DNA from: Corynebacterium glyciniphilum AJ 3170
GTDB taxonomy: Bacteria > Actinomycetota > Actinomycetes > Mycobacteriales > Mycobacteriaceae
Direction of reading: 5' to 3'
Assembly: GCF_007673095.1 (NCBI RefSeq)
Contig: NZ_VDYZ01000004.1
Span: 1 to 64,000 of the forward strand
Length of the DNA: 64,000 nt
Part shown: positions 1 through 64,000 of the stretch, one piece after another
Layout of the letters: each line of letters begins with the position of its first letter
How positions within the stretch are numbered: the stretch's first letter is position 1
Program-made: the position numbers and the translations under genes
The notes under the pieces: model-generated
The model's input: only the letters and a program-made list of their open reading frames with translations
Told to the model about the DNA's origin: nothing
The model's database searches: none

Positions 1-1
1 T

Positions 2-193
2 GTGGCGACGAGGTACGTGGACCAGGGACTGTCGTTGACGTTGTTTTTCAAGGACTCGGTGACTACGCGTGACATCAACAAGGCGCAGATCTACGCCTGG
101 CGTAAGGGCATCAAGACGTTGTACTACATCCGGCTGCGTCAGACGGCCATGGCGGGTACTGAGGTCGAAGGCTGCGTGAGCTGCATGCTCTAG
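2..193 (+). CDS. nrdE: Ribonucleoside-diphosphate reductase subunit alpha, C-terminal end (partial)
   Basis: The 5' part lies outside the window; the first complete codon starts at base 2. The 63 visible residues are the conserved NrdE tail: a segment with [20 protein letters not shown] and YYIRLRQ, ending in CVSCML, whose C-x-x-C pair is the redox-active C-terminal thiol pair that reloads the active site from NrdH or thioredoxin. Class Ib reductases (NrdE with NrdF) make deoxyribonucleotides. The partner gene nrdF lies 1 kb downstream on the same strand, with ferritin in opposite orientation between them. The family assignment is secure; nothing can be said about the missing N-terminal part. 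Confidence 0.95.
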
Positions 194-226
194 CCTCCAT
201 GGCCCGGGCGGTCATGCCGACCGGTG

Positions 227-285
227 TGACACGGACGCCCTGGGTCGGATCTGAACTTCAGATCCGACCCAGGGCGTCCGTGTCA
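227..285. terminator. Perfect 29-bp inverted repeat between convergent nrdE and ftn
   Basis: Bases 227-255 and 257-285 are perfect reverse complements separated by one base (256). The repeat lies between the nrdE stop (193) and the ftn stop (315), which face each other, so it would stop transcription from both sides. There is no T-tract, so an intrinsic bidirectional terminator is an inference from position and stem strength. Confidence 0.75.
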
Positions 286-314
286 GGTGGGCCAGCAGGT
301 GACGGGGGGAGAGA

Positions 315-812
315 CTACTCGCCGTCGCGACCGCCGAGCTTGGCGTCGATGCGCAGCAGCCCGGAGCCGTCGTTGCCGACCGTCTTGATCCAGTCGATGA
401 TGTCGTTGACGGAGGACTCTTCCTCGATCTGCTCAGCGAGGAAGAAGTTGATCAGCTGGCGGGAGTCGATGTCACCGGTCTCGTCCGCGGTGCGGGCGAG
501 GTTGCGGATCATCTCGGAGACCTTCTGCTCGTGGGCCAGAGCGGCCTCGAAGGCGTCCAGTGGGGTGGCGACCTTCAGGGACGGCAGCTCGATGTCGGTG
601 AGGTCGACGCGGGCCTCACGGTCGAGGAGGTGCTCGGCGAACTTGGCGGCGTGCTCACGCTCTTCGGCGGCCTGGGCGCGGAACCAGTCGCGCATGCCGA
701 GGAATGAGAGCCGGTCCATCTCGTAGGACAGCTGGGTGTAAATGAGGGCCGCCTGGTGTTCGGCGACGACCTGCTTGTTGACGGCTTCCTGGAACTTCTC
801 GTTGATGCTCAT
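315..812 (-). CDS. ftn: Ferritin, iron-storage protein
   Basis: This 165-aa protein has the normal length of bacterial non-haem ferritin. It stores Fe(III) in a 24-subunit cytoplasmic shell. Visible ferroxidase residues include Glu18, the E50-E51-R-E-H54 cluster and the later QIEEE segment. The start ATG (812) has no Shine-Dalgarno sequence, but a TAGCGT -10 candidate ends 7 bases upstream, so the mRNA is probably leaderless. A DtxR-like box lies further upstream at 850-868. In C. glutamicum ftn is activated by DtxR with iron; the box position here fits activation. The gene sits between nrdE and nrdF, whose product also needs a metal cofactor. Confidence 0.95.
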   Translation of the reverse strand: MSINEKFQEAVNKQVVAEHQAALIYTQLSYEMDRLSFLGMRDWFRAQAAEEREHAAKFAEHLLDREARVDLTDIELPSLKVATPLDAFEAALAHEQKVSEMIRNLARTADETGDIDSRQLINFFLAEQIEEESSVNDIIDWIKTVGNDGSGLLRIDAKLGGRDGE

Positions 813-819
813 GGCCGCA

Positions 820-825
820 ACGCTA
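820..825 (-). promoter_or_regulatory. -10 box of ftn (leaderless start)
   Basis: Read on the minus strand this is TAGCGT, followed by 7 bases and then the ftn ATG. The spacing puts transcription start at or next to the A of the start codon. Confidence 0.6.
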
Positions 826-826
826 C

Positions 827-874
827 TAATCGGTTTAACCTTTCTCTAGCCAGTTCAGGCTAACCAACCGATTA
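827..874. repeat. Inverted repeat TAATCGGTT / AACCGATTA upstream of ftn
   Basis: Bases 827-835 and 866-874 are perfect 9-bp reverse complements spaced by 30 bases. The right arm overlaps the end of the DtxR-like box. The repeat covers the promoter region of ftn and could be a second regulator site or part of an extended DtxR site. Confidence 0.45.
850..868 (-). promoter_or_regulatory. DtxR-like iron box upstream of ftn
   Basis: The plus-strand sequence CCAGTTCAGGCTAACCAAC matches the DtxR consensus TTAGGTTAGSCTAACCTAA at about 13 of 19 positions, with the core AGGCTAACC intact. Its centre is about 46 bases upstream of the inferred ftn transcription start. That location suits activation more than repression. 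Binding is inferred. Confidence 0.55.
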
Positions 875-1007
875 TATGTGCAGGTGAAAAGGCGTGTCTG
901 TCCTAATTATGCATTGCCTCCGCTATCCTTCCGGCAGATATATACCCGCAGGTGGCGGTAGTTGCGGTGGTGGAGTAGGCGGCGTGCTGTGTGTTCCGGA
1001 GCTGTAG

Positions 1008-2189
<1,182 letters not shown>

Positions 2190-2517
2190 GGTCGCTCTCG
2201 GGTCTCCGACATGCGACGATTCCTGCTGGCTGCTGGGCCTGTAGCCGTCGGGTCCGCCCCGCTCCCCGCCAGGGGAGCGGGGCGTCGGTGTACCGGGTGC
2301 CGGGGGAGTGGGCGCAGCGGCGCACCCCCGATCGCGTCAACAAGGGGGCGATGGGGGGGCTCCGGCTATTAAAGCCGGCTCCAACCGATTAGTATTGGTC
2401 CCAGTCTGCGCGGGTAGCCCCGTGACGGGTGACGTTCAACGCCACCGGGTGCCCGCTGTGCAGCTCATTCATTGGGTGCCGTCCCGACGAACGGCACCGC
2501 GTAGTCAGGAGGATTGA
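2190..2517. other. Intergenic region nrdF-ctaD
   Basis: The first part holds the nrdF terminator. The remaining 234 bases form the leader of ctaD and end in a strong ribosome site, AGGAGG at 2507-2512. I could not assign a clear promoter, and no small gene with a good ribosome site is visible. Confidence 0.5.
2256..2283 (+). terminator. Hairpin terminator after nrdF
   Basis: A perfect 12-bp stem, GCCCCGCTCCCC (2256-2267) with GGGGAGCGGGGC (2272-2283), closes a four-base loop. It lies 66 bases after the nrdF stop. No T-run follows. Confidence 0.7.
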
Positions 2518-4218
<1,701 letters not shown>

Positions 4219-4234
4219 AGGCACCCGCCTCATC

Positions 4235-4268
4235 ACAGCCGCACCCCAACTACGCGGGGTGCGGCTGT
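4235..4268 (+). terminator. Hairpin terminator after ctaD
   Basis: A 13-bp perfect stem, ACAGCCGCACCCC (4235-4247) and GGGGTGCGGCTGT (4256-4268), sits 17 bases after the ctaD stop and before serB. Confidence 0.8.
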
Positions 4269-4290
4269 TCTCGTCTGCGGCCGTCCATGA

Positions 4291-4296
4291 GACAAT
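4291..4296 (+). promoter_or_regulatory. Candidate -10 box of serB
   Basis: GACAAT ends 7 bases before the GTG at 4304. There is no ribosome site in front of that codon, so a leaderless start is plausible, although the first base departs from TAnnnT. Confidence 0.4.
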
Positions 4297-4303
4297 AAGC
4301 CCC

Positions 4304-5575
4304 GTGGACCAGCAGAATTCCTCCCGTCACCTCACCGTCAGCCTCGCCCCCGGACTTTCCCCCGGCGTCGTCACCGTCACCGGGCCCGACGCCCCCGGAG
4401 TGTCCGCGGATTTCTTCCGCATCCTCGCCGACCACGGGGTCCAGCTCCTGGACGTCGAACAGGCGAACTTCCGCGGCACGCTCAACCTCGCCGCCTACAT
4501 CGGAGTCGTCGCCGGCAGTACCGAGGCGATGCGCCAGGCACTGACCGATGAACTCACCGACCGCGACATGACCGTCACCCTCGATGTCGACGACGAACTC
4601 GAAGGAAGTCGCGCGCGCTCCACGCACGCCGTCATCGTCCTCGGGAACCCGGTCACCGCCGAGCACATCTCCGCCATCGGCCAGACGCTCGTGGACCACG
4701 GCGCGAACATCGACCGCATCCGTGGCATCGCCGACTACCCGGTCACCGGTCTCGAGCTCAAGGTCACCGCAGCGGATCCGGCCCCGGGTGGGAGCGCGAC
4801 CCTCCGCCAGGCACTCGCCTCCGTGTCCCACGCCACCGGCGTGGACATCGCCATCCAGCGCGCCGGCCTGACCCGTCGTGCGCCCCGCCTGATCTGTTTC
4901 GACGTCGACTCCACGCTGATCCAGCAGGAGGTCATCGAGATGCTGGCCGCCCACGCCGGTCGCGAGGCGGAGGTCGCTGAGGTCACGGAGCGTGCCATGC
5001 GTGGCGAACTCGACTTCTCCGAGTCACTCCACGAGCGGGTCAAGGCACTGAAAGGGCTGGACGCCTCCGTCATCGACGAAGTCTCCCGCATGGTCCAACT
5101 CACGCCGGGCGCCCGGACCACGATCCGCACGCTCAAGCGGCTGGGGTTCCGCACCGGGGCTGTCTCAGGTGGATTCGTGCAGGTGCTTGAACCGCTCGCG
5201 AGGGAACTCGGCCTGGACTTCTACCGTGCGAACACTCTCGAGATCAAGGACGGGAAGCTGACCGGCCGCGTCATCGGCCAGGTCATCGACCGTGACGTCA
5301 AGGCGGAGAGCCTCAAGGAGTTCGCCTGGTCCAACGGCATCGCACTGCACCAGACCGTCGCCGTGGGCGACGGCGCCAATGACATCGCCATGTTGTCCGT
5401 GGCAGGCCTGGGCATCGCCTTCAACGCCAAGCCGGCGCTGCGTGAGGTCGCCGATGCGACGGTCAACCATCCCTTCCTCGACGAAGTTCTCTTCATGCTC
5501 GGCATCGACCGGGAGGAGATCGACGCTGCGGACCTCGAGGACGGCAGCTACCGTCGCGTCCCGCTGGAGCGCTGA
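4304..5575 (+). CDS. serB: Phosphoserine phosphatase SerB (ACT-HAD)
   Basis: The 423-aa protein performs the last step of L-serine synthesis, hydrolysing O-phosphoserine. The N-terminal half (about residues 8-175) looks like two ACT-type regulatory units. The HAD phosphatase domain follows, with DVDST at 200-204 (Asp200 nucleophile, Asp202 general acid), the VSGGF motif and GDGAND around Asp356. The frame is open back to a GTG at 4259, but that codon lies inside the ctaD terminator stem. I therefore take GTG 4304, which directly follows a -10-like box. The next gene starts on the base after the stop codon, so the two are probably co-translated. Confidence 0.93.
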   Translation: MDQQNSSRHLTVSLAPGLSPGVVTVTGPDAPGVSADFFRILADHGVQLLDVEQANFRGTLNLAAYIGVVAGSTEAMRQALTDELTDRDMTVTLDVDDELEGSRARSTHAVIVLGNPVTAEHISAIGQTLVDHGANIDRIRGIADYPVTGLELKVTAADPAPGGSATLRQALASVSHATGVDIAIQRAGLTRRAPRLICFDVDSTLIQQEVIEMLAAHAGREAEVAEVTERAMRGELDFSESLHERVKALKGLDASVIDEVSRMVQLTPGARTTIRTLKRLGFRTGAVSGGFVQVLEPLARELGLDFYRANTLEIKDGKLTGRVIGQVIDRDVKAESLKEFAWSNGIALHQTVAVGDGANDIAMLSVAGLGIAFNAKPALREVADATVNHPFLDEVLFMLGIDREEIDAADLEDGSYRRVPLER

Positions 5576-6376
5576 ATGTCCTTCGAACGTGCCCATGACC
5601 GCCTGAGGACGGTCCTGGGGGAGCGGGACGGGGAAGACCCGGACGACCCGATGAGCGTCCAGGCGATGCCGTTGGTCATGAACCTTCCGCATGACCCCCG
5701 CCCTCTGCGACGCGATGTACTGGAGGCCGCTGCAGTGGCCTGTGTGTCGCTGTGCCTGGACGAGCGTGCGGGAGCCGACCTGGGCACTGACGCTGCCGCA
5801 GGGCCGTCTCAGGAGGCTGCGCCGGAGGATGCCGCTGTCACCAGAGCGTTGGTGCGGTGGTACGGCGCCCGGATCCGGAAGATCGCACGCCGGGCCAGGA
5901 ACAAGAAGTGGCGGGACGTTCAGTCACTGCCCGGGGTGACGGCCACGGTCGGCACAGCGTCGGTACGTGCCTTCGCCCCGTGCCCGGTGGCACTCACCCC
6001 GGCTGCCGTCAACCGCCTGCAGATCGAGGGGACCGATCTTCCGCTTCCGGACGATGCCGAGGGTGTGACCGCAGGTGACGCGCATCCGGTGATCTACGTG
6101 GATGCGTCCCTGGGAATGAGTGTGGGCAAGGCCGCGGCCCAGGTCGCCCACGGTTCGATGCTGCTTGCCGCAGCCATGGACCGGGACCGCGCCCGTGACT
6201 GGCGCGCCGACGGTTTTCCACTGCACGTCTGTGAGGTCGACGCCCGGCGCTTCGCGGACCGTCGCGCCGCCGCCGAGGCGCAGGAACACCGGGGCAGCGC
6301 GGCCGTCGTGCGCGACGCAGGCTATACCGAGGTGGCCCCGGGCTCCGTCACCGTGGTGGCACTGGACCGTGGCTGA
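5576..6376 (+). CDS. Peptidyl-tRNA hydrolase Pth2-like domain protein with N-terminal extension
   Basis: The 266-aa protein begins immediately after the serB stop. Residues from about 170 onward resemble the Pth2 fold: a beta-strand IYVDAS, then a GKAAAQVAHGSM helix in which the Lys and Gln-Val-Ala-His positions match the Pth2 core motif, and a closing segment GSVTVVALD. Pth2 enzymes release peptides from peptidyl-tRNA. The first 165 residues, with a basic stretch ARIRKIARRARNKKWRD, resemble nothing I can name. The gene pairs with serB in corynebacteria in my recollection, but a link to serine synthesis is unproven. Enzyme activity is inferred from the short motif only. Confidence 0.7.
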   Translation: MSFERAHDRLRTVLGERDGEDPDDPMSVQAMPLVMNLPHDPRPLRRDVLEAAAVACVSLCLDERAGADLGTDAAAGPSQEAAPEDAAVTRALVRWYGARIRKIARRARNKKWRDVQSLPGVTATVGTASVRAFAPCPVALTPAAVNRLQIEGTDLPLPDDAEGVTAGDAHPVIYVDASLGMSVGKAAAQVAHGSMLLAAAMDRDRARDWRADGFPLHVCEVDARRFADRRAAAEAQEHRGSAAVVRDAGYTEVAPGSVTVVALDRG

Positions 6377-6412
6377 GCGGGACCGGGGTGCGTACAGGGC
6401 TCAGTACCGGGC

Positions 6413-7984
6413 TCAGAGGAGCGAACGGCGCAGGATCTTACCGGTCGCCGACTTCGGGATCTCCTGGATGAACTCGAGGGCCCGGACCTTCTTGTAGGGC
6501 TCGACATTGTCGGCGACGAAGGCGATCAGTGTGTCCCCGAGGTCGCCCCCGGCGGCGTCCTTGTCACGGGCGACGATGTACGCCTTGGGGATCTCCTCCC
6601 CGTCGTCATTGGTGACCCCGACGACGGCAGCGTCGGCGACAGCGTCGTGCGTGAGCAGCAGCGCCTCGAGCTCCGCCGGTGGAACCTGGTAACCCTTGTA
6701 CTTGATCAGTTCCTTGAGCCGGTCGACGATGAAGACCTCGCCGACGGATCCCTGACGCGCGAGATCACCGGTACGCAACCAGCCGTCACCGGGCAGAGCC
6801 TCCGCGGTGGCCTCCGGGTTGTTGAGGTACCCGTCCATGACCTGAGGGCCACGGACCCAGAGTTCACCGGCATTACTCAGCACCCCGGCCTCGGTCGGGA
6901 CGGGGATCTCGTCGCCGGAGTCCGGGTCGACCAGCTTGTGCTCGGTATTGGCCACCGGTCGACCGACGGACCCGCGGGAGAGACTCCTGTCGAGGTTCAC
7001 ATGGGTCACGGGGCTGCTCTCCGTGAGACCGTAGCCCTGGTAGACGTCGATGCCGAGACGCTTCTCCACGGCGGTGGCGAGCTCCTCGTCCAGGCTGGCG
7101 GCGCCCGACAGCACCCCCCGGAGTGCCGAGAGGTCGTAGTTGTCGACCTCCGGGTGCTTGGCCAGTGCCAGTGCGACCGGAGGTGCGATGAACGTGAACG
7201 TCACCCCGTGCTTCTGGTGGTTACGCAGGAAGGTGTTCAGTTCGAAGCGGGGGACGGTGAGCAGCTGCGCCCGCAACCGCACCACCAGGTTGGCAAGGGT
7301 GGAGAGACCGTAGATGTGGAAGAAAGGCAGTACGCCGAAGACCACGTCATCCCGTGTGACCGGCCCCGAGCTCTCGACCTGGGCCATGTTCGCCACCAGG
7401 TTGCGGTGGGTCAGCCGTACCCCCTTGGGCAGGCCGGTGGTGCCCGAGGAATAGGGCAGCGCGGCGAGCTGCGTCGACGGATCGAAGGAGACGGTCGGGG
7501 GCGTGTTGCGCTCCGCGAGCATCTGGTTGAGGCCACGGGAGGTGTCGAGGCGGATCAACCGGTCGGTGGGCAACCCGGCGAGTTCGGCGGCCTCCTCGCC
7601 GCCGTCGCCCAGTCCGGCGAGGGTCAGCAGCATCACGGCGTGGGAGTCGCGCAGCTGTTCAGCGACCGTGGACGGTGTGGCCAGCAGCGGCACGGGAGTC
7701 AACACGGCGCCCAGACGCCACACCGCGTGCGCGGCGACGATGAACTCCACGGAGTTCGGGCAGTGCAGCGCCACGACATCGTTCTTCGCGACGCCGTGGC
7801 GGGAGAGCCAGCCGGCGACGGAATCGACGTGGCTGCGCAGCGTGGCGTACGACGTCTCGGTGCCCCCGGCGAGGTCCACGACGGCGACGCGGTCCTCGTC
7901 CTCGGGGGACAGGTCGCCGTAGAGGTACTCGTGGAGTCCGACATCGGGGATGGTGACATCGGGACGGTCACTCGTGACGGGCAT
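6413..7984 (-). CDS. AMP-forming acyl-CoA synthetase / 4-coumarate-CoA ligase-like
   Basis: The 523-aa protein is of the ANL adenylating family and joins a carboxylic acid to CoA through an acyl-AMP. Motifs in order: the phosphate loop SSGTTGLPKGV, YQGYGLTES, LRTGDLA hinge, KGYQVPPAELE, and the C-terminal PKSATGKILRR with the catalytic lysine. The substrate cannot be read off: medium or long fatty acids and aromatic acids are both possible. The frame extends upstream to 8047, but the ATG at 7984 has AGGAGG six bases before it. It stands alone, minus strand, with its stop 36 bases from the stop of the convergent Pth2-like gene. Confidence 0.88.
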   Translation of the reverse strand: MPVTSDRPDVTIPDVGLHEYLYGDLSPEDEDRVAVVDLAGGTETSYATLRSHVDSVAGWLSRHGVAKNDVVALHCPNSVEFIVAAHAVWRLGAVLTPVPLLATPSTVAEQLRDSHAVMLLTLAGLGDGGEEAAELAGLPTDRLIRLDTSRGLNQMLAERNTPPTVSFDPSTQLAALPYSSGTTGLPKGVRLTHRNLVANMAQVESSGPVTRDDVVFGVLPFFHIYGLSTLANLVVRLRAQLLTVPRFELNTFLRNHQKHGVTFTFIAPPVALALAKHPEVDNYDLSALRGVLSGAASLDEELATAVEKRLGIDVYQGYGLTESSPVTHVNLDRSLSRGSVGRPVANTEHKLVDPDSGDEIPVPTEAGVLSNAGELWVRGPQVMDGYLNNPEATAEALPGDGWLRTGDLARQGSVGEVFIVDRLKELIKYKGYQVPPAELEALLLTHDAVADAAVVGVTNDDGEEIPKAYIVARDKDAAGGDLGDTLIAFVADNVEPYKKVRALEFIQEIPKSATGKILRRSLL

Positions 7985-8130
7985 GTGTGTCCTCCTGCGC
8001 AAAAAAGTTCGGGGTCGTCGTGTCCCGGTAGATGTGTTCGCGGCCAATCCTACCCGTCAGGGGCCGTGACCCCGCCCACAATCCCCCGCGCGGCCACACC
8101 CGTCCCTACCGCGACCAGGAGAGCGTCAGT

Positions 8131-10200
8131 TCAGCCGGCGCGTAGACGACGCAACGCGCCTCGGGCGGTGTCCCCGTCGACCGTCTGCCAGAATTCCGGC
8201 ATCGACGCGCGGAGGAAAGCACCGTACCGCTTCGTCACCAGGCGTTGGTCGAGGACCGCGACGACGCCGCGGTCGTCCGCGGCGCGCAGGAGCCGCCCCG
8301 CCCCCTGCGCCATCAGCAGGGCCGAGTGCGTCGCGGCGATCTCCATGAACCCGCTGCGCCCGGCGGAGTCCACGGCCTCCTTGCGCGCCTGCGACAACGG
8401 GTCGTCGGGCCGTGGGAACGGTATCCGGTCGATGACGACCAGTGACAGCGACGGTCCGGGGACGTCCACCCCCTGCCACAGGCTCAACGTCCCGAACAGG
8501 CAGGTCTCCGGTTCTTTCCGGAACCGGTCGATCAGTGCACCGAGGGAGTCGTCTCCCTGGCAGAGAATCTCGTAGGGGACCAGGGTGCGCAGTTCCGTGG
8601 CCGCGTTCTCCGCCGCCCGACGGGAGGAGAAGAGGCCGAGGGTCCTGCCGCCTGCGGCAGAGACGAGTTGGGCGAGTTCGTCGATGGACTCCGGCGACGC
8701 CCCCTCCCGCCCCGGCGGCGGAAGGTGGCGGGCCGTGTAGAGGATGCCGTGGGTGGAGGGCTCGAACGGGGTGCCCACATCGAGGGTGGTGCAGGCGGAT
8801 GCAGCCAGACCCCAGGTGGCCAGCATGGAGGTGAACCGCCCGCCCAGCGCCAGGGTCGCGGAGGTGAGCACCACGGTCTGGTCGGCGAACAACCGGCCGC
8901 GGAGCAGGTCGGACACGCTCAACGGGGCGACGTAGACACTGCGACGGTTGCGGTCACCGGACAACCACACGACGTCCTCGCCGAGGAGTGAGTCTGACGG
9001 CTCTGACGGTTCCCCGCCTCCTGCGGCTTCCGCGGTGGCTTCCGCCGGCGAGGCCTCGAGAATGCGCACCACGGTGTCGTGCATCTCCTCGCAGGCGGAG
9101 AGACAGGAGAAGATCTCAGCGGTCTTCTCCGGGTCGTTGTCGGCACCACTTCCGGAGCCGCCCGGCGCGGCGCCGGTACCACCGCTGCCGTGCAGTCTGC
9201 TCCGTGTCTTCCACAGCGCGTCGCGGAGCGCATGCAGGGGTTCGACGAGGGTGACCGGGACGCTGGTCCAACGCCCGTCGGGGGCGGTGTGTGCGGTGAC
9301 CGCCGCCTCGATCTCGGCGGTCCAGGTGTCACCCGCGCTGAGCAGTTCGGAGGCGCAGTCGTCGGGGCCGACCTTCTCGCACCGGCGCGCGAGAATGGCG
9401 ACTGCGGCCCCGGAGAGTTCCTCGGTGGCGACGGAGGTGATGCGCCCCTCCAGTTCGTGGGCCTCGTCGATGATCACCGTGTCGTGGTTGGGCAGCACGG
9501 ACTGTTCCGACAGGGCGTCGATGGCCAGGAGTGCGTGGTTGGTCACCACGATGTCGGACTGTGCGGCCTTCTCCTTGGCGGCTTCGGCGAAGCACTGGTC
9601 GCCGAAGGGACACCGGGTGGCACCCACACATTCCCGACTGGTCACGCTGACCTGGCGCCAGGCGCGGTCGGAGACCCCGCGGGGCAGGGTGTCGCGGTCG
9701 CCGTCCTCGGTCTCCTGTGCCCAGTCGTGCAGACGGGCGACCTGTGCGCCGGTGGCGCTGACCTCTGCTTCGTCCAGGAGCGATTCGGCACCGCCCTCGG
9801 TTCCGGTGTCGCCTGTTCCCCCGGTACCGCCGATGCGGTTCAGGCACAGGTAGTTGTTGCGGCCCTTGAGGATCGCGAACGTGGGACGGCGTCCCAGGTC
9901 CTCCTTCAGTGCCTCGGTGACCCGCGGAAGATCCCGGTCGATGAGCTGACGTTGCAGGGCGATGGTGGCCGTGGACACCACCACCCGTTCACCGGCCCCC
10001 ACCGCGTGCTCGAGGGAGGGGACGAGGTAGGCCAGGGACTTCCCCGTCCCCGTGCCCGCCTGGACCGCCAGGTGCCGCCGGGTGGAGATCGCCGTGGACA
10101 CCGCTGCCGCCATTCGCCGTTGTCCGTCCCGACGGGAGCCGCCGAGTGCAGCGACGGCGTCGTCGAGCAGCTGCCGGGTGTGCTCCTGCTGGTCGTTCAC
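8131..10200 (-). CDS. dinG: DinG/XPD-family ATP-dependent DNA helicase
   Basis: The 689-aa superfamily 2 helicase has Walker A AGTGTGKSLAYL near residue 45, the DEAH box VIIDEAHEL, and four cysteines of the iron-sulphur domain: one in NNYLCLNR, then C-x6-C-x5-C in ECVGATRCPFGDQCF. The C-terminal motif QGAGRLLRA is motif VI. Relatives unwind forked DNA, R-loops and DNA-RNA hybrids. I take the GTG at 10200 because it overlaps the pncB stop (GTGA), indicating translational coupling; a start at 10260 would overlap pncB by 64 bases. A Gly/Ala/Ser-rich insert (GSGGTGAAPGGSGSG) interrupts the middle. Confidence 0.9.
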   Translation of the reverse strand: MNDQQEHTRQLLDDAVAALGGSRRDGQRRMAAAVSTAISTRRHLAVQAGTGTGKSLAYLVPSLEHAVGAGERVVVSTATIALQRQLIDRDLPRVTEALKEDLGRRPTFAILKGRNNYLCLNRIGGTGGTGDTGTEGGAESLLDEAEVSATGAQVARLHDWAQETEDGDRDTLPRGVSDRAWRQVSVTSRECVGATRCPFGDQCFAEAAKEKAAQSDIVVTNHALLAIDALSEQSVLPNHDTVIIDEAHELEGRITSVATEELSGAAVAILARRCEKVGPDDCASELLSAGDTWTAEIEAAVTAHTAPDGRWTSVPVTLVEPLHALRDALWKTRSRLHGSGGTGAAPGGSGSGADNDPEKTAEIFSCLSACEEMHDTVVRILEASPAEATAEAAGGGEPSEPSDSLLGEDVVWLSGDRNRRSVYVAPLSVSDLLRGRLFADQTVVLTSATLALGGRFTSMLATWGLAASACTTLDVGTPFEPSTHGILYTARHLPPPGREGASPESIDELAQLVSAAGGRTLGLFSSRRAAENAATELRTLVPYEILCQGDDSLGALIDRFRKEPETCLFGTLSLWQGVDVPGPSLSLVVIDRIPFPRPDDPLSQARKEAVDSAGRSGFMEIAATHSALLMAQGAGRLLRAADDRGVVAVLDQRLVTKRYGAFLRASMPEFWQTVDGDTARGALRRLRAG

Positions 10201-11543
10201 AGGCCGGCGAAACGGACGCTGAGGGCGGGCTCGTCGCGGGAGAGGGCCAGACCCTCCCACGGCAGGGACACGAGCTGGCGTGCGAGATGGTCGCGGGACT
10301 CGTCGAGGGTCGGCAGGTCGTCGACCGTCTCGCCGTTCCGGACCAGCGGCACCGTGAGCTGTACGGGGTGCAGGATGCCCAGTTCCGGCATGTCGGAGTC
10401 GAAGGGGTAGACGACTTCCTCGACGGCGGTGCCGGTGTCCCGGCAGGCCCGTAGCGCGCGTTTGGCGCCACCGTGGCTGGCCTTGTGGCTGCTGCGCTTG
10501 GCCACCGGGTGGCCGTCGACTGACGTCAGCTTGTACACCAGGCCTGCTGTGGGCGCGCCTGAGCCGGTCACCACGGACGTTCCGGCGCCGTAGATGTCCA
10601 CCGGTTCGCTGCGGAGGGCGGCGATCGCGAACTCATTGAGGTCCGAGGAGACCACGATGCGTGTGTCGTAGGCGCCGAGTTCATCCAGCTGGTTGCGTAC
10701 CTGGCGGGCCAGGACGCCGAGGTCGCCGGAGTCGATGCGCACCGCACCCAGTGCGGTGCCGGCGACCTCCACGGCGTGACGCACCCCCTGGGTGATGTCG
10801 TAGGTGTCGACCAGCAGCGTGGTGCCGGGCCCCTGGGCGTCGATCTGGGACCGGAAGGCGGCCTTCTCGTCCGGCCTGCCGTCCTTGTCCACGTGCAGCA
10901 ACGTCCAGGCGTGGGCACTGGTCCCCCCGGCGGGCAGGCCGTAGCGGGACGCGGCCTCGAGATTCGAGGTGGAGTGGAATCCGGCGAGGTAGGCGGCGCG
11001 CGCCGCGGACACCGCAGACTGCTCGTGGGTGCGCCGGGAGCCCATCTCGATGATGGGGCGTCCTTCTGCGGCGGTCACCATCCGGGCTGCGGCGGAGGCG
11101 ACCGCGGAGTCATGGTTGAGGATGGACAGGATCACGGTCTCCAGGATCACGGTTTCGGCGAAGGTGCCGCGCACGGTGAGGACCGGGGAGTTCGGGAAGT
11201 AGAGTTCGCCCTCCCGGTAGCCGTCGATGTGTCCGGAGAAGCGGAAGTTCCGCAGGTACTCCCGCGTCCTGTCGTCCAGGAAATCCAGGCCTGCGAGCTG
11301 GTCGTCGGTGAAGCGGAAGTCGCGTACCGCCTCCAGCACACGTGCTGTGCCGGCGACGACGCCGTAGCGGCGTTCATTGGGGAGCCGGCGCGTGAAGACC
11401 TCGAAACTGCACTGGCGGTCGGCGGAACCGTCACGCAGCGCGGCCTGCAGCATCGTCAGTTCGTACATGTCGGTCAGCAGCGCTGTCGACGGGGCAGGGG
11501 TCGGGGCAGGGGTCTCGGCGTGCTCGTTGGTGTGCTCGGTCAC
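10197..11543 (-). CDS. pncB: Nicotinate phosphoribosyltransferase
   Basis: The 448-aa enzyme makes nicotinate mononucleotide from nicotinate, PRPP and ATP in the NAD salvage pathway. Recognisable segments are [13 protein letters not shown] near the N-terminus, GSRRTHE, the substrate-site region [28 protein letters not shown] and SSDLNE. The first 20 residues are Pro/Thr-rich and probably disordered. The GTG start at 11543 has no ribosome site, but TAGAAT ends 8 bases before it, so the transcript is probably leaderless. The dinG GTG overlaps the stop codon. The gene is divergent from clpS across 32 bases. Confidence 0.95.
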
Positions 11544-11551
11544 GGTCGACC

Positions 11552-11557
11552 ATTCTA
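11552..11557 (-). promoter_or_regulatory. -10 box of pncB (leaderless)
   Basis: TAGAAT on the minus strand, 8 bases before the pncB GTG. It lies back to back with the clpS -10 box, only 5 bases apart. Confidence 0.65.
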
Positions 11558-11562
11558 GTCGG

Positions 11563-11568
11563 TAGTCT
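11563..11568 (+). promoter_or_regulatory. -10 box of clpS (leaderless)
   Basis: TAGTCT on the plus strand, 7 bases before the clpS ATG, with no ribosome site between. Confidence 0.6.
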
Positions 11569-11575
11569 GGACACC

Positions 11576-11890
11576 ATGACTTCGCCTGCCGCTCCCGCCG
11601 CCCCGGCGGTCACTCCTGTGGAAGAGCAGCTTCCCGACTCCCTCACGGAGGCCAACCTTCCCTGGCAGTGCATCTGCTGGGATGACCCGGTGAACCTGAT
11701 GAGTTACGTGACCTATGTTTTCCAGACCGTCCTGGGGTACTCCAGGAAACGCGCGACCGAACTGATGATGAAGGTCCACAACGAGGGCAAGGCCATCGTC
11801 AGTTCCGGCGAACGTGACAAGGTCGAGGGAGACGTCAAGAAGCTGCAGACGGCTGGCCTGTGGGCCACCATGCAGCGGGCGGAAGGATGA
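11576..11890 (+). CDS. clpS: ATP-dependent Clp protease adaptor ClpS
   Basis: The 104-aa protein delivers N-end-rule substrates to the ClpC/ClpP protease. After a Pro/Ala-rich N-terminal tail, the fold core begins at [18 protein letters not shown]. The Asp-Asp-Pro-x-Asn-x-Met signature contacts the Clp N-domain and helps form the pocket for bulky N-terminal residues. The helix [13 protein letters not shown] and terminal Lys/Leu-rich segment are typical. Length is normal. It heads a plus-strand run (clpS, DUF2017, S58 peptidase, rhomboid) with tight spacing. Confidence 0.95.
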
Positions 11891-11900
11891 CGGGCAGACC

Positions 11901-12524
11901 ATGAAACCGTGGGTGAAGAAGAAAGGCCTGGTGCGCGGCGTCAGGTACGTCACCGAGCTGGAGCCGATGGAGCGCGAGATGCTAGGCAACAGCGCCGCCA
12001 CCGTCGGGGAACTCCTCATCGGGCGGGCCCGGTCCGCACCGAAGGACGAGCTCGCCGAGATGACCGGCCTGCCGTCGGGACACACCGACGCCCCGAACGA
12101 CCCGGTACTCGCCGCCATGCTGCCGTCGTTCTTCCGGGACGGTGATGAAGAGGTCGACGGGGAAGCCGGTGTCTCGCGCCAGTTCAACGAGACCGACATC
12201 ATCAAGGGGAAGCTGACGAACCTGCGGTTGGTCAGCGATCTGCTCGGGCCGGACGGGTCGGTGCACGTCAGTCTCACCACCGAGCAGACCAGGTCCTGGC
12301 TCAGTGCCCTCACGGATATCCGTGCCTACCACCACGGTCGTCTCGAGCAGGAGCGCACCGCCCAGGCAGACGGTCCGGAAGGTTCGGACGGCTCGGACGG
12401 CTCGGACGGTTCCGGCCGCGCCGGGGAGATCGCGGCGACGGAGAACTACCTCGAATGGCTCGGGTACCACCAGGACAGCCTGCTCACGGCGATGGTCGGC
12501 CCGATGGACGTCCCTGATGAATGA
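11901..12524 (+). CDS. DUF2017 family protein
   Basis: The 207-aa protein has no known function. It matches the actinobacterial DUF2017 family by size, by an alpha-helical profile (ELEPMEREMLGN, LTNLRLVSDLLG, TTEQTRSWLSALTDIR) and by its constant place after clpS. A Gly-Ser-Asp linker of three 9-bp repeats (12381-12407) lies before the last helix. The ATG at 11901 is ten bases after the clpS stop; in-frame codons upstream overlap clpS. Its stop lies inside the next gene, an 8-base overlap that suggests coupling. Constant linkage to clpS suggests a role in protein turnover, by inference only. Confidence 0.85.
   Translation: MKPWVKKKGLVRGVRYVTELEPMEREMLGNSAATVGELLIGRARSAPKDELAEMTGLPSGHTDAPNDPVLAAMLPSFFRDGDEEVDGEAGVSRQFNETDIIKGKLTNLRLVSDLLGPDGSVHVSLTTEQTRSWLSALTDIRAYHHGRLEQERTAQADGPEGSDGSDGSDGSGRAGEIAATENYLEWLGYHQDSLLTAMVGPMDVPDE
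12381..12407 (+). repeat. Three 9-bp tandem repeats encoding Gly-Ser-Asp
   Basis: GGTTCGGAC followed by two copies of GGCTCGGAC. They are in frame within the DUF2017 gene, so copy-number changes would alter only linker length. Confidence 0.8.
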
Positions 12525-13578
12525 TGTGGTGAAGGAACCGGGGACGGACACGCTCCTCGACATTCCGGGACTGTTCCTGGGCCACGCCGAGGTCGACAGT
12601 TCCGGCGTGAGTGTCGTCGTGTGCCCGGACGGGGCGGTCGCGGCGGTGGACGTCCGAGGGGGAGGACCGGGAACCAGGGAGACCGACCTGCTTGCGCCGT
12701 CGAACACGGTGGAGTCCGTCCATGCCGTCGCCCTGTGCGGCGGCTCGGCGTTCGGTCTCGACGCCGCCGGTGGAGTGATGGCGGAACTGGAGGACCGCGG
12801 TATCGGCCTCCAGGTCCTGGGGGAGGCCGCCCCGTCCCTGATCGTGCCGATCGTCCCGGCCGCGGTGATCTTCGACCTGCCCGTCGGTGACCCCGGTTCC
12901 CGTCCGACCGCGGAGACGGGGCGACGGGCGGTTGCCGCCGCTCTCGGGGACGCCACCGCAGACGCGGCGGAGCCCGGCGGGGTACCGGCCGGAAACGTCG
13001 GTGCAGGTCTCGCCGCGACCGCCGGAGCCGTGAAAGGCGGCTTCGGTCAGGCCAGCGAAACCGTCCGGCTCTCCGACGGAGGCAGCGCGACCGTCGCCGC
13101 CGGGGTGGTCGCCAACCCCGCTGGTTCTGTCGTCGACCCGATGACGGGACGCCTCTGGGGTCGTGACGTACTACCGGATGACGTCCCTGAGCCGACGGCC
13201 GAGGGGCTGCAGGCGATCCTCGCCCGCGGCATCGGCGGAACCAAGATGACCCCGTCGGGACCGTCACCGTTGAACACGACCATCGGCGTCGTCGCCACCG
13301 ACGCCGGGGTGAACAAGCCCCAGGCAGAACGCCTCGCCATCGCCGCCCACGACGGCCTGGCGCGGGCCGTCCGTCCGTCACACCTGCCGATGGACGGTGA
13401 CACGTTCTTCGCCCTGGCACCGCGCGGGGCCCGTGCCGGCGTCGGCACCGACGACCTGGCGCTGCTCTGCGCAGCCGCGGCATCCTGCACCGAGCGCGCG
13501 CTCGTGCGTGCCGTCCTGGCCGCAGAGACCGCGTTCGACGTCCCCTCGTGGCGTGACATCATGACCGGAACCACCTGA
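12517..13578 (+). CDS. P1/S58-family (DmpA/ThnT-like) self-cleaving peptidase
   Basis: The 353-aa protein belongs to the Ntn-type S58 family, whose members cut themselves into two chains and act as aminopeptidases or on beta-peptides. Family hallmarks are the GHAEV opening, DVRGGGPGTRETDLL, ALCGGSAFGLDAAGGV and GNVGAGLAATAGAVKGG. The expected self-cleavage point is before Thr254 in PLNTTIGVVAT; Asn253-Thr254 resembles the Asn-Thr bond cut in ThnT rather than the Gly-Ser bond of DmpA. The ATG at 12517 overlaps the DUF2017 stop. No signal peptide is visible, so it is probably cytoplasmic. The natural substrate is unknown. Confidence 0.85.
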   Translation: MNDVVKEPGTDTLLDIPGLFLGHAEVDSSGVSVVVCPDGAVAAVDVRGGGPGTRETDLLAPSNTVESVHAVALCGGSAFGLDAAGGVMAELEDRGIGLQVLGEAAPSLIVPIVPAAVIFDLPVGDPGSRPTAETGRRAVAAALGDATADAAEPGGVPAGNVGAGLAATAGAVKGGFGQASETVRLSDGGSATVAAGVVANPAGSVVDPMTGRLWGRDVLPDDVPEPTAEGLQAILARGIGGTKMTPSGPSPLNTTIGVVATDAGVNKPQAERLAIAAHDGLARAVRPSHLPMDGDTFFALAPRGARAGVGTDDLALLCAAAASCTERALVRAVLAAETAFDVPSWRDIMTGTT

Positions 13579-13586
13579 GGAGAATC

Positions 13587-14225
13587 ATGACCGGGACAAC
13601 ACCTGCGACATCTGGCAAGACCCGTTTCCGCGACCGTGGCAGGTTCGGCCAGGCCCTGGTCACCACCCTGGTGTTCCTCGCCGTGCTGTGGGCCGTCCAG
13701 ATCGTCAACTGGGCCTCCGGCAACCGTCTCGTCTCACTCGGCATTCACCCGCTGGACTTCTCCCACTTCTGGGGGATCCTCCCGGCGCCGTTCATCCACG
13801 TCAACTTCTCCCACCTGATCGCCAACACCCCGGCCGTCGCCGTCCTCCTCTTTCTCGTCGCCCTGTCGGGTCAGAAGGCGGTGTGGGCGTCCACGATCGT
13901 GACGACCATCGTCGCCGGCGTCGGAGTGTTCTTCTTCGGCGGTGAGAACACCGTGCATGTGGGGGCGTCCATCCTGATCTACGGGTGGGCGGTGTTCCTC
14001 GCCGTGCGCGGCTTCTTCACCCGCAGCATCCCCGAGGTCCTGCTGGGCATCGTGGTGATCGTGGTCTACGCCGGTCTGTTCTGGGGGATCCTGCCCAACC
14101 AGCCCGGAGTGAGCTGGCAGGGACACCTCTTCGGCGGAGTCGGCGGGGCGATGACAGCCTGGGGCGCGGGCCGTCCGGCGGCGAAGCAACGTCAACAGGC
14201 CAAAGCGGTGAACGCGAAGGCGTGA
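13587..14225 (+). CDS. Rhomboid-family intramembrane serine protease
   Basis: The 212-aa protein has about six membrane segments and a lysine/glutamine-rich C-terminal tail. Rhomboids cleave transmembrane helices within the membrane. The [11 protein letters not shown] segment matches the conserved HxNxxH region, Ser128 lies in [10 protein letters not shown] and His180 in GHLFGG, giving a possible Ser-His dyad. The serine context is Gly-Ala-Ser-Ile instead of the usual GxSG. The ribosome site GAGGAGA precedes the ATG, and the gap from the peptidase gene is 8 bases, so it is in the clpS operon. Confidence 0.88.
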
Positions 14226-14272
14226 CCGCCGACATCCTTTCGCCCGCTCCCTCCGGCTGGCGTCGGTCGCAC

Positions 14273-14278
14273 TAGAGT
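14273..14278 (+). promoter_or_regulatory. -10 box of murI (leaderless)
   Basis: TAGAGT, 8 bases before the murI ATG; no ribosome site. Confidence 0.6.
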
Positions 14279-14286
14279 CGGACGTC

Positions 14287-15138
14287 ATGAATGATGTTTC
14301 TCCGGCCTCTCCGGTCTCCTCCGAACCCGCCGCCACGGCACCCATCGGGATCTTCGACTCCGGGGTCGGCGGGTTGACCGTGGCACGTTCGATCGTCGAC
14401 CAGCTCCCCGGCGAGTCGGTGATCTACATCGGCGACACCGCCAACTCGCCCTACGGTGACAAACCCCTGGCCACCGTGCGGCAACTGGCCACGGCGATCG
14501 CCGACCAGCTGGTGGAGCGCGGCTGCAAGATGATCGTGGTCGCCTGCAACTCCGCCTCCGCCGCATTCCTGCGCGACGCCCGCGAACGCTATCCCGTCCC
14601 CGTGGTCGAAGTGATCCTGCCGGCGGTGCGCCGGGCGGTGTCGGTGACCCGGAACAACCGCATCGGGGTCATCGGGACCCAGGCCACCGTCACCTCCGGC
14701 GCCTACCAGGACCTGTTCGCCGCGAGCCCGAACGTGGAGGTCGTCGCCCAGGCGTGCCCGCAGTTCGTCCCCTTCATCGAACGTGGCATCACCTCCGGGC
14801 GTCAGCTGCTGGGGTTGGCGGAAACCTACCTGGAGCCGTTGAAGGACGCCGGGGTGGACACCGTCGTTCTCGGATGCACGCACTACCCGCTGCTGACCGG
14901 CGTGATTCAGCTGGTCATGGGGGACGACGTCACCCTGGTCTCCTCGGCCGAGGAGACCGCGAAGATGGTGTACCGCACCCTGTCGGAGAAGTGCCTTCTC
15001 GCCGAACCCGACCCGGGCGCGGCCCCGGAGCTGACGTTCGAGTCCACCGGAGACCCGGCTCGTTTCGCCAGCCTGGCCTCCCGGTTCCTGGGCCCGTCGG
15101 TGGCCGGTGTCAGCAGGATCCCGGAGATGCTGCGTTAG
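14287..15138 (+). CDS. murI: Glutamate racemase
   Basis: The 283-aa cytoplasmic enzyme converts L- to D-glutamate for peptidoglycan. The N-terminal [12 protein letters not shown] motif, the first catalytic Cys87 in VACNSAS and the second Cys197 in GCTHYPLL are all present. The first 17 residues are a Ser/Pro/Ala-rich extension. A TAGAGT box 8 bases before the ATG suggests its own leaderless transcript in addition to read-through from the clpS operon. Downstream genes cpdA-like, rph and rdgB follow on the same strand. Confidence 0.96.
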
Positions 15139-15224
15139 GGGAACTGTGCCGGGCGAAACTGGGGAGAATCACGGAAAACCACGGAGAATCACTGCCTGAC
15201 TCCCAGTTTCCGGCATGGGTCATG

Positions 15225-15231
15225 TAACAAT
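15225..15231 (+). promoter_or_regulatory. Candidate extended -10 of the MBL hydrolase gene
   Basis: TGTAACAAT lies with its last base 7 bases before the ATG at 15239. It is AT-rich against a GC-rich background and fits a leaderless start, though the six-base match to TAnnnT is imperfect. Confidence 0.4.
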
Positions 15232-15238
15232 ATCTGTC

Positions 15239-16066
15239 ATGGACATGACCATTCTGGGATGCTCCGGGAGCCTTTCCGCTCCTGACAACCCCGCCTCCGG
15301 CTATCTTCTGCGGATGGCGGACGGGCGGGAGATCCTCATGGATATGGGTCCGGGGGTGCTCGCGCAGCTCGAGTCCCTGGGGGACCCGGGCAACGTCGAC
15401 GTCATCTTCTCCCACCTGCACCCCGACCACTGTTCGGATTTCCCGTCCCTCGTGGTCTGGCAGCGTTTCCACCCCACACAGGCTGCAGCGTCCCGGCACG
15501 CGCTGCTGGGGCCGTCGATCTCCGCCCTGCACCTCGGACGCGCCTCGGCCGACCACCCGTCCCAGGTCGACGACTTCTCCGACATCCTGGACGTGCACTC
15601 CTGGCACGCACCTGCCCTGCAGGACGATCCGGTGGAGTTCGACGACACGTCGAAGGGGACGGTGTACCCCGCGCACCACATCGGCGCGACGGCCCTCTAC
15701 GCCGCACCGGCGGTGCACCCGACCGAGTCCTACCTGATCCGGGTGGAGGAGCAGGACGGCTCCTCTCTGGTCTACAGCGGTGACACCGCCGCCACCGGCC
15801 ACCTTGCGGCACTGGCCGCCGGGGCGGACGTCCTGCTGTGTGAGGCGACCTGGGGGGAGCGCGACGACGGCAACAACCCGCCGCAGATGCACCTGTCCGG
15901 CGAAGAAGCAGGTCAGGCGGCGGCAGAGGCGGGCGTGGGTCGGCTGATCATCACCCACATCCCGCCGTGGGGTGATCCGGAGGGGGCGCTGCGTGGGGCA
16001 CGTCGGTACTACGACGGGCCGGTCGAGCTGGCCCGCCGCGGGATGACGGTCAGCGTCGGCAGCTAG
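15239..16066 (+). CDS. cpdA: MBL-fold metallohydrolase, probable class II cyclic-nucleotide phosphodiesterase CpdA
   Basis: The 275-aa protein has the metallo-beta-lactamase motif His59-Leu-His61-Pro-Asp63-His64, later Asp in [10 protein letters not shown] and His in ITHIPPW, so two metal ions can be bound. The opening [11 protein letters not shown] is typical of this subgroup. In C. glutamicum the murI-rph neighbour of this type is, to my recollection, the cAMP phosphodiesterase CpdA, which lowers cAMP for the regulator GlxR. The class II phosphodiesterase motif HxHxDH agrees. Without comparison another small phosphodiester substrate stays possible. The in-frame ATG at 15215 is rejected because 15239 directly follows a promoter-like box. 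Confidence 0.8.
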
Positions 16067-16069
16067 ACT
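16064..16069 (+). promoter_or_regulatory. -10 box of rph (leaderless), overlapping the preceding stop codon
   Basis: TAGACT ends 8 bases before the rph ATG. Its first three bases are the TAG stop of the upstream hydrolase gene. Confidence 0.6.
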
Positions 16070-16077
16070 GGCGAAGC

Positions 16078-16866
16078 ATGAGTGCTTCTGAACCGTCTGT
16101 ACCGTCCGTACCGAACGTGAACTTCACCCGTGCCGACGGCCGCGCCGTCGACCAGCTGAGGAACGTCCGCATCACCCGCGGCTTCACCACCAACCCCGCA
16201 GGCAGCGTCCTCGTCGAATTCGGTGACACCCGCGTGATGTGTACCGCCAGCGTCTCGGAGGGGGTGCCGCGGTTCAAGCGGGACTCCGGTGAGGGCTGGC
16301 TGACCGCCGAATACGCCATGCTGCCGTCCGCCACCGCAGACCGAATGCAGCGCGAATCGGTGAAGGGCAAGGTCAAGGGCCGCACCCAGGAGATCTCCCG
16401 ACTGGTGGGACGCTCGTTGCGCGCGGCGGTGGATCTGCGGACCCTCGGGGAGAACACCGTGAACATCGACTGCGATGTGCTGCAGGCCGACGGTGGTACC
16501 CGTACCGCGTCGATCACCGGCGCCTACGTGGCGTTGGCCGACGCCCTGTCGGTGCTGCAGCAGCGCGGCGTGGTCCCGGGCGAGCCGTTGCTCGACCCCG
16601 TCGCCGCTGTCTCCGTCGGCATCATCGACGGTGTGGGGTGCCTGGACCTGCCCTATGAGGAGGACAGTCGTGCCGATGTGGACATGAACGTCGTGATGAC
16701 CGAGGAGGGTCATTTCGTGGAGATCCAGGGCACCGGCGAGAACGCAGAGTTCAGCCGGGACGAGTTGTCCGTGATGCTGGACCTGGCAGAAGGCGGTCTG
16801 CGGGATCTGACCGCGCTGCAGCGTAAGGCGCTCGCCGCTGATCTGGGACAGGCGGTGACACTGTGA
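16078..16866 (+). CDS. rph: Ribonuclease PH
   Basis: The 262-aa phosphorolytic exoribonuclease trims tRNA 3' ends and forms hexamers. Visible hallmarks are RADGR near the N-terminus, the arginine-rich [19 protein letters not shown] helix, [25 protein letters not shown] with the phosphate-site GGTRT, and [17 protein letters not shown]. It is preceded by a leaderless-type -10 box and overlaps rdgB by the GTGA arrangement, so the two are translationally coupled. Confidence 0.96.
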
Positions 16867-17513
16867 GCATGAAGGTCCTGGTTGCGTCACGCAACGCCAA
16901 GAAACTCGCTGAACTGCACCGCGTGCTTGAGGCCGCGGGTGTCGACGGTATCGAACTGTTGAGCCTGCGCGACGTCGAGGACTACCCGGAGACCCCGGAG
17001 ACAGGTGCCACATTCGAGGAGAACGCACTGATCAAGGCCCGGGACGGGGTCCGGAACACCGGACTGCCCACCGTCGCCGACGATTCCGGACTGTGCGTCG
17101 ACGCCCTCAACGGGATGCCGGGGGTGCTCTCGGCCCGGTGGTCCGGCAGCCACGACACCGGGGACGGTTCGACGGATGAGGCGAACAACCGTCTGCTGCT
17201 CGGCCAGACCGCGGACGTGCCGGACGAGCGGCGGGGAGCGGGCTTCGTCTCCGCCTGCGCCCTGGTGGTCCCCGCCGACATGGCAGGACGGCTCGACGGC
17301 GAGGAAGAGGTCACGGTTCGCGGTGTGTGGCGGGGGATGCTGCTGCGCGAGCCGCGGGGCGACAACGGATTCGGTTATGACCCGTTGTTCTCCCCGGACG
17401 AGGAACCGCAGAAGTCCTCCGCCGAGTTGACCCCGGAGCGCAAGGACGAGTTGTCCCACCGCGGCCGTGCCCTGGCGGAACTCGTGCCGTACCTGACGGC
17501 GCTGCGTGGCTGA
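16863..17513 (+). CDS. rdgB: XTP/dITP pyrophosphatase (Ham1/RdgB)
   Basis: The 216-aa enzyme removes ITP, XTP and their deoxy forms from the nucleotide pool. Motifs: [12 protein letters not shown] (SxNxxK type) at the N-terminus, [25 protein letters not shown], and [10 protein letters not shown] near the C-terminus, followed by SHRGRAL. An acidic insert ([16 protein letters not shown]) is slightly longer than in E. coli RdgB. The GTG start overlaps the rph stop; an ATG two codons later is an alternative. Confidence 0.95.
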
Positions 17514-17547
17514 CTCCGGCTGACACCGGCTGACACCGGCCGACACA
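17508..17547 (+). repeat. Four 10-bp tandem repeats at the end of rdgB
   Basis: GGCTGACTCC, then two GGCTGACACC, then a diverged GGCCGACACA. The first copy contains the rdgB stop. Repeat slippage would add TGA stops only, so it is neutral for rdgB. Confidence 0.75.
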
Positions 17548-17643
17548 GACTGGTACCGCGGACTTCGCGGTAGGGTGGTGGGGACAACAGCATCCCGAGA
17601 GCGTCGCAAGAACCCGCCACTACCCGGAAGGAACCGTGAGACC

Positions 17644-19014
17644 GTGCCCGTGACCGTCGAACCCGCTGAGATCGTCGCAGAGACAGCGCTTGACCGGGAG
17701 TGGCTCACCAGCCTGTACAAGGAGTTCCACCGGCGTCCCGAACTCTCCGGCGCCGAAGAGTGGACCGCGGGACGTATCGCCGAGGAACTGGGGCGCTTCA
17801 ACGACTGGGAGGTCACCACCGGCATCGGTGGGCACGGCATCACCGCCGTCCTGCGTAACGGCGAGGGACCCACGGTGCTCTTCCGCTCCGATTTCGACGG
17901 GCTGCCGGTCGCGGAGAACACCGGCGTCGACTACGCCTCCACTCACGCGCAGCTGGATGCCCAGGGCCAACGAGTGCCCACCATGCACGCCTGCGGGCAC
18001 GACGCGCACACCTCCAGCGCCCTCGGCGCCCTTTCGATCATCGACGCCTCCCGCGAGAAATGGCAGGGGACGGTGATCTTCCTGTTCCAGCCCGCCGAGG
18101 AGGCCTCCATCGGTGCCCACGGCATGGTCAGTGACGGGCTGCGGTCCATCGTCCCGCGTCCCGACGTCTGTCTCGGTCAGCATGTGGTCCCCGGTCCCTC
18201 CGGCCAGGTGTACACCGCTCCGGGGCCGGTGTTGACCAGCTCCACGACCATCGAGATCACCCTGTTCGGCAGGGGCGCGCATGCCTCGATGCCGCACCGC
18301 GCGGTGGATCCGGTGGTGCTCGCCGCGTCGGTGGTGATGAAGCTGCAGACCGTGGTGTCGCGTGAGCTGCCGCCAGGGAAGTTCGCCGTGGTCACAGTGG
18401 CCTCCGTGGAGGCGGGGAAGGCGAACAACGTCATCCCGGATTCGGCGCGTCTGGCCTTGAGCTGCCGCTTCTACGAGGAATCGGTACGCACCCGGGCGGT
18501 GGACGCCATCAAACGGATCGTGCGTTCCGAAGCTGCCGCAGCCGGTTGTGAGCGCGAGCCGGAGTTCCGTTTCCTCGGCCTGCTGGCAGCCACGGACAAT
18601 GACAGCACCGCCTATGCGGTGGTGCGACCCCATTTTGACCGGTTCTTCGGGGAACAGTCCCACGAGATGGAACCCTGGACCGCGTCAGAGGACTTCTCCG
18701 TGATCCCGCGGGCGTTCAATGCGCCGTACCTGTTCTGGACGGTGGGGATCACGCCATTGAAGCAGTGGCGGCGTGCTGAGGCGGCGGACCGCCTGGACAT
18801 CGACATCCCGACCAACCACAACCCCGGGTTCCTCCCGGATCTGTCGACACTGCCGGTGACGACACAGGCCGCCGCATTGGCGGTCCTGGGGTGTCTGACC
18901 CATGAGTGGCCGGAGGCACCGGCCGGATGGTCACCGGACACGGGGGCGGAGGCCACCGACATCGACGCCGCAGCGGTGCGACGGGCGAAAGTCGAGACCT
19001 CGCAGGCGGACTGA
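17644..19014 (+). CDS. M20-family amidohydrolase / metallopeptidase
   Basis: The 456-aa protein is of the HipO/AmhX type that hydrolyses N-acyl-amino acids or related amides with two metals. Visible sites: RSDFDGLPVAENTG, the Cys/His cluster MHACGHDAH (His115, Cys117, His119), FQPAEEASIGAHGMV with the catalytic Glu pair, and GQHVVPGPSG. A dimerisation domain follows and the C-terminal NHNPGFLPD is conserved. I prefer GTG 17644 after the GGAAGGA site at 17626; GTG 17650 is possible. A TAGGGT hexamer near 17572 could be its -10 box. Substrate is unknown. Confidence 0.85.
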   Translation: MPVTVEPAEIVAETALDREWLTSLYKEFHRRPELSGAEEWTAGRIAEELGRFNDWEVTTGIGGHGITAVLRNGEGPTVLFRSDFDGLPVAENTGVDYASTHAQLDAQGQRVPTMHACGHDAHTSSALGALSIIDASREKWQGTVIFLFQPAEEASIGAHGMVSDGLRSIVPRPDVCLGQHVVPGPSGQVYTAPGPVLTSSTTIEITLFGRGAHASMPHRAVDPVVLAASVVMKLQTVVSRELPPGKFAVVTVASVEAGKANNVIPDSARLALSCRFYEESVRTRAVDAIKRIVRSEAAAAGCEREPEFRFLGLLAATDNDSTAYAVVRPHFDRFFGEQSHEMEPWTASEDFSVIPRAFNAPYLFWTVGITPLKQWRRAEAADRLDIDIPTNHNPGFLPDLSTLPVTTQAAALAVLGCLTHEWPEAPAGWSPDTGAEATDIDAAAVRRAKVETSQAD

Positions 19015-19045
19015 ACCGGAGCCCGACCCAAGGGGCCGCTGTCGG

Positions 19046-19420
19046 CTACCGCTCGAGGCCGAACGTCTCGATGACCTCGTTGCGGCGGCGACGCTCCAGC
19101 ACGAAGGACAGTACAGGGATCACGCCGGCGAGGATGGTGGTCACCCACTTCACCGGTGCCCACCGGGCCTTGACCCCCAGGTCCAGGCAGGTAGCGCAGT
19201 AGATCAGGAAGATCCATCCGTGGACGATGGCCACGACGGAGAACCACCCCGGGGCCTCGATGTCCATCGGCGGGAAGACGAGGTACTTGAGGATCATCTC
19301 CGCGCACAGGAAGAGCAGGAACAGACCCGTGATGTAGGCCAGGACCGAGTAGCGGGTCAGGGCTCCTTTGACCCGGCGCTGGCGCTCAGGGGTCACCGGG
19401 ATAGTGGTCGGGGTGGTCAT
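19046..19420 (-). CDS. DUF3817 small membrane protein
   Basis: The 124-aa protein has about three membrane helices (YSVLAYITGLFLLFLCAEMILKY, then VVAIVHGWIFLIYCATCLDL, then WVTTILAGVIPVLSFVLE) and a positively charged C-terminus. The pattern matches DUF3817, a family of unknown function common in actinobacteria. It follows the next upstream gene by 8 bases on the minus strand, so the two are likely co-transcribed. Confidence 0.8.
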   Translation of the reverse strand: MTTPTTIPVTPERQRRVKGALTRYSVLAYITGLFLLFLCAEMILKYLVFPPMDIEAPGWFSVVAIVHGWIFLIYCATCLDLGVKARWAPVKWVTTILAGVIPVLSFVLERRRRNEVIETFGLER

Positions 19421-19428
19421 CGGTGTTC

Positions 19429-19902
19429 TCAGTCCGTCCTTGCTGTGTAGTCGTCTGCTGATGCCCGGTCCTGGTGTGCCTGCCGGGCCTGGCGACGCCG
19501 GTCATCCTCGAAGTATTCGCGGGCCTCGGCGCTGGTGTCACGCGTCGGGAGAATGTCGTCCGGGATCTCGCGGGGTGCCGAGTCCGAGGAGACGTCGGGG
19601 GCGGCAGGGGCGGTGTCCCCGGCTGCCCTGTCGCGCTCGTACTCCATGTACCTGCGGTAGGCGAAGATGAAGAACAGGCCGAAGATCGGCCACTGCAGTG
19701 CGTACCCCAGGTTCTGGTAGGAGCCGTCCCCGCTGGACCACCGGCCCCACTGCCACCATGCGAGACAGAGGGTGGCTACGACGGCGAGTGCGAGAAAGAG
19801 CAGCTGAACCACCCGGACCCGCAGCGACTGCGGCTGCCGGGATCCGGTGGACGTCGGCGTGTTCGTGGTTCCGGAGGAGTCATCGGGCACGGGATCAGGC
19901 AC
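19429..19902 (-). CDS. Uncharacterised two-helix membrane protein, acidic C-terminal tail
   Basis: The 157-aa protein has two membrane helices (VVQLLFLALAVVATLCLAWWQW and YALQWPIFGLFFIFAYRRYM) joined by a short loop, then a charged tail rich in Asp, Arg and Gln. I do not recognise a functional domain. The frame is open back to ATG 19977, but I take GTG 19902: upstream codons lose the strong GC third-position bias, and TACCCT ends 7 bases before this GTG, the leaderless pattern seen widely in this window. It is followed by the DUF3817 gene. Confidence 0.7.
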   Translation of the reverse strand: MPDPVPDDSSGTTNTPTSTGSRQPQSLRVRVVQLLFLALAVVATLCLAWWQWGRWSSGDGSYQNLGYALQWPIFGLFFIFAYRRYMEYERDRAAGDTAPAAPDVSSDSAPREIPDDILPTRDTSAEAREYFEDDRRRQARQAHQDRASADDYTARTD

Positions 19903-19909
19903 AGGTTCC

Positions 19910-19915
19910 AGGGTA
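19910..19915 (-). promoter_or_regulatory. -10 box for the two-helix membrane gene
   Basis: TACCCT on the minus strand, 7 bases before GTG 19902. Confidence 0.45.
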
Positions 19916-19992
19916 CCCCTGGTGGTGCTGCTACCATAACCCGGAGCAGCCGGTAGTCCGGCTGCGGCGACGGCCACGGGGTGGCCGTCCGA

Positions 19993-20080
19993 GCGTCCGT
20001 GGCGGAATTGGCAGACGCGCCAGGTTTAGGTCCTGGTGTCCTTGACGGATGTAGGGGTTCGAGTCCCCTCGGACGCACCA
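19993..20080 (+). tRNA. tRNA-Leu (anticodon TAG)
   Basis: The acceptor arms GCGTCCG and CGGACGC pair, the anticodon loop TTTAGGT reads TAG, a long variable arm typical of leucine tRNAs is present, the T-loop is TTCGAGT, and CCA is encoded at 20078-20080. Confidence 0.97.
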
Positions 20081-20241
20081 CAGGGGGAACGTCGCGCGCC
20101 ACGCCCCGGGGGCCAGCACCGTCACCAGTCCAGCCAGGGACGTCCGCTGTCTCCGACCGGACACGTATGCCTTGACCCCCGTGAACAACCCAGATCGACC
20201 CCGACTGACCTGTCACCGACACCCTTTCGAAAGGAGTGACC

Positions 20242-20406
20242 ATGCCCCGCAATTTCCGCCAGCTGATCCACACCCTCACCGGACCGGCACATGAACCTGC
20301 CGAGCCGAACCATCCGACCGTTGCCGTCGAGTACGATGCGTTGTTCCTGCTGCCGCAGGGCGTGGAGCAGACCGCAGAACACACTGCAGAGCACACCGCA
20401 CTCTGA
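20242..20406 (+). CDS. Unrecognised 54-aa small protein
   Basis: An ATG at 20242 is preceded by AAAGGAGTGACC, one of the best ribosome sites in the window, and opens 54 codons ending TGA at 20404-20406. The protein starts MPRNFRQLIHTLTGPAHEP, contains VAVEYDALFLLPQGVEQ and ends with a TAEH repeat (TAEHTAEHTAL). Third codon positions are strongly G/C. No membrane segment or known motif is seen. It lies between tRNA-Leu and a convergent lipoprotein gene, 18 bases from the latter's stop. I cannot assign a function. The ribosome site and codon bias support that it is translated. Confidence 0.6.
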   Translation: MPRNFRQLIHTLTGPAHEPAEPNHPTVAVEYDALFLLPQGVEQTAEHTAEHTAL

Positions 20407-20424
20407 CCTGCCGTCGACGCTGCG

Positions 20425-20958
20425 TCAGAGCGTGCCGATCCACTCGGCGCGGTCGGTCTGTGCGTCGAAGTTCTCCTGGAAGCTGAGCCGGTACTCGCCC
20501 GGGTCAGCGGGACCGTCGAAGCAGATGGTCCCGTCTTCGCTCTGCCCCGGGCCGACCTCGTCAAGCACGTGGTCAGTTTCCTCCGAGACGGTCTGGGTCC
20601 GGGGCAACTGTTCCGGATCGTAGAGTTTCCATGCTGCCAGACCGCGGACCTGCAGTGGCTCGGTCTCGCTGGTCACCGTGAAGTTCACGTCCGCGCAGAT
20701 CTGGCTGGTCGGTTCCCGTTCGAACTCACGGAGGTTGTCGACGGTGATGTCCGCCTTGTCGATGCTGATCGTCTCGCCGACCGCGGGCAGGTCCGAGTCG
20801 GCGGCCGTGCTGTCCTGCGTGGTGGTTTCTTCACCAGTGGCCGGGGCAGTGTCGCTGGTGTCGCCGGTGTCGCTGGCGTCGTCACTGCCGCAGGCGGCAA
20901 GGGCGAGAGGCGCAGTGAATGCGAGTGCGGCGATGATGCGTCGTGCTCGTGCGGTCAT
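20425..20958 (-). CDS. Secreted lipoprotein of unknown function
   Basis: The 177-aa protein has a Sec signal and lipobox (TAPLALAACGS; lipidated Cys near residue 23), then an acidic Asp/Ser/Thr linker of about 35 residues and a compact domain with strands ADITVDNL, ICADVNFTVTS, RGLAAWKLYD and GTICFD. The two cysteines in ICAD and ICFD may form a disulphide. The beta pattern recalls DUF4352-like immunoglobulin folds, a weak resemblance. The ATG is preceded by AGGAGAGAG. It is expected on the outer face of the plasma membrane. Confidence 0.8.
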   Translation of the reverse strand: MTARARRIIAALAFTAPLALAACGSDDASDTGDTSDTAPATGEETTTQDSTAADSDLPAVGETISIDKADITVDNLREFEREPTSQICADVNFTVTSETEPLQVRGLAAWKLYDPEQLPRTQTVSEETDHVLDEVGPGQSEDGTICFDGPADPGEYRLSFQENFDAQTDRAEWIGTL

Positions 20959-21162
20959 GGTTCTCTCTCCTGGTCGTCGGGCGGGTTTGTCCTGGTGACG
21001 AATCTATAGGAGGTAGTACAGGTGCTGCAGGCGAAGTGCCTGGACCTGCATGTTTTCCGGTAATGGCGTTCACTCCGTTGTTTTCCGTGTCGGTTCCTTT
21101 CCGTTTTCCAGACAAGACTGTTTCCCCGGGGTAGCGTCATTGCAGACTCAGAGGGGAGCATC

Positions 21163-23229
21163 ATGGCCGAATTCTCACGCAGGACCTTCTTCGCCGGGCT
21201 CGCGGCGCTCGGCGGTACGGTCCTGTGGTCGTCCGTACACGGGACAGGGCTGCCGCGCGCAGACGCAGGAACAGCGCAGCCGGGGCCGGCATCGACGCCC
21301 GCCGTGTCGGTGGGCAGGGGCATCGCCGATGCCACCGGGGAACCGCTGGGGGCGGGGATGGACGGCTACGCGGTGCAGGAACAGACCTCGGTCGGTATCC
21401 GGCAACGGCTCTACTCCCGCGCCTTCATCTTCGACGACGGCGCCCACCGTTTCTGCCACGTCACCGTAGATACACCGCTGATGTTCCAGTCGGTGTTCCT
21501 GGAGGTTCTCCGCCGTCTGCGGGAGGCCTACGGCGACACCTACCGCAGCGACAATGTGGTGGTCAATGCCACCCACACCCATGTCGGCCCAGGTGGCAGG
21601 TCCGGCCATGCGATGGTCGACCTGGTGTCCCTGGGGTTCCGTCCGGTGACGTTCGAGGCTCAGGTGGCCGGGATCGTACGATCGGTCCGGCGCGCCCACG
21701 ACGACATCGCCCCGGCCGAGCTCACTCTCGTCAGCGGCGAGATCGACGGTGTCGGCCAGAACCGTTCGCGGCAGGCGTTCGACCGTAACCCGGCGGCAGA
21801 CAGGGCCGAGAACCCGGACGGGGTGGACCGCACGTCTGTCACCCTGCACGTCGCGCGCGACGGGGCTCCGGTCGGGTTGATCAACTGGTACTCGGTGCAC
21901 GCCACCAGCTTCAGCCACAAGATCCGCCACATCTCGGGCGACAACAAGGGCTTCGCCGCCTACTCCTACGAATCTGCTGCAGGGGTCGACCACCGTGACC
22001 TCGGCGCAGCACCCTTCGTCGCAGCTTTCGCGCAGGGGACGCCGGGCGACGTGACACCCAACCACGGCCTGGTGCCGGAGTCGGGTCCCGGTGGGCCCGG
22101 TGTCGACGGGCAGAAGAAGTCGGTGGAGATCCTCGGCCAACGTCAGGCGGACGGGGCCCGGGCGTCCGACAGGGGGGTCAACCCCCTCGCCGCGTGGTCG
22201 GGTCTGGAGGGGCGCACCTGCTGGATCGACATGGACGCCGTGGAGGTGGACGGGCGGTGGACGCCGGACGGTGCGCCGGGACGGACCGGACCGGCCGTTC
22301 TCGGCGCCGCCTTCGCCGCCTCGAGCCAGGAGGACGGTGGCGGGCTGGATGTCGGCCTCGGCATCAATGAAGGTGAACGTGGTGGATCACCGTGGGTGCG
22401 TCAGCTCAACGACCTCGCGCCGGTTCCAGAGGACGTCCGCAGGATTCACGCGCCGAAGGACATGCTCCTGCCGATGGGCTACATCGACGGCATGATCCAG
22501 CAACGACATCTCTTCGGGGTCTGGCGTATCGGCGGGCTGGTCCTGGTGTACCTCGGATTCGAACCCACGGTGACCTCGGGGCTCAGGATCCGTCGCACCG
22601 TGGCCGAGGCGATGGACGTCCCGGCGGACAATGTCGTCGTTCAGGGGTACTCCTGCGGATACGGCCACTACATCACCACGCCGGAGGAGTACGCGCAGCA
22701 GGACTACGAGGGCGGTGCGACGGCATTCGGACGTCTCGAACTGCCCGCGGTGCAGCAGGTCACGGACCGGCTCGCACGGGCGCTTGCTTCCGGGGAGGAC
22801 ATTGACCACGGCGCGCCGGCCGGTGACCTCACCGGGGTGATTCCCGAGAGCCCGGCTGCAGTGTCGGCCCTGGACACTGCTCCGGTGGGACGACGGTTCG
22901 GTGACGTGCTGTCCGGCGGGGGAGAGGTGAGTGCCGGGGAGACGGTTGCCGTGCGGTTCGTCGGAGCGAACCCGAACAACGACCTGCGTCTGGAGAACAG
23001 TTATCTGCTGGTGGAGCGGGCTGGGGGCGGTACCGTGGTCGCCCATGACTCGTCCTGGTCGACACTGCTGACCTTCGACCGCGCTTTCACCGAGACGACG
23101 GCCACCGTGGAATGGGACACCACCGGGGCAGACCCCGGTGACTACCGGATCGTCCTGCACGGCGACTGGAAGGACATCGGAGGTGTGGTGCGGCCGTTCA
23201 CCGGGACAGCGCAGGTGCGGGTCATCTGA
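21163..23229 (+). CDS. Neutral/alkaline ceramidase, Tat-exported
   Basis: The 688-aa protein matches the neutral ceramidase family, which hydrolyses ceramide to sphingosine and fatty acid. It starts with a Tat signal (SRRTFFAGLAALGG), implying export folded. Zinc ligands His138 and His140 lie in NATHTHVGPGG; the NWYSVHATSF segment and Ser258 in HISGDNKG form the active-site region. Later family blocks GYSCGYGHYITTPEEYAQQDYEGG and the C-terminal beta-sandwich (from about 590) are present, so it is full length. A GAGGGGA ribosome site precedes the ATG. Corynebacteria are not known to make ceramide, so the substrate is probably from a host or food; that is inference. Confidence 0.9.
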   Translation: MAEFSRRTFFAGLAALGGTVLWSSVHGTGLPRADAGTAQPGPASTPAVSVGRGIADATGEPLGAGMDGYAVQEQTSVGIRQRLYSRAFIFDDGAHRFCHVTVDTPLMFQSVFLEVLRRLREAYGDTYRSDNVVVNATHTHVGPGGRSGHAMVDLVSLGFRPVTFEAQVAGIVRSVRRAHDDIAPAELTLVSGEIDGVGQNRSRQAFDRNPAADRAENPDGVDRTSVTLHVARDGAPVGLINWYSVHATSFSHKIRHISGDNKGFAAYSYESAAGVDHRDLGAAPFVAAFAQGTPGDVTPNHGLVPESGPGGPGVDGQKKSVEILGQRQADGARASDRGVNPLAAWSGLEGRTCWIDMDAVEVDGRWTPDGAPGRTGPAVLGAAFAASSQEDGGGLDVGLGINEGERGGSPWVRQLNDLAPVPEDVRRIHAPKDMLLPMGYIDGMIQQRHLFGVWRIGGLVLVYLGFEPTVTSGLRIRRTVAEAMDVPADNVVVQGYSCGYGHYITTPEEYAQQDYEGGATAFGRLELPAVQQVTDRLARALASGEDIDHGAPAGDLTGVIPESPAAVSALDTAPVGRRFGDVLSGGGEVSAGETVAVRFVGANPNNDLRLENSYLLVERAGGGTVVAHDSSWSTLLTFDRAFTETTATVEWDTTGADPGDYRIVLHGDWKDIGGVVRPFTGTAQVRVI

Positions 23230-23260
23230 TCCGGTAGGGCGCGAGGGGGTGGCGCAGGAT

Positions 23261-23743
23261 CTACAGGACGTCCTTGGCGATCCTCGCCACGTGCCCGGTG
23301 GCCTTGACGTTGTACTTCGCCAGACCGATGGTTCCGTCGGTGTTGATCAGGAACGTCGAACGGATGACACCCTGCACTACCTTGCCGTAGTTCTTCTTCT
23401 CCCCGAAGGCACCGTAGGCGGTGAGTGCCTTCTTCTCCGGATCGGAGAGCAGAGGGAAGGTCAGGTCGTGGTTCTCGCGGAACTTCTCCAGCTTCTCCAC
23501 GGAGTCCGGGGAGATGCCGAGAACGTCCACGCCGGCGTCGTTGAGTTCGGTGAGAGAGTCCCGGAAATCACAGGCCTCGGTGGTGCACCCCGGCGTATCC
23601 GCCTTGGGGTAGAAGTACACGATGACGCGCCGACCGCTGTAGTCGGACAGGCTGACCTGACGGCCCCGGTCGTCGGTGAGGGTGAAGTTCGGTGCCACGT
23701 CCCCGATCTCGAGGATGGTGCGGTTGTTGTCGGAAGTACTCAT
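23261..23743 (-). CDS. bcp: Thioredoxin-dependent thiol peroxidase (Bcp/PrxQ)
   Basis: The 160-aa peroxiredoxin reduces hydroperoxides. Peroxidatic Cys53 and resolving Cys58 lie in TPGCTTEACDF, the five-residue spacing of the PrxQ subgroup, so a disulphide within the chain is expected. The frame extends to 23827, but ATG 23743 starts at the normal family N-terminus (LEIGDVAPNFTL follows). It converges on the ceramidase gene. Confidence 0.95.
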   Translation of the reverse strand: MSTSDNNRTILEIGDVAPNFTLTDDRGRQVSLSDYSGRRVIVYFYPKADTPGCTTEACDFRDSLTELNDAGVDVLGISPDSVEKLEKFRENHDLTFPLLSDPEKKALTAYGAFGEKKNYGKVVQGVIRSTFLINTDGTIGLAKYNVKATGHVARIAKDVL

Positions 23744-23903
23744 GTACTCCGAGTGTACGGTGATCCGTCGTTCTGTCGAGGTCCTGTCCAGGTTCTGCCG
23801 AGCACCGTTCGGAGGGTTCTTCTGCACTGCAGGTACCGGAGAACGTACAATTCAGGAACAATCCCGAAACCGTCACTCACGACCAGCAATGCAGGAGACT
23901 TCA

Positions 23904-24185
23904 GTGGCCCGCACCATCGACTCTATCCAGAGCGACATCGAACGCACCCGTGAACAGCTCGCGAAGACTCTGGACGAGCTCAGCGTCCGCGCGGCGCCGA
24001 AGAACCTGGCGGACGAGGCGAAGACCCAGGTCTCCAACGTTCTCGCCCAGCCGAAGGTCCAGATGATCATCGGCGGTGTCGTCGCGGGCGTGGGCCTTGT
24101 CGTCGCGCTGACGGTGGCGGGCAAGCGCAACGAGAAGAAGCAGATCAAGGAAATCCAGCGCCTGCTGGCAGACGCCAGGTCCTGA
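23904..24185 (+). CDS. DUF3618 family membrane-anchored protein
   Basis: The 93-aa protein has an amphipathic N-terminal helix, VARTIDSIQSDIERTREQLA, which is the DUF3618 signature, then a region AKTQVSNVLAQP and one membrane helix IIGGVVAGVGLVVALTVAG followed by basic residues. Function is unknown. I choose GTG 23904 because AGGAG (23893-23897) lies six bases upstream; the ATG at 23889 overlaps that site. The stop abuts the open frame of the next gene. Confidence 0.85.
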   Translation: MARTIDSIQSDIERTREQLAKTLDELSVRAAPKNLADEAKTQVSNVLAQPKVQMIIGGVVAGVGLVVALTVAGKRNEKKQIKEIQRLLADARS

Positions 24186-24277
24186 TCAACATCTCCGCCC
24201 CGCGCGATCCCGGACAGCCCCGGCGGATCTCCGGCACACGACGTGCCGCCGAGATCGCCGGGGTTTGCGCATGCGCG

Positions 24278-25330
24278 GTGGCACTCGGTGCGGTGTGCAC
24301 TGAGCTCGGCGTCCCGGCGTCCTGGATCTTCGCCTTCCTGGTCTCGTTCGGCGCCTACGCGATCCTCTCCGACCGGCAGACCACCCCGCCCACGCGACTG
24401 ATGCAACCGGCCCAGGTGGTCATCGCGATGGTGTGCGTCGCCCCGCTGGTCGAACTCGACGGGGCCACGGTCGCAGGTTATGTGACGCCGACTGTGCTGG
24501 CCCTGGTGGTCACCTTGGCGGTCTGCGCGGCGGCCGCGTTCCTCCTCCACCGGTCAGGGGCAGCCAGCGCGGTCAGTGCCCTGCTGGCGACGTTGGCCGG
24601 GGGAGCGAGCGGGATGACCGTGCTCGCCGCCGAACTGAAGGAGGATGTGCGCTTCGTCGTCCTCACGCAGTACCTGCGCCTGTCACTGGTGGTGTTGACG
24701 TTGCCGGCATTCGTGCACCTCTTCGCCGGTGGGGGAGACGCCGGTGCCGGGGCTGACGCCGGGGACACCGGCGCCACTGACTCAGCAGCATGGTGGTCGC
24801 CGGAACCCCGACCGGTCCTCGGTGCCCTCGTCGTCTGGGGGCTGGTCTGGCTGCTCGTGCGGCTCACGCGCCGGGTGGTGAAGCTGCCGGTGCCGTATCT
24901 TCTGCTGTCGATGCTGCTGACGTGGGGGGCAGGGGTGGCCGGCGTGCCGGACGGGTGGCTGCGCCCGGAAGGACTCCTGCTGGTGTTCGCCTATGCGGTG
25001 ATCGGCGTGCAGGCCGGCGGGACGCTCACGAAGTCGGCGTTGCGGCAGTTCAGTCACAGTCTGCCCCTGATCCTCGCTGCGGTGGCGTCGATGATCGTCG
25101 GGGCGATTGTCGCTGCGCTGCTGATCGCCAGCTTCAGTGGCGTCCCACTGCTGGACGCCTATCTGGCCACCGTGCCCGGCGGGATCTACGCTGTGCTGGC
25201 CTTCGCCCATGAAGCCGGGTCGGAGCCGATCGTGACCGTGGTCCAGGTGATGCGCACCCTGGCGATGTTGGTCATCGGTGCGTACCTGCCCACGATCATC
25301 GGCTGGTGGGGGAGACGTCGGCACGCCTGA
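24278..25330 (+). CDS. AbrB-family (PF05145-type) integral membrane protein; start uncertain
   Basis: The protein of at least 350 residues has about nine to ten hydrophobic helices in two related halves, as in the AbrB/AmoA-named membrane family often mis-titled ammonia monooxygenase. The blocks ASGMTVLAAELKEDVRFVVLTQYLRL and TVPGGIYAVLAFAHEAGSEPIVTVVQVMRTL are the paired family motif. The first ATG/GTG/TTG is GTG 24278, which has no ribosome site and would cut into the first helix. The frame is open upstream and encodes a natural-looking basic N-terminus (RDPGQPRRISGTRRAAEIAG). A CTG at 24182 overlaps the DUF3618 stop as CTGA. Transport substrate is unknown. Confidence 0.8.
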   Translation: MALGAVCTELGVPASWIFAFLVSFGAYAILSDRQTTPPTRLMQPAQVVIAMVCVAPLVELDGATVAGYVTPTVLALVVTLAVCAAAAFLLHRSGAASAVSALLATLAGGASGMTVLAAELKEDVRFVVLTQYLRLSLVVLTLPAFVHLFAGGGDAGAGADAGDTGATDSAAWWSPEPRPVLGALVVWGLVWLLVRLTRRVVKLPVPYLLLSMLLTWGAGVAGVPDGWLRPEGLLLVFAYAVIGVQAGGTLTKSALRQFSHSLPLILAAVASMIVGAIVAALLIASFSGVPLLDAYLATVPGGIYAVLAFAHEAGSEPIVTVVQVMRTLAMLVIGAYLPTIIGWWGRRRHA

Positions 25331-25348
25331 ATGCCGTACCGGCGATGG

Positions 25349-25354
25349 TAGTTT
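25349..25354 (+). promoter_or_regulatory. -10 box of the holin-like gene (leaderless)
   Basis: TAGTTT, 6 bases before the ATG at 25361. Confidence 0.5.
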
Positions 25355-25360
25355 CGGGGC

Positions 25361-25777
25361 ATGGGCCTCATCTGGAACTTCCTCGTCCGCGCTGTCGGTA
25401 CCGCTGTGGGGTTGTGGGTCGTGACCTACTTCATCAGTGGCGTCACGGTCACAGCGCCCGCAGAACCCCTCGTCGGCAACGGTGAGAACGACCGGTTGTG
25501 GGTGTTCCTCGGTTGTGCCGCGGTGATCCTGCTGCTCAACATGACGGTCCGTCCGGTTCTCCGGCTCCTGGGCCTTCCGCTGACCATCCTCACGCTGGGT
25601 CTGTTCGCCCTGGTGATCAATGCGGGGGTCTTCCTGTTGGCAGGGGTGCTCGCACAGGCGGTGGGACTCGGCCTCGATATCGCGACTTTCGGCGCAGCAT
25701 TCTGGGGTGCGATCATCATGGCACTGGTCAGCTGGATTCTCGGGCCCGTCACCGGGCTGCTCTCTGCCCGGCGATGA
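25361..25777 (+). CDS. Phage-holin-4-like (YvlD-type) membrane protein
   Basis: The 138-aa protein has four membrane helices and the family signature MTVRPVLRLLGLPLTILTLGLFALVINAGV. Despite the family name (PF04020, phage holin superfamily IV), chromosomal members are not lysis proteins and have been linked to envelope stress in Bacillus. No phage genes are nearby. A leaderless-type box precedes the ATG. Confidence 0.85.
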   Translation: MGLIWNFLVRAVGTAVGLWVVTYFISGVTVTAPAEPLVGNGENDRLWVFLGCAAVILLLNMTVRPVLRLLGLPLTILTLGLFALVINAGVFLLAGVLAQAVGLGLDIATFGAAFWGAIIMALVSWILGPVTGLLSARR

Positions 25778-25801
25778 CGCTGGGCCGGGTCACCGGGAGG
25801 C

Positions 25802-27037
25802 TCAGGTGCGGTCGGTGTCGCCGGGGGTGTCGAGCCCCGTCCCGGCCGGCTCCTGGAGTGTCCGGGAGTCGGGGACGGACGCCCAGCCGACGGCGGCCAG
25901 CGCGAGCAGGATCCCGCTGACTCCGAAAGCCCACCCGAACCCGGCGACATCGACGAGGACACCGGCCGCCAATGGGCCCAGAACGCCGCCGAAATCCTGG
26001 AGCATCGAGTAGCCGGCGACAGTGGAACCGCCGCGACGGGTTCCGACGATGTCCGCGAGCACCGCCTGCTGGCCCGGGTTAACCAGGGCAGAGCCGGCGC
26101 CGGCGACGACCATGGCCAGGCACGCCAGGACGATGGTCGGTGACAGGGGGAATGCCGCGTAGCCGACGGCGGTGACCACCATGCCCAGTACCAGCATCGG
26201 TTTACGTCCGACCGTGTCGTTCCACCGTCCCGACGGAAGAATGAAGATCGCGTTGCCGGCGGCGTAGGACGCGAGCGCCCAGGCGGCCACGGCTGCGTCG
26301 CCGTTGAATGCTGCGGCGACGAACAGTGGCACGATCGACACCCGGACCCCGAAGGACGTCCACCCGAACACGAAGACCGACCCCAGCAGGACACGGTAGT
26401 GCGGGATGCCCAGCGACGTCGCCAGGGAGAGCGGCTCGCGGGGGCTCTCGTCGGCCTGCGCGCCCGCAAGGGAGGAGCGGCGGAGTGCGAACCAGACGAC
26501 GGCGGCCGCGACGACGAGCATGATGAAGTAGAAGATGAACGGTGCCCGGAGACCGAATCCGGCGACGAGCGCGCCGAACACCGGGCCCATCAGGTTTCCG
26601 AGCAGGAAACCTGCGGCGTTGACACTTGAGACCCGGCCGCGGGCGTCCACCGGGCTCACCTTGATAAGCAACGCGGTGGCCGCCACGGTGAACATGATCG
26701 AACCGACCCCGCCCAGGCCGCGGAGAATCAGCAGCTGAGTGTAGTTCCCTGCCAGGGCGCATGCTCCGGTGGACGCCGCGACGATGAGGATGCCGAGCGT
26801 GTAGGTACGCCGTTCACCGAGTTTGACGAGGATCCGTCCTGCCAGGGGAGCTCCGACCAGTCGCATCAGCGCGAAAGCACTGACGATCCCCGAGGCTGCG
26901 GCGTTCGAGACACCGAAGGCGTGTGCGTACTGGGGGATGGCGGGGGCGACGACTCCGTACCCGAGGGCGACGGCGAAAGCGCCTGCGACCAGTGCCCACA
27001 CCTCGACCGGGAGTGGTGTGTGGCGTCTGCGTGGCAT
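25802..27037 (-). CDS. Major facilitator superfamily transporter
   Basis: The 411-aa protein has twelve predicted helices and the MFS cytoplasmic loop motif between helices 2 and 3 (GRILVKLGERRTYTLG), repeated in the second half (GRWNDTVGRKPMLVLG). The pattern resembles the TCR/Bcr-type drug:proton antiporters, so export of a small molecule is likely, substrate unknown. The C-terminal tail TGLDTPGDTDRT is polar. TATGAT ends 6 bases before the ATG, a leaderless pattern. It converges on the holin-like gene. Confidence 0.85.
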   Translation of the reverse strand: MPRRRHTPLPVEVWALVAGAFAVALGYGVVAPAIPQYAHAFGVSNAAASGIVSAFALMRLVGAPLAGRILVKLGERRTYTLGILIVAASTGACALAGNYTQLLILRGLGGVGSIMFTVAATALLIKVSPVDARGRVSSVNAAGFLLGNLMGPVFGALVAGFGLRAPFIFYFIMLVVAAAVVWFALRRSSLAGAQADESPREPLSLATSLGIPHYRVLLGSVFVFGWTSFGVRVSIVPLFVAAAFNGDAAVAAWALASYAAGNAIFILPSGRWNDTVGRKPMLVLGMVVTAVGYAAFPLSPTIVLACLAMVVAGAGSALVNPGQQAVLADIVGTRRGGSTVAGYSMLQDFGGVLGPLAAGVLVDVAGFGWAFGVSGILLALAAVGWASVPDSRTLQEPAGTGLDTPGDTDRT

Positions 27038-27043
27038 CAGGAC

Positions 27044-27049
27044 ATCATA
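27044..27049 (-). promoter_or_regulatory. -10 box of the MFS gene (leaderless)
   Basis: TATGAT on the minus strand, 6 bases before the start codon. Confidence 0.6.
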
Positions 27050-27131
27050 TCTCCGCGGGCCGACGGGCCGGCGCGGGGCCTCTCACACCGCACTCTCCGC
27101 GGTCGTCCCTGATGTAGGAGCTACAATGACG

Positions 27132-27175
27132 AAAACCCCGGACGGTCAGTGGCCGAAGCCAGTGCCCATCCGGGG
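27132..27175 (-). terminator. Intrinsic terminator of tRNA-Lys
   Basis: On the minus strand CCCCGGA pairs with TCCGGGG across an imperfect inner stem and is followed by TTTT (plus-strand AAAA at 27132-27135). It begins ten bases after the tRNA. Confidence 0.85.
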
Positions 27176-27184
27176 GTGATGTTG

Positions 27185-27257
<73 letters not shown>

Positions 27258-27583
27258 ATGTTGTTCTCTGGATCGGATGTCCCGTCCTCGGCAACGAGAG
27301 AAACTATAGCCCCGCGCCGTAACCGTGGCAAATCCCCAGGTCGCGTATCCGGCAGTCTCCGGGAAGCGCTGGGGTAACGATTCGGACACAATATGCCGGA
27401 CGTGGCCGTTTCCGTTACTTTTGCGGCGCAGCCCCGACGTATGATGGTCGCCGAGACGGGGCCCGTCCCTCACCTTGCCGGGCGCAGTGGGACTGCTGCG
27501 TCACCACCGTCGACATGATTTCACCACAATATTTCATCGCCCCGGGTGGTCCGCATCCGGGGCGGAAAGAGACTGTAGACACC
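27258..27583. other. Intergenic region tRNA-Lys / L,D-transpeptidase
   Basis: These 326 bases hold the tRNA-Lys promoter and the upstream region of the transpeptidase. TATGAT at 27440-27445 is the best -10 candidate for the latter, leaving a leader of about 130 bases. No small gene with a ribosome site was found. Confidence 0.5.
27303..27331 (-). promoter_or_regulatory. Promoter of tRNA-Lys
   Basis: On the minus strand a -35 box TTGCCA (27331-27326) and a -10 box TATAGT (27308-27303) are exactly 17 bases apart, near-consensus for sigma-A. Initiation would fall about 40 bases before the mature tRNA. Confidence 0.8.
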
Positions 27584-28777
27584 ATGCACTTCCGATTCGG
27601 CCGCAGCGGCCGGGTTCTGCGTTCCATCGTGGCGGCGACCGCCGCCACCGCACTGCTGACGACCGCGGCCTGCACCATCGACGACGACGGTGACACGGAC
27701 ACCGAACAGGTGGTTCAGGACGAGGGATCCTCCGACGACGAAGACGCCGTCGAGTTGACCGCCAACGTCGATGACGACGATACCGACGTCAAGGTGGACG
27801 AACCGATCACCGTCCAGGACGACGAGGGCATCGACTCCGTCACCCTCACAGACGGCTACGGCACCGAGGTCGAGGGGTCGTTCAACGACGGCAAGACTGA
27901 ATGGACCACCGACGGCAAGCTGGAGTACTCCAGCACCTACACCCTCGAGGCGAAGGCAGGCGACGAGACGTTGTCGACGTCGTTCACCACATTCAGCCCC
28001 GGCCTGTTGACCAATGCGTCTCTGGCACCACTCGACGGCTCAACCGTCGGCGTCGGCCAGTCCGTCGCACTGCGCTTCGACGAGGCCCCCGCCGACCGTA
28101 AGGCCGTCGAGGACGCCATCAAGGTGACCACCGAGCCCAAGGTCGAGGGTGCGTTCTACTGGATCACCTCCAATGAGGTGCGGTGGCGTCCGGAGGAGTA
28201 CTGGAAGCCCGGCACGGAAGTCACCGTGGATGCCGACCTGGTGGGCAAGGACCTCGGCGGCATGTACGGCGAGGTGGACCGTTCCGCTTCGTTCACCATC
28301 GGTGACGATGTCCGTGCCGTCGCGGACGATGCGACGAAGACGGTGACCGTCACCCGCAACGGCGAGGTCGTCAAGACCATGCCGACGTCGATGGGTATGC
28401 CTGGTCACGAGACACCCGAGGGTGTCTACCAGATCGGTGACCAGTTCGAGGCGTTGACCATGGACTCGCAGACGTACGGACTCGCGCTCGATGCCGGCGG
28501 TTATGTGACGGACGTGCAGTATGCGACGCAGATGTCCTACTCGGGTATCTACTTCCACGCGGCTCCGTGGTCGCTGTGGGCGCAGGGCAACACGAACACG
28601 TCGCACGGGTGCCTGAACCTCTCCGTGGAGGACGCCCAGTGGGTCTACGAGAACCTCAAGCGCGGTGACATCGCTGAGGTCCAGGGAACCGGCGGCGGTC
28701 AGCTCGAGGGCTACGACGGTCTCGGCGACTGGAACATCCCCTGGTCGACCTGGTCGGCGGGCAACGCCGACGAGTAA
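27584..28777 (+). CDS. L,D-transpeptidase lipoprotein (YkuD domain)
   Basis: The 397-aa protein makes 3-3 cross-links in peptidoglycan. A signal peptide with lipobox LLTTAAC anchors it to the outer membrane face, followed by an acidic linker, two immunoglobulin-like domains (about 70-250) as in mycobacterial Ldt enzymes, and a C-terminal YkuD domain. The catalytic Cys343 lies in SHGCLNL with His341, and His325 lies in YFHAAPW. The frame is open to 27515, but ATG 27584 starts the signal peptide. Its ribosome site (GGAAAGAG) is distant and weak. An extended acidic linker (about 40 residues rich in Asp) is notable. Confidence 0.93.
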   Translation: MHFRFGRSGRVLRSIVAATAATALLTTAACTIDDDGDTDTEQVVQDEGSSDDEDAVELTANVDDDDTDVKVDEPITVQDDEGIDSVTLTDGYGTEVEGSFNDGKTEWTTDGKLEYSSTYTLEAKAGDETLSTSFTTFSPGLLTNASLAPLDGSTVGVGQSVALRFDEAPADRKAVEDAIKVTTEPKVEGAFYWITSNEVRWRPEEYWKPGTEVTVDADLVGKDLGGMYGEVDRSASFTIGDDVRAVADDATKTVTVTRNGEVVKTMPTSMGMPGHETPEGVYQIGDQFEALTMDSQTYGLALDAGGYVTDVQYATQMSYSGIYFHAAPWSLWAQGNTNTSHGCLNLSVEDAQWVYENLKRGDIAEVQGTGGGQLEGYDGLGDWNIPWSTWSAGNADE

Positions 28778-28793
28778 CTGACCCTGGCGCCGG

Positions 28794-29342
28794 TCACAAC
28801 GGGGGTTGGCCGGTGGGGAACCGGTAGAACTGGTGGCTCCGGAACATCAGGGGGGACGGTGCGGCGACGTCAGCGCAGGCCGGGGCCTCACTTTGTCCGT
28901 CTGCGCCCCGGGCGACGTCCGTGACCTCCGCCGCGATGAGAGTGGCCTCCCCCACCTGGAGAGTGTCGACGGTGTGTGCCCGCATGACCGCCAGCGCGTC
29001 CGGCAGCAGTGGTTCACCGCGGGACGCCCTGGCCCACTGCTGGTCCGGGGTGAACCTGCGGCCTTCATACCGCGAGAACTCATAGGCGATCCCAGCCTGG
29101 TCTTCACTGAGGAAGTGGATCAGGTACGACTCCGCAGCCAGGATCGCTCCCGCGCTCCCTCCCGGTTTCGACAGGGAGAATGAGACCGCCAGCGGGTCGA
29201 CTGACAGTGAGGCGAGACTGGAGACCGTGAGCCCGACGTCCTGGTCGGAGACGTGGGCGGTGATCAACGCGACCCCGGTGGGATGGCGGCGGAACGCCGT
29301 CCGGAAACGTGCGGCAACGGTCTCAGGCTCAGGTGAGGACAT
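28794..29342 (-). CDS. Flavin reductase domain protein
   Basis: The 182-aa protein matches the flavin reductase (FMN-binding split-barrel) family: FRTAFRRHPTGVALITA at the N-terminus, LTVSSLASLSVDPLAVSFSLSKPG and a closing HQFYRF segment. Such enzymes supply reduced FMN to a partner or reduce ferric complexes. It is the last gene of a minus-strand run that begins with siderophore uptake, so a role in reductive iron release is possible, by inference. A TTG at 29363 that overlaps the upstream stop (TTGA) is an alternative start. Confidence 0.85.
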   Translation of the reverse strand: MSSPEPETVAARFRTAFRRHPTGVALITAHVSDQDVGLTVSSLASLSVDPLAVSFSLSKPGGSAGAILAAESYLIHFLSEDQAGIAYEFSRYEGRRFTPDQQWARASRGEPLLPDALAVMRAHTVDTLQVGEATLIAAEVTDVARGADGQSEAPACADVAAPSPLMFRSHQFYRFPTGQPPL

Positions 29343-29359
29343 GGCAACCAACCTACCGC

Positions 29360-30103
29360 TCAACCGGCGGCCCGGTGGAGGGTGGGGGCGAGGCTCACCG
29401 CAATGACGGCGGCGGTGACGGCGCCCGCCGCCATGATTCCGGCGAGCACGACGATCTGGAAGCGTCCGGCGTCCAATGGACTGACCCCGCCGAAGATTGC
29501 GCCGACGAAAGCTCCGGGCAAGGTGACCAGCCCGGTGGTTTTTGTCTGGTCCGTGGAGGGGATCAGCGCCTCGCGGATGGAGAATCGTGCGATCTCGCGC
29601 GTGGCCTCTCGTGGAGTCGCCCCCAGCGCCAGCCAGCCTTCAACTTCGCTCCACCGCTCTTCTGTCGCCTGGGCGAGTCTCCGGCCGGCCAGTGTGGCGG
29701 TGGACATGGCGCCTCCGATGATGATGCCACCGATTGCCAATGCGTAGCGCGACGAGAACTCGATTGCGCCGGTCAGGAAGACCACGCCGAGCACTGTCGT
29801 GACCCCGGCAGCCATGGCTCCGGTGACGACGAGGAAACGGGGTAGTGTCCAGCCGGTCCGGTGGGTACTTGTCACCGCAGCGACGGTGAACATGACGAGG
29901 AGCGCAAGGGTGACCCAACGAGGATCGGTGATTACCCCGGTGAGCACCACACTGATCAGTGCGAGCTGGACGGCGCCACGGCAGACCGCTGCTGCGGCGC
30001 TCCACTGGTGTCCCACACCAGCGACGGACAGCACCGTCACGGCGATTGCCACGAGAACGGCGACGCCGATCAGGCTGTGCCAGATCTCGGGGGTGAGGGT
30101 CAT
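29360..30103 (-). CDS. FetB-like (UPF0014) ABC permease
   Basis: The 247-aa membrane protein has about seven helices and the family block IPSTDQTKTTGLVTLPGAFVGAIFGG. In E. coli FetB with the ATPase FetA exports iron and protects against peroxide. No FetA gene is next to it; the nearby ATPase belongs to the siderophore importer. It is 26 bases downstream of that ATPase gene on the same strand, so it is probably in the operon. Whether it exports iron here, and with which ATPase, is open. Confidence 0.82.
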   Translation of the reverse strand: MTLTPEIWHSLIGVAVLVAIAVTVLSVAGVGHQWSAAAAVCRGAVQLALISVVLTGVITDPRWVTLALLVMFTVAAVTSTHRTGWTLPRFLVVTGAMAAGVTTVLGVVFLTGAIEFSSRYALAIGGIIIGGAMSTATLAGRRLAQATEERWSEVEGWLALGATPREATREIARFSIREALIPSTDQTKTTGLVTLPGAFVGAIFGGVSPLDAGRFQIVVLAGIMAAGAVTAAVIAVSLAPTLHRAAG

Positions 30104-30129
30104 GGTGCCGGTTATCGGACTCAGAAGTA

Positions 30130-30885
30130 TCAGAAGTAGTTGGCCAACGGGCCGTACTCGGTCTCCAGGACCTGGACGTCGGTACCGAAGATACCGGTCA
30201 GCACGTCATCCTGGATAACCTCCTGCGGGGTACCGAACACGTTGACCTCGCCGTTGGTCATGGCACAGATGTGGTCGGCGTAGCGGGCCGCGAAGTTGAT
30301 GTCGTGCAGCACGATGATCACGGTGCGCCCGAGTTCGTCGCAGGCGCGCCGCAGCTGCTTCATCATCTGGACGGAGTGCTTCATGTCCAGGTTGTTCAAC
30401 GGCTCGTCCAGCAGGACGTACTCGGTGTTCTGCGCCAGGACCATTGCCACGTAGGCACGCTGTCGCTGACCGCCGGAGAGCTGGTCGAGGTAGCGGTTCT
30501 CGAGTTCGCCGAGATTGAGGAAGTCGATGGCCTCCGAGATGTACTTCTCGTCCTCGACGTTGAGCCGTCCGTGGGAGTACGGGTAACGCCCGAACCCGAC
30601 GAGCTGCCGGACGGTGAGGCGGGTGACGAAGTGGTTCTCCTGCCGCAGGATCGACAGATGCTTCGCGACCTCGCCGGAGCCTGTCGATGCCACATCCATG
30701 CCACCGACTCTGATGGTCCCGGTGTCAGGTTTCTGCAGGCGTCCGATCATGGTCAGCAGGGTGGACTTCCCGGCACCGTTGGGACCGACGAGTGCGGTGA
30801 CTCCGCCAGCAGGGATGTCGAGGGAGATGGGTCCGATAGTGGTTTCGGCGCTGTAAGTTTTGGAGACGTTGGCGATGGAGATCAC
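30130..30885 (-). CDS. Ferric-siderophore ABC transporter ATP-binding protein
   Basis: The 251-aa ATPase has Walker A GPNGAGKST, signature LSGGQRQRAYVAMVLAQ, Walker B YVLLDEPLNNLD and switch His in VLHDINFAARYADH, as in FecE/YclP-type proteins. It powers import through the two permeases upstream. Its start overlaps the preceding permease stop by four bases. Confidence 0.93.
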   Translation of the reverse strand: MISIANVSKTYSAETTIGPISLDIPAGGVTALVGPNGAGKSTLLTMIGRLQKPDTGTIRVGGMDVASTGSGEVAKHLSILRQENHFVTRLTVRQLVGFGRYPYSHGRLNVEDEKYISEAIDFLNLGELENRYLDQLSGGQRQRAYVAMVLAQNTEYVLLDEPLNNLDMKHSVQMMKQLRRACDELGRTVIIVLHDINFAARYADHICAMTNGEVNVFGTPQEVIQDDVLTGIFGTDVQVLETEYGPLANYF

Positions 30886-31988
30886 AAGCGGCCCTTTCGC
30901 ATGATGAAGAAGAGGAACAGCGCCCCGCCGACAAGTTCGATCACGATGGTGACCATGCCCTCAGCGTAGAAGATGTTGCGCATGATGAAATAGGAACCGG
31001 ACATGACGATATACCCCACCAGTACGGCTACCGGCAGGATCAGCCGGTGGTCGTATGTGTCGGTGAGCTGGTAGGCCAGGGTGGCGACCAGGAAGCCGAG
31101 GAAAGTCATCGGCCCGACCAGGGACGTGGTCATGGCCATCAGAACAGCCACCAGGAACAACAGGATCATCAACTCACGTTTGTGGTTGACACCGAGGTTG
31201 TTGGCGGCGTCCTTTCCCAGAGCGACCACGTTCATCCGCCGTGAGCGGAGGAAGAGGAACGTGCAGGCCACGATCACGATGGGGATGACCAGGGGGAAGT
31301 TGTCGGTGTCAGCGTTTCCGAGGTTCCCGAAGTTGCGGGCTGTCAGGACATCGAATTCGTTGGGGTCGAGCAGACGCTGCATGAAAGTGGACAGGGAGCC
31401 CAGGCCTCCGCCGATGACCACACCGACCAGCAGCATGATCTGGATATTGCCGAATCGCCCGGACAGTAGCCAGCTGTACAGGAAGACAGCGAAGACGATC
31501 ATCAAGGAGGACTGGAAGATGAACTGGGTCGTCCCGGTGAAGGCGTTCAGACCGCCTACCCCCAGGAAGAAAATCACCGCGGTCTGCGTCACCACATACA
31601 GTGACTCGAACCCCATGATGGATGGCGTGATGATGCGATTGTTCGTCGCTGTGTGGAAGGAGACGGTGGCGAACGCCTGGCAGAACGCGACGATGAGCAT
31701 GGCGACCAGGGATTCGACGCGCATGCCGGCGATCTTCCAGTAGCCGCTGGTCCCGAAATCCATCGGGTTGCCGTAACTCAGATGACCCATTGTGAATCCT
31801 GCCGCAGCGATGCCGAGCACGGTCACCAGAATGATGTAGCGGGTCCGTTCCTTCCTGGTTGCGAACGGGCCGGAGTGCCTTCGTGAGCGTCGGACATCGG
31901 AGGTGTCGGCATTCCCGGTGCTGTTGTGGGAGAGATCGTGTTCGGGATCCTTGAGCTCTGCGTAGCGGTCAGAGGAATTATCGGGCAT
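30882..31988 (-). CDS. Ferric-siderophore ABC permease (FecCD family), second subunit
   Basis: The 368-aa protein has a long polar N-terminal cytoplasmic stretch of about 50 residues (basic, with RRSRRHSGPFATRKERTR) and about nine helices. The GKDAANNLGVNHKRELMILLFLVAVLMA coupling-helix region is the conserved contact with the ATPase. It pairs with the upstream permease as in CeuBC/YclNO. It overlaps the first permease gene by 11 bases and the ATPase by 4. Confidence 0.92.
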   Translation of the reverse strand: MPDNSSDRYAELKDPEHDLSHNSTGNADTSDVRRSRRHSGPFATRKERTRYIILVTVLGIAAAGFTMGHLSYGNPMDFGTSGYWKIAGMRVESLVAMLIVAFCQAFATVSFHTATNNRIITPSIMGFESLYVVTQTAVIFFLGVGGLNAFTGTTQFIFQSSLMIVFAVFLYSWLLSGRFGNIQIMLLVGVVIGGGLGSLSTFMQRLLDPNEFDVLTARNFGNLGNADTDNFPLVIPIVIVACTFLFLRSRRMNVVALGKDAANNLGVNHKRELMILLFLVAVLMAMTTSLVGPMTFLGFLVATLAYQLTDTYDHRLILPVAVLVGYIVMSGSYFIMRNIFYAEGMVTIVIELVGGALFLFFIMRKGRL

Positions 31989-32994
31989 GGCGGCGGCTCC
32001 TCAGCAACAGGAAGACGAAGACGACAGCGCCTATCACACCGAGAACCACTGACACAGGGACTTCGAAAGGCATGATGATGGTGCGGGCGATGATGTCACA
32101 GATGATCAGGATGCATATGCCGAGCATGCATACCCACGGGAGGTTCGACCGCAGATTGTCGCCCCGGAACAGCGATACGATGTTCGGCACGATCAGCCCG
32201 AGGAAGGGGAGGGAACCGATGACGACGGTGACGACACCCGAGACCACGGCCACCATCATGATGCCGACCATCAGGACGGTGCGGTAGTTCAGCCCGACAT
32301 TGGTCGCGATGTCCTTGCCCAGCCCGGCGACGGTGAAGCGGTCGGCGATGATGAACACCAGGATGGTGACCGCCAGGACGATGAACAGGAGTTCGTACCT
32401 GCCCCGGACGACTCCGGTGAAGCTGCCGGCGAACCAGATTCCCAGCTGCTGCAACATGTCCGTACGCAGCGCCACGAATGTGGACAGGGAACCGACGACC
32501 GCCCCGAGCATGATCCCCACCAGTGGCACGATCAGTGACGACTTCAGGGTCACCCGCTGCAGGAACATGAAGAACACGATCGTTCCGACCAGGGCGAAGA
32601 TGATTGCTCCGACCATACGGGTCATCATGCTGGCGCCGGGGATCATCACCATGGTCAGGATAAGGCCGAGTCCGGCCCACTCCGTGGTGCCGGTGGTCGT
32701 GGGTTCAACGAACTTGTTCTGTGTCAGCAACTGCATCACCAGACCACACATCGCCATTGCTGCACCGGCGAGTGCGAGTGCGATGGTGCGGGGGATACGG
32801 GTGATGCCGAACATGTTCCACCCGTCCTCGCCACCGGTGATGTCGTAGACACCGATGAACAGGGAGGCGATCACCAGGGCAATGGTGAACGCTATACCGA
32901 GGAGGATCGGCCAGGTAGTACGCCACCGGGACGTTGTCCGTGGCGGGTCATGGGAGGGTGGTGCCTGGTCGGCGGAGTGTGGTGCGACGGTCAT
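31978..32994 (-). CDS. Ferric-siderophore ABC permease (FecCD family), first subunit
   Basis: The 338-aa protein has about nine to ten helices and the coupling motif GKDIATNVGLNYRTVLMVGIMMVAVVSG. The frame extends to 33132, but ATG 32994 has GAAGGA five to six bases upstream and the extension covers a structured intergenic hairpin. A 156-base gap separates it from the binding-protein gene. Confidence 0.92.
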   Translation of the reverse strand: MTVAPHSADQAPPSHDPPRTTSRWRTTWPILLGIAFTIALVIASLFIGVYDITGGEDGWNMFGITRIPRTIALALAGAAMAMCGLVMQLLTQNKFVEPTTTGTTEWAGLGLILTMVMIPGASMMTRMVGAIIFALVGTIVFFMFLQRVTLKSSLIVPLVGIMLGAVVGSLSTFVALRTDMLQQLGIWFAGSFTGVVRGRYELLFIVLAVTILVFIIADRFTVAGLGKDIATNVGLNYRTVLMVGIMMVAVVSGVVTVVIGSLPFLGLIVPNIVSLFRGDNLRSNLPWVCMLGICILIICDIIARTIIMPFEVPVSVVLGVIGAVVFVFLLLRSRRHAR

Positions 32995-33042
32995 ACGGGT
33001 CCTTCGCTGCGGGTGTCGCTTCTTCGGGCGGTGACACGGTGA

Positions 33043-33089
33043 CGCCCGGGAGAGCACGGCGTTCTGTCTTGCCGTTCCGTTCCCGGGCG
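33043..33089 (-). other. Large stem-loop between the binding-protein and permease genes
   Basis: CGCCCGGGA (33043-33051) and TCCCGGGCG (33081-33089) form a perfect outer stem; ACGGC and GCCGT pair inside. It has no T-run. In an operon whose first gene encodes the binding protein, such a stem often protects the upstream mRNA or reduces downstream expression; that role is inferred. Confidence 0.5.
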
Positions 33090-33150
33090 CTCGCCCGGCT
33101 CGGACTGACCGGGTGCGAGTGTGTGCCGGCATGGCACCGGCGATGGTGGA

Positions 33151-34176
33151 CTACTCTGCGTCGTGAGCCTCGAAGGCGTCGGCGATGTTGTTCAGGACCT
33201 CAGTGTAAGCCTCAATGTCCTCGGTGGTGTAGAAGTCCGACGGGAAGTAGACGATGTTGTCGTTCTCGACGGCAGGGACGTTCGTGAGGGCCGGGGAGTC
33301 CGCGATGATTTCGGCGGCGGGCTGCGCGTCCTCTTCGGAGTTCACACCGGCGTCGCGGTCCATGACCAGGATCCAGTCGGGGTTGGACGCGGCGATCTGC
33401 TCAATGCTGATGTCATCGCCCTGGTGGTTGCCGGAGCCCTCCTGGTCAAGCGCCGGGGTCAGGTCGAGCATCTCGAAGACCGGGCCGACAGAACGGCCGG
33501 TGACCGGGGCAGCGTAGTTGATGTTGCCGCCGGAGACGACGACTCCCATCACGGTCTCGTCGGCGTTGTAGGCTGCGGCGGCGCGTTCCTTGGCGTCGTC
33601 GAAGTCGGACTCGAGGGAGCTCGCTTCATCCTCCTTCCCGAAGATCTCACCGATCAGTGAGGTGATGTCTTTCAACCGATCCTCGAGGGGAAGCTCGTTC
33701 TCTGCATCCTCGTCCTCGAAGTTCTCACCGAAGCTCAGGTCGACGACCGGAACATCCGGGAGAAGTTCCTTCATTTCGTCGTAGTAGCTGGCGTAGCGGT
33801 AGCCGGTGACGATCAGATCCGGCTCCGAGGCGACGAGCTCCTCGAGGTTCGGCTCGTTGTGGTTGCCGGTGTTCCTGATCTCTGTGTCGTCGTGGTACTT
33901 CGTGATGGTATCCGGGATCAGGTCGACCGGTGCGGACACCAGATCGATGTCCCAGTCCTCGAGGACCTGGAAGATTCGGTTGTCGAAGGCGGCGACGCGC
34001 TCGGGTTCGGCGGGGATCTCGACCTCGCCACGGGCGTCGGTCACAGTACGGGTGTCGCCGCTGCCGTTGTCCGAGTCATCATCGGACGAGCAGGCGGCGA
34101 GAGCTCCCATGGAGAGTACGGCGGTCATGGACACGGCCAGCGCGCGGCTGGACGTACGACGGAGGGTGAAGCGCAT
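33151..34176 (-). CDS. Siderophore-binding lipoprotein of the ABC importer
   Basis: The 341-aa lipoprotein has a signal with lipobox MGALAAC, a Ser/Asp linker and a periplasmic-binding fold of the FatB/CeuE/YclQ class: TRTVTDARGEVEIPAEPERVAAFDN at the start, LEELVASEPDLIVTGYR and a C-terminal NNIADAFEAH helix. It captures ferric siderophore, possibly of catecholate or mixed type like petrobactin, by family resemblance only. The ATG 34176 follows AAAAGGA by 9 bases; an upstream in-frame start (34218) is rejected because it has no signal logic. It heads the operon. Confidence 0.93.
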   Translation of the reverse strand: MRFTLRRTSSRALAVSMTAVLSMGALAACSSDDDSDNGSGDTRTVTDARGEVEIPAEPERVAAFDNRIFQVLEDWDIDLVSAPVDLIPDTITKYHDDTEIRNTGNHNEPNLEELVASEPDLIVTGYRYASYYDEMKELLPDVPVVDLSFGENFEDEDAENELPLEDRLKDITSLIGEIFGKEDEASSLESDFDDAKERAAAAYNADETVMGVVVSGGNINYAAPVTGRSVGPVFEMLDLTPALDQEGSGNHQGDDISIEQIAASNPDWILVMDRDAGVNSEEDAQPAAEIIADSPALTNVPAVENDNIVYFPSDFYTTEDIEAYTEVLNNIADAFEAHDAE

Positions 34177-34277
34177 TCGGCAGGTTCCTTTTCTTGGCGG
34201 CCGTCCCGCCGGAATCAACGTCAGGAGTCTTCCGGTGGCACGGTCTCGGACGGGCTGAGCAAAACTCGTTCAGCGGC

Positions 34278-34307
34278 AGCGTAACCGAGGTGAACCGCAT
34301 GTAGCAA
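34278..34307 (-). promoter_or_regulatory. Promoter of the siderophore operon
   Basis: On the minus strand TTGCTA (34307-34302) and TACGCT (34283-34278) are 18 bases apart. The inferred start lies about 95 bases before the binding-protein ATG. Confidence 0.5.
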
Positions 34308-34319
34308 AGTGCACCCTAA
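34301..34319 (-). promoter_or_regulatory. Possible DtxR box overlapping the siderophore promoter
   Basis: Read on the minus strand, TTAGGGTGCACTTTGCTAC matches the DtxR consensus at about 11 of 19 positions, with the first half site good. It covers the -35 box, where a repressor would act. The match is imperfect, so this is tentative. Confidence 0.35.
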
Positions 34320-34331
34320 GCAGAAGATAGG

Positions 34332-34350
34332 TTCGGTTGGCTTACCCGGG
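34332..34350 (+). promoter_or_regulatory. Second weak DtxR-like sequence
   Basis: TTCGGTTGGCTTACCCGGG matches the consensus at about 12 of 19 positions. It lies 12 bases from the first site. Two weak sites next to an iron operon are more credible than either alone. Confidence 0.3.
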
Positions 34351-34491
34351 CGGGTGTCGACGCTCTCCGTGGCTCTCAGGAACTGTTTATGCCGAGGTCA
34401 CAGTACGGACTTGTCTCGGCGCGAGTACTGTCGGGGGTCGGTCGGTATCGGGGGTGAAACAAGGGGGGTCCTCGTAGGTGAAAGTGACCGC

Positions 34492-34537
34492 TGTAGTGCA
34501 GGTATTCTGCCGCCTTGCCCGCACTACATTCACTACA
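34492..34537. repeat. Three CACTACA heptamers, one inverted and two direct
   Basis: TGTAGTG at 34492-34498 is the reverse complement of CACTACA at 34522-34528 and 34531-34537. The first pair could form a stem of GTAGTGC with GCACTAC; the last two are direct repeats with 9-base periodicity. It lies just after the LLM gene stop. Confidence 0.6.
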
Positions 34538-34551
34538 TCCCCCACCTCCGG

Positions 34552-35547
34552 CTACATTCCCCAGGCGTCGGCGAGGATCTCCATGCCCCGCAGTGACTGC
34601 TCCGTCGACGGCGACTGGATCGCGACCATGAGCTCATCCGCCTGTGCTGTGGCTGTGAAACCTTCGAGGTATTCGCGGACCTGTTCGCCGGTCCCGACCG
34701 CGGAGTACCGCAACATCGAGAGGATCTGTTCAGCCGCGGGAGACGACATCAGCAGGTCGAGGTCTTCCTGGGAGACCTTCCGTCCACGCAGGGCCATCGA
34801 CTCGACACGTCCGCGCCGTATCTTCTCGTTCTGGGTGGCAGCGTCAGCCTCGGTGTCGGCGGCCGTCACGTTCACCGCGGCGATCACATACGGGTCGGGG
34901 TGCTCCTTCGACGGTTGATAGGTCTGCCGGTACACCGACACCGCCTCTTTCAGTGCATCCGGAGCGAAGTGGGAGGCGAATGAGTAGGGCAGGCCGAGTT
35001 TCGCCGCCAACTGGGCGCCGAACAGTGAAGATCCCAGAATGTAGACCGGTACGTGGGTGTCGGTGCCCGGCGTTGCGGTGACTCCGGGGACACGTGAGCG
35101 TCCGGCAAGGTAGCCCTGGAGCTCCTGGACGTCGTCCGGGAAGGACTCGGCGGCCCGCGGGTCGCGCCGCAGTGCCAGGACGGTGCGTTGGTCGGTGCCC
35201 GGCGCACGCCCGACGCCGAGGTCGATACGGTCCGGGTACAGTTCGGCGAGGGTGCCGTACTGCTCGGCGATGACCAACGGCGAGTGGTTCGGCAGCATCA
35301 CGCCACCGGAACCCAACCGGATCGTCTCGGTCTTCGCCGCGATATGGGAGATCAGTACCGCCGGAGCGCTGGAGGCGATGCGCGGCATGTTGTGGTGCTC
35401 GGCGTACCAGATGCGGGAGTAGCCGAGCCGTTCGGCGTGCTGGGCCTGTTCGACGGAACGCAGGAAAGCGTCCCGGGAGGTTTCACCGTCGTAGACGGTG
35501 GCGAAGTCGATGAGGGAAAGGGGGACGTGCCGTTCGTTGGTGCTCAT
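34552..35547 (-). CDS. LLM-class flavin-dependent oxidoreductase (luciferase-like)
   Basis: The 331-aa protein belongs to the bacterial luciferase-like monooxygenase family, with strands [27 protein letters not shown], the [16 protein letters not shown] segment and [13 protein letters not shown]. These enzymes use FMN or F420; the single-gene MsnO8-like subgroup usually takes FMN. Substrate is unknown. A TACCGT box 7 bases before ATG 35547 suggests a leaderless mRNA and supports this start over the in-frame GTG at 35553. Confidence 0.88.
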
Positions 35548-35554
35548 GACCACG

Positions 35555-35560
35555 ACGGTA
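35555..35560 (-). promoter_or_regulatory. -10 box of the LLM gene (leaderless)
   Basis: TACCGT on the minus strand, 7 bases before ATG 35547. Confidence 0.45.
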
Positions 35561-35568
35561 CGCCGGGT

Positions 35569-36162
35569 CTAGCGGGTGCGGCGCAACCGGATTCCGATGA
35601 CGATGGACAGCGCTCCGAACAGCAGTCCGTACACGCCGAGAATCCATGCCAGGGCGACGAGACCACCGGTCGGTTCGGCGAGGGCGACCCCTCCGAGCAG
35701 CACACCGAAGACGATGTTGAGCAGGCCGGTCGCCAGGCTCCAGCCGCCGGCACGTGAGGCGGTACGTGCGATGCCGGTGAGGACCAGGCCCAGGGCCATG
35801 ATCCACAGGACGGCCATGGCACCGACCACGGCGAAGGCGACCGGGAAGAGGAGCACGGCGACCCCCGCCAGTGTTGTGACGATGCCGGAGAACATCGTGA
35901 AGCCCCAGGCGGCGGCGTGGGAACGCTGCTGGACAGCGAGGCCGATCGTGCTGAATCCGTCGACGAGCAGCCACAGGCCGATGACCAACCCCACGACCGT
36001 GGCGGTCTCGATGGGGAAGAGGAGCAGCGCCAGGCCGACGACGACGCTCAACCCGCCTCGCCACAGGAGCATCTTTCCGCCGGTGTCGCGGAGATGCCGA
36101 CCGAGGTGAGGGCCGGGTACTGCATAAGAACACTCATTGGTGTCCCCAGGACGGGTGATCAT
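35569..36162 (-). CDS. HdeD-like (DUF308) membrane protein, copy 1
   Basis: The 197-aa protein has six helices arranged as three similar pairs, typical of the HdeD/DUF308 family, whose E. coli member is an acid-resistance membrane protein. The repeat phrase GGLSVVVGLALLLFP is echoed by GIVTTLAGVAVLLFP and LLNIVFGVLLGG. A TACGAT box lies 8 bases before the ATG. It is paralogous to the next gene upstream. The role here is unknown. Confidence 0.85.
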   Translation of the reverse strand: MITRPGDTNECSYAVPGPHLGRHLRDTGGKMLLWRGGLSVVVGLALLLFPIETATVVGLVIGLWLLVDGFSTIGLAVQQRSHAAAWGFTMFSGIVTTLAGVAVLLFPVAFAVVGAMAVLWIMALGLVLTGIARTASRAGGWSLATGLLNIVFGVLLGGVALAEPTGGLVALAWILGVYGLLFGALSIVIGIRLRRTR

Positions 36163-36170
36163 GGCGACCG

Positions 36171-36176
36171 ATCGTA
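36171..36176 (-). promoter_or_regulatory. -10 box of HdeD-like copy 1 (leaderless)
   Basis: TACGAT on the minus strand, 8 bases before ATG 36162. Confidence 0.5.
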
Positions 36177-36237
36177 GACCTGCGTAAGGAGAGCGCACAA
36201 CTCCTATGGGGATTGCTGTGACGGCACTGGCGGAGTG

Positions 36238-36846
36238 TTACGCCGACGGCTGTCCTGACCTGCGCATACGGACTGAAATGACGATCGCTGAGATGCCCAG
36301 GATGAGGGCGTACACACCGGCGACCCATGCAAGGGTCCACACGTTGTCGACCGGGTTGAGGATCGCGAGGACGCCGAGGAGGATACCGAAGACCACGTTG
36401 ATCACACCGGCCGCCACCGTCCAGCCGCTCCTCAGCGACTGGGGCACGCTCAGCTGGGTGACGCCACTGATCACCAGGCCGATGGCAAGGAAGCCGATGA
36501 TGAAGAACGAGCTGATGATCGCGAAGATGCCGGGGATCAGCAGGATCGCGATACCCGCGACGACGGCGACGATGCCCTCGGTCAGTGCCCATCCCCACGG
36601 TGCTCCGGCCTTCTTGAGGTCGAAGGCCTGACCGGAAGCGACAAGCCCGTCGACGATCATCCAGGCCCCCACGAACAGGCTCATCACGATGGCGGAGCTG
36701 AAGGGGAAGAAGATCAGGAGCAGACCCATGATCACCCCGACGATGCCCCGCCAGAGCAGGAACTGCGTGCCTCGCTGGCGCAGTGTCGAGCGTGATGATG
36801 ATGACCAGGGCGACTGTGACGCCGACGGTGAAGTAGGTGAGGACAT
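36238..36846 (-). CDS. HdeD-like (DUF308) membrane protein, copy 2
   Basis: The 202-aa protein has the same six-helix plan as its neighbour (GIVGVIMGLLLIFFP, GIVAVVAGIAILLIP, GVINVVFGILLGVLAILNP) after a Ser-rich, positively charged N-terminus. ATG 36846 follows GAAAGGG; an upstream GTG-type start at 36879 is less likely. The two genes are 75 bases apart and probably arose by tandem duplication. Confidence 0.85.
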   Translation of the reverse strand: MSSPTSPSASQSPWSSSSRSTLRQRGTQFLLWRGIVGVIMGLLLIFFPFSSAIVMSLFVGAWMIVDGLVASGQAFDLKKAGAPWGWALTEGIVAVVAGIAILLIPGIFAIISSFFIIGFLAIGLVISGVTQLSVPQSLRSGWTVAAGVINVVFGILLGVLAILNPVDNVWTLAWVAGVYALILGISAIVISVRMRRSGQPSA

Positions 36847-36912
36847 GACACCGACCCTTTCAGGAGTGTGAGTGCACAATGAGGTGTGACCCCATGGTAT
36901 GCCCGTTCCGGC

Positions 36913-38667
36913 TCATGTGTGCGGCGTCCTGTTTGCGTTCCACGCCGCCCATAAACGGGAGTAGGGGCCGTCGTCGGCAACGAGCTCGGCGTGGGTGCCG
37001 TCCTCGATGACGCGCCCCTGCTCCATGAGAACGATCCGGTCGCAGGCGGCGGCCTGGGAGAGGCGGTGGGCGATGACGACACCGGTGCGCCCCTGAAGCA
37101 CGACCTCGGCAGCGTGGTCGAGGTCCGCGGCATGCGCTGAGCCCGCTTCGGCGGTGGCTTCGTCGAGGATCGCGAGATCGGGGTCCGCGATGAGCAGCCG
37201 CGTGAGGGCGAGGTGCTGTTCCTGCGCTGCGGTGAGCGGGTGTCCCTGCGCTCCGACCGGGGAATCCAGCCCGAGGGGGAGTTCATCGAGGAGGTCGGCG
37301 GCACCGACGCGGGTCAATGCCGTGACCAGGTCTTCGTCGGTGACGTCGGGTGCTGCCAGAGTGAGGTTGTCGCGCAGGGTTCCGGAGAAGATGTGGGTCT
37401 CCTGGCTGACCAGCATCGTGTCGGTGGGCGCGTCCACGGTGCCCGTGGACGGCCGGTGGATCCCGGCGATGAGTGCTGCCAGCGTCGTCTTCCCGGCTCC
37501 CGAGGTACCCACCACGGCGACGCGTTGCCCGGCGGGGATGCTCAGGGAGACGCCGTGGAGGACGTCGGCGGCGCCCTCATAGGCGAACCGTACGGAGTCG
37601 ACACGGACACGGCCTCCGGAACGGCTGTCGGCCTCCTCCTGTTTCTCCGTTACGTCGGGGGTATCCGGAACGTCCGGGCCGGAACCGAGATCGGTGACCC
37701 CGATGATGCGGGCCAGTGAGGCCGCGGCGGCCTGCAGTGTGTCGATTTCGATCATCAGGCCCCGCAGCGGTCCCTGGAGGCGCAGGAAGTACAGTACGGC
37801 GGTCGTGGCCGCCCCCACAGTGACCAGATCTGCCCCCACCAGCCCGTAACCGACGAACAGGACGGTGCTCAGCACAGCGACGAAAGCCAGGTCGATGCGC
37901 CAGGCGAACATCGTCTGCACCGTACGTGCCCGCAGCGCCCAGGTGGCGACGGCCCACGACGACAGTGCGATGCGCACGGAGTGCCATCCGGACAGCCGGT
38001 AGGCCAGCACTGTGTCCAGCCCCCTCAACGCTGACAGCAGGTGGTGGGCGCGCGTACCGAATGCGGCCCGTTCGGCGGCGTACAGCGGCGGTGCCAGCCT
38101 GACGTACCACCGCAGGGCCAACCAGTACAACGGGACCGCAGCGAGAAACGTCAGCCCGAAACGCCAGTCCAGCAGGAACAGACCGCCCAGGGTCAGGAGG
38201 ATGGTGAACACGGTACGTGACAGGGACGGCAGGACCTGGGACAACGCCTCAGAGACCTGGGCGACGTCGTCACTGGCACGGGACACCAGGTCCCCGGTAC
38301 CGGACCGTTCGACCCTCTCCTGGGGCATGCGCAGGGCGGTGGTGACCAGACGTTCACGCAGTGTGGCCAGAAGCCGCTCCAGCACACGCGACGCCAGCAG
38401 GACCCCGAGGACGCCCAGCGCGGAGGCTGCCACGACGGCTGCGGCGATCGAGCCTCCGTAGAACCATATCGGCCGGGTCTCTCCACCGTCGGAGATGTCG
38501 TCGACGATAGTGCCGAGCAGGGCAGGGGTCACCAGCTCCAGTGCTGCCGCGCCGGCGGAGATGACGGCGGCGAGGATCAGCAGCGCACGACGTCCCTCGA
38601 GGGCCTGCCAGACAGCGACGGTGGAGCGACGCCCTGTCGCCACGGGAAGACGTTCGGGGCCGGTCAC
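36913..38667 (-). CDS. ABC exporter half-transporter with intact Walker motifs but degenerate signature
   Basis: The 584-aa protein has six membrane helices (about 25-310) and an NBD. Walker A GTSGAGKTT (387-395), Q-loop Gln422, Walker B ILDEAT with catalytic Glu503 and switch His534 are intact. The signature, normally LSGGQ, reads LTAAQ (478-482). The fault is the exact complement of that in the upstream partner, so the pair should form one working and one dead ATP site. The start GTG overlaps the partner's stop (GTGA). Drug, lipid or siderophore export are possible; substrate is unknown. Confidence 0.9.
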   Translation of the reverse strand: MTGPERLPVATGRRSTVAVWQALEGRRALLILAAVISAGAAALELVTPALLGTIVDDISDGGETRPIWFYGGSIAAAVVAASALGVLGVLLASRVLERLLATLRERLVTTALRMPQERVERSGTGDLVSRASDDVAQVSEALSQVLPSLSRTVFTILLTLGGLFLLDWRFGLTFLAAVPLYWLALRWYVRLAPPLYAAERAAFGTRAHHLLSALRGLDTVLAYRLSGWHSVRIALSSWAVATWALRARTVQTMFAWRIDLAFVAVLSTVLFVGYGLVGADLVTVGAATTAVLYFLRLQGPLRGLMIEIDTLQAAAASLARIIGVTDLGSGPDVPDTPDVTEKQEEADSRSGGRVRVDSVRFAYEGAADVLHGVSLSIPAGQRVAVVGTSGAGKTTLAALIAGIHRPSTGTVDAPTDTMLVSQETHIFSGTLRDNLTLAAPDVTDEDLVTALTRVGAADLLDELPLGLDSPVGAQGHPLTAAQEQHLALTRLLIADPDLAILDEATAEAGSAHAADLDHAAEVVLQGRTGVVIAHRLSQAAACDRIVLMEQGRVIEDGTHAELVADDGPYSRLWAAWNANRTPHT

Positions 38668-40400
38668 AGTTCCACCACCCGGTCACAGCTCGCCAGCATG
38701 GTCGGTGATTCCGTGATCACCAGTGTGGTCCGTCCGGTGCGGAAGGCACCGAGACGGGACGCCACAGCATTCTCCGTGACCGCGTCGACGGCGGTGGTGG
38801 GGTCGTGGAGGACGAGGACCGGTGGGTCCGCGGTCAGTGCCCGGGCCAGGGCGACACGTTGACGCTGACCGCCGGACAGGCGCGTACCACCCTCGCCCAC
38901 CCTGGTCTCCATCCCGTCCGGCAACGACTCGACAATGTCGTCGCAGGCGGCGGCATGCAGTGCCGGGTGGAGGAATGCGCCGGTGTCGGGGTGGCCCGGT
39001 GCGAGATTCTCCCGGACCGTCCCGTCGAAGAGGTCCGCGGCGTGCGGTGCTGTCAGTACGGTCGCGCGATAGTTCTCGATCGGCAGTGACGCGGCGTCGA
39101 TGTCGTCTGAACCGTGCATGGTCAGGATAACCTCCCCGGGGCTGCCGGAGGAACGACCGTCCGACAGGAGTGTGACCAGGTCGCGTCCTGGTTTCCCGCC
39201 GGCGCGCACACCCACGAACTCGCCGGGGGTGACGGTCAGGACGTCGGCGCCGTCGCGCATGACCCGAACGCCCGGGGATGACAGTGCCTGGACCGTCGGA
39301 CCGGAAGCGTCCTCGTGCTCGACAGGTGCGCGTAGAAGATCCAGCACGCGTTCGGCCGACGCGACCCCCGTGGCCCAGATGGCGCCTGCGTTCGCCGGAA
39401 GCATCGTCAGGGGGCTGACGAGGAACTGGGTCACCCCGACGACAGCCACCAGTTCTCCGACGCTGAGTCGACCGGTCAACGCGAACCACGCGGCACAGAC
39501 AGTCAGCGCGGCGATGAACACCCCGGTGACGGTGTTCATCGACACGAGGAACAGTGCCCGGGACGATCTGGCCCGCAGGGCGCCGTCCATGGCCAGTCTG
39601 CTGACATCCACGTACCGTGACGAGGCCTCGTTTTCCGCACGAAGCCCCTTGATCACCCGGTATCCGGTGATCAGATCGGTCGCCCGCCCTGTCGCGCCCG
39701 CGGCGAGGGCCTGTTGCTCCCGGCTCCGGCGCTGCAGCGGGCGGCCGGCCGACGTCATCAACCACAGCATCAGCGGCCCGCCGATCAACACGGCGAGTCC
39801 GAGCGGCCAGGAGATGGTCAGCAGGATCACCGCAGAGGCGAGTATGGCCGCGATTTCGCCGACGGGATAGAGCCCCAACTGCATCGTCGCCGCCAGACGG
39901 AAGACGTCGCCGGTGGCCACGGACAGCAGTGCGCCGCCGAGTCGACGGTCCTTCATCCCCGCCGGGTGCAGCAGTCGTTCGGTGACCTGCATGCGTAGCC
40001 GGTGTTGCACGGTCTGCATGCCGAAGAAGCCCATACGTGAACCGAAGCGGAAGGTGAGGGACATCAGTCCGACGTCGAGTGCCAGCAGGACGGTCCAGAG
40101 CACCAGTTGACCCAGATTCCCGGCGGCGATACCACGGTCCACGGCGGCGCCCGCGATGACCGGCAGTGCCGCGGCCGCGATGTTCGAGAGGATCAGCAGG
40201 CCGCCACCGGGCAGAGTGAATTTCTTCGCACCGAGGATCACCCGCCAGGTGAACTGCGACGGTGTCGGATCATCGTCGACGACGACCGGGTTCGCGACGC
40301 GTGGACGTTCCGGCGCCTGGAGCAGGAGCGGCCACCGGACTCCGAGGGCGTGGCTGCGCAGTGATTCTCCGTCAGCGGGGGCGGGGGAGGTCAGGGCCAT
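38664..40400 (-). CDS. ABC exporter half-transporter with intact signature but degenerate ATP-binding motifs
   Basis: The 578-aa protein has six helices (about 60-320) and a degraded NBD. The Walker A position reads GVRAGGKPGRD (397-407), lacking the GxxGxGKS/T pattern; the Q-loop Gln is His453; Walker B Asp is His532 and the catalytic Glu is Asp533; the switch His is Glu564. Yet the signature LSGGQRQR (508-515) is perfect. It has an AGGAG site 7 bases before the ATG and is the first gene of the pair, divergent from an RpiR regulator. Confidence 0.9.
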   Translation of the reverse strand: MALTSPAPADGESLRSHALGVRWPLLLQAPERPRVANPVVVDDDPTPSQFTWRVILGAKKFTLPGGGLLILSNIAAAALPVIAGAAVDRGIAAGNLGQLVLWTVLLALDVGLMSLTFRFGSRMGFFGMQTVQHRLRMQVTERLLHPAGMKDRRLGGALLSVATGDVFRLAATMQLGLYPVGEIAAILASAVILLTISWPLGLAVLIGGPLMLWLMTSAGRPLQRRSREQQALAAGATGRATDLITGYRVIKGLRAENEASSRYVDVSRLAMDGALRARSSRALFLVSMNTVTGVFIAALTVCAAWFALTGRLSVGELVAVVGVTQFLVSPLTMLPANAGAIWATGVASAERVLDLLRAPVEHEDASGPTVQALSSPGVRVMRDGADVLTVTPGEFVGVRAGGKPGRDLVTLLSDGRSSGSPGEVILTMHGSDDIDAASLPIENYRATVLTAPHAADLFDGTVRENLAPGHPDTGAFLHPALHAAACDDIVESLPDGMETRVGEGGTRLSGGQRQRVALARALTADPPVLVLHDPTTAVDAVTENAVASRLGAFRTGRTTLVITESPTMLASCDRVVEL

Positions 40401-40449
40401 GAAACGATCTCCTGTTCTGCCCGTCGTGACGTCGACGAGGTTCCGTAGG

Positions 40450-40468
40450 GTGCTGTGCGGGACAGCAC
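40450..40468. repeat. Short inverted repeat in the exporter leader
   Basis: GTGCTGT and ACAGCAC pair across five bases. It lies just downstream of the inferred exporter start and could be a weak hairpin or operator. Confidence 0.45.
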
Positions 40469-40470
40469 GT

Positions 40471-40476
40471 ACGCTA
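40471..40476 (-). promoter_or_regulatory. Candidate -10 box of the ABC exporter
   Basis: TAGCGT on the minus strand, about 70 bases before the exporter ATG. The palindrome at 40489-40514 would cover its -35 region. Confidence 0.45.
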
Positions 40477-40488
40477 GCACGAACGAAG

Positions 40489-40514
40489 TGAGGTTCACCT
40501 CATATGAGGTGAAC
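40489..40514. promoter_or_regulatory. Palindromic operator with three TGAGGT hexamers phased by 8 bp
   Basis: Bases 40493-40514 are a perfect 22-bp palindrome centred on CATATG. TGAGGT occurs at 40489 (plus), 40497-40502 (as ACCTCA) and 40505 (plus), each 8 bases apart with alternating strand. It lies between the divergent exporter and RpiR regulator promoters and is the best operator candidate in the window. The binding protein is presumably the adjacent regulator, but that is inference. Confidence 0.65.
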
Positions 40515-40541
40515 ATAACTCCCTGCGCGGTGCCGTCCTAG

Positions 40542-40547
40542 TAGTGT
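40542..40547 (+). promoter_or_regulatory. -10 box of the RpiR regulator (leaderless)
   Basis: TAGTGT, 7 bases before the ATG at 40555. Confidence 0.5.
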
Positions 40548-40554
40548 TCACGAC

Positions 40555-41364
40555 ATGGAGTTGGTGGAGAGGATTGAGGCGCACCGCAGGAGCCTGACTC
40601 CGGCAGAGACCCGGGTGGCGGATTTCATGGCGAACAACCCTCACAGCGTGGGGCACCATTCGGCACTCCGTCTCGCGGACGCTGTCGGTGTGAGCGATGC
40701 GACGGTGGTGCGTACCGTCCGGAAACTCGGCTTCGGCGGACTTGACGACCTCAGGGAGAGGCTCGCCGACGACTTGTCCCGCGGGGGACGGATGGGCGCG
40801 TCACTGCGGGACGGCGCGGTTTCGCGCACCATTCGTGAGCACGTCGGTGGGGCTGAGTCACTTGTGGAACGGGTGAATGAGGATGACCTGCTCGAAGCGG
40901 TGGAGCTCATGGCGCAGGCGAGCCGCATCGTCCTGGTCGGCTTCGGCCCGTCGCGTCATATCGCCGAGTACGCCGCGGCGCGCAGCGTCCGCACCGGCCT
41001 GAATGCCGTGGCGCTGGGGACAACCGGAATGGGTTTCGCCGATGACATCGCGATCCTCCGCGACGATGATGCCGTCCTCCTGTTGGCCTACGACGGTACA
41101 TCCGTGGAGGCGGACGTACTTTTCGTCCGCGCCACGGAGCTCAGTGTTCCCGTCGTCCAGCTGACCGAGGGGGTGTTGACCTCAGATCCGCGGAGTGCGG
41201 TGGCGTTGGCCATCGGACGGGGCAACCCTGACTTCAGTCCCAGTTACGTCGCGACCGTCGCCGTGCTGGAAGCACTGATCGTGGCGACTGCGGCGAAAGA
41301 CCCGGAACGCAGCGAACGCGCCGGGGAGGTCGTCGACCGCTTCCGAGGTGAACTCGGAGGGTGA
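40555..41364 (+). CDS. MurR/RpiR-family transcriptional regulator
   Basis: The 269-aa protein has an N-terminal winged HTH (about 1-77: LTPAETRVADFMANNPHSV, then ALRLADAVGVSDATVVRTVRKLGFGGLDDLR) and a C-terminal SIS domain (about 110-240: IVLVGFGPSRHIAEYAA, LLLAYDGTSVEADVLFVR) that usually senses a phosphosugar. It is divergent from the ABC exporter with a palindrome between them, so it probably controls the exporter and itself. The serine in the typical SIS phosphate loop (SxSG) reads DGTS, so the ligand may differ from ordinary sugar phosphates. Confidence 0.9.
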   Translation: MELVERIEAHRRSLTPAETRVADFMANNPHSVGHHSALRLADAVGVSDATVVRTVRKLGFGGLDDLRERLADDLSRGGRMGASLRDGAVSRTIREHVGGAESLVERVNEDDLLEAVELMAQASRIVLVGFGPSRHIAEYAAARSVRTGLNAVALGTTGMGFADDIAILRDDDAVLLLAYDGTSVEADVLFVRATELSVPVVQLTEGVLTSDPRSAVALAIGRGNPDFSPSYVATVAVLEALIVATAAKDPERSERAGEVVDRFRGELGG

Positions 41365-42159
41365 TCAGCCCTGACCGGTAGCGGAGGTGACCGTGGCTCC
41401 GGCGACGATGGCAGGCGACTCGGTGAGTCCCGCACGCCGCACAGTGAATCCGTAGAGCCCCGGGATGGTGTCCGGGGACGGCGTCTGCTCGAAATGGACG
41501 TGGGCTCCCGGCAGTGCCACCGTCGTCCCCCGGAGCTCGCACCCGAGGAGGTCGGCGAGGAGTCGGGCGTCATCCGACGGTGTGTTGCTGTGGGCCAGGA
41601 GCGCCACCAGGTCCGGCCCGTGCGTGCTGGATGGTTCACCGTCGCCACCTTGTGCGACCCGATGCTCCGCGCGCATCCGGGCGATCACCTCTCGCGGTGG
41701 ACTGTAACTGATGAAGAAGGGGAACCAGGCCGGCGCATCGGTGACGAAGACTTCGGTGAAGCCGGCGTCCTGACCGTCGATCTGATCATCGAACCGGATG
41801 TCGTAGACGCTGACCTGGTAACCGGCGTCACGCAGTGACGCCGCCATCGCCTGTGCGTCGGGAACGTGGACGGCGAAGCTGACCGGTCCCGGTGTCCTCG
41901 AAGCCTCGATGGCCGGGCGCATTGCGGAGAGAGCGTCGCCGTACACCGATCGCGATGCTGCATCCCAGTCGTCGATCACAGCGAGTTCGACGTAGCGGGC
42001 GTCATCGATCCCCCATGCGGCATTACGGAATCCCGGCATCGACAATGCGGCATGGGTGGGGAGGCCAAGGTCGTCATAGGCTGCCATGGCGGTCTCGAGA
42101 TCGTTCACGATATGGATGAGGTGGTCGAATGAACAGTGGTGTTCGGTGGTGTCGGGCAT
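41365..42159 (-). CDS. VOC / glyoxalase-like domain protein
   Basis: The 264-aa protein opens with FDHLIHIVNDLETAMAAYDDLGL, the hallmark of glyoxalase-like (VOC) folds, with a possible metal His in DHLIH. A second half (DLVALLAHSNTPSDDARLLADLLGCE) mirrors the first, as expected for paired beta-alpha-beta-beta-beta units. Function is not determinable. A GGAGGAG site lies about ten bases before the ATG. Its stop codon is immediately adjacent to the RpiR stop, convergent with no gap. Confidence 0.78.
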   Translation of the reverse strand: MPDTTEHHCSFDHLIHIVNDLETAMAAYDDLGLPTHAALSMPGFRNAAWGIDDARYVELAVIDDWDAASRSVYGDALSAMRPAIEASRTPGPVSFAVHVPDAQAMAASLRDAGYQVSVYDIRFDDQIDGQDAGFTEVFVTDAPAWFPFFISYSPPREVIARMRAEHRVAQGGDGEPSSTHGPDLVALLAHSNTPSDDARLLADLLGCELRGTTVALPGAHVHFEQTPSPDTIPGLYGFTVRRAGLTESPAIVAGATVTSATGQG

Positions 42160-42678
42160 CTGGGGTGCACTCCTCCGCGTGTGGTGAGATGGTAAGGACA
42201 GGCTACCTACATTTGATGACGGTCGGGGAGTTGGAGCGACGAGGGCCGAGTGAAAGGGGAGTGAATTCCCGGTTCATTCGTGACATGGGGCACACGTCCG
42301 CTATCCTGTCTCGTGAGGTAGTTATCGTTTCAGAAGAGGTCCAGGTCACATGAATTCCGCCGTCGGTGCCGGGCATGTTTCCCCGGTGTCGTTGTCCCCA
42401 CGGGGGCGTCGTACGTTTGCGCGACGCCGTGCCCGGGGGAGCCGTGGGTTCTGCGCGACCCCTCACCTCAACCTCGGTCGTGACTCGGTCGAGGCAATGA
42501 TTCCCGGACGATCCGTCGGCCGAAGGCACCCGGGCCCACCAACTGTCGTGGTGGGCGCGGAGGCGTCGGACGCTATGATCCTCGTGACGGACGACGGTGG
42601 CGGCAGGGATGACCTGTCCGCATCTGTTCCACAACTCACCAGCGCTATTGACGAGCGAAAGCAGTAGGAGACTACACA
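42160..42678. other. 519-base region upstream of the Ala/Pro-rich cytochrome b
   Basis: A frame of 105 codons opens at ATG 42350 and ends TAG at 42665-42667, 11 bases before the cytochrome ATG. I doubt that it is a gene: about 69 per cent of its third positions are G/C, lower than neighbours, its protein is Arg/Gly/Pro-rich without domain features, and no homologue comes to mind. More likely this is a long leader and promoter region. AGGAG at 42668 serves the cytochrome gene. Confidence 0.45.
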
Positions 42679-44262
42679 ATGTCCAACGACGACACACAGG
42701 CCCAGCCGATGAAGCTGGAGCCGCCTGTCGCCCAGGCGCCGGGTGCGCCGGCCGCGCCGTCGGCTCCGGCGACGCCTGCCGCCCCTGCCACTCCCGCTGA
42801 ACCAGAGTCGGCTGAGACTCCGGCCGCGACAGAGGCTCCGGCCACCCCGGAAGCGCCTGCTGACACTCCGGCGGAGGGGGACGCTGCGGAGCCGACGTCT
42901 GAGCCCGCCGCTCCGGGAGCTCCCATGAAACTCTCCGCACCAGGTGCGCCCGGTGCGCCCGGTGCGCCGGGTGCTCCGAGTGCGCCTGCAGCGCCGGCGG
43001 CCTCTGCTGCCCCCAGCGCTCCGTCTGCACCCTCCGCCCCGTCGGCCCCGAGTGCACCGGCGGCCCCTGGCGCGCCTAGCGCCCCGGGCGCTCCTGCGGC
43101 CCCGGGAGCTCCCTCAGCTCCTGGCGCCCCGTCGGCTCCTGTGGCTCCGTCGGCTCCTGCCGCCCCGGGTGCACCTTCTGCACCGGCAGCACCGGGCGCC
43201 CCTGGTGCTCCCTCGGCTCCGGGTGCGCCGGGAGCCCCTGCCTCCCCGGGGGCCGCTGCGCCGGCCGCTCCGGGCGCCCCGGCAGCTGCTACTACCGTGG
43301 CGACCCCGAAGACGGGAAGCTCGGCGTCCAAGGAGAAGCCGAAGAAAAAGCGCGAGCCGATCATGATCGGCGAGAAGTCCCTGGCACAGTGGGGCAAACT
43401 AGCCGGCATCGGTCTGGTCATCGCCGCCGTCGCAGTGGCCGTGGTCATCTTCGTCGCCCGGTGGATCTACGACCTGTCCGGCGTGCAGAACTTCATGGAG
43501 ACCTACCACGGTGAATATGATCCGCCAGAGTTCGTGGAGGATGGTTTCCCGGCCTGGGCACGGTGGACCCACTTCCTGAACTTCTTCTTCATGGCGATGA
43601 TCATCCAGTCCGGTCTGCGGGTCCGCCAGCAGCAGAAGCCTCCGGCAGTCTGGCAGCCCAAGAAGGGCGGCAAGAAGATCAGCATCCACCTGTGGCTGCA
43701 CACCTCACTGGACCTGCTGTGGATGCTCAACGGCGTGATCTTCATCGTCCTGCTGTTCATCTCCGGACACTGGGCCCGCATTGTGCCCACCAGCTGGGAC
43801 GTCTTCCCCAACATGCTCACCAACATGCTGCAGTACGCTTCACTGAACTGGCCGGAGGAGAACGGCTGGGTCAACTACAACAGCCTGCAGCAGATCATGT
43901 ACTTCGTCGTCGTGTTCATCGCCGCACCGCTGGCGATCATCTCCGGTCTGCGGATGAGCGAGTGGTGGCCGAAGAACGCCACGAAGCTGAACAAGATCTA
44001 CCCGGCACCGGTGGCGCGTAAGATCCACTTCCCGACGATGCTGTTCTTCGTGATGTTCATCGTCGTCCACGTGTTCCTGGTGTTCGCCACCGGTATGACG
44101 AAGAACCTGAACCACATGTTCGCCGGTACCCCTGCCGAAGGCTGGGGCGGGTTCTTCTGGATGCTCGGTGCGGTGATCGTGACCGTGGGAGTGCTCTTCG
44201 CGACGCGTCCGCTGGTGCTCGCGCCGATCGCCTCACGCTTCGGCCAGGTCAGCGCCCGGTAG
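42679..44262 (+). CDS. Cytochrome b561-like membrane protein with long Ala/Pro-rich N-terminal region
   Basis: The 527-aa protein has two parts. Residues 1-215 are almost only Ala, Pro, Gly, Ser and Thr in APGAP/APSAP units, predicted disordered; MKLEPP and MKLSAP at residues 11 and 83 mark two sub-blocks. After a basic stretch (KEKPKKKRE) residues 235-527 form about five helices with candidate haem histidines in RWTHFLNFF, SIHLWLHTSLDLLW and KIHFPTMLFF/VVHVFLV, as in di-haem cytochrome b/b561. It probably passes electrons between quinones and a partner, unknown. TAGGAGAC precedes the ATG. A perfect terminator follows. Confidence 0.85.
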   Translation: MSNDDTQAQPMKLEPPVAQAPGAPAAPSAPATPAAPATPAEPESAETPAATEAPATPEAPADTPAEGDAAEPTSEPAAPGAPMKLSAPGAPGAPGAPGAPSAPAAPAASAAPSAPSAPSAPSAPSAPAAPGAPSAPGAPAAPGAPSAPGAPSAPVAPSAPAAPGAPSAPAAPGAPGAPSAPGAPGAPASPGAAAPAAPGAPAAATTVATPKTGSSASKEKPKKKREPIMIGEKSLAQWGKLAGIGLVIAAVAVAVVIFVARWIYDLSGVQNFMETYHGEYDPPEFVEDGFPAWARWTHFLNFFFMAMIIQSGLRVRQQQKPPAVWQPKKGGKKISIHLWLHTSLDLLWMLNGVIFIVLLFISGHWARIVPTSWDVFPNMLTNMLQYASLNWPEENGWVNYNSLQQIMYFVVVFIAAPLAIISGLRMSEWWPKNATKLNKIYPAPVARKIHFPTMLFFVMFIVVHVFLVFATGMTKNLNHMFAGTPAEGWGGFFWMLGAVIVTVGVLFATRPLVLAPIASRFGQVSAR

Positions 44263-44299
44263 AGGCTGACTCCACCGAGCCGACCAGCTCGGCACAGAG

Positions 44300-44345
44300 A
44301 AGGCGGGGGACGGTTTCCGGTCATGGAAACCGTCCCCCGCCTTTT
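44300..44345 (+). terminator. Strong intrinsic terminator after the cytochrome b gene
   Basis: A 19-bp perfect stem, AAGGCGGGGGACGGTTTCC (44300-44318) with its complement (44325-44343), and a TTTT run (44342-44345). It faces the convergent lipoate-ligase gene and may serve both. Confidence 0.92.
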
Positions 44346-44405
44346 CATGGGCATGGTGTCTGGCATGGGTGACAGGCGACGCGCCGGCAGCGGCTCATCA
44401 TCCCG

Positions 44406-45473
44406 TCACGGCAGTCGATACGTCCACTCTTCGGTGGAGAATTTCTCGTCGCACCTCGCCCGGGCGACAGCAAGATCGTCCTCGGTGATCGTCCCCTCCG
44501 ATGCGGCGTACTTGTGCCGGAAATGGTCGAAGAACACGTCCAGAATCTCCGAACGGGGCATCTGCGTCTGGGATCTCATCGGGTCGACACGCTTGACCGC
44601 GGAGCGCTGACCCTTGTCCCGCATCTTCTCCTTACCGATACGCAGAACTTCCATCATCTTCTCGGCGTCGATGTCGTAGGACATGGTGACATGGTGGACC
44701 ATCCATCCGTTGCTGAACCGCTTCTGCGCTGCTCCGCCGATCTTTCCCTGTTCCGAGGCGATGTCGTTCAGAGGTACGTAGCGTGCCCTGATCCCGACCT
44801 TCTCCAACGCCTCCATCGTCCACTCGTCGAGGAACGGGTAGGACTGGGCGAAGCTCAACCCGTCCACCAGGGACTGCGGGACAACCAGTGAATAGGTCAC
44901 GCAGTTGCCTGGCTCCATGAACATGGCACCGCCTCCGGTGACCCGGCGGGATACGGTGATTCCGTGGCGGTCGGCGCCGTCCTGGTTGATTTCATTGGAG
45001 TAGGACTGGAACGATCCGATCACCACCTGTGGCGCATTCCATTCCCACAACCGCATGAACGGCTTCCGCCGGCCGGCGGCGACCTCCTCGGTGAGTGTTT
45101 CGTCGAGGGCGACGTTGACCATCGGGTCGACGCTCGGGCCGTGGATCACCTCAAGATCGAGGTCGTCCCAGCTCACTGCGTGGCCGAGCGCACGACGGAC
45201 TGCGACGCCTACTCCGTCCGGGGTGATGCCGAAAAGGACATCATCAGGATTCAGGGCCTGGGAGATCCTGGCGGAGACGTCCGCGGCGCTGAGATCGGCG
45301 GGCGCACCTTCCAGTGAACGGGTCATCCGCCCGAGCGTCTCATCGGGCTCCAGGAAGAAGTCACCGGCGATGCGGACACCGGACAGCAGGCCCGCAGATG
45401 TGCTGCCGGCCCCTGTTACCTCGAGATCAACGACGATCAGTTTTCCCCCGGGAACTTTGTATTCTCCGTGCAT
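44406..45473 (-). CDS. Lipoate-protein ligase family protein with N-terminal accessory domain
   Basis: The 355-aa protein joins the lipoate ligase catalytic core (about 110-330: MRLWEWNAPQVVIGSFQSYSNEIN, RRVTGGGAMFMEPGNCVTYSLV, GKIGGAAQKR with the catalytic Lys) to an accessory domain that sits in front (about 1-90: GEYKVPGGKLIVVDLEV). In E. coli LplA this accessory domain is C-terminal, so the order is swapped. It lipoylates or attaches octanoate to acyltransferase subunits of 2-oxoacid dehydrogenases, by family. AAAGG lies 8 bases before the ATG. Confidence 0.85.
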   Translation of the reverse strand: MHGEYKVPGGKLIVVDLEVTGAGSTSAGLLSGVRIAGDFFLEPDETLGRMTRSLEGAPADLSAADVSARISQALNPDDVLFGITPDGVGVAVRRALGHAVSWDDLDLEVIHGPSVDPMVNVALDETLTEEVAAGRRKPFMRLWEWNAPQVVIGSFQSYSNEINQDGADRHGITVSRRVTGGGAMFMEPGNCVTYSLVVPQSLVDGLSFAQSYPFLDEWTMEALEKVGIRARYVPLNDIASEQGKIGGAAQKRFSNGWMVHHVTMSYDIDAEKMMEVLRIGKEKMRDKGQRSAVKRVDPMRSQTQMPRSEILDVFFDHFRHKYAASEGTITEDDLAVARARCDEKFSTEEWTYRLP

Positions 45474-45557
45474 CGGCTGGCCTTTCTTACGGTGAAGGGC
45501 AGAAGGTGGTGTGCCGCCCTGGTTTTTCCGCGGACCAGCCTACGCGCGACCCCAGGC

Positions 45558-47687
45558 TCAGCCCCGCAGCGCCAGAGCGAAGGGGAGGACGGCACGGGCA
45601 CCGGCCTTGTGCAGTTCCCGGCCGGCGAGGGTCATCGCCCAGCGGGAACCGATCTCTGTATCCACCAGTAACACGACCTGCCCGTTGACGGCCTCGGCTG
45701 TCGCCGGCTCCACAGTGAATGCGTCGTAGAGGTTCTGCACGCGGTAGGCACTGTTCACGTCCGGGGATCCCGGGTCCCGGGTGTAGGAGAGCGGGCCGGC
45801 GTCCGTCATCCTGCCGATCTGCGCCAGGCCGCGGGCCAGGTCAGCGCAGGTTACCGGACGTGTCGTGCCCGGCATGCCGACAACGACCGTCGGGCGCTCC
45901 TCCCACTCCCATTCCTTGAGCACGGTGATGCACCAGTCGGCGATGTTCTTCGGCACGGGGGCATCCTCGGCACTGTCCGCCAGGAAGCTGCGCAGCACCT
46001 GACCGGGGCCGAGATCGGTGAACCGGGCGACGGCGCGTCCCGCGGACACGCGTTCATCCACCGGGATCCTCCCCTTCAGCGGGACGCCGATCGTGGCCAT
46101 TCCAGACGGCCATTGACCACGTGGTTCGACGGGAACGCCGATTCCGGACAGGATCCGGCGGGCACCGGTGGTGCTGCTGTCGTCGACACCGGAATCCCAC
46201 CACTGGCCGGCACAGACATCACACCGACCGCAGTCATGCGCGTGTGGATCGTCGAGCGTCTCCGCCAGGAAGCGCATGCGGCACCGGTGGCCCGCCTCGT
46301 ACTCCAGCATGGCGTCGGCCTCCCTGCGGCGGGCCTCGGCCACGGCTGCATACCGCTCCGCATCATAGGACCAGGGGAGACCGGTGGAGACGAAGCCGCC
46401 CTGGACGCGGTCGACGGCACCGTCGACCTGGAGGGTCTTCAGCAACAACTCCAGCCGGGAACGTTTCACACCGACCAGGGGCTCCAACGCCGGTACCGAC
46501 AGCGGGACGTCAGCCTCAGACAACGTGGACAGCACCGCCTGGGCCTCATCTTCGTCCGGCATCGAGGCAGTGGCGAAGTACTCCCAGATATTCGCGTCCT
46601 CATTGCCGGGGAGGAGCAGGACGTCCGCATTGTCCGTGGCACGCCCGGCACGTCCCACCTGCTGGTAGTACGCCACTGCGGAACTCGGCGCGCCGAGATG
46701 GACGACAAAGCCGAGGTCGGGTTTGTCGAAACCCATCCCCAGTGCGCTGGTGGCGACCAGCGCCTTGATGTCATTGTCCTTCAGAGACTGCTCCAGACGC
46801 GCCCTGTCCTCGGCGTCGGTGCGTCCGGTGTAGGACGCCACGTTCCAGCCTGCCTCGGACAACGCACGCGTGGTGTCCTCAGCCGCGGATACGGTGAGGG
46901 CGTAGACGATGCCGGAGCCCTGGAAGTCGCCGAGATGCTGGGTGAGCCACCCGATGCGGTGTTCGGCCGAGGCAGTCGGTGCCACACCCAGACGGAGCGA
47001 GTCCCTGGAGAGCGCACCCCGGACGACCATGGTGTTGTCACCGAGCTGTGCGGCGACATCGGCGACCACCCGGGTATTCGCCGTCGCCGTCGTCGCCAAC
47101 ACCGGAAGATCCGCGGGGAGACCGTCGAGGAGCGCGCCGATCCGCCGGTAGTCCGGCCGGAAGTCGTGCCCCCAGTCTGAAATACAGTGCGCTTCATCGA
47201 CCACGATCATCCCCACGCCGGCGCGGGACGGGTCGAGCAGGACGTCGAGGACATTGGTGCGGAACTTCGGGTTGGTCAGACGCTCCGGGGAGATCAGCAA
47301 CACATCCAGGTCTCCCGCCGTGAGACTGTCGAGAACGGAATCCCACTCCGTCGCATTCGATGAGTTGATCGTCGCAGCGTGGACTCCGGCACGCCCGGCA
47401 GCGGCGACCTGGTCTCGCATCAGGGCCAGCAGGGGAGAGATGATCAACGTCGGGCCACGTTCGGCGCCGTATCCCTCCCGTATGAGGCGGGCGGCGACGA
47501 AGTACACCGCCGATTTCCCCCACCCGGTCCGCTGGACGACGAGCACGCGCCGGTGGTCGTTGACGAGCGCGGCGATGGCATCGAACTGGCCGTCGCGGAA
47601 GGTCGCGTCCGGGTGCCCCGTCAACTCACGCAGGATCTCGGTCGCGCGGACGCGGAGTCGGTCATCGAAGGGGTTCTCACTGGCCAT
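45558..47687 (-). CDS. RecQ-family DNA helicase with phosphoribosyltransferase-like C-terminus
   Basis: The 709-aa protein has RecQ motifs: FRDGQFDAI (motif 0), Walker A QRTGWGKSAVYF, DEAHCISDWGHDFRPDYRRIG, SALGMGFDKPDLGFVVHLG and QQVGRAGRA. The zinc-binding cysteines (CRMRFLAE, CGRCDVC) are present; no HRDC domain is seen. The last 140 residues (from about 570) resemble a phosphoribosyltransferase Rossmann fold, ending VVLLVDTEIGSRWAMTLAGRELHKAGARAVLP, where the usual D-x-x-x-T-T is altered, so catalysis is doubtful. This fused form is known in actinobacteria. A TAGGGT box lies 7 bases before ATG 47687. Confidence 0.9.
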   Translation of the reverse strand: MASENPFDDRLRVRATEILRELTGHPDATFRDGQFDAIAALVNDHRRVLVVQRTGWGKSAVYFVAARLIREGYGAERGPTLIISPLLALMRDQVAAAGRAGVHAATINSSNATEWDSVLDSLTAGDLDVLLISPERLTNPKFRTNVLDVLLDPSRAGVGMIVVDEAHCISDWGHDFRPDYRRIGALLDGLPADLPVLATTATANTRVVADVAAQLGDNTMVVRGALSRDSLRLGVAPTASAEHRIGWLTQHLGDFQGSGIVYALTVSAAEDTTRALSEAGWNVASYTGRTDAEDRARLEQSLKDNDIKALVATSALGMGFDKPDLGFVVHLGAPSSAVAYYQQVGRAGRATDNADVLLLPGNEDANIWEYFATASMPDEDEAQAVLSTLSEADVPLSVPALEPLVGVKRSRLELLLKTLQVDGAVDRVQGGFVSTGLPWSYDAERYAAVAEARRREADAMLEYEAGHRCRMRFLAETLDDPHAHDCGRCDVCAGQWWDSGVDDSSTTGARRILSGIGVPVEPRGQWPSGMATIGVPLKGRIPVDERVSAGRAVARFTDLGPGQVLRSFLADSAEDAPVPKNIADWCITVLKEWEWEERPTVVVGMPGTTRPVTCADLARGLAQIGRMTDAGPLSYTRDPGSPDVNSAYRVQNLYDAFTVEPATAEAVNGQVVLLVDTEIGSRWAMTLAGRELHKAGARAVLPFALALRG

Positions 47688-47694
47688 GTGGTCC

Positions 47695-47700
47695 ACCCTA
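47695..47700 (-). promoter_or_regulatory. -10 box of recQ-like gene (leaderless)
   Basis: TAGGGT on the minus strand, 7 bases before ATG 47687. Confidence 0.5.
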
Positions 47701-47744
47701 AAACACGGCCCGGACATGAAACCCTTCGTCGAGAGAACCGCCGG

Positions 47745-48254
47745 TCAGTCCGTCCAGTCATCCGACCTGACCACCACGATTCCCCCGGCGATGAGTGCCA
47801 GGACGATCACCCCGCCGATCGTCGTCATCAGGTAGCCCACCGCCCACAGTCCGGTGATGTCGGTGTAGCCATCGGCCACTGCGAATGCAGTCGTGAAGCC
47901 GGCCAACCCACCTAGTGCCACGGTGAACGGCCCCGTCCACCTCCACCTGGTCCGGATGCTCAGCCACACGAGGACACCGAACGCCGAGACGACGGCGCCG
48001 ATACCCATCACGATGTCGATGTTCCCGCCCGGGCCCCAGCTGAACCAGACGAGCCAGAGGGCAACACCGGCAGCAATGCCAGTGATCGCTGCACGTGGAT
48101 TGCCCATGCGTGCCCTCGGGTCGGGAGCGGGGGAGGACCTCTGCTTCTCCACGAGGTGGACGGCGCCGATCAGGAGTGCGCAGAGCACCAGCACGGGGCC
48201 GCCGAACAGCAACATCGCGTGCCCTATGCTGAGGAGCTTCTCTACGGTGGTCAT
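47745..48254 (-). CDS. Unknown four-helix membrane protein, copy A
   Basis: The 169-aa protein has about five hydrophobic segments and the phrases LWLVWFSWGPGG and RTRWRWTGPFTVALGGLAGFTTAFAVADGYTDITGLWAVGYLM. These recur in the upstream gene, so the two are tandem paralogues with a conserved order of motifs. I do not recognise the family. Start overlaps the upstream stop (ATGA), indicating coupling. Confidence 0.75.
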   Translation of the reverse strand: MTTVEKLLSIGHAMLLFGGPVLVLCALLIGAVHLVEKQRSSPAPDPRARMGNPRAAITGIAAGVALWLVWFSWGPGGNIDIVMGIGAVVSAFGVLVWLSIRTRWRWTGPFTVALGGLAGFTTAFAVADGYTDITGLWAVGYLMTTIGGVIVLALIAGGIVVVRSDDWTD

Positions 48255-48805
48255 GATTCCACACCCTCTGCGCTACCTGTGTTCCCTGTGCTCCTTCGGT
48301 GCCGCGAGGACCGGCTCCTGACGAGCACGACGGCAGTGGCGACGACTGCCAGGATGAAACCGGCGATGAAGACGATCATCAGATACCCGACACCCCACAG
48401 GCCCGTGGTGTCGTAGAAACCGGCGTCGACGGCGAAAGCCGAGGAGAACCCGAACAGTCCTCCGAGTGCCACGACGAACGGCCCTGTCTGCCGCCACCGG
48501 CTCGTGGCGCCGATCCCGACAACGGCAATGAGGGCAGTGATCACCGCTCCGACGATCGCCCAGGTCGCGTAGCCGGAGGGAGAACCCCAGCTGAACCAGA
48601 GCAGCCACAGTGAGATGCCGACCGCGATACCGCATAATGCGGCGCCGACATTCCCCAGCGCTCCACTGTCCGGCCGAAGTTCGTCGGCGTTGTCCCGCTC
48701 CGACAAGTGCATGAACCCCAGCACAAGAGCTGCTGCGCCCATGGGAATCCCGCCGAACAGCAGAATTACCCTCAGAACTCCCAGAAGTGTCTGTGCGGTA
48801 CTCAT
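48251..48805 (-). CDS. Unknown four-helix membrane protein, copy B
   Basis: The 184-aa protein shares LWLLWFSWGSPSG and SRWRQTGPFVVALGGLFGFSSAFAVDAGFYDTTGLWGVGYLMI with copy A. The C-terminal tail is basic and Ser/Arg-rich (RSRSSRHRRSTGNTG), unlike copy A. The promoter-like box TAGGCT lies 6 bases before the ATG. Copy A and B are co-transcribed; a heteromer is a reasonable guess only. Confidence 0.75.
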   Translation of the reverse strand: MSTAQTLLGVLRVILLFGGIPMGAAALVLGFMHLSERDNADELRPDSGALGNVGAALCGIAVGISLWLLWFSWGSPSGYATWAIVGAVITALIAVVGIGATSRWRQTGPFVVALGGLFGFSSAFAVDAGFYDTTGLWGVGYLMIVFIAGFILAVVATAVVLVRSRSSRHRRSTGNTGSAEGVES

Positions 48806-48811
48806 GTTCTA

Positions 48812-48817
48812 AGCCTA
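48812..48817 (-). promoter_or_regulatory. -10 box of the four-helix pair (leaderless)
   Basis: TAGGCT on the minus strand, 6 bases before ATG 48805. Confidence 0.5.
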
Positions 48818-48861
48818 GTGAACGTTAACCGCAGTGGCATCGTGGAGAAACATGTGCCGAA

Positions 48862-48867
48862 TAACGT
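48862..48867 (+). promoter_or_regulatory. -10 box of the symporter gene (leaderless)
   Basis: TAACGT, 7 bases before ATG 48875. It supports that start over upstream in-frame codons. Confidence 0.5.
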
Positions 48868-48874
48868 TTCGGTG

Positions 48875-50167
48875 ATGGGAATGAGAACACGTAAGCTCCT
48901 GCGCAGCCCCGCCGTGATGATCGGGGTCGGAGCGGTCGCAGGAATGATCTTCGGGTTGATCGTCGGCGACTGGGCGGCAAACCTGCAGTTCATCGGCGAC
49001 ATGTTCATCCGGCTGATTCAGATGTCGATCGTTCCTCTGGTCATGGCGTCCGTCATTGTTGCGACAGGCTCGATGTCCGGGAAAGGGACGGGTCTGGTTG
49101 CGGCACGGACATTCGGGTGGATGTTCGCCTTCTCCTTCCTTGCCGCTGTTCTCGCATGGGGTCTCGGCAGTGTGATCCGACCCGGGGACGGCATGGTCTT
49201 CACCGGCGAGTTGGATCCGTCGCTGGAAGACGGGGCACAACAGGCGGGGACGTGGCAGGACACTCTGCTGGGTTTTGTGTCCACCAATGTCGTCGAGGCG
49301 ATGGCACATGCCGATATGTTGCCGATCATCGTGTTCTCCCTGATCTTCGGAATCGCGTTGAACCGCTACATGGCGCAGACCGGGAACCGTACGTTGATCG
49401 GGATCTTCGAGGGCATTCAGGCGGTCGTGCTCGCCATGATCCAGTACGTGATGTACATCGCCCCGGTCGGGGTCTTCTGCCTGTTGGCGTCCCTGACCGG
49501 TGAACAGGGGGTGGCGGTGATCACGTCGGCGGTGAAGTACCTTGTGACCACCCTGACAGGCGTGTTGATCCTCATGGTGGTCTTTGTCCTCGTCATCTGG
49601 GCGCGAACCCGGTTGAACATGTGGAGGCTGCCGCCCAAACTGGTTGAGCAGACAGTCGTCGCGGTGACGACCACGAGTTCCGCGGTCACGTTCCCGACCG
49701 TGCTGCGCAACACCGTGGAGAAGGTCGGGGTGAGCCCGAGGGTCGCGAACTTCACCCTCTCCATCGGCCTGACGATGGGGTCCTACGGGGCGGTGCTCAA
49801 CTACATGATCGTGATCCTGTTCCTCGCACAGGCAGGGGGAGTGGAGCTGACCTTCGGACAGATCGTCCTGGGTGTGGCGCTGTCGATCATGCTGAATATG
49901 GGGACGATCACCGTTCCCGGTGGGTTCCCGGTCGTCGCCATGTTCCTTGCGGCTTCCCTGGACCTCCCTGTCGAGGCGGTCGGCCTGTTGATCGCGGTGG
50001 ACTGGTTCACCGGGATTCTGCGGACCTTCCTCAACGTCAACGGCGACACCTTCGTGGCGATGCTGGTCGCAGCGTCCGAGAACGAGATCGACCGGGAGGT
50101 GTACGCAGGTCGGCGGAGTGCCACCCCTGACCGGGGCCGACAGGAAGTTTCTGCGTCCGGCCCGTAG
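48875..50167 (+). CDS. Dicarboxylate/amino-acid:cation symporter (DAACS family)
   Basis: The 430-aa protein has the DAACS profile: eight helices with the two re-entrant loops, TTTSSAVTFPTVLRNTVEKVGV (serine-rich hairpin HP1) and the NMGTITVPGGFPVVAMFLA region (HP2), plus NVNGDTFVAML. It imports C4-dicarboxylates, glutamate or aspartate with H+ or Na+. GGTG/ATG starts lie in a row at 48872, 48875 and 48881; the -10 position favours 48875. It is divergent from the four-helix pair. Confidence 0.88.
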   Translation: MGMRTRKLLRSPAVMIGVGAVAGMIFGLIVGDWAANLQFIGDMFIRLIQMSIVPLVMASVIVATGSMSGKGTGLVAARTFGWMFAFSFLAAVLAWGLGSVIRPGDGMVFTGELDPSLEDGAQQAGTWQDTLLGFVSTNVVEAMAHADMLPIIVFSLIFGIALNRYMAQTGNRTLIGIFEGIQAVVLAMIQYVMYIAPVGVFCLLASLTGEQGVAVITSAVKYLVTTLTGVLILMVVFVLVIWARTRLNMWRLPPKLVEQTVVAVTTTSSAVTFPTVLRNTVEKVGVSPRVANFTLSIGLTMGSYGAVLNYMIVILFLAQAGGVELTFGQIVLGVALSIMLNMGTITVPGGFPVVAMFLAASLDLPVEAVGLLIAVDWFTGILRTFLNVNGDTFVAMLVAASENEIDREVYAGRRSATPDRGRQEVSASGP

Positions 50168-50226
50168 CTACCCTGGGGGTGCACCGACGTGAACGGCAGA
50201 CACCCCTGGCAGGAGACGGTTCCCCG

Positions 50227-52881
50227 ATGACGGAAACCACGCGAGACCAACTGGCCGACCGGCCCTGGCACACCCTTGATGTCGCTGATACCCGTGCGCG
50301 GTTGGGCGTGGGCGACGAGCATACTGACCTGGGGTTGACTACCTCAGAAGTGGATGAGCGACTGCAGCGGTTCGGCCGCAACGAACTCGACCAGGTTGCC
50401 GGTGATCCCTGGTACCTGGTTCTGGGGCGGCAACTCACCTCGCCGATGGTGGTGTTCCTGTTCATCGCCGGCACGGTGACTCTGCTGCAACGCGAATGGT
50501 TCGAGTCCGCCGCCATTTTCGTGGTCGTCGTGCTGAACTCGACTATCGGCTACTGGCAGGCACGCAAGGCGGAGAAGGACGTCGCCGCGCTGGCGAAGCT
50601 GTCGTCCCCGGAGGCGACTGTGATCAGGGACGGTCTGGTCGGAAGGGTGGAGGCGGCAGCGCTCGTTCCCGGCGACACCGTCCGGCTTGAGTCCGGTGAC
50701 AGGGTCCCCGCCGACCTGCGGTTGGTTGAGTCCAGGGGCCTGCGGGTCGACGAATCGATGCTGACCGGCGAAGCACTGCCGACAACGAAGGACGTGGGTA
50801 CCGGCACGACCCGGGACGGGACGGTGGGGTTGGACCCTGACGCCCCGGTCGGCGACCGGGCCACCATGGCGTACTCGGGCACCCTGGTGGTCTCCGGACG
50901 GGCGACCGGTGTCGTCGTCGCCACGGCCTACGACACGGAACTGGGGTCCATCGCCGAGCTGGTCCAGACCGGTTCGGAGAAGACACCGCTGCAGGTGCTC
51001 ACGGACCGTCTGGAACGTGTCATCGGAATCGTCCTCGTCGTCGCAGGCCTGGGGGTGTTCGGAGCGAACGTCGTGCTCGGCAATGACCTCGGCGAGGCGT
51101 TCCGGACGACGGTGGCGCTGATCGTCTCGGCGATGCCAGAGGCGCTCCCGGTGGTGCTGTCAGTCGCGATGGGAGTCGGTGTGTCACGGATGGCGGCGCG
51201 CAATGCCGTCGTCCGCCGGTTGCCCAGCGTGGAGACACTGGGTTCGACAACCGTCATCGGTTCTGACAAGACCGGAACTCTGACCGTCAACCGGATGACG
51301 GTGGAGAAAGTATGGACCCCGGACGGTCTGGACGACGACGAACGTGCCTCACTGCGGACGGGTGCACTGACCAACGACGCCACTCAGCAGGACGGGGCGC
51401 TGATCGGTGATGCCGTTGACGTGGCGATGGCGGAGGCGGCCCTCCGCGCAGGCGTCGTGGACGACGACGAACGCGGCACCACCGTCGTCGCCGACATGCC
51501 CTATGAACCCGACCTGGCCTATTCACAGACGCTCCGGCGAGAGGACGGGCAGCTTGTCCTGCACGTGAAAGGTGCCCCGGAAGTCGTCGTGTCGTTCTGC
51601 GACCTCCATGCCGGGGAGGTCGAGAGCATCCTGGAGGCGAACCGGGACATGGGCAGGGACGGTCTGCGTGTTATCGCCACGGCTACGGCACCCGTGGAGG
51701 AGGAACCGGTCTGTGGCGTCCTCACGACTCCTGCCGGACTGCGGTTCACCGGTCTCCAGGGCATGATGGACCCTCCTCGGGAAGGGGTACGCGAGTCGGT
51801 GGCGCAGTGCCGCGATGCCGGGATCAGGGTCATGATGATCACCGGTGACCACCCCGTGACGGCATCGGCCATCGCGTCCCGGTTGGGACTGCGCGGTGGT
51901 GGTGAACCACTGACCGGACGGGAGATGGCCGGTCTCGACGACGCCCAACTGAAGGAACGGCTGAAATCCACCACCGTCGCGGCGAGGATGAGCCCGAAAG
52001 ACAAACTGCGTATCGTCAAGCTCCTGAAGATCGACGGCGAGACGGTGGCGGTCACCGGCGACGGGGTGAATGATGCGCCGGCATTGAAATCGGCATCCAT
52101 CGGGGTGGCGATGGGGAGGTCCGGCACCGACGTCGCCCGGGACTCTGCTGACGTCGTCCTCACAGACGACAACTTCGTCACCATCGTCGATGCCGTCAGG
52201 CTGGGGCGCGTGACGTTCTCGTCGATCCGCAAGGCCACCTTCTTCCTGCTGTCCAACGGTCTGGCCCTGATGGTGGCGGTCGTCGTGAACACCTTCACGG
52301 AACTCCCGTTGATCTTCCTGCCGGTGATGCTGCTGTTCATGAACGTGGTCACCAACGGCATCCAGGACATCGCCCTGTCTTTCGAGAAGGGGGAGGGAGA
52401 CGAACTGGAACAGAAACCACGGCCGCGCCAGGAAGGTGTGCTTGACACCCGAATGTGGCTGCGAACGGTGATCACCGGTCTGTGGATGGGGATCGGCACA
52501 CTGATCGTGTACAGGCTGGCCCATGAGGCGGGGTTGTCCGTCGAGGAATGCCGCACCCTGGCGTTGATCACCATGGTGATGTTCAACTTCTTCCAGGTGT
52601 TCAGCGCCCGGGCGTTGCGACGTTCCGTGTTCACCATCAACCCCGTCGGCAACCCGCTGCTCCTCGTGTCTGCTCTGGTGGCACTGGTCATGCAATGGGG
52701 TGTGACCGCCTGGCCGTCGGCGGCTGACCTGATCGGGCTGGTGCCGCTGACGTGGGAACAGTGGGCGGTCTGCGCGGCAATCGGGTTCAGCGTGCTGGTT
52801 ATCGTCGAACTCGAGAAGCTTGCCTGGCCGGTCGCCTCCCGCTGGGTGGCCCAGGGGCGCAGGACGCGGCGGAGGAGGTAG
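50227..52881 (+). CDS. P-type cation-transporting ATPase (P2 type)
   Basis: The 884-aa ATPase has an N-terminal cation-ATPase segment, the E1-E2 actuator loop (MLTGEALPTTK), TM4 motif SAMPEALPVVLSVAMGVG, phosphorylated Asp347 in SDKTGTLT, nucleotide-binding LHVKGAPEVV, MITGDHPVTA and GDGVNDAPALKSASIGVAMG, then six C-terminal helices. It is in the Ca2+/Na+ (PMCA/CtpF-like) group and probably pumps cations out. The PEALP motif replaces the usual PEGLP of calcium pumps. ATG 50227 has AGGAG about eleven bases upstream; GTG 50179 is an alternative. The stop overlaps the ribosome site of the next gene. Confidence 0.9.
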   Translation: MTETTRDQLADRPWHTLDVADTRARLGVGDEHTDLGLTTSEVDERLQRFGRNELDQVAGDPWYLVLGRQLTSPMVVFLFIAGTVTLLQREWFESAAIFVVVVLNSTIGYWQARKAEKDVAALAKLSSPEATVIRDGLVGRVEAAALVPGDTVRLESGDRVPADLRLVESRGLRVDESMLTGEALPTTKDVGTGTTRDGTVGLDPDAPVGDRATMAYSGTLVVSGRATGVVVATAYDTELGSIAELVQTGSEKTPLQVLTDRLERVIGIVLVVAGLGVFGANVVLGNDLGEAFRTTVALIVSAMPEALPVVLSVAMGVGVSRMAARNAVVRRLPSVETLGSTTVIGSDKTGTLTVNRMTVEKVWTPDGLDDDERASLRTGALTNDATQQDGALIGDAVDVAMAEAALRAGVVDDDERGTTVVADMPYEPDLAYSQTLRREDGQLVLHVKGAPEVVVSFCDLHAGEVESILEANRDMGRDGLRVIATATAPVEEEPVCGVLTTPAGLRFTGLQGMMDPPREGVRESVAQCRDAGIRVMMITGDHPVTASAIASRLGLRGGGEPLTGREMAGLDDAQLKERLKSTTVAARMSPKDKLRIVKLLKIDGETVAVTGDGVNDAPALKSASIGVAMGRSGTDVARDSADVVLTDDNFVTIVDAVRLGRVTFSSIRKATFFLLSNGLALMVAVVVNTFTELPLIFLPVMLLFMNVVTNGIQDIALSFEKGEGDELEQKPRPRQEGVLDTRMWLRTVITGLWMGIGTLIVYRLAHEAGLSVEECRTLALITMVMFNFFQVFSARALRRSVFTINPVGNPLLLVSALVALVMQWGVTAWPSAADLIGLVPLTWEQWAVCAAIGFSVLVIVELEKLAWPVASRWVAQGRRTRRRR

Positions 52882-52883
52882 GT

Positions 52884-53201
52884 ATGGATGACGGGCTCAT
52901 CGGCGGGGTCGGTTGCACCCACTGGAGATCACCACGGGACGTGGTGGCGATCAGGTTCCACTGCTGTGGACGGACCTACCCGTGCCTGCACTGTCACGAC
53001 CAGGCGGAAGACCACCGTAACGTCACCTGGCCCCGGGACCTCTTCGACAGCGGGGACGCCGTCCTGTGCCGGGTGTGCGGTCACTGGATGACGGTGAGGG
53101 CGTACCTCAGCAGCGGATCGTCGTGTCCCGCGTGCGCAGCCCCCTTCAACCCCGGATGCTCACTGCACGCACACCTGTACTTCGACGTCGACAACGTGTG
53201 A
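52884..53201 (+). CDS. CHY zinc-finger domain protein
   Basis: The 105-aa protein has the CHY pattern of Cys and His: GCTHW, FHCCGRTYPCLHCHDQAEDH, CRVCGHWM and CPACAAPFNPGCSLHAHLYF, able to bind three zinc ions. CHY proteins include yeast Hot13 and bacterial homologues of unclear function, perhaps in redox or metal handling. GGAGGAGG lies 5-13 bases before the ATG, and the gap to the P-type ATPase stop is two bases, so both are translated from one message, possibly functionally linked by metal. Confidence 0.85.
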   Translation: MDDGLIGGVGCTHWRSPRDVVAIRFHCCGRTYPCLHCHDQAEDHRNVTWPRDLFDSGDAVLCRVCGHWMTVRAYLSSGSSCPACAAPFNPGCSLHAHLYFDVDNV

Positions 53202-53337
53202 TAAGGAGATTCTTGAGTCTGTGCGCTGCGGCATGATATGCAGGCATGGACCAGCAGGTACAGTCTGCGGGTGACGGGCCGTCGAGCGGTCTGTCACTGA
53301 CACATTCACCGGAAACTTGAACTTTTGGAGAGTCATC

Positions 53338-54567
53338 GTGCCCCCTACACCGGTTGCCGCGCCCCTGGAATTGCCGTGTGGCACCACACTGAAGAACCGA
53401 CTCGTGAAGGCCTCGACGAGCGAGGGGCTGGCGACACCGTCGGGCGGGCCGTCCAACCAGCACCTCGACCTGTACCGACGGTGGGCCCACGGCGGATCCG
53501 GTCTCGTCGTGACCGGCGGAGTCATGGTGGACTCCGAGCACCGGGGCGAGCCGGGGGCCGTCGTCGCCACCGACGACCGCCACCTGGACATGCTGCGCAG
53601 CTGGGCGACGGCCGGCACGGTGAATGACACCCACCTGTGGATGCAGCTCAATCATCCGGGTAAACAGTCACCGCGGAGCATCAACAAGTACCCCGTCGCC
53701 CCCAGTGCGGTCCCGATGGGGGGACGTCTCGGCCGCTATTTCGCAGATCCCCGCGAACTCACGGTCTCCGACATCGACCTGATCGTGTGGCGCTTCGCCT
53801 ACACCGCGTTGATCGCCCGGGAGACCGGATTCACCGGCGTGCAGATCCAGGCAGGTCACGGGTACCTCATCAACCAGTTCCTGTCTCCGGCGGACAACCT
53901 GCGCACCGACGAGTACGGCGGCGACCTCGAAGGACGCATGCGTCTACTCGTCGAGGTGTACCGTGCGGTGCGCAAGAAGGTCGGCGACGACTTCCCCGTC
54001 TCCGTGCGCATCAACGCGTCGGACGGGGTGCCCGGTGGTTTCGGTGAAGAGGAGTCGCTCCAGGTCGCGCAGAAACTCGCCGAGTTGGGAGTGGACGTCA
54101 TCGAGGTCTCCGGCGGCACGTACGCCACCCCGTTGATGCTCGGTGACGAGGTCGACGCCACCGGCGAGACCGGGGAGATCTTCTTCGGTGACCAGGCTCG
54201 TCGCATCCGTGAGGCCGTGGACGTTCCGGTGCTCGTCACAGGGGGCTTCCGGTGCGCCTCGGATGTGGAGAAGGGCCTGGATGAGGGGCTGGGCGACCTG
54301 ATCGGTATGGCGCGGCCGATGGTTCTCATCCCTGAGCTGGCCAACGAGATCATCGTCCACGGCGACCGGGAGCGTGTGCGACTGCCACGGCTGACGACCC
54401 ATATCGAGTCGCTCGACGAGCACGCGGAGTCGCTGGTCGGAGTGGCCTGGTACGAGATGCAGATGGACCGGATCACCGACGGACGTGCCGTCGGCGGAGA
54501 CGGACTGGCGGCCCTGTGGTTCGCCGCGAAACGACACGGCGTCAGGGCGATGTTCCCGCGGCGTTGA
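53338..54567 (+). CDS. NADH:flavin oxidoreductase, old yellow enzyme family
   Basis: The 409-aa protein is an FMN-dependent TIM barrel: LKNRLVKASTSEG near the N-terminus, QLNHPGKQSPRSI, GVQIQAGHGYLINQFLSPADNLRTDEYGGDLEGRMRLLVEVYRAVR, VTGGFRCASDVE and GMARPM. It reduces activated C=C bonds, substrate unknown. The usual catalytic H/N pair site carries AGHGYL. GTG 53338 follows GGAGA with eight bases spacing; ATG 53317 upstream is possible but weak. A strong palindrome lies at the stop codon. Confidence 0.88.
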   Translation: MPPTPVAAPLELPCGTTLKNRLVKASTSEGLATPSGGPSNQHLDLYRRWAHGGSGLVVTGGVMVDSEHRGEPGAVVATDDRHLDMLRSWATAGTVNDTHLWMQLNHPGKQSPRSINKYPVAPSAVPMGGRLGRYFADPRELTVSDIDLIVWRFAYTALIARETGFTGVQIQAGHGYLINQFLSPADNLRTDEYGGDLEGRMRLLVEVYRAVRKKVGDDFPVSVRINASDGVPGGFGEEESLQVAQKLAELGVDVIEVSGGTYATPLMLGDEVDATGETGEIFFGDQARRIREAVDVPVLVTGGFRCASDVEKGLDEGLGDLIGMARPMVLIPELANEIIVHGDRERVRLPRLTTHIESLDEHAESLVGVAWYEMQMDRITDGRAVGGDGLAALWFAAKRHGVRAMFPRR

Positions 54568-54627
54568 TCTGAGTCACCGCAGAGGGCATTTTCCTGCCCG
54601 GTGGTGACCCGTACGGCGACTCAGATC
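54566..54627 (+). terminator. Nested inverted repeat at the end of the old-yellow-enzyme gene
   Basis: GATCTGAGTC (54566-54575) and GACTCAGATC (54618-54627) pair perfectly, enclosing a smaller stem GGGCA/TGCCC with loop TTTTCC. It begins in the stop codon. It may terminate or attenuate transcription before the next gene. Confidence 0.55.
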
Positions 54628-54719
54628 TCGTCAGTTGCCGTTGACGACTCCGGGGGACACACCTACACTCGTGAGCACTGTAAACATGTAGGGACATGTC
54701 CATCGGACCGGAAGGCGCC

Positions 54720-55934
54720 ATGTCAGAAACCCACGACCACCCCACGAATCCGGAACGGCCGTTCGACGTCGTACTTTTCGGCGCCACCGGTTTTGCCGGA
54801 GGGCTCACTGCCGACTACCTGGCCGGGCACCTGCCCGAGTCGGGCAGGGTGGCTCTGGCAGGACGCAACCGCGGCAAGCTCGAGGCGGTGCGGGACCGTC
54901 TCGTCAGCGACAATCCGTCCATCTCGGATATCGGGCTGCTGCACGCCGACTCGACGGATCCGGCCTCTCTGCGTGAGGTCGCCCGCTCAGCGAAGGTCGT
55001 CATCACCACGGTGGGCCCGTACCTGGAGTACGGGGCAGATCTCGTCGCCGCCTGTGCTGGGGAGGGGACCGACTATGTGGATCTGACCGGGGAGCCGGAG
55101 TTCGTCGACCGGATGTTCCTGGAGAACGACGCCACAGCGCGGAGCACCGGTGCCCGGCTCGTCCACGCATGCGGATTCGATTCGATTCCTCATGACCTCG
55201 GGGCGCTGTACACCGCCAGGCAGCTTCCCGGAGATGCACCGATGGAGGCGCGAGGTGTCGTCCGGACCAACGCGTCCTTGTCCGGCGGGACCCTGCATTC
55301 CGGCCTGAAGCAGTTGTCACGCCTGCGACCGATGTGGCAGGCGGCGTCGGAACGGCGCAAGGCCGAGTCGCGCCCGTCCGACCGGCGGGCACGGATGACC
55401 CTGGGGTTCCCGCGACGTGACCGCGTCACGGGGACCTGGCTGATTCCGCTGCCGACGATCGACGGTCAGATCGTCACGCGGTCGGCCCTCACCGCACCGT
55501 CACCCGAGGACTACGGCCCGGAGTTCACCTACTCGCACAATGCCGGCGCGAAGAAGTTCCGGACGGTCCCGGCATCGGTCCTCGGATTCGTGCTCGGCAT
55601 CGCGGCGGTGCAGATCCCGCCGGTGCGTCGGGCGATCGCGCAGAGGATCGCCGCGGGTGACGGGCCCTCCCAGGAGCGTCGGGACAGGACCTGGTTCACC
55701 GTCGAGTTCGTGGGCACCGCCGCGGGGAAGACCGTCCACACCCGCGTGAGTGGGGGAGACCCGGGCTACACGGAGACGGCCAAGATGCTGGCGGAGTCGG
55801 CACTGTCGCTGGCGTTCGACGACAACCCGCCTCTCGCCGGCCAACTCACCACCGCCACGGCCATGGGGGAGAACCTCATCGACCGGCTGACGGCGGCGGG
55901 GATGATGTTCGAGGTGCTCAGCTACTCGGTGTGA
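54720..55934 (+). CDS. Saccharopine-dehydrogenase-like / trans-acting enoyl reductase protein
   Basis: The 404-aa protein has a Rossmann fold (VVLFGATGFAGGLTADYLA; ALAGRNRGKLEAVR), ITTVGPYLEYGADLVAACAGEGTDYVDLTGE and HACGFDSIPHDLG, the pattern of trans-acting enoyl reductases that in mycobacteria work in cell-envelope lipid synthesis (Rv2953 type). In corynebacteria the role is unknown. ATG 54720 follows GGAAGG; 54696 is an alternative. A single membrane-like helix (ASVLGFVLGIAAVQI) lies near residue 290. Confidence 0.85.
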   Translation: MSETHDHPTNPERPFDVVLFGATGFAGGLTADYLAGHLPESGRVALAGRNRGKLEAVRDRLVSDNPSISDIGLLHADSTDPASLREVARSAKVVITTVGPYLEYGADLVAACAGEGTDYVDLTGEPEFVDRMFLENDATARSTGARLVHACGFDSIPHDLGALYTARQLPGDAPMEARGVVRTNASLSGGTLHSGLKQLSRLRPMWQAASERRKAESRPSDRRARMTLGFPRRDRVTGTWLIPLPTIDGQIVTRSALTAPSPEDYGPEFTYSHNAGAKKFRTVPASVLGFVLGIAAVQIPPVRRAIAQRIAAGDGPSQERRDRTWFTVEFVGTAAGKTVHTRVSGGDPGYTETAKMLAESALSLAFDDNPPLAGQLTTATAMGENLIDRLTAAGMMFEVLSYSV

Positions 55935-55958
55935 CCGGGTACTCACCGGACATACGCT

Positions 55959-56000
55959 GAACCCGGCACCACCATCCGTGAGGAAGGTGGCACCGGGTTC
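55959..56000. terminator. Bidirectional hairpin between the enoyl-reductase-like gene and tRNA-His
   Basis: GAACCCGGCACCACC (55959-55973) and GGTGGCACCGGGTTC (55986-56000) pair with two mismatches. It can end transcription of the plus-strand gene and of tRNA-His on the minus strand. No T-run. Confidence 0.7.
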
Positions 56001-56009
56001 ATTCTTCGG

Positions 56010-56082
56010 GGTGGCTGACGGGACTCGAACCCGCGACACCCAGGATCACAACCTGGTGCTCTACCAGCTGAACTACAGCCAC
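56010..56082 (-). tRNA. tRNA-His (anticodon GTG)
   Basis: Acceptor arms GTGGCTG and CAGCCAC pair, discriminator C, D-arm GTTCAGCTGG, anticodon loop TTGTGAT reads GTG, T-loop TTCGAGT. Base 56083 supplies the extra G at position -1. Confidence 0.96.
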
Positions 56083-56178
56083 CATGCATGCATAACGGCA
56101 ACCAGGCCCGGCGTCGTTGCTGCAGCGGGATTCATACTAGACCACGCCCGGCGACCACACCAAACGTGCCGCTCACCG

Positions 56179-56808
56179 TCAGATCGGGTTGGCCTCGGAC
56201 GCCGCGTCGGCGAACTCCTTCGCCTCACCGTTGGTGGGCCCGGGGGCAGGAACGAACAAGGCACGGCGGTAGTAGTCGAGTTCACGGATGGACTCCCGGA
56301 TGTCCGCCAGTGCCCGGTGCTGCATCCCCTTGTCCGGCTGGTTGCTGTAGGCACGCGGGTACCAGCGACGTGCGAGTTCCTTGATGGAGGACACGTCGAT
56401 CATGCGGTAGTGCAGGAACGCGTCCAGGTCAGGCATGTACCGGGAGATGAACTTGCGGTCACTGGCGATGGAATTGCCTGCCAGCGGCGCGGCGCCGGAG
56501 ACGGGCACGTACCTCTTCAGGTACTCCACCACCTGTGCTTCCGCGTCGGCGACACTCACCGGACTCTCACGGATCTGCTCGGTGAGACCGGAGTTCGCGT
56601 GCATCCTGGCGACGAAGTCATCCATGCCGGCGAGGTCGTCCTCGGAGGCGTGGATCACGATGTCGATGCCGTCGTCCAACGGGGTCAGGTCGGCGTCCGT
56701 GACGACGACGGCGATCTCGACGAGGACGTGCCGGTCCGGGTCGAGCCCGGTCATCTCGCAGTCGGCCCAGACGATCCGGTCGTTCTTGGCGATCTGGTTC
56801 GGGGTCAT
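56179..56808 (-). CDS. orn: Oligoribonuclease
   Basis: The 209-aa DEDDh 3'-5' exonuclease degrades short RNAs, including pGpG. The acidic residues are in [12 protein letters not shown], the middle block in [16 protein letters not shown], and [11 protein letters not shown] near the C-terminus. The C-terminal tail ([13 protein letters not shown]) is acidic. It is essential or near-essential in many bacteria. It is followed by the cmrA-like gene at 56821-57666, upstream on this strand. Confidence 0.97.
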
Positions 56809-56820
56809 GAGTACAGGACC

Positions 56821-57666
56821 TTACTCGTGCCCCTGGCCTTCGGCCATGCGGGAGTACGCCGCGCCGAACACCGGGGCCGTCAGGCGGCGGGGAAGGTAGG
56901 TGGACAGGACGTTCGCCACCTTCGACAGGCCACCGGGTACGACACGCAGCTTGTTCACCGCAAGTGCGTCGAGGGTCTCTGTCGCGCAGTCCGGGTACGT
57001 CGTCCACACGAAATCCGGGGTGGCCCGGTCGACGATCGTCCGCTCCGCGTCGTCCTTCACCTCCTCCCGCACCGGTCCCGGTGCGAGGAGGGTGCAGCGG
57101 ACGCCGGTGTTCCTCAGTTCGTAGTGCAGTGCTTCGGTGAAGGTGTTCACCAGGGCCTTCGTACCGACGTAGGTCGCATTGTTCGGGATGGCGGCGTTGC
57201 CGGCGACCGAGCCCACGTTGACGATCCCGGCGTCCCCGCTGGCCACCATGCCCGGGAGAACGGCAGAGGTCAGTTCGAAGACCGCGGTGGCGTTGAGTTC
57301 GAACTGGAGCCGCTCATAGGACGGGTCGAGTGTGCGGAACTCGCCGAACGTGGCGACACCGGCGGAGTTGATGATGATGTGGACGTCCCGTGCCGTGAGC
57401 TCATCGATCAGGGTGGCGCGGGCCGACGCGTCGGCGAGGTCACAGGCGCGGATCTCGGCGGTGACGTCCGGACGGGTGCTGGCGAGCTCGTCGCGGACCT
57501 GTTCCATCGGCCCGGTCGTACGGGCGACAAGCAGGAGGTTGTGTCCCCGGCGGCCGAGTTCCAGCGCGATCGCCTGCCCGATGCCCGACGAGGCACCGGT
57601 GACGACGGCGACGCGGTCCGGGCCGGGGGCGGGGAGGGCGGAATGTCGGTGGGAACGGCGGAACAC
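56821..57666 (-). CDS. cmrA: Short-chain reductase, probable mycolate keto-ester reductase CmrA
   Basis: The 281-aa SDR enzyme has the NAD(P) motif VTGASSGIGQA, DLADA, INSAGVATFGEF, the catalytic GSVAGN/YVGTKALV (Tyr-x3-Lys) and a helical C-terminus. CmrA reduces the beta-keto group to finish mycolic acids, and its gene lies next to orn in mycobacteria and corynebacteria, as here. That synteny and the NSAGVATFG context are the basis for the name; other SDR substrates are not excluded. GTG 57666 has GAGGAG 8 bases upstream. Confidence 0.85.
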   Translation of the reverse strand: MFRRSHRHSALPAPGPDRVAVVTGASSGIGQAIALELGRRGHNLLLVARTTGPMEQVRDELASTRPDVTAEIRACDLADASARATLIDELTARDVHIIINSAGVATFGEFRTLDPSYERLQFELNATAVFELTSAVLPGMVASGDAGIVNVGSVAGNAAIPNNATYVGTKALVNTFTEALHYELRNTGVRCTLLAPGPVREEVKDDAERTIVDRATPDFVWTTYPDCATETLDALAVNKLRVVPGGLSKVANVLSTYLPRRLTAPVFGAAYSRMAEGQGHE

Positions 57667-57984
57667 GGTAGCGGACTCCTCGGTGTGGACGGGGCGAAGT
57701 GCCACTTCAGGCTACACCGGAGACCGTCGCCGTCAGAGAGCGGGAATACACCAGTTCGTGCGGGCCGGCGGGTGCATCGTCCTTCTCCGATGTGGGGAAC
57801 GGGGGGAGGTGGCGATTGGATGAGTGGGCGGTTCGTGGGTATGTTGACCAGGATGTGGAATGCGGGGGTGAAAACCGGGGCTGATCCAGCCCCGAGGCCC
57901 AGCCCCACACGGAACAACATTAGCCACGGGATAGTACTCGCTTTACTCTGTAACTGACGTCCATGACCCATGAGAGGACATACC
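57667..57984. other. Intergenic region cmrA / dicarboxylate transporter
   Basis: These 318 bases hold both promoters of the divergent genes. A small hairpin CGGGGCTG-ATC-CAGCCCCG lies at 57876-57894. TACTCT and TAACTG near 57940-57950 are possible -10 boxes for the transporter. No gene with a ribosome site is visible. Confidence 0.5.
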
Positions 57985-59625
57985 ATGTCTGCACAATCCG
58001 GCGAGGGCGGAGACCCGTCCGGCGCCGTCACCGAGTCCAAGGCCGGCGACACTCCCGAGAACAACAGCCCGGTCGACGAACAGCGCCAGGCGGGGGACGT
58101 CGAGCGCGCCAACAACCGTAAACGCTTCATCGGGCTGGGCGTCGGCCTTGTTCTGGCCGTCATCATCTACTTCATCTTCCCGTCCAACGGTGCGGATCTG
58201 GTGAATGAGGCGCACCCGGAGGACGAGAACGGACCGTTCTCTCTCAGCGCCATGAGCGTCACGGCGGCGGTGATGGTGCTGATGGGCGCATGGTGGATGA
58301 CCGGCGCGCTGCCGTTGGCGGCAACGGCGATGGTGCCGCTCGTGGCGTTCCCGATCCTGCAGGTCGCGCCCATGGGGGACGCGTCTGCCCCGTACGCTGA
58401 TCCGACGATCTTCCTCTTCATGGGCGGGTTCGTCCTGGCCCTCGGGATCCAACGCTGGGGGCTGCACCGCCGGTTGGCGCTGCTGGTGGTGTACACCGTC
58501 GGCACGAAGCCGAAGCAGCTGGTCCTGGGATTCATGATCGCGACGGGCTTCATGTCCATGTGGGTGTCCAACACCGCGACCGCTGTGGTGATGCTTCCGA
58601 TCGGTGTCTCCGTGCTGACCCTGACCGCCGAACGGGTCGGCGGCTGGGAGAACCAGAAGAAGTTCGCGACCGCACTCATGCTGGCCATCGCATACTCCGC
58701 TTCCATCGGTTCCCTCGGCACGCTGATCGGTACACCGCCCAATGCGTTCCTCGCGGCGTACATGTCATCCACCCACGGCATCGAGATCGGCTTCGGACGC
58801 TGGATGATGGTCGGTCTTCCCCTGGCAGTCGTGTTCACCGTCGTGGCCTGGCTCGTGCTGGTGACTGTCTTCAAACCGGAGATGGACGAGATTCCTGGCG
58901 GGAAGGAGCTGATCCGCAAAGAGATCGACGACATGGGGAAGATCACCCGCCCGGAGGTCATCGCCGGGATCATCTTCCTGTGCACCGCAATTGCCTGGAT
59001 CACCATCCCGTTGCTGGCCGAGTACGTGTCCTGGTGGTCGATCAGTATCGCTGACGCCGCCATCGCGATGACCGCCGCCGTGGTGATGTTCATCGTCCCC
59101 GTCAACAAGAGAGGCACCCGGGTGATGGACTGGGAGCACGCCAAGGCGCTCCCCTGGGACGTCCTGATCCTCTTCGGCGGTGGGCTGTCTCTGTCGTCGA
59201 TGGTGACGGCGTCCGGCCTGTCCCTGTGGATCGGCGAGATGGTCAAGGGCATGGAGGTGCTGCCCATCGTTCTGCTGGTCTTCGCCATCGCCGCGGTCGT
59301 GCTGGCACTGACCGAGTTCACCTCGAACACGGCCACCGCGGCGACCTTCATCCCGATCATGGGTGGTGTGGCCATCGGCATCGGCCTGACCGGCGACGGC
59401 ATGATGAACATCATGCTGCTCATCGTCCCCACCGCCCTCGCCGCGAGCTGTGCGTTCATGCTGCCGGTCGCGACGCCGCCGAACGCCATCGCCTACGGAT
59501 CGGGCTATGTGAAGGCCGCTGACATGCTCAAGGGCGGTGTCTGGCTGAACATCGTCGGCGTCTTCCTGATCACCTTGACGGTGTTCGCCCTCGCCGTGCC
59601 GGTGTTCGGCCTGACGTTCGGGTAG
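57985..59625 (+). CDS. DASS/SLC13-family dicarboxylate transporter
   Basis: The 546-aa protein has a hydrophilic N-terminus of about 45 residues, then eleven or so helices, with the two DASS signatures MWVSNTATAVVMLPIG and TEFTSNTATAATFIPIMG (each SNT motif binds a carboxylate and Na+). It resembles the corynebacterial dicarboxylate importer DccT, which brings in succinate, fumarate and malate with sodium. ATG 57985 follows GAGAGGA; ATG 57970 upstream is less likely. Confidence 0.9.
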   Translation: MSAQSGEGGDPSGAVTESKAGDTPENNSPVDEQRQAGDVERANNRKRFIGLGVGLVLAVIIYFIFPSNGADLVNEAHPEDENGPFSLSAMSVTAAVMVLMGAWWMTGALPLAATAMVPLVAFPILQVAPMGDASAPYADPTIFLFMGGFVLALGIQRWGLHRRLALLVVYTVGTKPKQLVLGFMIATGFMSMWVSNTATAVVMLPIGVSVLTLTAERVGGWENQKKFATALMLAIAYSASIGSLGTLIGTPPNAFLAAYMSSTHGIEIGFGRWMMVGLPLAVVFTVVAWLVLVTVFKPEMDEIPGGKELIRKEIDDMGKITRPEVIAGIIFLCTAIAWITIPLLAEYVSWWSISIADAAIAMTAAVVMFIVPVNKRGTRVMDWEHAKALPWDVLILFGGGLSLSSMVTASGLSLWIGEMVKGMEVLPIVLLVFAIAAVVLALTEFTSNTATAATFIPIMGGVAIGIGLTGDGMMNIMLLIVPTALAASCAFMLPVATPPNAIAYGSGYVKAADMLKGGVWLNIVGVFLITLTVFALAVPVFGLTFG

Positions 59626-59640
59626 CAACCACGCACTGGT

Positions 59641-59667
59641 CCCGGTGCCCACGCCCTGCGCACCGGG
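59641..59667 (+). terminator. Weak hairpin after the dicarboxylate transporter
   Basis: CCCGGTGC (59641-59648) and GCACCGGG (59660-59667) form an 8-bp stem shortly after the stop codon. Confidence 0.5.
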
Positions 59668-59746
59668 GCCGATTCTGAGGAAGGTTTGCCGCATAGTAGC
59701 CTCAGCCCGAGATGTCTTCAGGCTATGTAGAGAGTGAGCGGATGCA

Positions 59747-60898
59747 GTGCCCCCCGAAGTGACCCCGTCGTCGGGCATCCCGTCCTCAGAACGCGGCCAG
59801 GTCGGTCTCCGCAGCCAGCGCGACCGGATCGGCCGGGTCGGTTGGGTCGACGCAGCCAAAGGTCTCTGCATCCTGTTGGTTGTCGCCGGGCACGCGAACA
59901 TCACCCTGAACAACAACGGTTACGACACCGGCATCTGGGAGAGAATAAGCCTGATGCTCGGGCCGTTCCGCATGCCGCTGTTCTTTCTGCTGACGGGTCT
60001 GTTCGCGGCGCGAGCCCTTTCTGAGCGCTGGCGGTCCTTCGCCGACCGCCGGATCTGGATCATGGTGTGGCTGTTCGTGCTCTGGGTGCCGATACGGGAG
60101 ATCTGGTTGTCGATGGTGCCGCTCACCTCCGTGGGCAACAGTGACGGCATCCCTGCGCCACAGGGCCTCGATCCGGAGAACTGGGGGCCGATGGCTGAAC
60201 GCATCGCACTGTCGGTGCTGGGGCCGGAATCCTACCTGTGGTTCGTGTACGCGCTGGCGTTGTTCGCCGTCGTGTCGAAACTGACACGTCGGATACCACC
60301 GGTGATCCAGCTTCTGGCGGCCATGGCCCTCAGCGTGCTGAGCCCCTTGGCGGAGTTCGGGTGGCCGTGGAACGACATCCTACGGACCTATTTCTTCTAC
60401 CTGCTGGGAATGTACGGCGCGCCGTGGATCCACCGGCTGGCACAACGCCGCTCACTGTGGGTCATCGCCGGTTCCGTGTCCGTCTACACAGTGGTCGCGG
60501 TATGGATCGACGCCACCCACGACCACTTCAACTTCGGGCTCAACGGTCCTGTCCGACTGTTCCTGGCCCTGGTGGGGATCGTCGCCGTCATCAGTGTGTT
60601 CTCCTACATGGATTCCTGGCGGATCACCGTGCCGTTCAGCACGGTCGGCTCACGGACACTTCCAGTGTTCCTCATGCACATCATGGTGCTGGCGACGGTG
60701 GCCTTCGTCTTCGACCTCGTCCTCCCGGCTGACCCGGGGCTGCCTCTGCAACCGCTGATCCTCGCGGGCATCGCCGCCGTGCTCTGCCTGGGACTGCACA
60801 AGGTACTCGTGGCGTGTGGCTTCTCGTGGCTGTTCCGGCGACCGCAGTGGATGCGGCGGCGCTACCTCGCCAGTGAACGGCGACGACGCGAACCGTGA
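59747..60898 (+). CDS. Acyltransferase-3 family membrane protein
   Basis: The 383-aa protein has about ten helices and the acyltransferase-3 opening RVGWVDAAKGLCILLVVAGH (His of the active-site region) and FRMPLFFLLTGLFAARA. These enzymes transfer acetyl, succinyl or acyl groups to sugars or lipids at the membrane. Specificity is unknown. A GTG at 59747 is the first usable start, with a weak ribosome site. Confidence 0.85.
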   Translation: MPPEVTPSSGIPSSERGQVGLRSQRDRIGRVGWVDAAKGLCILLVVAGHANITLNNNGYDTGIWERISLMLGPFRMPLFFLLTGLFAARALSERWRSFADRRIWIMVWLFVLWVPIREIWLSMVPLTSVGNSDGIPAPQGLDPENWGPMAERIALSVLGPESYLWFVYALALFAVVSKLTRRIPPVIQLLAAMALSVLSPLAEFGWPWNDILRTYFFYLLGMYGAPWIHRLAQRRSLWVIAGSVSVYTVVAVWIDATHDHFNFGLNGPVRLFLALVGIVAVISVFSYMDSWRITVPFSTVGSRTLPVFLMHIMVLATVAFVFDLVLPADPGLPLQPLILAGIAAVLCLGLHKVLVACGFSWLFRRPQWMRRRYLASERRRREP

Positions 60899-60959
60899 CG
60901 GCCCCGTCCGCCACCGTCCACGGAGGGCGGGAAGTGGACATGTGACGGTCTACTCGCGT

Positions 60960-60965
60960 TATCGT
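60960..60965 (+). promoter_or_regulatory. -10 box of the second acyltransferase gene (leaderless)
   Basis: TATCGT, 6 bases before GTG 60972. Confidence 0.45.
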
Positions 60966-60971
60966 GGCCGC

Positions 60972-62039
60972 GTGTCCACCCGTAACCACCGCCTCGACCG
61001 TGCCAAAGGGATCCTCATCTTCACCGTCGTCCTGGGGCACCTGCTGGCGAGGGCCGCGCCCTGGGACTCCGATGTGCTGCGTGCACCGATGTACTTCATC
61101 TACTCGTTCCATATGCCGGCATTCATCTTCCTGGCGGGTATCACGGCGAAATCCAGCCGGCTCCCGGAACGTATCCTCAGCTTCCTCGTGCTGCTGGCCA
61201 CCGTGCTGCCACTCATGTGGGGCTGGTTGTGGATATTCGACCTTTCCCCGGACTTCGAGTTCCTCACACCCTTCTGGTACACGTGGTTCCTTCTCGCGAT
61301 GGCGTGGTGGATGCTCACCGTACCGTTCATCGAACGATTCCCCCGCGCAGCGCTCGTCACCTCGGTGTTGACCGGCACTTTCGGCGCAGTCCTCCCGGCG
61401 TTCGACAACGAACTCTCCGTGGTCCGCACACTGGTTTTCTGGCCGTTCTTCGTGATCGGGAAGCTCTACGGCCAGCAACTCCTTGACTGGGCAGGCCGGC
61501 TCACCGTCTGGCGGAGGATCGGACTCACCGTTGCCGCAGTGGCGGTGACCGGATACTTCTACCTCATCAGGCTCGACAACGACTGGTTCTACGGGAACCA
61601 CAAGTTCGTCCACTTCGACGTCAGCCTCCCGGAAGGGGTGGGCATCCGCCTGATCCTCGACGTCGGCGCCGCACTCATGACCCTGGCACTGCTGTCCTGG
61701 GTCGGAGACCGGGAGTCGTTGCTGGCCACCGTGGGTCGACACAGTCTCTCGGTCTACGTGCTCCACGGCTTCGTCGTGCGCGCCCTCGAGCCTGTGCTCG
61801 CGGGCAGCCTCGAGGTGTACGGCCCGCTCGTGATTCTCGGCATCTGTGTGGCTCTGGCGGTGCTGGCGACGTGGCTGCTGGCGTGGGGGCCGTTCGACCG
61901 TGCCCTACGGTGGTACGCCTCGACCGTCACCGAGCTTCTCCTCAGACCGTTCGCGCCCTTGCGCCGCGCCACGGGTGGTGCGGCCCGCGTTGAGGGTCGT
62001 GAAGTAACAGCCAACAACTGGCACAACAACCGCGAATGA
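60972..62039 (+). CDS. Acyltransferase-3 family membrane protein (fucose 4-O-acetylase-like)
   Basis: The 355-aa protein has the pattern RLDRAKGILIFTVVLGHLL then YFIYSFHMPAFIFLAGI, the NolL/fucose-acetylase variant of acyltransferase-3, with ten helices. It follows another such gene by 73 bases and its C-terminal cytoplasmic tail is basic. GTG 60972 directly follows a -10-like box; GTG 60942 with GGGCGGGA upstream is a competing start. Function is not known. Confidence 0.82.
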   Translation: MSTRNHRLDRAKGILIFTVVLGHLLARAAPWDSDVLRAPMYFIYSFHMPAFIFLAGITAKSSRLPERILSFLVLLATVLPLMWGWLWIFDLSPDFEFLTPFWYTWFLLAMAWWMLTVPFIERFPRAALVTSVLTGTFGAVLPAFDNELSVVRTLVFWPFFVIGKLYGQQLLDWAGRLTVWRRIGLTVAAVAVTGYFYLIRLDNDWFYGNHKFVHFDVSLPEGVGIRLILDVGAALMTLALLSWVGDRESLLATVGRHSLSVYVLHGFVVRALEPVLAGSLEVYGPLVILGICVALAVLATWLLAWGPFDRALRWYASTVTELLLRPFAPLRRATGGAARVEGREVTANNWHNNRE

Positions 62040-62057
62040 CCATTTTCCGGGCATAAC

Positions 62058-62098
62058 AAAGGCCGTCACCTTAGTATCTATGCAGGTGACGGCCTTTT
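62058..62098. terminator. Intrinsic terminator shared by the acyltransferase and tRNA-Arg
   Basis: AAAGGCCGTCACCT (62058-62071) and AGGTGACGGCCTTT (62084-62097) form a 14-bp perfect stem with T-rich ends on both sides. It ends the plus-strand acyltransferase run and the minus-strand tRNA-Arg. Confidence 0.9.
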
Positions 62099-62103
62099 CG
62101 TGG

Positions 62104-62177
62104 TGCCCCCGGCAGGATTCGAACCCGCGACCGACCGGGTAGAAACCGGTTGCTCTCATCCACTGAGCTACGGAGGC
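62104..62177 (-). tRNA. tRNA-Arg (anticodon TCT)
   Basis: Acceptor arms GCCTCCG and CGGGGGC pair (one G-T wobble), D-arm GCTCAGTGGATGAGAGC, anticodon loop TTTCTAC reads TCT, T-loop TTCGAAT, discriminator A. Confidence 0.96.
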
Positions 62178-62244
62178 TTGCGGTAGTCATCGTAATGCAC
62201 GCGGGCGCGGGGACGTGGAATCGGGGTACAGGGGTCCCAGCTAG

Positions 62245-62250
62245 TAACGT
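62245..62250 (+). promoter_or_regulatory. -10 box of the CopD/CtaG fusion gene (leaderless)
   Basis: TAACGT, 7 bases before ATG 62258. Confidence 0.5.
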
Positions 62251-62257
62251 TCAGGGC

Positions 62258-64000
62258 ATGTCCGACGCGGCCGTAGCCACCGAATCAGCCTCCGACTCTC
62301 CAGACAAGAACTCCCCGTCCTCCGCCCGGTCGACCGGGAGGATCGGTTCCCCGATCGCCCTGTACGTCATCGCGGCGGTGATGGCCGGTCTCGTCGCCGC
62401 TGTCATCGGCGACGCATTTCTCGGCCAGTCGCTCGCGGCCCTCGGCATCCGGGATCCCGGACCGGTCACGTCCTGGGGGGTCCCGCTGGTCCGGGGGACG
62501 GGCACGGTGTTGGCCTGTCTCGGCGTCGGCTCGTTCCTGATGAGTGCTTTCGGCACGCAACCACGGAAGGACGGCTACCTGGACCTCGACGGGTTCCGGG
62601 CGTCCCGCACCGGCACGTGGGCGATGGCGGGGTGGGCCGTGTGCGCACTGCTGTTAGTACCGCTCTACCTCTCGGACCTCTCGGGTCTGCCGCTGCAGGA
62701 CACGCTGCAGCCCGACATGTGGGGCGTCGCCATCGCCCAGGTGTCGACGGCGAAGGCGATGCTGTGGATCGCTGTGATCGCGGCCGCAGCCGCCGTCCTG
62801 TCGCTGCTGACGCGACGGTGGATCTGGCAGCCCGTCTTCTTCGTCATCGCGGTCGCGTCCCTGATCCCGGTCGCGTTGGAGGGGCACTCCGCCTCCGGCG
62901 GAAACCACGACTACGGCGTGAACTCACTGCTGTGGCACATCATCCTGGCGGCGGTGTGGATCGGCGGGCTCATGGCCCTGGTCGCCCACGCCGCCCGTCG
63001 TGGCCCGTTCCTGGCGGAGACCACCCACCGGTACAGTGTGGTCGCGCTGTTCTCCATCGTGGGGATCGCGTTGTCCGGGCTGATCAACGCGGGGATCAGG
63101 CTGTCCTTCTCCGAGTGGTTCACCACCGACTACGGACGTGTGATCGTCGCCAAGGCAGTGCTGACCCTCATCCTCGCGGTGATCGGTTTCGCCCACCGGC
63201 GCAGGACGATCCCGCAGCTCGACGCGTCCGGTACCGGTACCGCGACAGCATGGTGGCGCCGCCCGTTCGCCCGTCTGGCACTGGTGGAGATCTTCATCAT
63301 GGCGGCGACGGTGGGTGTGGCCCTGTCGTTGACCCGTATCCCGCCGCCCGTGGAGGCGGTCGCGGACATCACCCCGGCCGAGCTGATCATGGGGTTCGAC
63401 GTCTCCGAGCCCTTCAGCCTGGTCGCAGTGCTGGGCAACTGGCGGTTCGACCTGGTCTTCGGCACGATCGCGCTGCTGCTCCAGGGGGTGTACATGTGGG
63501 CGTGGATCACCCTGCGTCGGCGCGGAGTGGAGTGGAAGACCAGGCGCGTCGTGTGGTGGACACTGGGGAACCTGGTGCTGATCTTCGTCACGTGCTCCGG
63601 GCTCGGCATGTACTCCATGGCGATGTTCGCGCCGCACATGCTGCAGCACATGGCGCTGACCATGCTCATCCCCGTGTTCTGGGTGTTGGGCGGGCCGATG
63701 ACGCTGCTGCTGCGCGCCCTACGCCCGGCTGGACGGGACGGTCTGCAGGGGCCCCGCGAGTGGCTGGTGGTCTTCATCAACAACCCGGTGTCCCGGTTCC
63801 TCACCAACCCGATCGTCGCGTCCTTCCAGTTCGTCGTCGGGTTCTACGCGCTGTACCTGTCGGACCTGTACAGCGACCTCGCGTCCGAGCATGCCGGTCA
63901 CCTGTTCATGATGGTGCACTTCCTGATCTCCGGCTACCTGTTCTACTGGGTGGTCATCGGCGTCGACGCCGCACCACGCCAGCTCAGTCCGTTCATGAAG
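62258..64000 (+). CDS. CopD / CtaG-type fusion membrane protein (5' part, runs off window)
   Basis: At least 581 residues are encoded and the frame is still open at the window edge. The first half (about 30-340) has CopD (copper resistance D) helices with LWHIILAAVWIGGLMALVAHAA and HRYSVVALFSIVGIALSGLINAG. From about 385 it reads as caa3-type CtaG: WRFDLVFGTIALLLQGVYMWAW, then MYSMAMFAPHMLQHMALTMLIPVFWVLGGP and EHAGHLFMMVHFLISGYLFYWVVIG, whose histidines and methionines are candidate copper ligands. CtaG-type proteins help load copper into cytochrome oxidase; ctaD lies near the other end of the window. Start ATG 62258 follows a leaderless -10 box. Confidence 0.88.
   Translation, partial: MSDAAVATESASDSPDKNSPSSARSTGRIGSPIALYVIAAVMAGLVAAVIGDAFLGQSLAALGIRDPGPVTSWGVPLVRGTGTVLACLGVGSFLMSAFGTQPRKDGYLDLDGFRASRTGTWAMAGWAVCALLLVPLYLSDLSGLPLQDTLQPDMWGVAIAQVSTAKAMLWIAVIAAAAAVLSLLTRRWIWQPVFFVIAVASLIPVALEGHSASGGNHDYGVNSLLWHIILAAVWIGGLMALVAHAARRGPFLAETTHRYSVVALFSIVGIALSGLINAGIRLSFSEWFTTDYGRVIVAKAVLTLILAVIGFAHRRRTIPQLDASGTGTATAWWRRPFARLALVEIFIMAATVGVALSLTRIPPPVEAVADITPAELIMGFDVSEPFSLVAVLGNWRFDLVFGTIALLLQGVYMWAWITLRRRGVEWKTRRVVWWTLGNLVLIFVTCSGLGMYSMAMFAPHMLQHMALTMLIPVFWVLGGPMTLLLRALRPAGRDGLQGPREWLVVFINNPVSRFLTNPIVASFQFVVGFYALYLSDLYSDLASEHAGHLFMMVHFLISGYLFYWVVIGVDAAPRQLSPFMK

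Follow-up and report, generated by a model that had tools for sequence, protein, structure and literature searches.

According to a leading review, the degenerate site of ABC exporters with unequal ATP sites retains ATP as a hinge. A pair of half-transporter genes in Corynebacterium glyciniphilum AJ 3170 raises the question whether an exporter may work without any nucleotide in its second site. The window, i.e. the whole stretch of DNA analysed here, comprises positions 1–64,000 (64,000 nucleotides) of contig NZ_VDYZ01000004.1 (assembly GCF_007673095.1).

The gene pair and its locus

Gene B (38664–40400, minus strand, 578 aa) codes for an ABC half-transporter with a TMD (PF00664) and an NBD without P-loop; gene A (36913–38667, minus strand, 584 aa) codes for a second half-transporter, its putative catalytic partner. 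Both ORFs are intact, and the start of A and the stop of B share 4 nt. Pfam finds ABC_membrane (PF00664) fused to ABC_tran (PF00005) in both proteins, each above the cut-off, besides a sub-threshold AAA_22 match and nothing else. The ABC_tran profile (137 positions) is matched over positions 1–137 in A but only over 52–136 in B, which leaves the P-loop half of B unrecognised. The host genome contains four pairs of this type.

Divergently from B lies a gene for an RpiR-type regulator (HTH_6 + SIS; 40555–41364, plus strand), and a divergent RpiR-type gene is found upstream of B in the related locus L053 as well. The intergenic region between B and the regulator contains a perfect 20-bp palindrome, TTCACCTCATATGAGGTGAA (40494–40513), which occurs with the same letters in the relatives L052 and L053 and is a possible operator. 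A DtxR-type iron box upstream of B was considered and rejected: its best match to the consensus was 12/19, and 20 random sequences gave maxima of 12–14.

Motifs of the two subunits

In order to follow the motifs beyond the window, as the original prediction had proposed, we surveyed Actinomycetota with 121 rows for A and 121 for B; the B of L108 ends before the NBD at a contig end, which leaves 120 B rows with an NBD. Every residue that had been named for A and B was found at its place in the window, and the same split of motifs between the subunits recurs throughout the survey.

On the A side (all motifs of both genes lie on the minus strand) the A-loop aromatic Tyr363 (37579–37581; Tyr in 120/121 A) is followed by the Walker A motif GTSGAGKT, residues 387–394 (37486–37509), whose Gly, Gly, Gly and Lys are present in 121/121 A, by the Q-loop Gln422 (37402–37404; 121/121), by the Walker B pair Asp502-Glu503 (37159–37164; 120/121, one gap) and by the H-loop His534 (37066–37068; 119/121, two gaps). 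All cis elements are present in 119 of the 121 A, the remaining two having gaps. The signature of A is degenerate (LTAAQ, residues 478–482, 37222–37236), and Ser-Gly at its positions 2–3 occurs in 0/121 A.

On the B side, the place of the lost Walker A is taken by GVRAGGKPGRD, residues 397–407 (39180–39212). GxxxxGK[ST] is found in none of the 120 B rows that extend into the NBD; a Lys stands at the P-loop column in two B, neither of which has a P-loop. The A-loop column is a gap in 119/121 B, a count that depends on the alignment. His453 occupies the position of the Q-loop Gln (39042–39044; His in 103 and Gln in 0 of 120), His532-Asp533 that of the Walker B Asp-Glu (38802–38807) and Glu564 that of the H-loop His (38709–38711; His in 1/120, namely L118). 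The Walker B DE pair is kept by eight B and the Walker B Asp by 18, so the dead site is unequally dead across the family. The signature LSGGQRQR, residues 508–515 (38856–38879), which would act in trans on the site of A, is retained, with SGGQ in 120/121 B, the exception being the truncated L108.

The D-loop, which the original prediction did not mention, splits likewise: its Asp is present in B (TAVD, 38784–38795; Asp in 120/121 B rows) and gone in A (AEAG, 37141–37152; Gly in 102, Asp in 17 and a gap in 2 of 121 A).

With these motif states a canonical site is impossible from either protein alone. One composite site is intact, made of Walker A, Q-loop, Walker B and H-loop of A with the signature and D-loop of B, and in the other the inspected elements are lost, the whole P-loop included. 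Both had been predicted, and the split itself is real. The 'exactly complementary' breakage that had been emphasised is, however, the expected geometry, because each ABC site combines elements from both subunits; the unusual part is the loss of the P-loop. Structure prediction, likewise proposed, gave poor AlphaFold2 models of B and A (mean pLDDT 48 and 46, four-sequence alignments) that are uninformative on the ATP site and the dimer.

Descent and pairing of the family

A scan of named genomes with a single sequence found only three true relatives among five loci. The profile used for the wider survey was built from P-loop-less sequences, and some of the counted rows were chosen with their motifs already known. 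A tree built from 348 membrane-domain columns and 257 rows, 15 outsiders among them, unites the 121 B in one exact group (support 0.989) and the 121 A in another (support 0.986); ordinary exporters that have Walker A lie outside the two clades. These membrane-domain clades argue against the choice of profile or rows having produced the family result. The B halves share a common descent; a P-loop-bearing member of the B group is possible beyond the sampled rows.

A lies on the same strand beside 119 of the 121 B; of the other two, L108 is at the contig end, and L168 has no A for its B within 8.5 kb, so a distant partner is possible for L168. The gap between A and B exceeds 100 bases in one locus (479 bases in L059). 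For eight A genes, picked by eye, no B had been listed, and each of them is adjoined by a P-loop-less B; in the Corynebacterium locus L066 B and A are joined in a single ORF of 1414 codons. We found no sign of swapped partners, and among the 120 B rows with an NBD no orthologue in which the P-loop is intact, the two observations that had been named as speaking against the prediction. Since the motif split is repeated across the 121 A and the 121 B, it goes beyond chance. Judged from these sequences, the family is large and old, is spread widely through Actinomycetota and has retained its two genes as an operon, in one case as a single ORF, and the split is a trait of this family, neither specific to the window locus nor a sign of decay.

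Shortening of the P-loop stretch

In 32 B the stretch from P-loop to Q-loop is reduced to 15–31 residues, compared with the usual about 48; four reference rows have 45–48 residues here, and 87/121 A have 48. Midpoint rooting split the clade of shortened B, and a bipartition test that is independent of rooting restored it: 31 of them together with L061 (37 residues) form an exact bipartition with support 1.0 in the full and the TMD-only trees. The remaining one, L088, sits apart, and the shortening arose at least twice. As 16 A with an intact P-loop have just 35 residues in this stretch, some shortening seems tolerable for ATP binding.

Selection on the two genes

We compared orthologues and found similar dN/dS ratios of 0.11–0.27 for B and 0.09–0.20 for A (seven pairs each). 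Pooled over six mutually non-independent pairs, pN/pS was 0.32 (0.20–0.52) in the P-loop segment of B and 0.05 (0.00–0.13) in that of A. The segment of B from signature to D-loop yielded 0.05 (0.01–0.11), and the remaining NBD of B 0.18 (0.13–0.25), an interval that overlaps the one of the P-loop segment. The P-loop segment of B is relaxed, yet not neutral.

Siderophore context

Ferric-siderophore type uptake genes (an ATPase, two FecCD permeases and a binding protein; 30130–34218, minus strand) provide an iron context for the pair in the window, the nearest lying ~2.7 kb from A. A siderophore biosynthesis gene is absent among the ten scanned neighbours of the pair. Across the family, 43 of the 118 loci have siderophore-related genes nearby, some of these assigned on weak matches, and none of seven marker genes was found near the other 75. 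Pairs of the A/B type lie inside annotated siderophore clusters of Tsukamurella, Rhodococcus and Streptomyces plasmids. Uptake genes are visible in two annotated siderophore clusters, of which one has its own binding protein and the other its own FecCD-type permeases and binding protein. On account of the 43 loci many members of the family are probably siderophore exporters, where we infer both the direction and the substrate; this suggests that many actinobacterial siderophore clusters would carry such exporters.

A predicted exporter with one ATP site

B and A are likely to form an obligate heterodimer, a type IV ABC exporter in which one ATP site works and the second is degenerate. The operon, the single-ORF case and the logic of the motifs point to a physical heterodimer, and its geometry would be that of known ABC exporters. 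In the proposed cycle, Walker A, Q-loop, Walker B and H-loop of A would close onto the LSGGQ and D-loop of B; ATP binding at this site would pull the NBDs together and flip the TMDs outward, and hydrolysis would reset them. The second site is lost on both sides, through the P-loop of B and through the signature and mostly the D-loop Asp of A, and in many relatives much of the P-loop helix stretch of B is gone too. Most likely this site is unable to bind ATP and would act only as a protein–protein contact, with one nucleotide used per cycle and none stored. This would be the strictly one-site transport cycle of the original prediction, and because the P-loop loss is common to relatives across actinobacteria, these pumps appear to use one ATP site, in contrast to textbook exporters, in which both sites contain ATP. 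In principle, ATP might lodge at the B-side site through contacts other than a P-loop.

Three other explanations have to be weighed against this one. The pair could be an ordinary asymmetric exporter of the TM287/288, TmrAB or MsRv1273c/72c type, whose degenerate site holds a hinge ATP and has lost only hydrolysis. The identical half-transporter architecture would fit, as would L166, which is close in sequence and asymmetric with an intact Walker A (LSGGQ/DD with LSAGE/DE), and Pdr5, for which the excerpts of PMC7756269 and PMC8421411 report ATP in the dead site despite deviant Walker A and signature. However, those exporters own a P-loop, even if altered, whereas GxxxxGK[ST] is found in 0/120 B with an NBD and the stretch of P-loop and helix is a third to two thirds shorter in 32 B; we regard this explanation as unlikely. 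About as doubtful is a role of B as a regulatory or scaffold subunit with a reduced NBD that sets the assembly of A, the complex being an importer. Uptake genes near many pairs, including the one in the window, and IrtAB, which takes in ferric siderophores with an exporter fold, would agree with it. Against it stand SGGQ in 120/120 B with an NBD and the D-loop Asp in 120/121, as would be expected for a catalytic partner; moreover, the two annotated clusters with visible uptake genes have importers' components of their own (a binding protein; FecCD-type permeases and a binding protein), and Pfam finds no fused siderophore-reductase domain in A and B of the window.

Decay of the window copy, or of B in general, with A working alone or with another partner, is very improbable. 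Damaged copies do exist: B of L101 has in-frame stops beside an intact A, B of L183 is split around ~5 kb, and L012, within the genome of the host itself, contains fragments of an A gene. But purifying selection acts to a similar degree on the orthologues of B and of A, pN/pS is 0.05 in the signature to D-loop segment of B, A adjoins B in 119/121 loci, and A lacks the signature that an A homodimer would need. For the window copy we rejected decay on the motif survey, the purifying selection and the segment pN/pS.

The one-site exporter is thus our preferred reading, and it is likely, if somewhat less so than for the pair itself, that a phylum-wide family works in this way: one NBD would serve solely as donor of signature and D-loop, one ATP would be used, the second site would be free of nucleotide and a hinge would not be needed. 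The family is a natural test of the ATP-hinge view. Should the second site indeed be empty, the hinge model would not be general and the minimal NBD partner would consist of signature and D-loop; such a pair would be a simple system for measuring the number of ATP per cycle as well as symmetry and coupling without a second nucleotide. Among the matches listed in a search of open-access titles and abstract starts, no paper describes an exporter half without Walker A, and nothing usable was found among the matches listed for RamA/RamB (class III lanthipeptide export) as candidate members.

Comparison with known systems

TM287/288, TmrAB, BmrCD and MsRv1273c/72c resemble A/B in that two half-transporters form one consensus and one degenerate composite site, with the changes distributed over both subunits. 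In known degenerate-site heterodimers the deviant signature lies on the subunit bearing the catalytic Glu, as in A. A P-loop in the degenerate site, expected of heterodimeric type IV exporters, is missing in 120/120 B with an NBD. According to the excerpt of PMC12038006, MsRv1273c/72c holds ATP at both sites, in the degenerate one within the Walker A groove; in A/B, by contrast, one subunit lacks its P-loop altogether, and 32 B have a much shorter stretch there.

IrtAB is a heterodimer, and its subunit IrtA carries a fused siderophore-reductase (SID) domain, unlike A and B of the window, in which Pfam finds none. It is likewise actinobacterial and siderophore-linked with an exporter fold, but it is a mycobacterial importer of ferric siderophores.

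Pdr5 and the PDR subfamily of yeast share with A/B that most elements of one site are altered, in Pdr5 among others the signature, the Lys of Walker A, the Glu of Walker B and the His of the H-loop (excerpt of PMC7756269). However, a Walker A motif is still present there, in which Cys replaces Lys, and the deviant site was observed to contain ATP (excerpt of PMC8421411); furthermore, Pdr5 is a single chain with the NBD before the TMD, whereas A/B are separate half-transporters with the TMD before the NBD. ABCG5/G8, TAP1/TAP2 and CFTR have one degenerate site as well, but through substitutions within motifs, such as Walker A Lys to Arg in ABCG5/G8 (excerpt of PMC7756269). P-glycoprotein with a single Walker A mutation, about 15% residual transport being given in the excerpt of PMC4846820, also has one site disabled at Walker A. 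These are engineered point mutants, whereas A/B belong to a large natural family with further divergence, in which all 120 B with an NBD have lost the P-loop and about a quarter of B have a strongly shortened P-loop stretch on top of this loss.

The window pair and its family

Gene A (36913-38667, minus strand) and gene B (38664-40400, minus strand) overlap by 4 nt and encode a catalytic half-transporter and a partner whose nucleotide-binding domain (NBD) has no P-loop. The original prediction had proposed a heterodimer with complementary broken ATP sites, and the window sequences bore out every motif state it named in A and B. The D-loop, which it did not mention, obeys the same rule (TAVD in B versus AEAG in A), and Pfam ABC_tran is recognised over its whole profile in A but only over positions 52-136 in B. 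Three further pairs lie elsewhere in the 3.58 Mb Corynebacterium genome, on contigs C199 (64% identity for A, 59% for B), C459 (near 158 kb) and C437 (near 36 kb), giving four in all; GxxxxGK[ST] is present in 4/4 A proteins and 0/4 B proteins. A-gene fragments on contig C448 near 28 kb (fetched locus L012, 3771-4614, minus strand) resemble a dead copy. The nearest B found among named relatives was that of Corynebacterium sp. CNJ-954 (91% identity).

A search profile built from six B sequences (alignment A2) matched in 126/242 genomes of the genus (E≤1e-60), 85/151 of the family (E≤1e-70), 41/296 of the class (E≤1e-120) and 9/198 of the phylum (E≤1e-80; 5 of the 9 outside the class), counts that are not mutually comparable because thresholds are unequal and samples overlap. 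We fetched 120 stretches around chosen matches, plus four plasmid records. Loci L016-L018 were removed as duplicates of L052, L051 and L054, and L161, L163, L165, L166, L167 and L174 were judged outside the family and excluded from counts. The motif table comprises 121 rows each for A and B, counting the window pair. The B row of L108 stops before the NBD, leaving 120 informative for that domain.

In A, the Walker A Gly, Gly, Gly and Lys and the Q-loop Gln occur in 121/121 rows, Walker B Asp and Glu in 120 (one gap) and the H-loop His in 119 (two gaps), while the A-loop aromatic is Tyr in 120 and Phe in one. Ser-Gly at signature positions 2-3 was found in 0/121 A rows, and the D-loop position holds Asp in merely 17 (Gly 102, gap 2). 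The B signature reads SGGQ in all 120 rows that reach the NBD, and the D-loop Asp is present in 120/121. None of the 120 contains GxxxxGK[ST]; two (L106, L107) have Lys in the P-loop column, neither with a P-loop. Walker B of B shows Asp in 18 rows, Glu in 25 and both together in 8, and the H-loop His is found in L118 only. When Q, Walker B DE and H were tallied, 9 B retained one and all other B had none. Elements required in cis thus sit in A and those required in trans (signature, D-loop) in B, and neither homodimer would be able to form a canonical site, since A lacks the signature and B the P-loop.

At the B Q-loop position (window 39042-39044) Gln occurs in none of the 120 rows; the lost residue is replaced by an almost fixed His (103 rows; Arg 8) within a PH motif. 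The position therefore seems to be retained for a different role, perhaps contact with the membrane domain (TMD).

Pairing, descent and selection

A same-strand A is present at 119/121 B loci. Among these the open-frame gap exceeds 100 bases only at L059 (479), and A comes first at L095-L098; L108 stops at a contig end. The sole clear orphan of the 121 is the B of L168 (3104-4816, minus strand), which follows a long open frame with NRPS-type matches alongside and has no A within 8.5 kb. At L101 A is intact and B is broken by stops. An A search matched 110/242 genomes of the genus (E≤1e-110), and ten more loci were drawn from it; eight were A matches lacking a listed B, selected by eye, and a P-loop-less B adjoins A in 8/8. 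From the same search, L184 carries an intact pair with ~1.4 kb between A and B. At L183 (2524-11459, minus strand) A is intact and B lies in two pieces ~5 kb apart, possibly split by an insertion. The correlation between the A tree and the B tree over 102 pairs (0.957, no shuffled control) includes a contribution from shared species history.

Since the profile was built from P-loop-less proteins, weaker matches lower in the lists of ten genomes were also inspected. Those fetched from 4e-102 to about 5e-71 were P-loop-less. From 1e-69 to 6e-65 the kinds alternate: L162 and L164 are P-loop-less, and L161 and L163 each hold two Walker A motifs in one long ORF. Beyond 6e-65 all four inspected were ordinary exporters with Walker A: L165 and L174 (each with two Walker A in one long ORF), L167, and L166, a classical asymmetric pair in which GTTGAGKS, LSGGQ and VLDDP adjoin GPTGAGKS, LSAGE and VLDEA. 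The rows counted from this batch were picked once motifs were known; the choice was checked with a tree from 348 membrane-domain columns alone (257 rows), whose 15 outsiders were the ordinary exporters, with long ORFs halved, and four reference exporters of the Corynebacterium genome. Each of the 121 B rows fell in one exact group with support 0.989, and each of the 121 A rows in another with 0.986, so that P-loop loss coincides with the B clade in the sample. The likely point of departure was a classical asymmetric pair.

The P-loop position lies 45-48 residues from the Q-loop in the four reference rows and 48 in 87/121 A; sixteen A, window A included, have 35 with the P-loop intact. In 32 B (L108 excluded) the distance is 15-31. 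A single exact bipartition (support 1.0) joins thirty-one of these with L061 (37 residues) and is recovered from the full alignment and again from the TMD columns alone; shortened L088 is placed elsewhere, so shortening arose at least twice. At L066 (3787-8028, plus strand) a shortened-type pair has B and A in one 1414-codon open frame.

Over seven pairs, whole-gene dN/dS lay at 0.09-0.20 in A and at 0.11-0.27 in B, and pN/pS for B residues 370-440 was 0.58 and 0.52 in two close pairs. Pooled over six non-independent pairs (bootstrap ranges), pN/pS was 0.32 (0.20-0.52) for the B P-loop segment (390-440), 0.10 for the B TMD, 0.18 (0.13-0.25) from Q-loop to end and 0.05 (0.01-0.11) from signature to D-loop; the A P-loop segment gave 0.05 (0.00-0.13). 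B has thus been maintained as a protein, with selection most relaxed in the former P-loop, though not to the point of neutrality.

Gene neighbourhood

In the window, the 30.1-34.2 kb stretch carries uptake genes of ferric-siderophore type, with a UPF0014 gene at 29.4 kb. A is followed by two DUF308 genes, and an RpiR-type gene stands ahead of B in divergent orientation. This neighbourhood makes a siderophore a possible substrate of the window pair. Plasmids of Tsukamurella tyrosinosolvens and Rhodococcus sp. 2G carry the pair within isochorismate synthase/isochorismatase/AMP ligase clusters, the former also with a SidA-type monooxygenase. The Streptomyces sp. NBC_01558 pair has a SidA-type monooxygenase on one side and an ABC binding-protein gene on the other, with iron-chelate permeases and an NRPS a few kb away. 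No siderophore-type genes were found near the pair on the Arthrobacter ERGS1:01 plasmid, and in L087 and L104, two shortened-type pairs inspected, a methyltransferase and an esterase adjoin instead. Seven markers (SidA, two isochorismate enzymes, binding protein, two permeases, siderophore-interacting protein) gave a match within the stretch at 43/118 loci (window, L151 and L153 excluded), some matches being weak and the loci not independent; L055, L091 and L116 count solely through a siderophore-interacting-protein match of 29-32%. Among comparison loci, a small control, 1/9 had matches (L167, on a contig shared with a family pair).

Between B and the RpiR-type gene lies a perfect 20-bp palindrome (40494-40513), identical in L052 and L053 and possibly an operator; a DtxR box there was unsupported. 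A 527-aa ORF (42679-44262, plus strand) has at its start an extended repeat tract rich in Ala, Pro and Gly (GAPGAPGAPSAPAAP-like), followed by hydrophobic membrane-like stretches.

Comparison with known exporters

The asymmetry originally predicted is real, and better than had been stated. The pair is a conserved, phylum-wide variant of the asymmetric ABC exporter, with a degenerate site predicted to have no ATP pocket. Among the matches listed from the open-access literature, titles and abstract beginnings yielded no paper on an exporter half without a P-loop. One review treats the degenerate site as a stable hinge that holds ATP and stays under constraint (PMC7756269), ATP is held at both sites of MsRv1273c/72c (PMC12038006), and in Pdr5, termed the extreme case, ATP is still seen in the deviant site (PMC8421411). 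For the pair studied here a one-site transport cycle, as judged from sequence, would be the best reading. When a single Walker A Lys is mutated, P-glycoprotein retains ~15% transport (PMC4846820), so a single site can suffice in principle.
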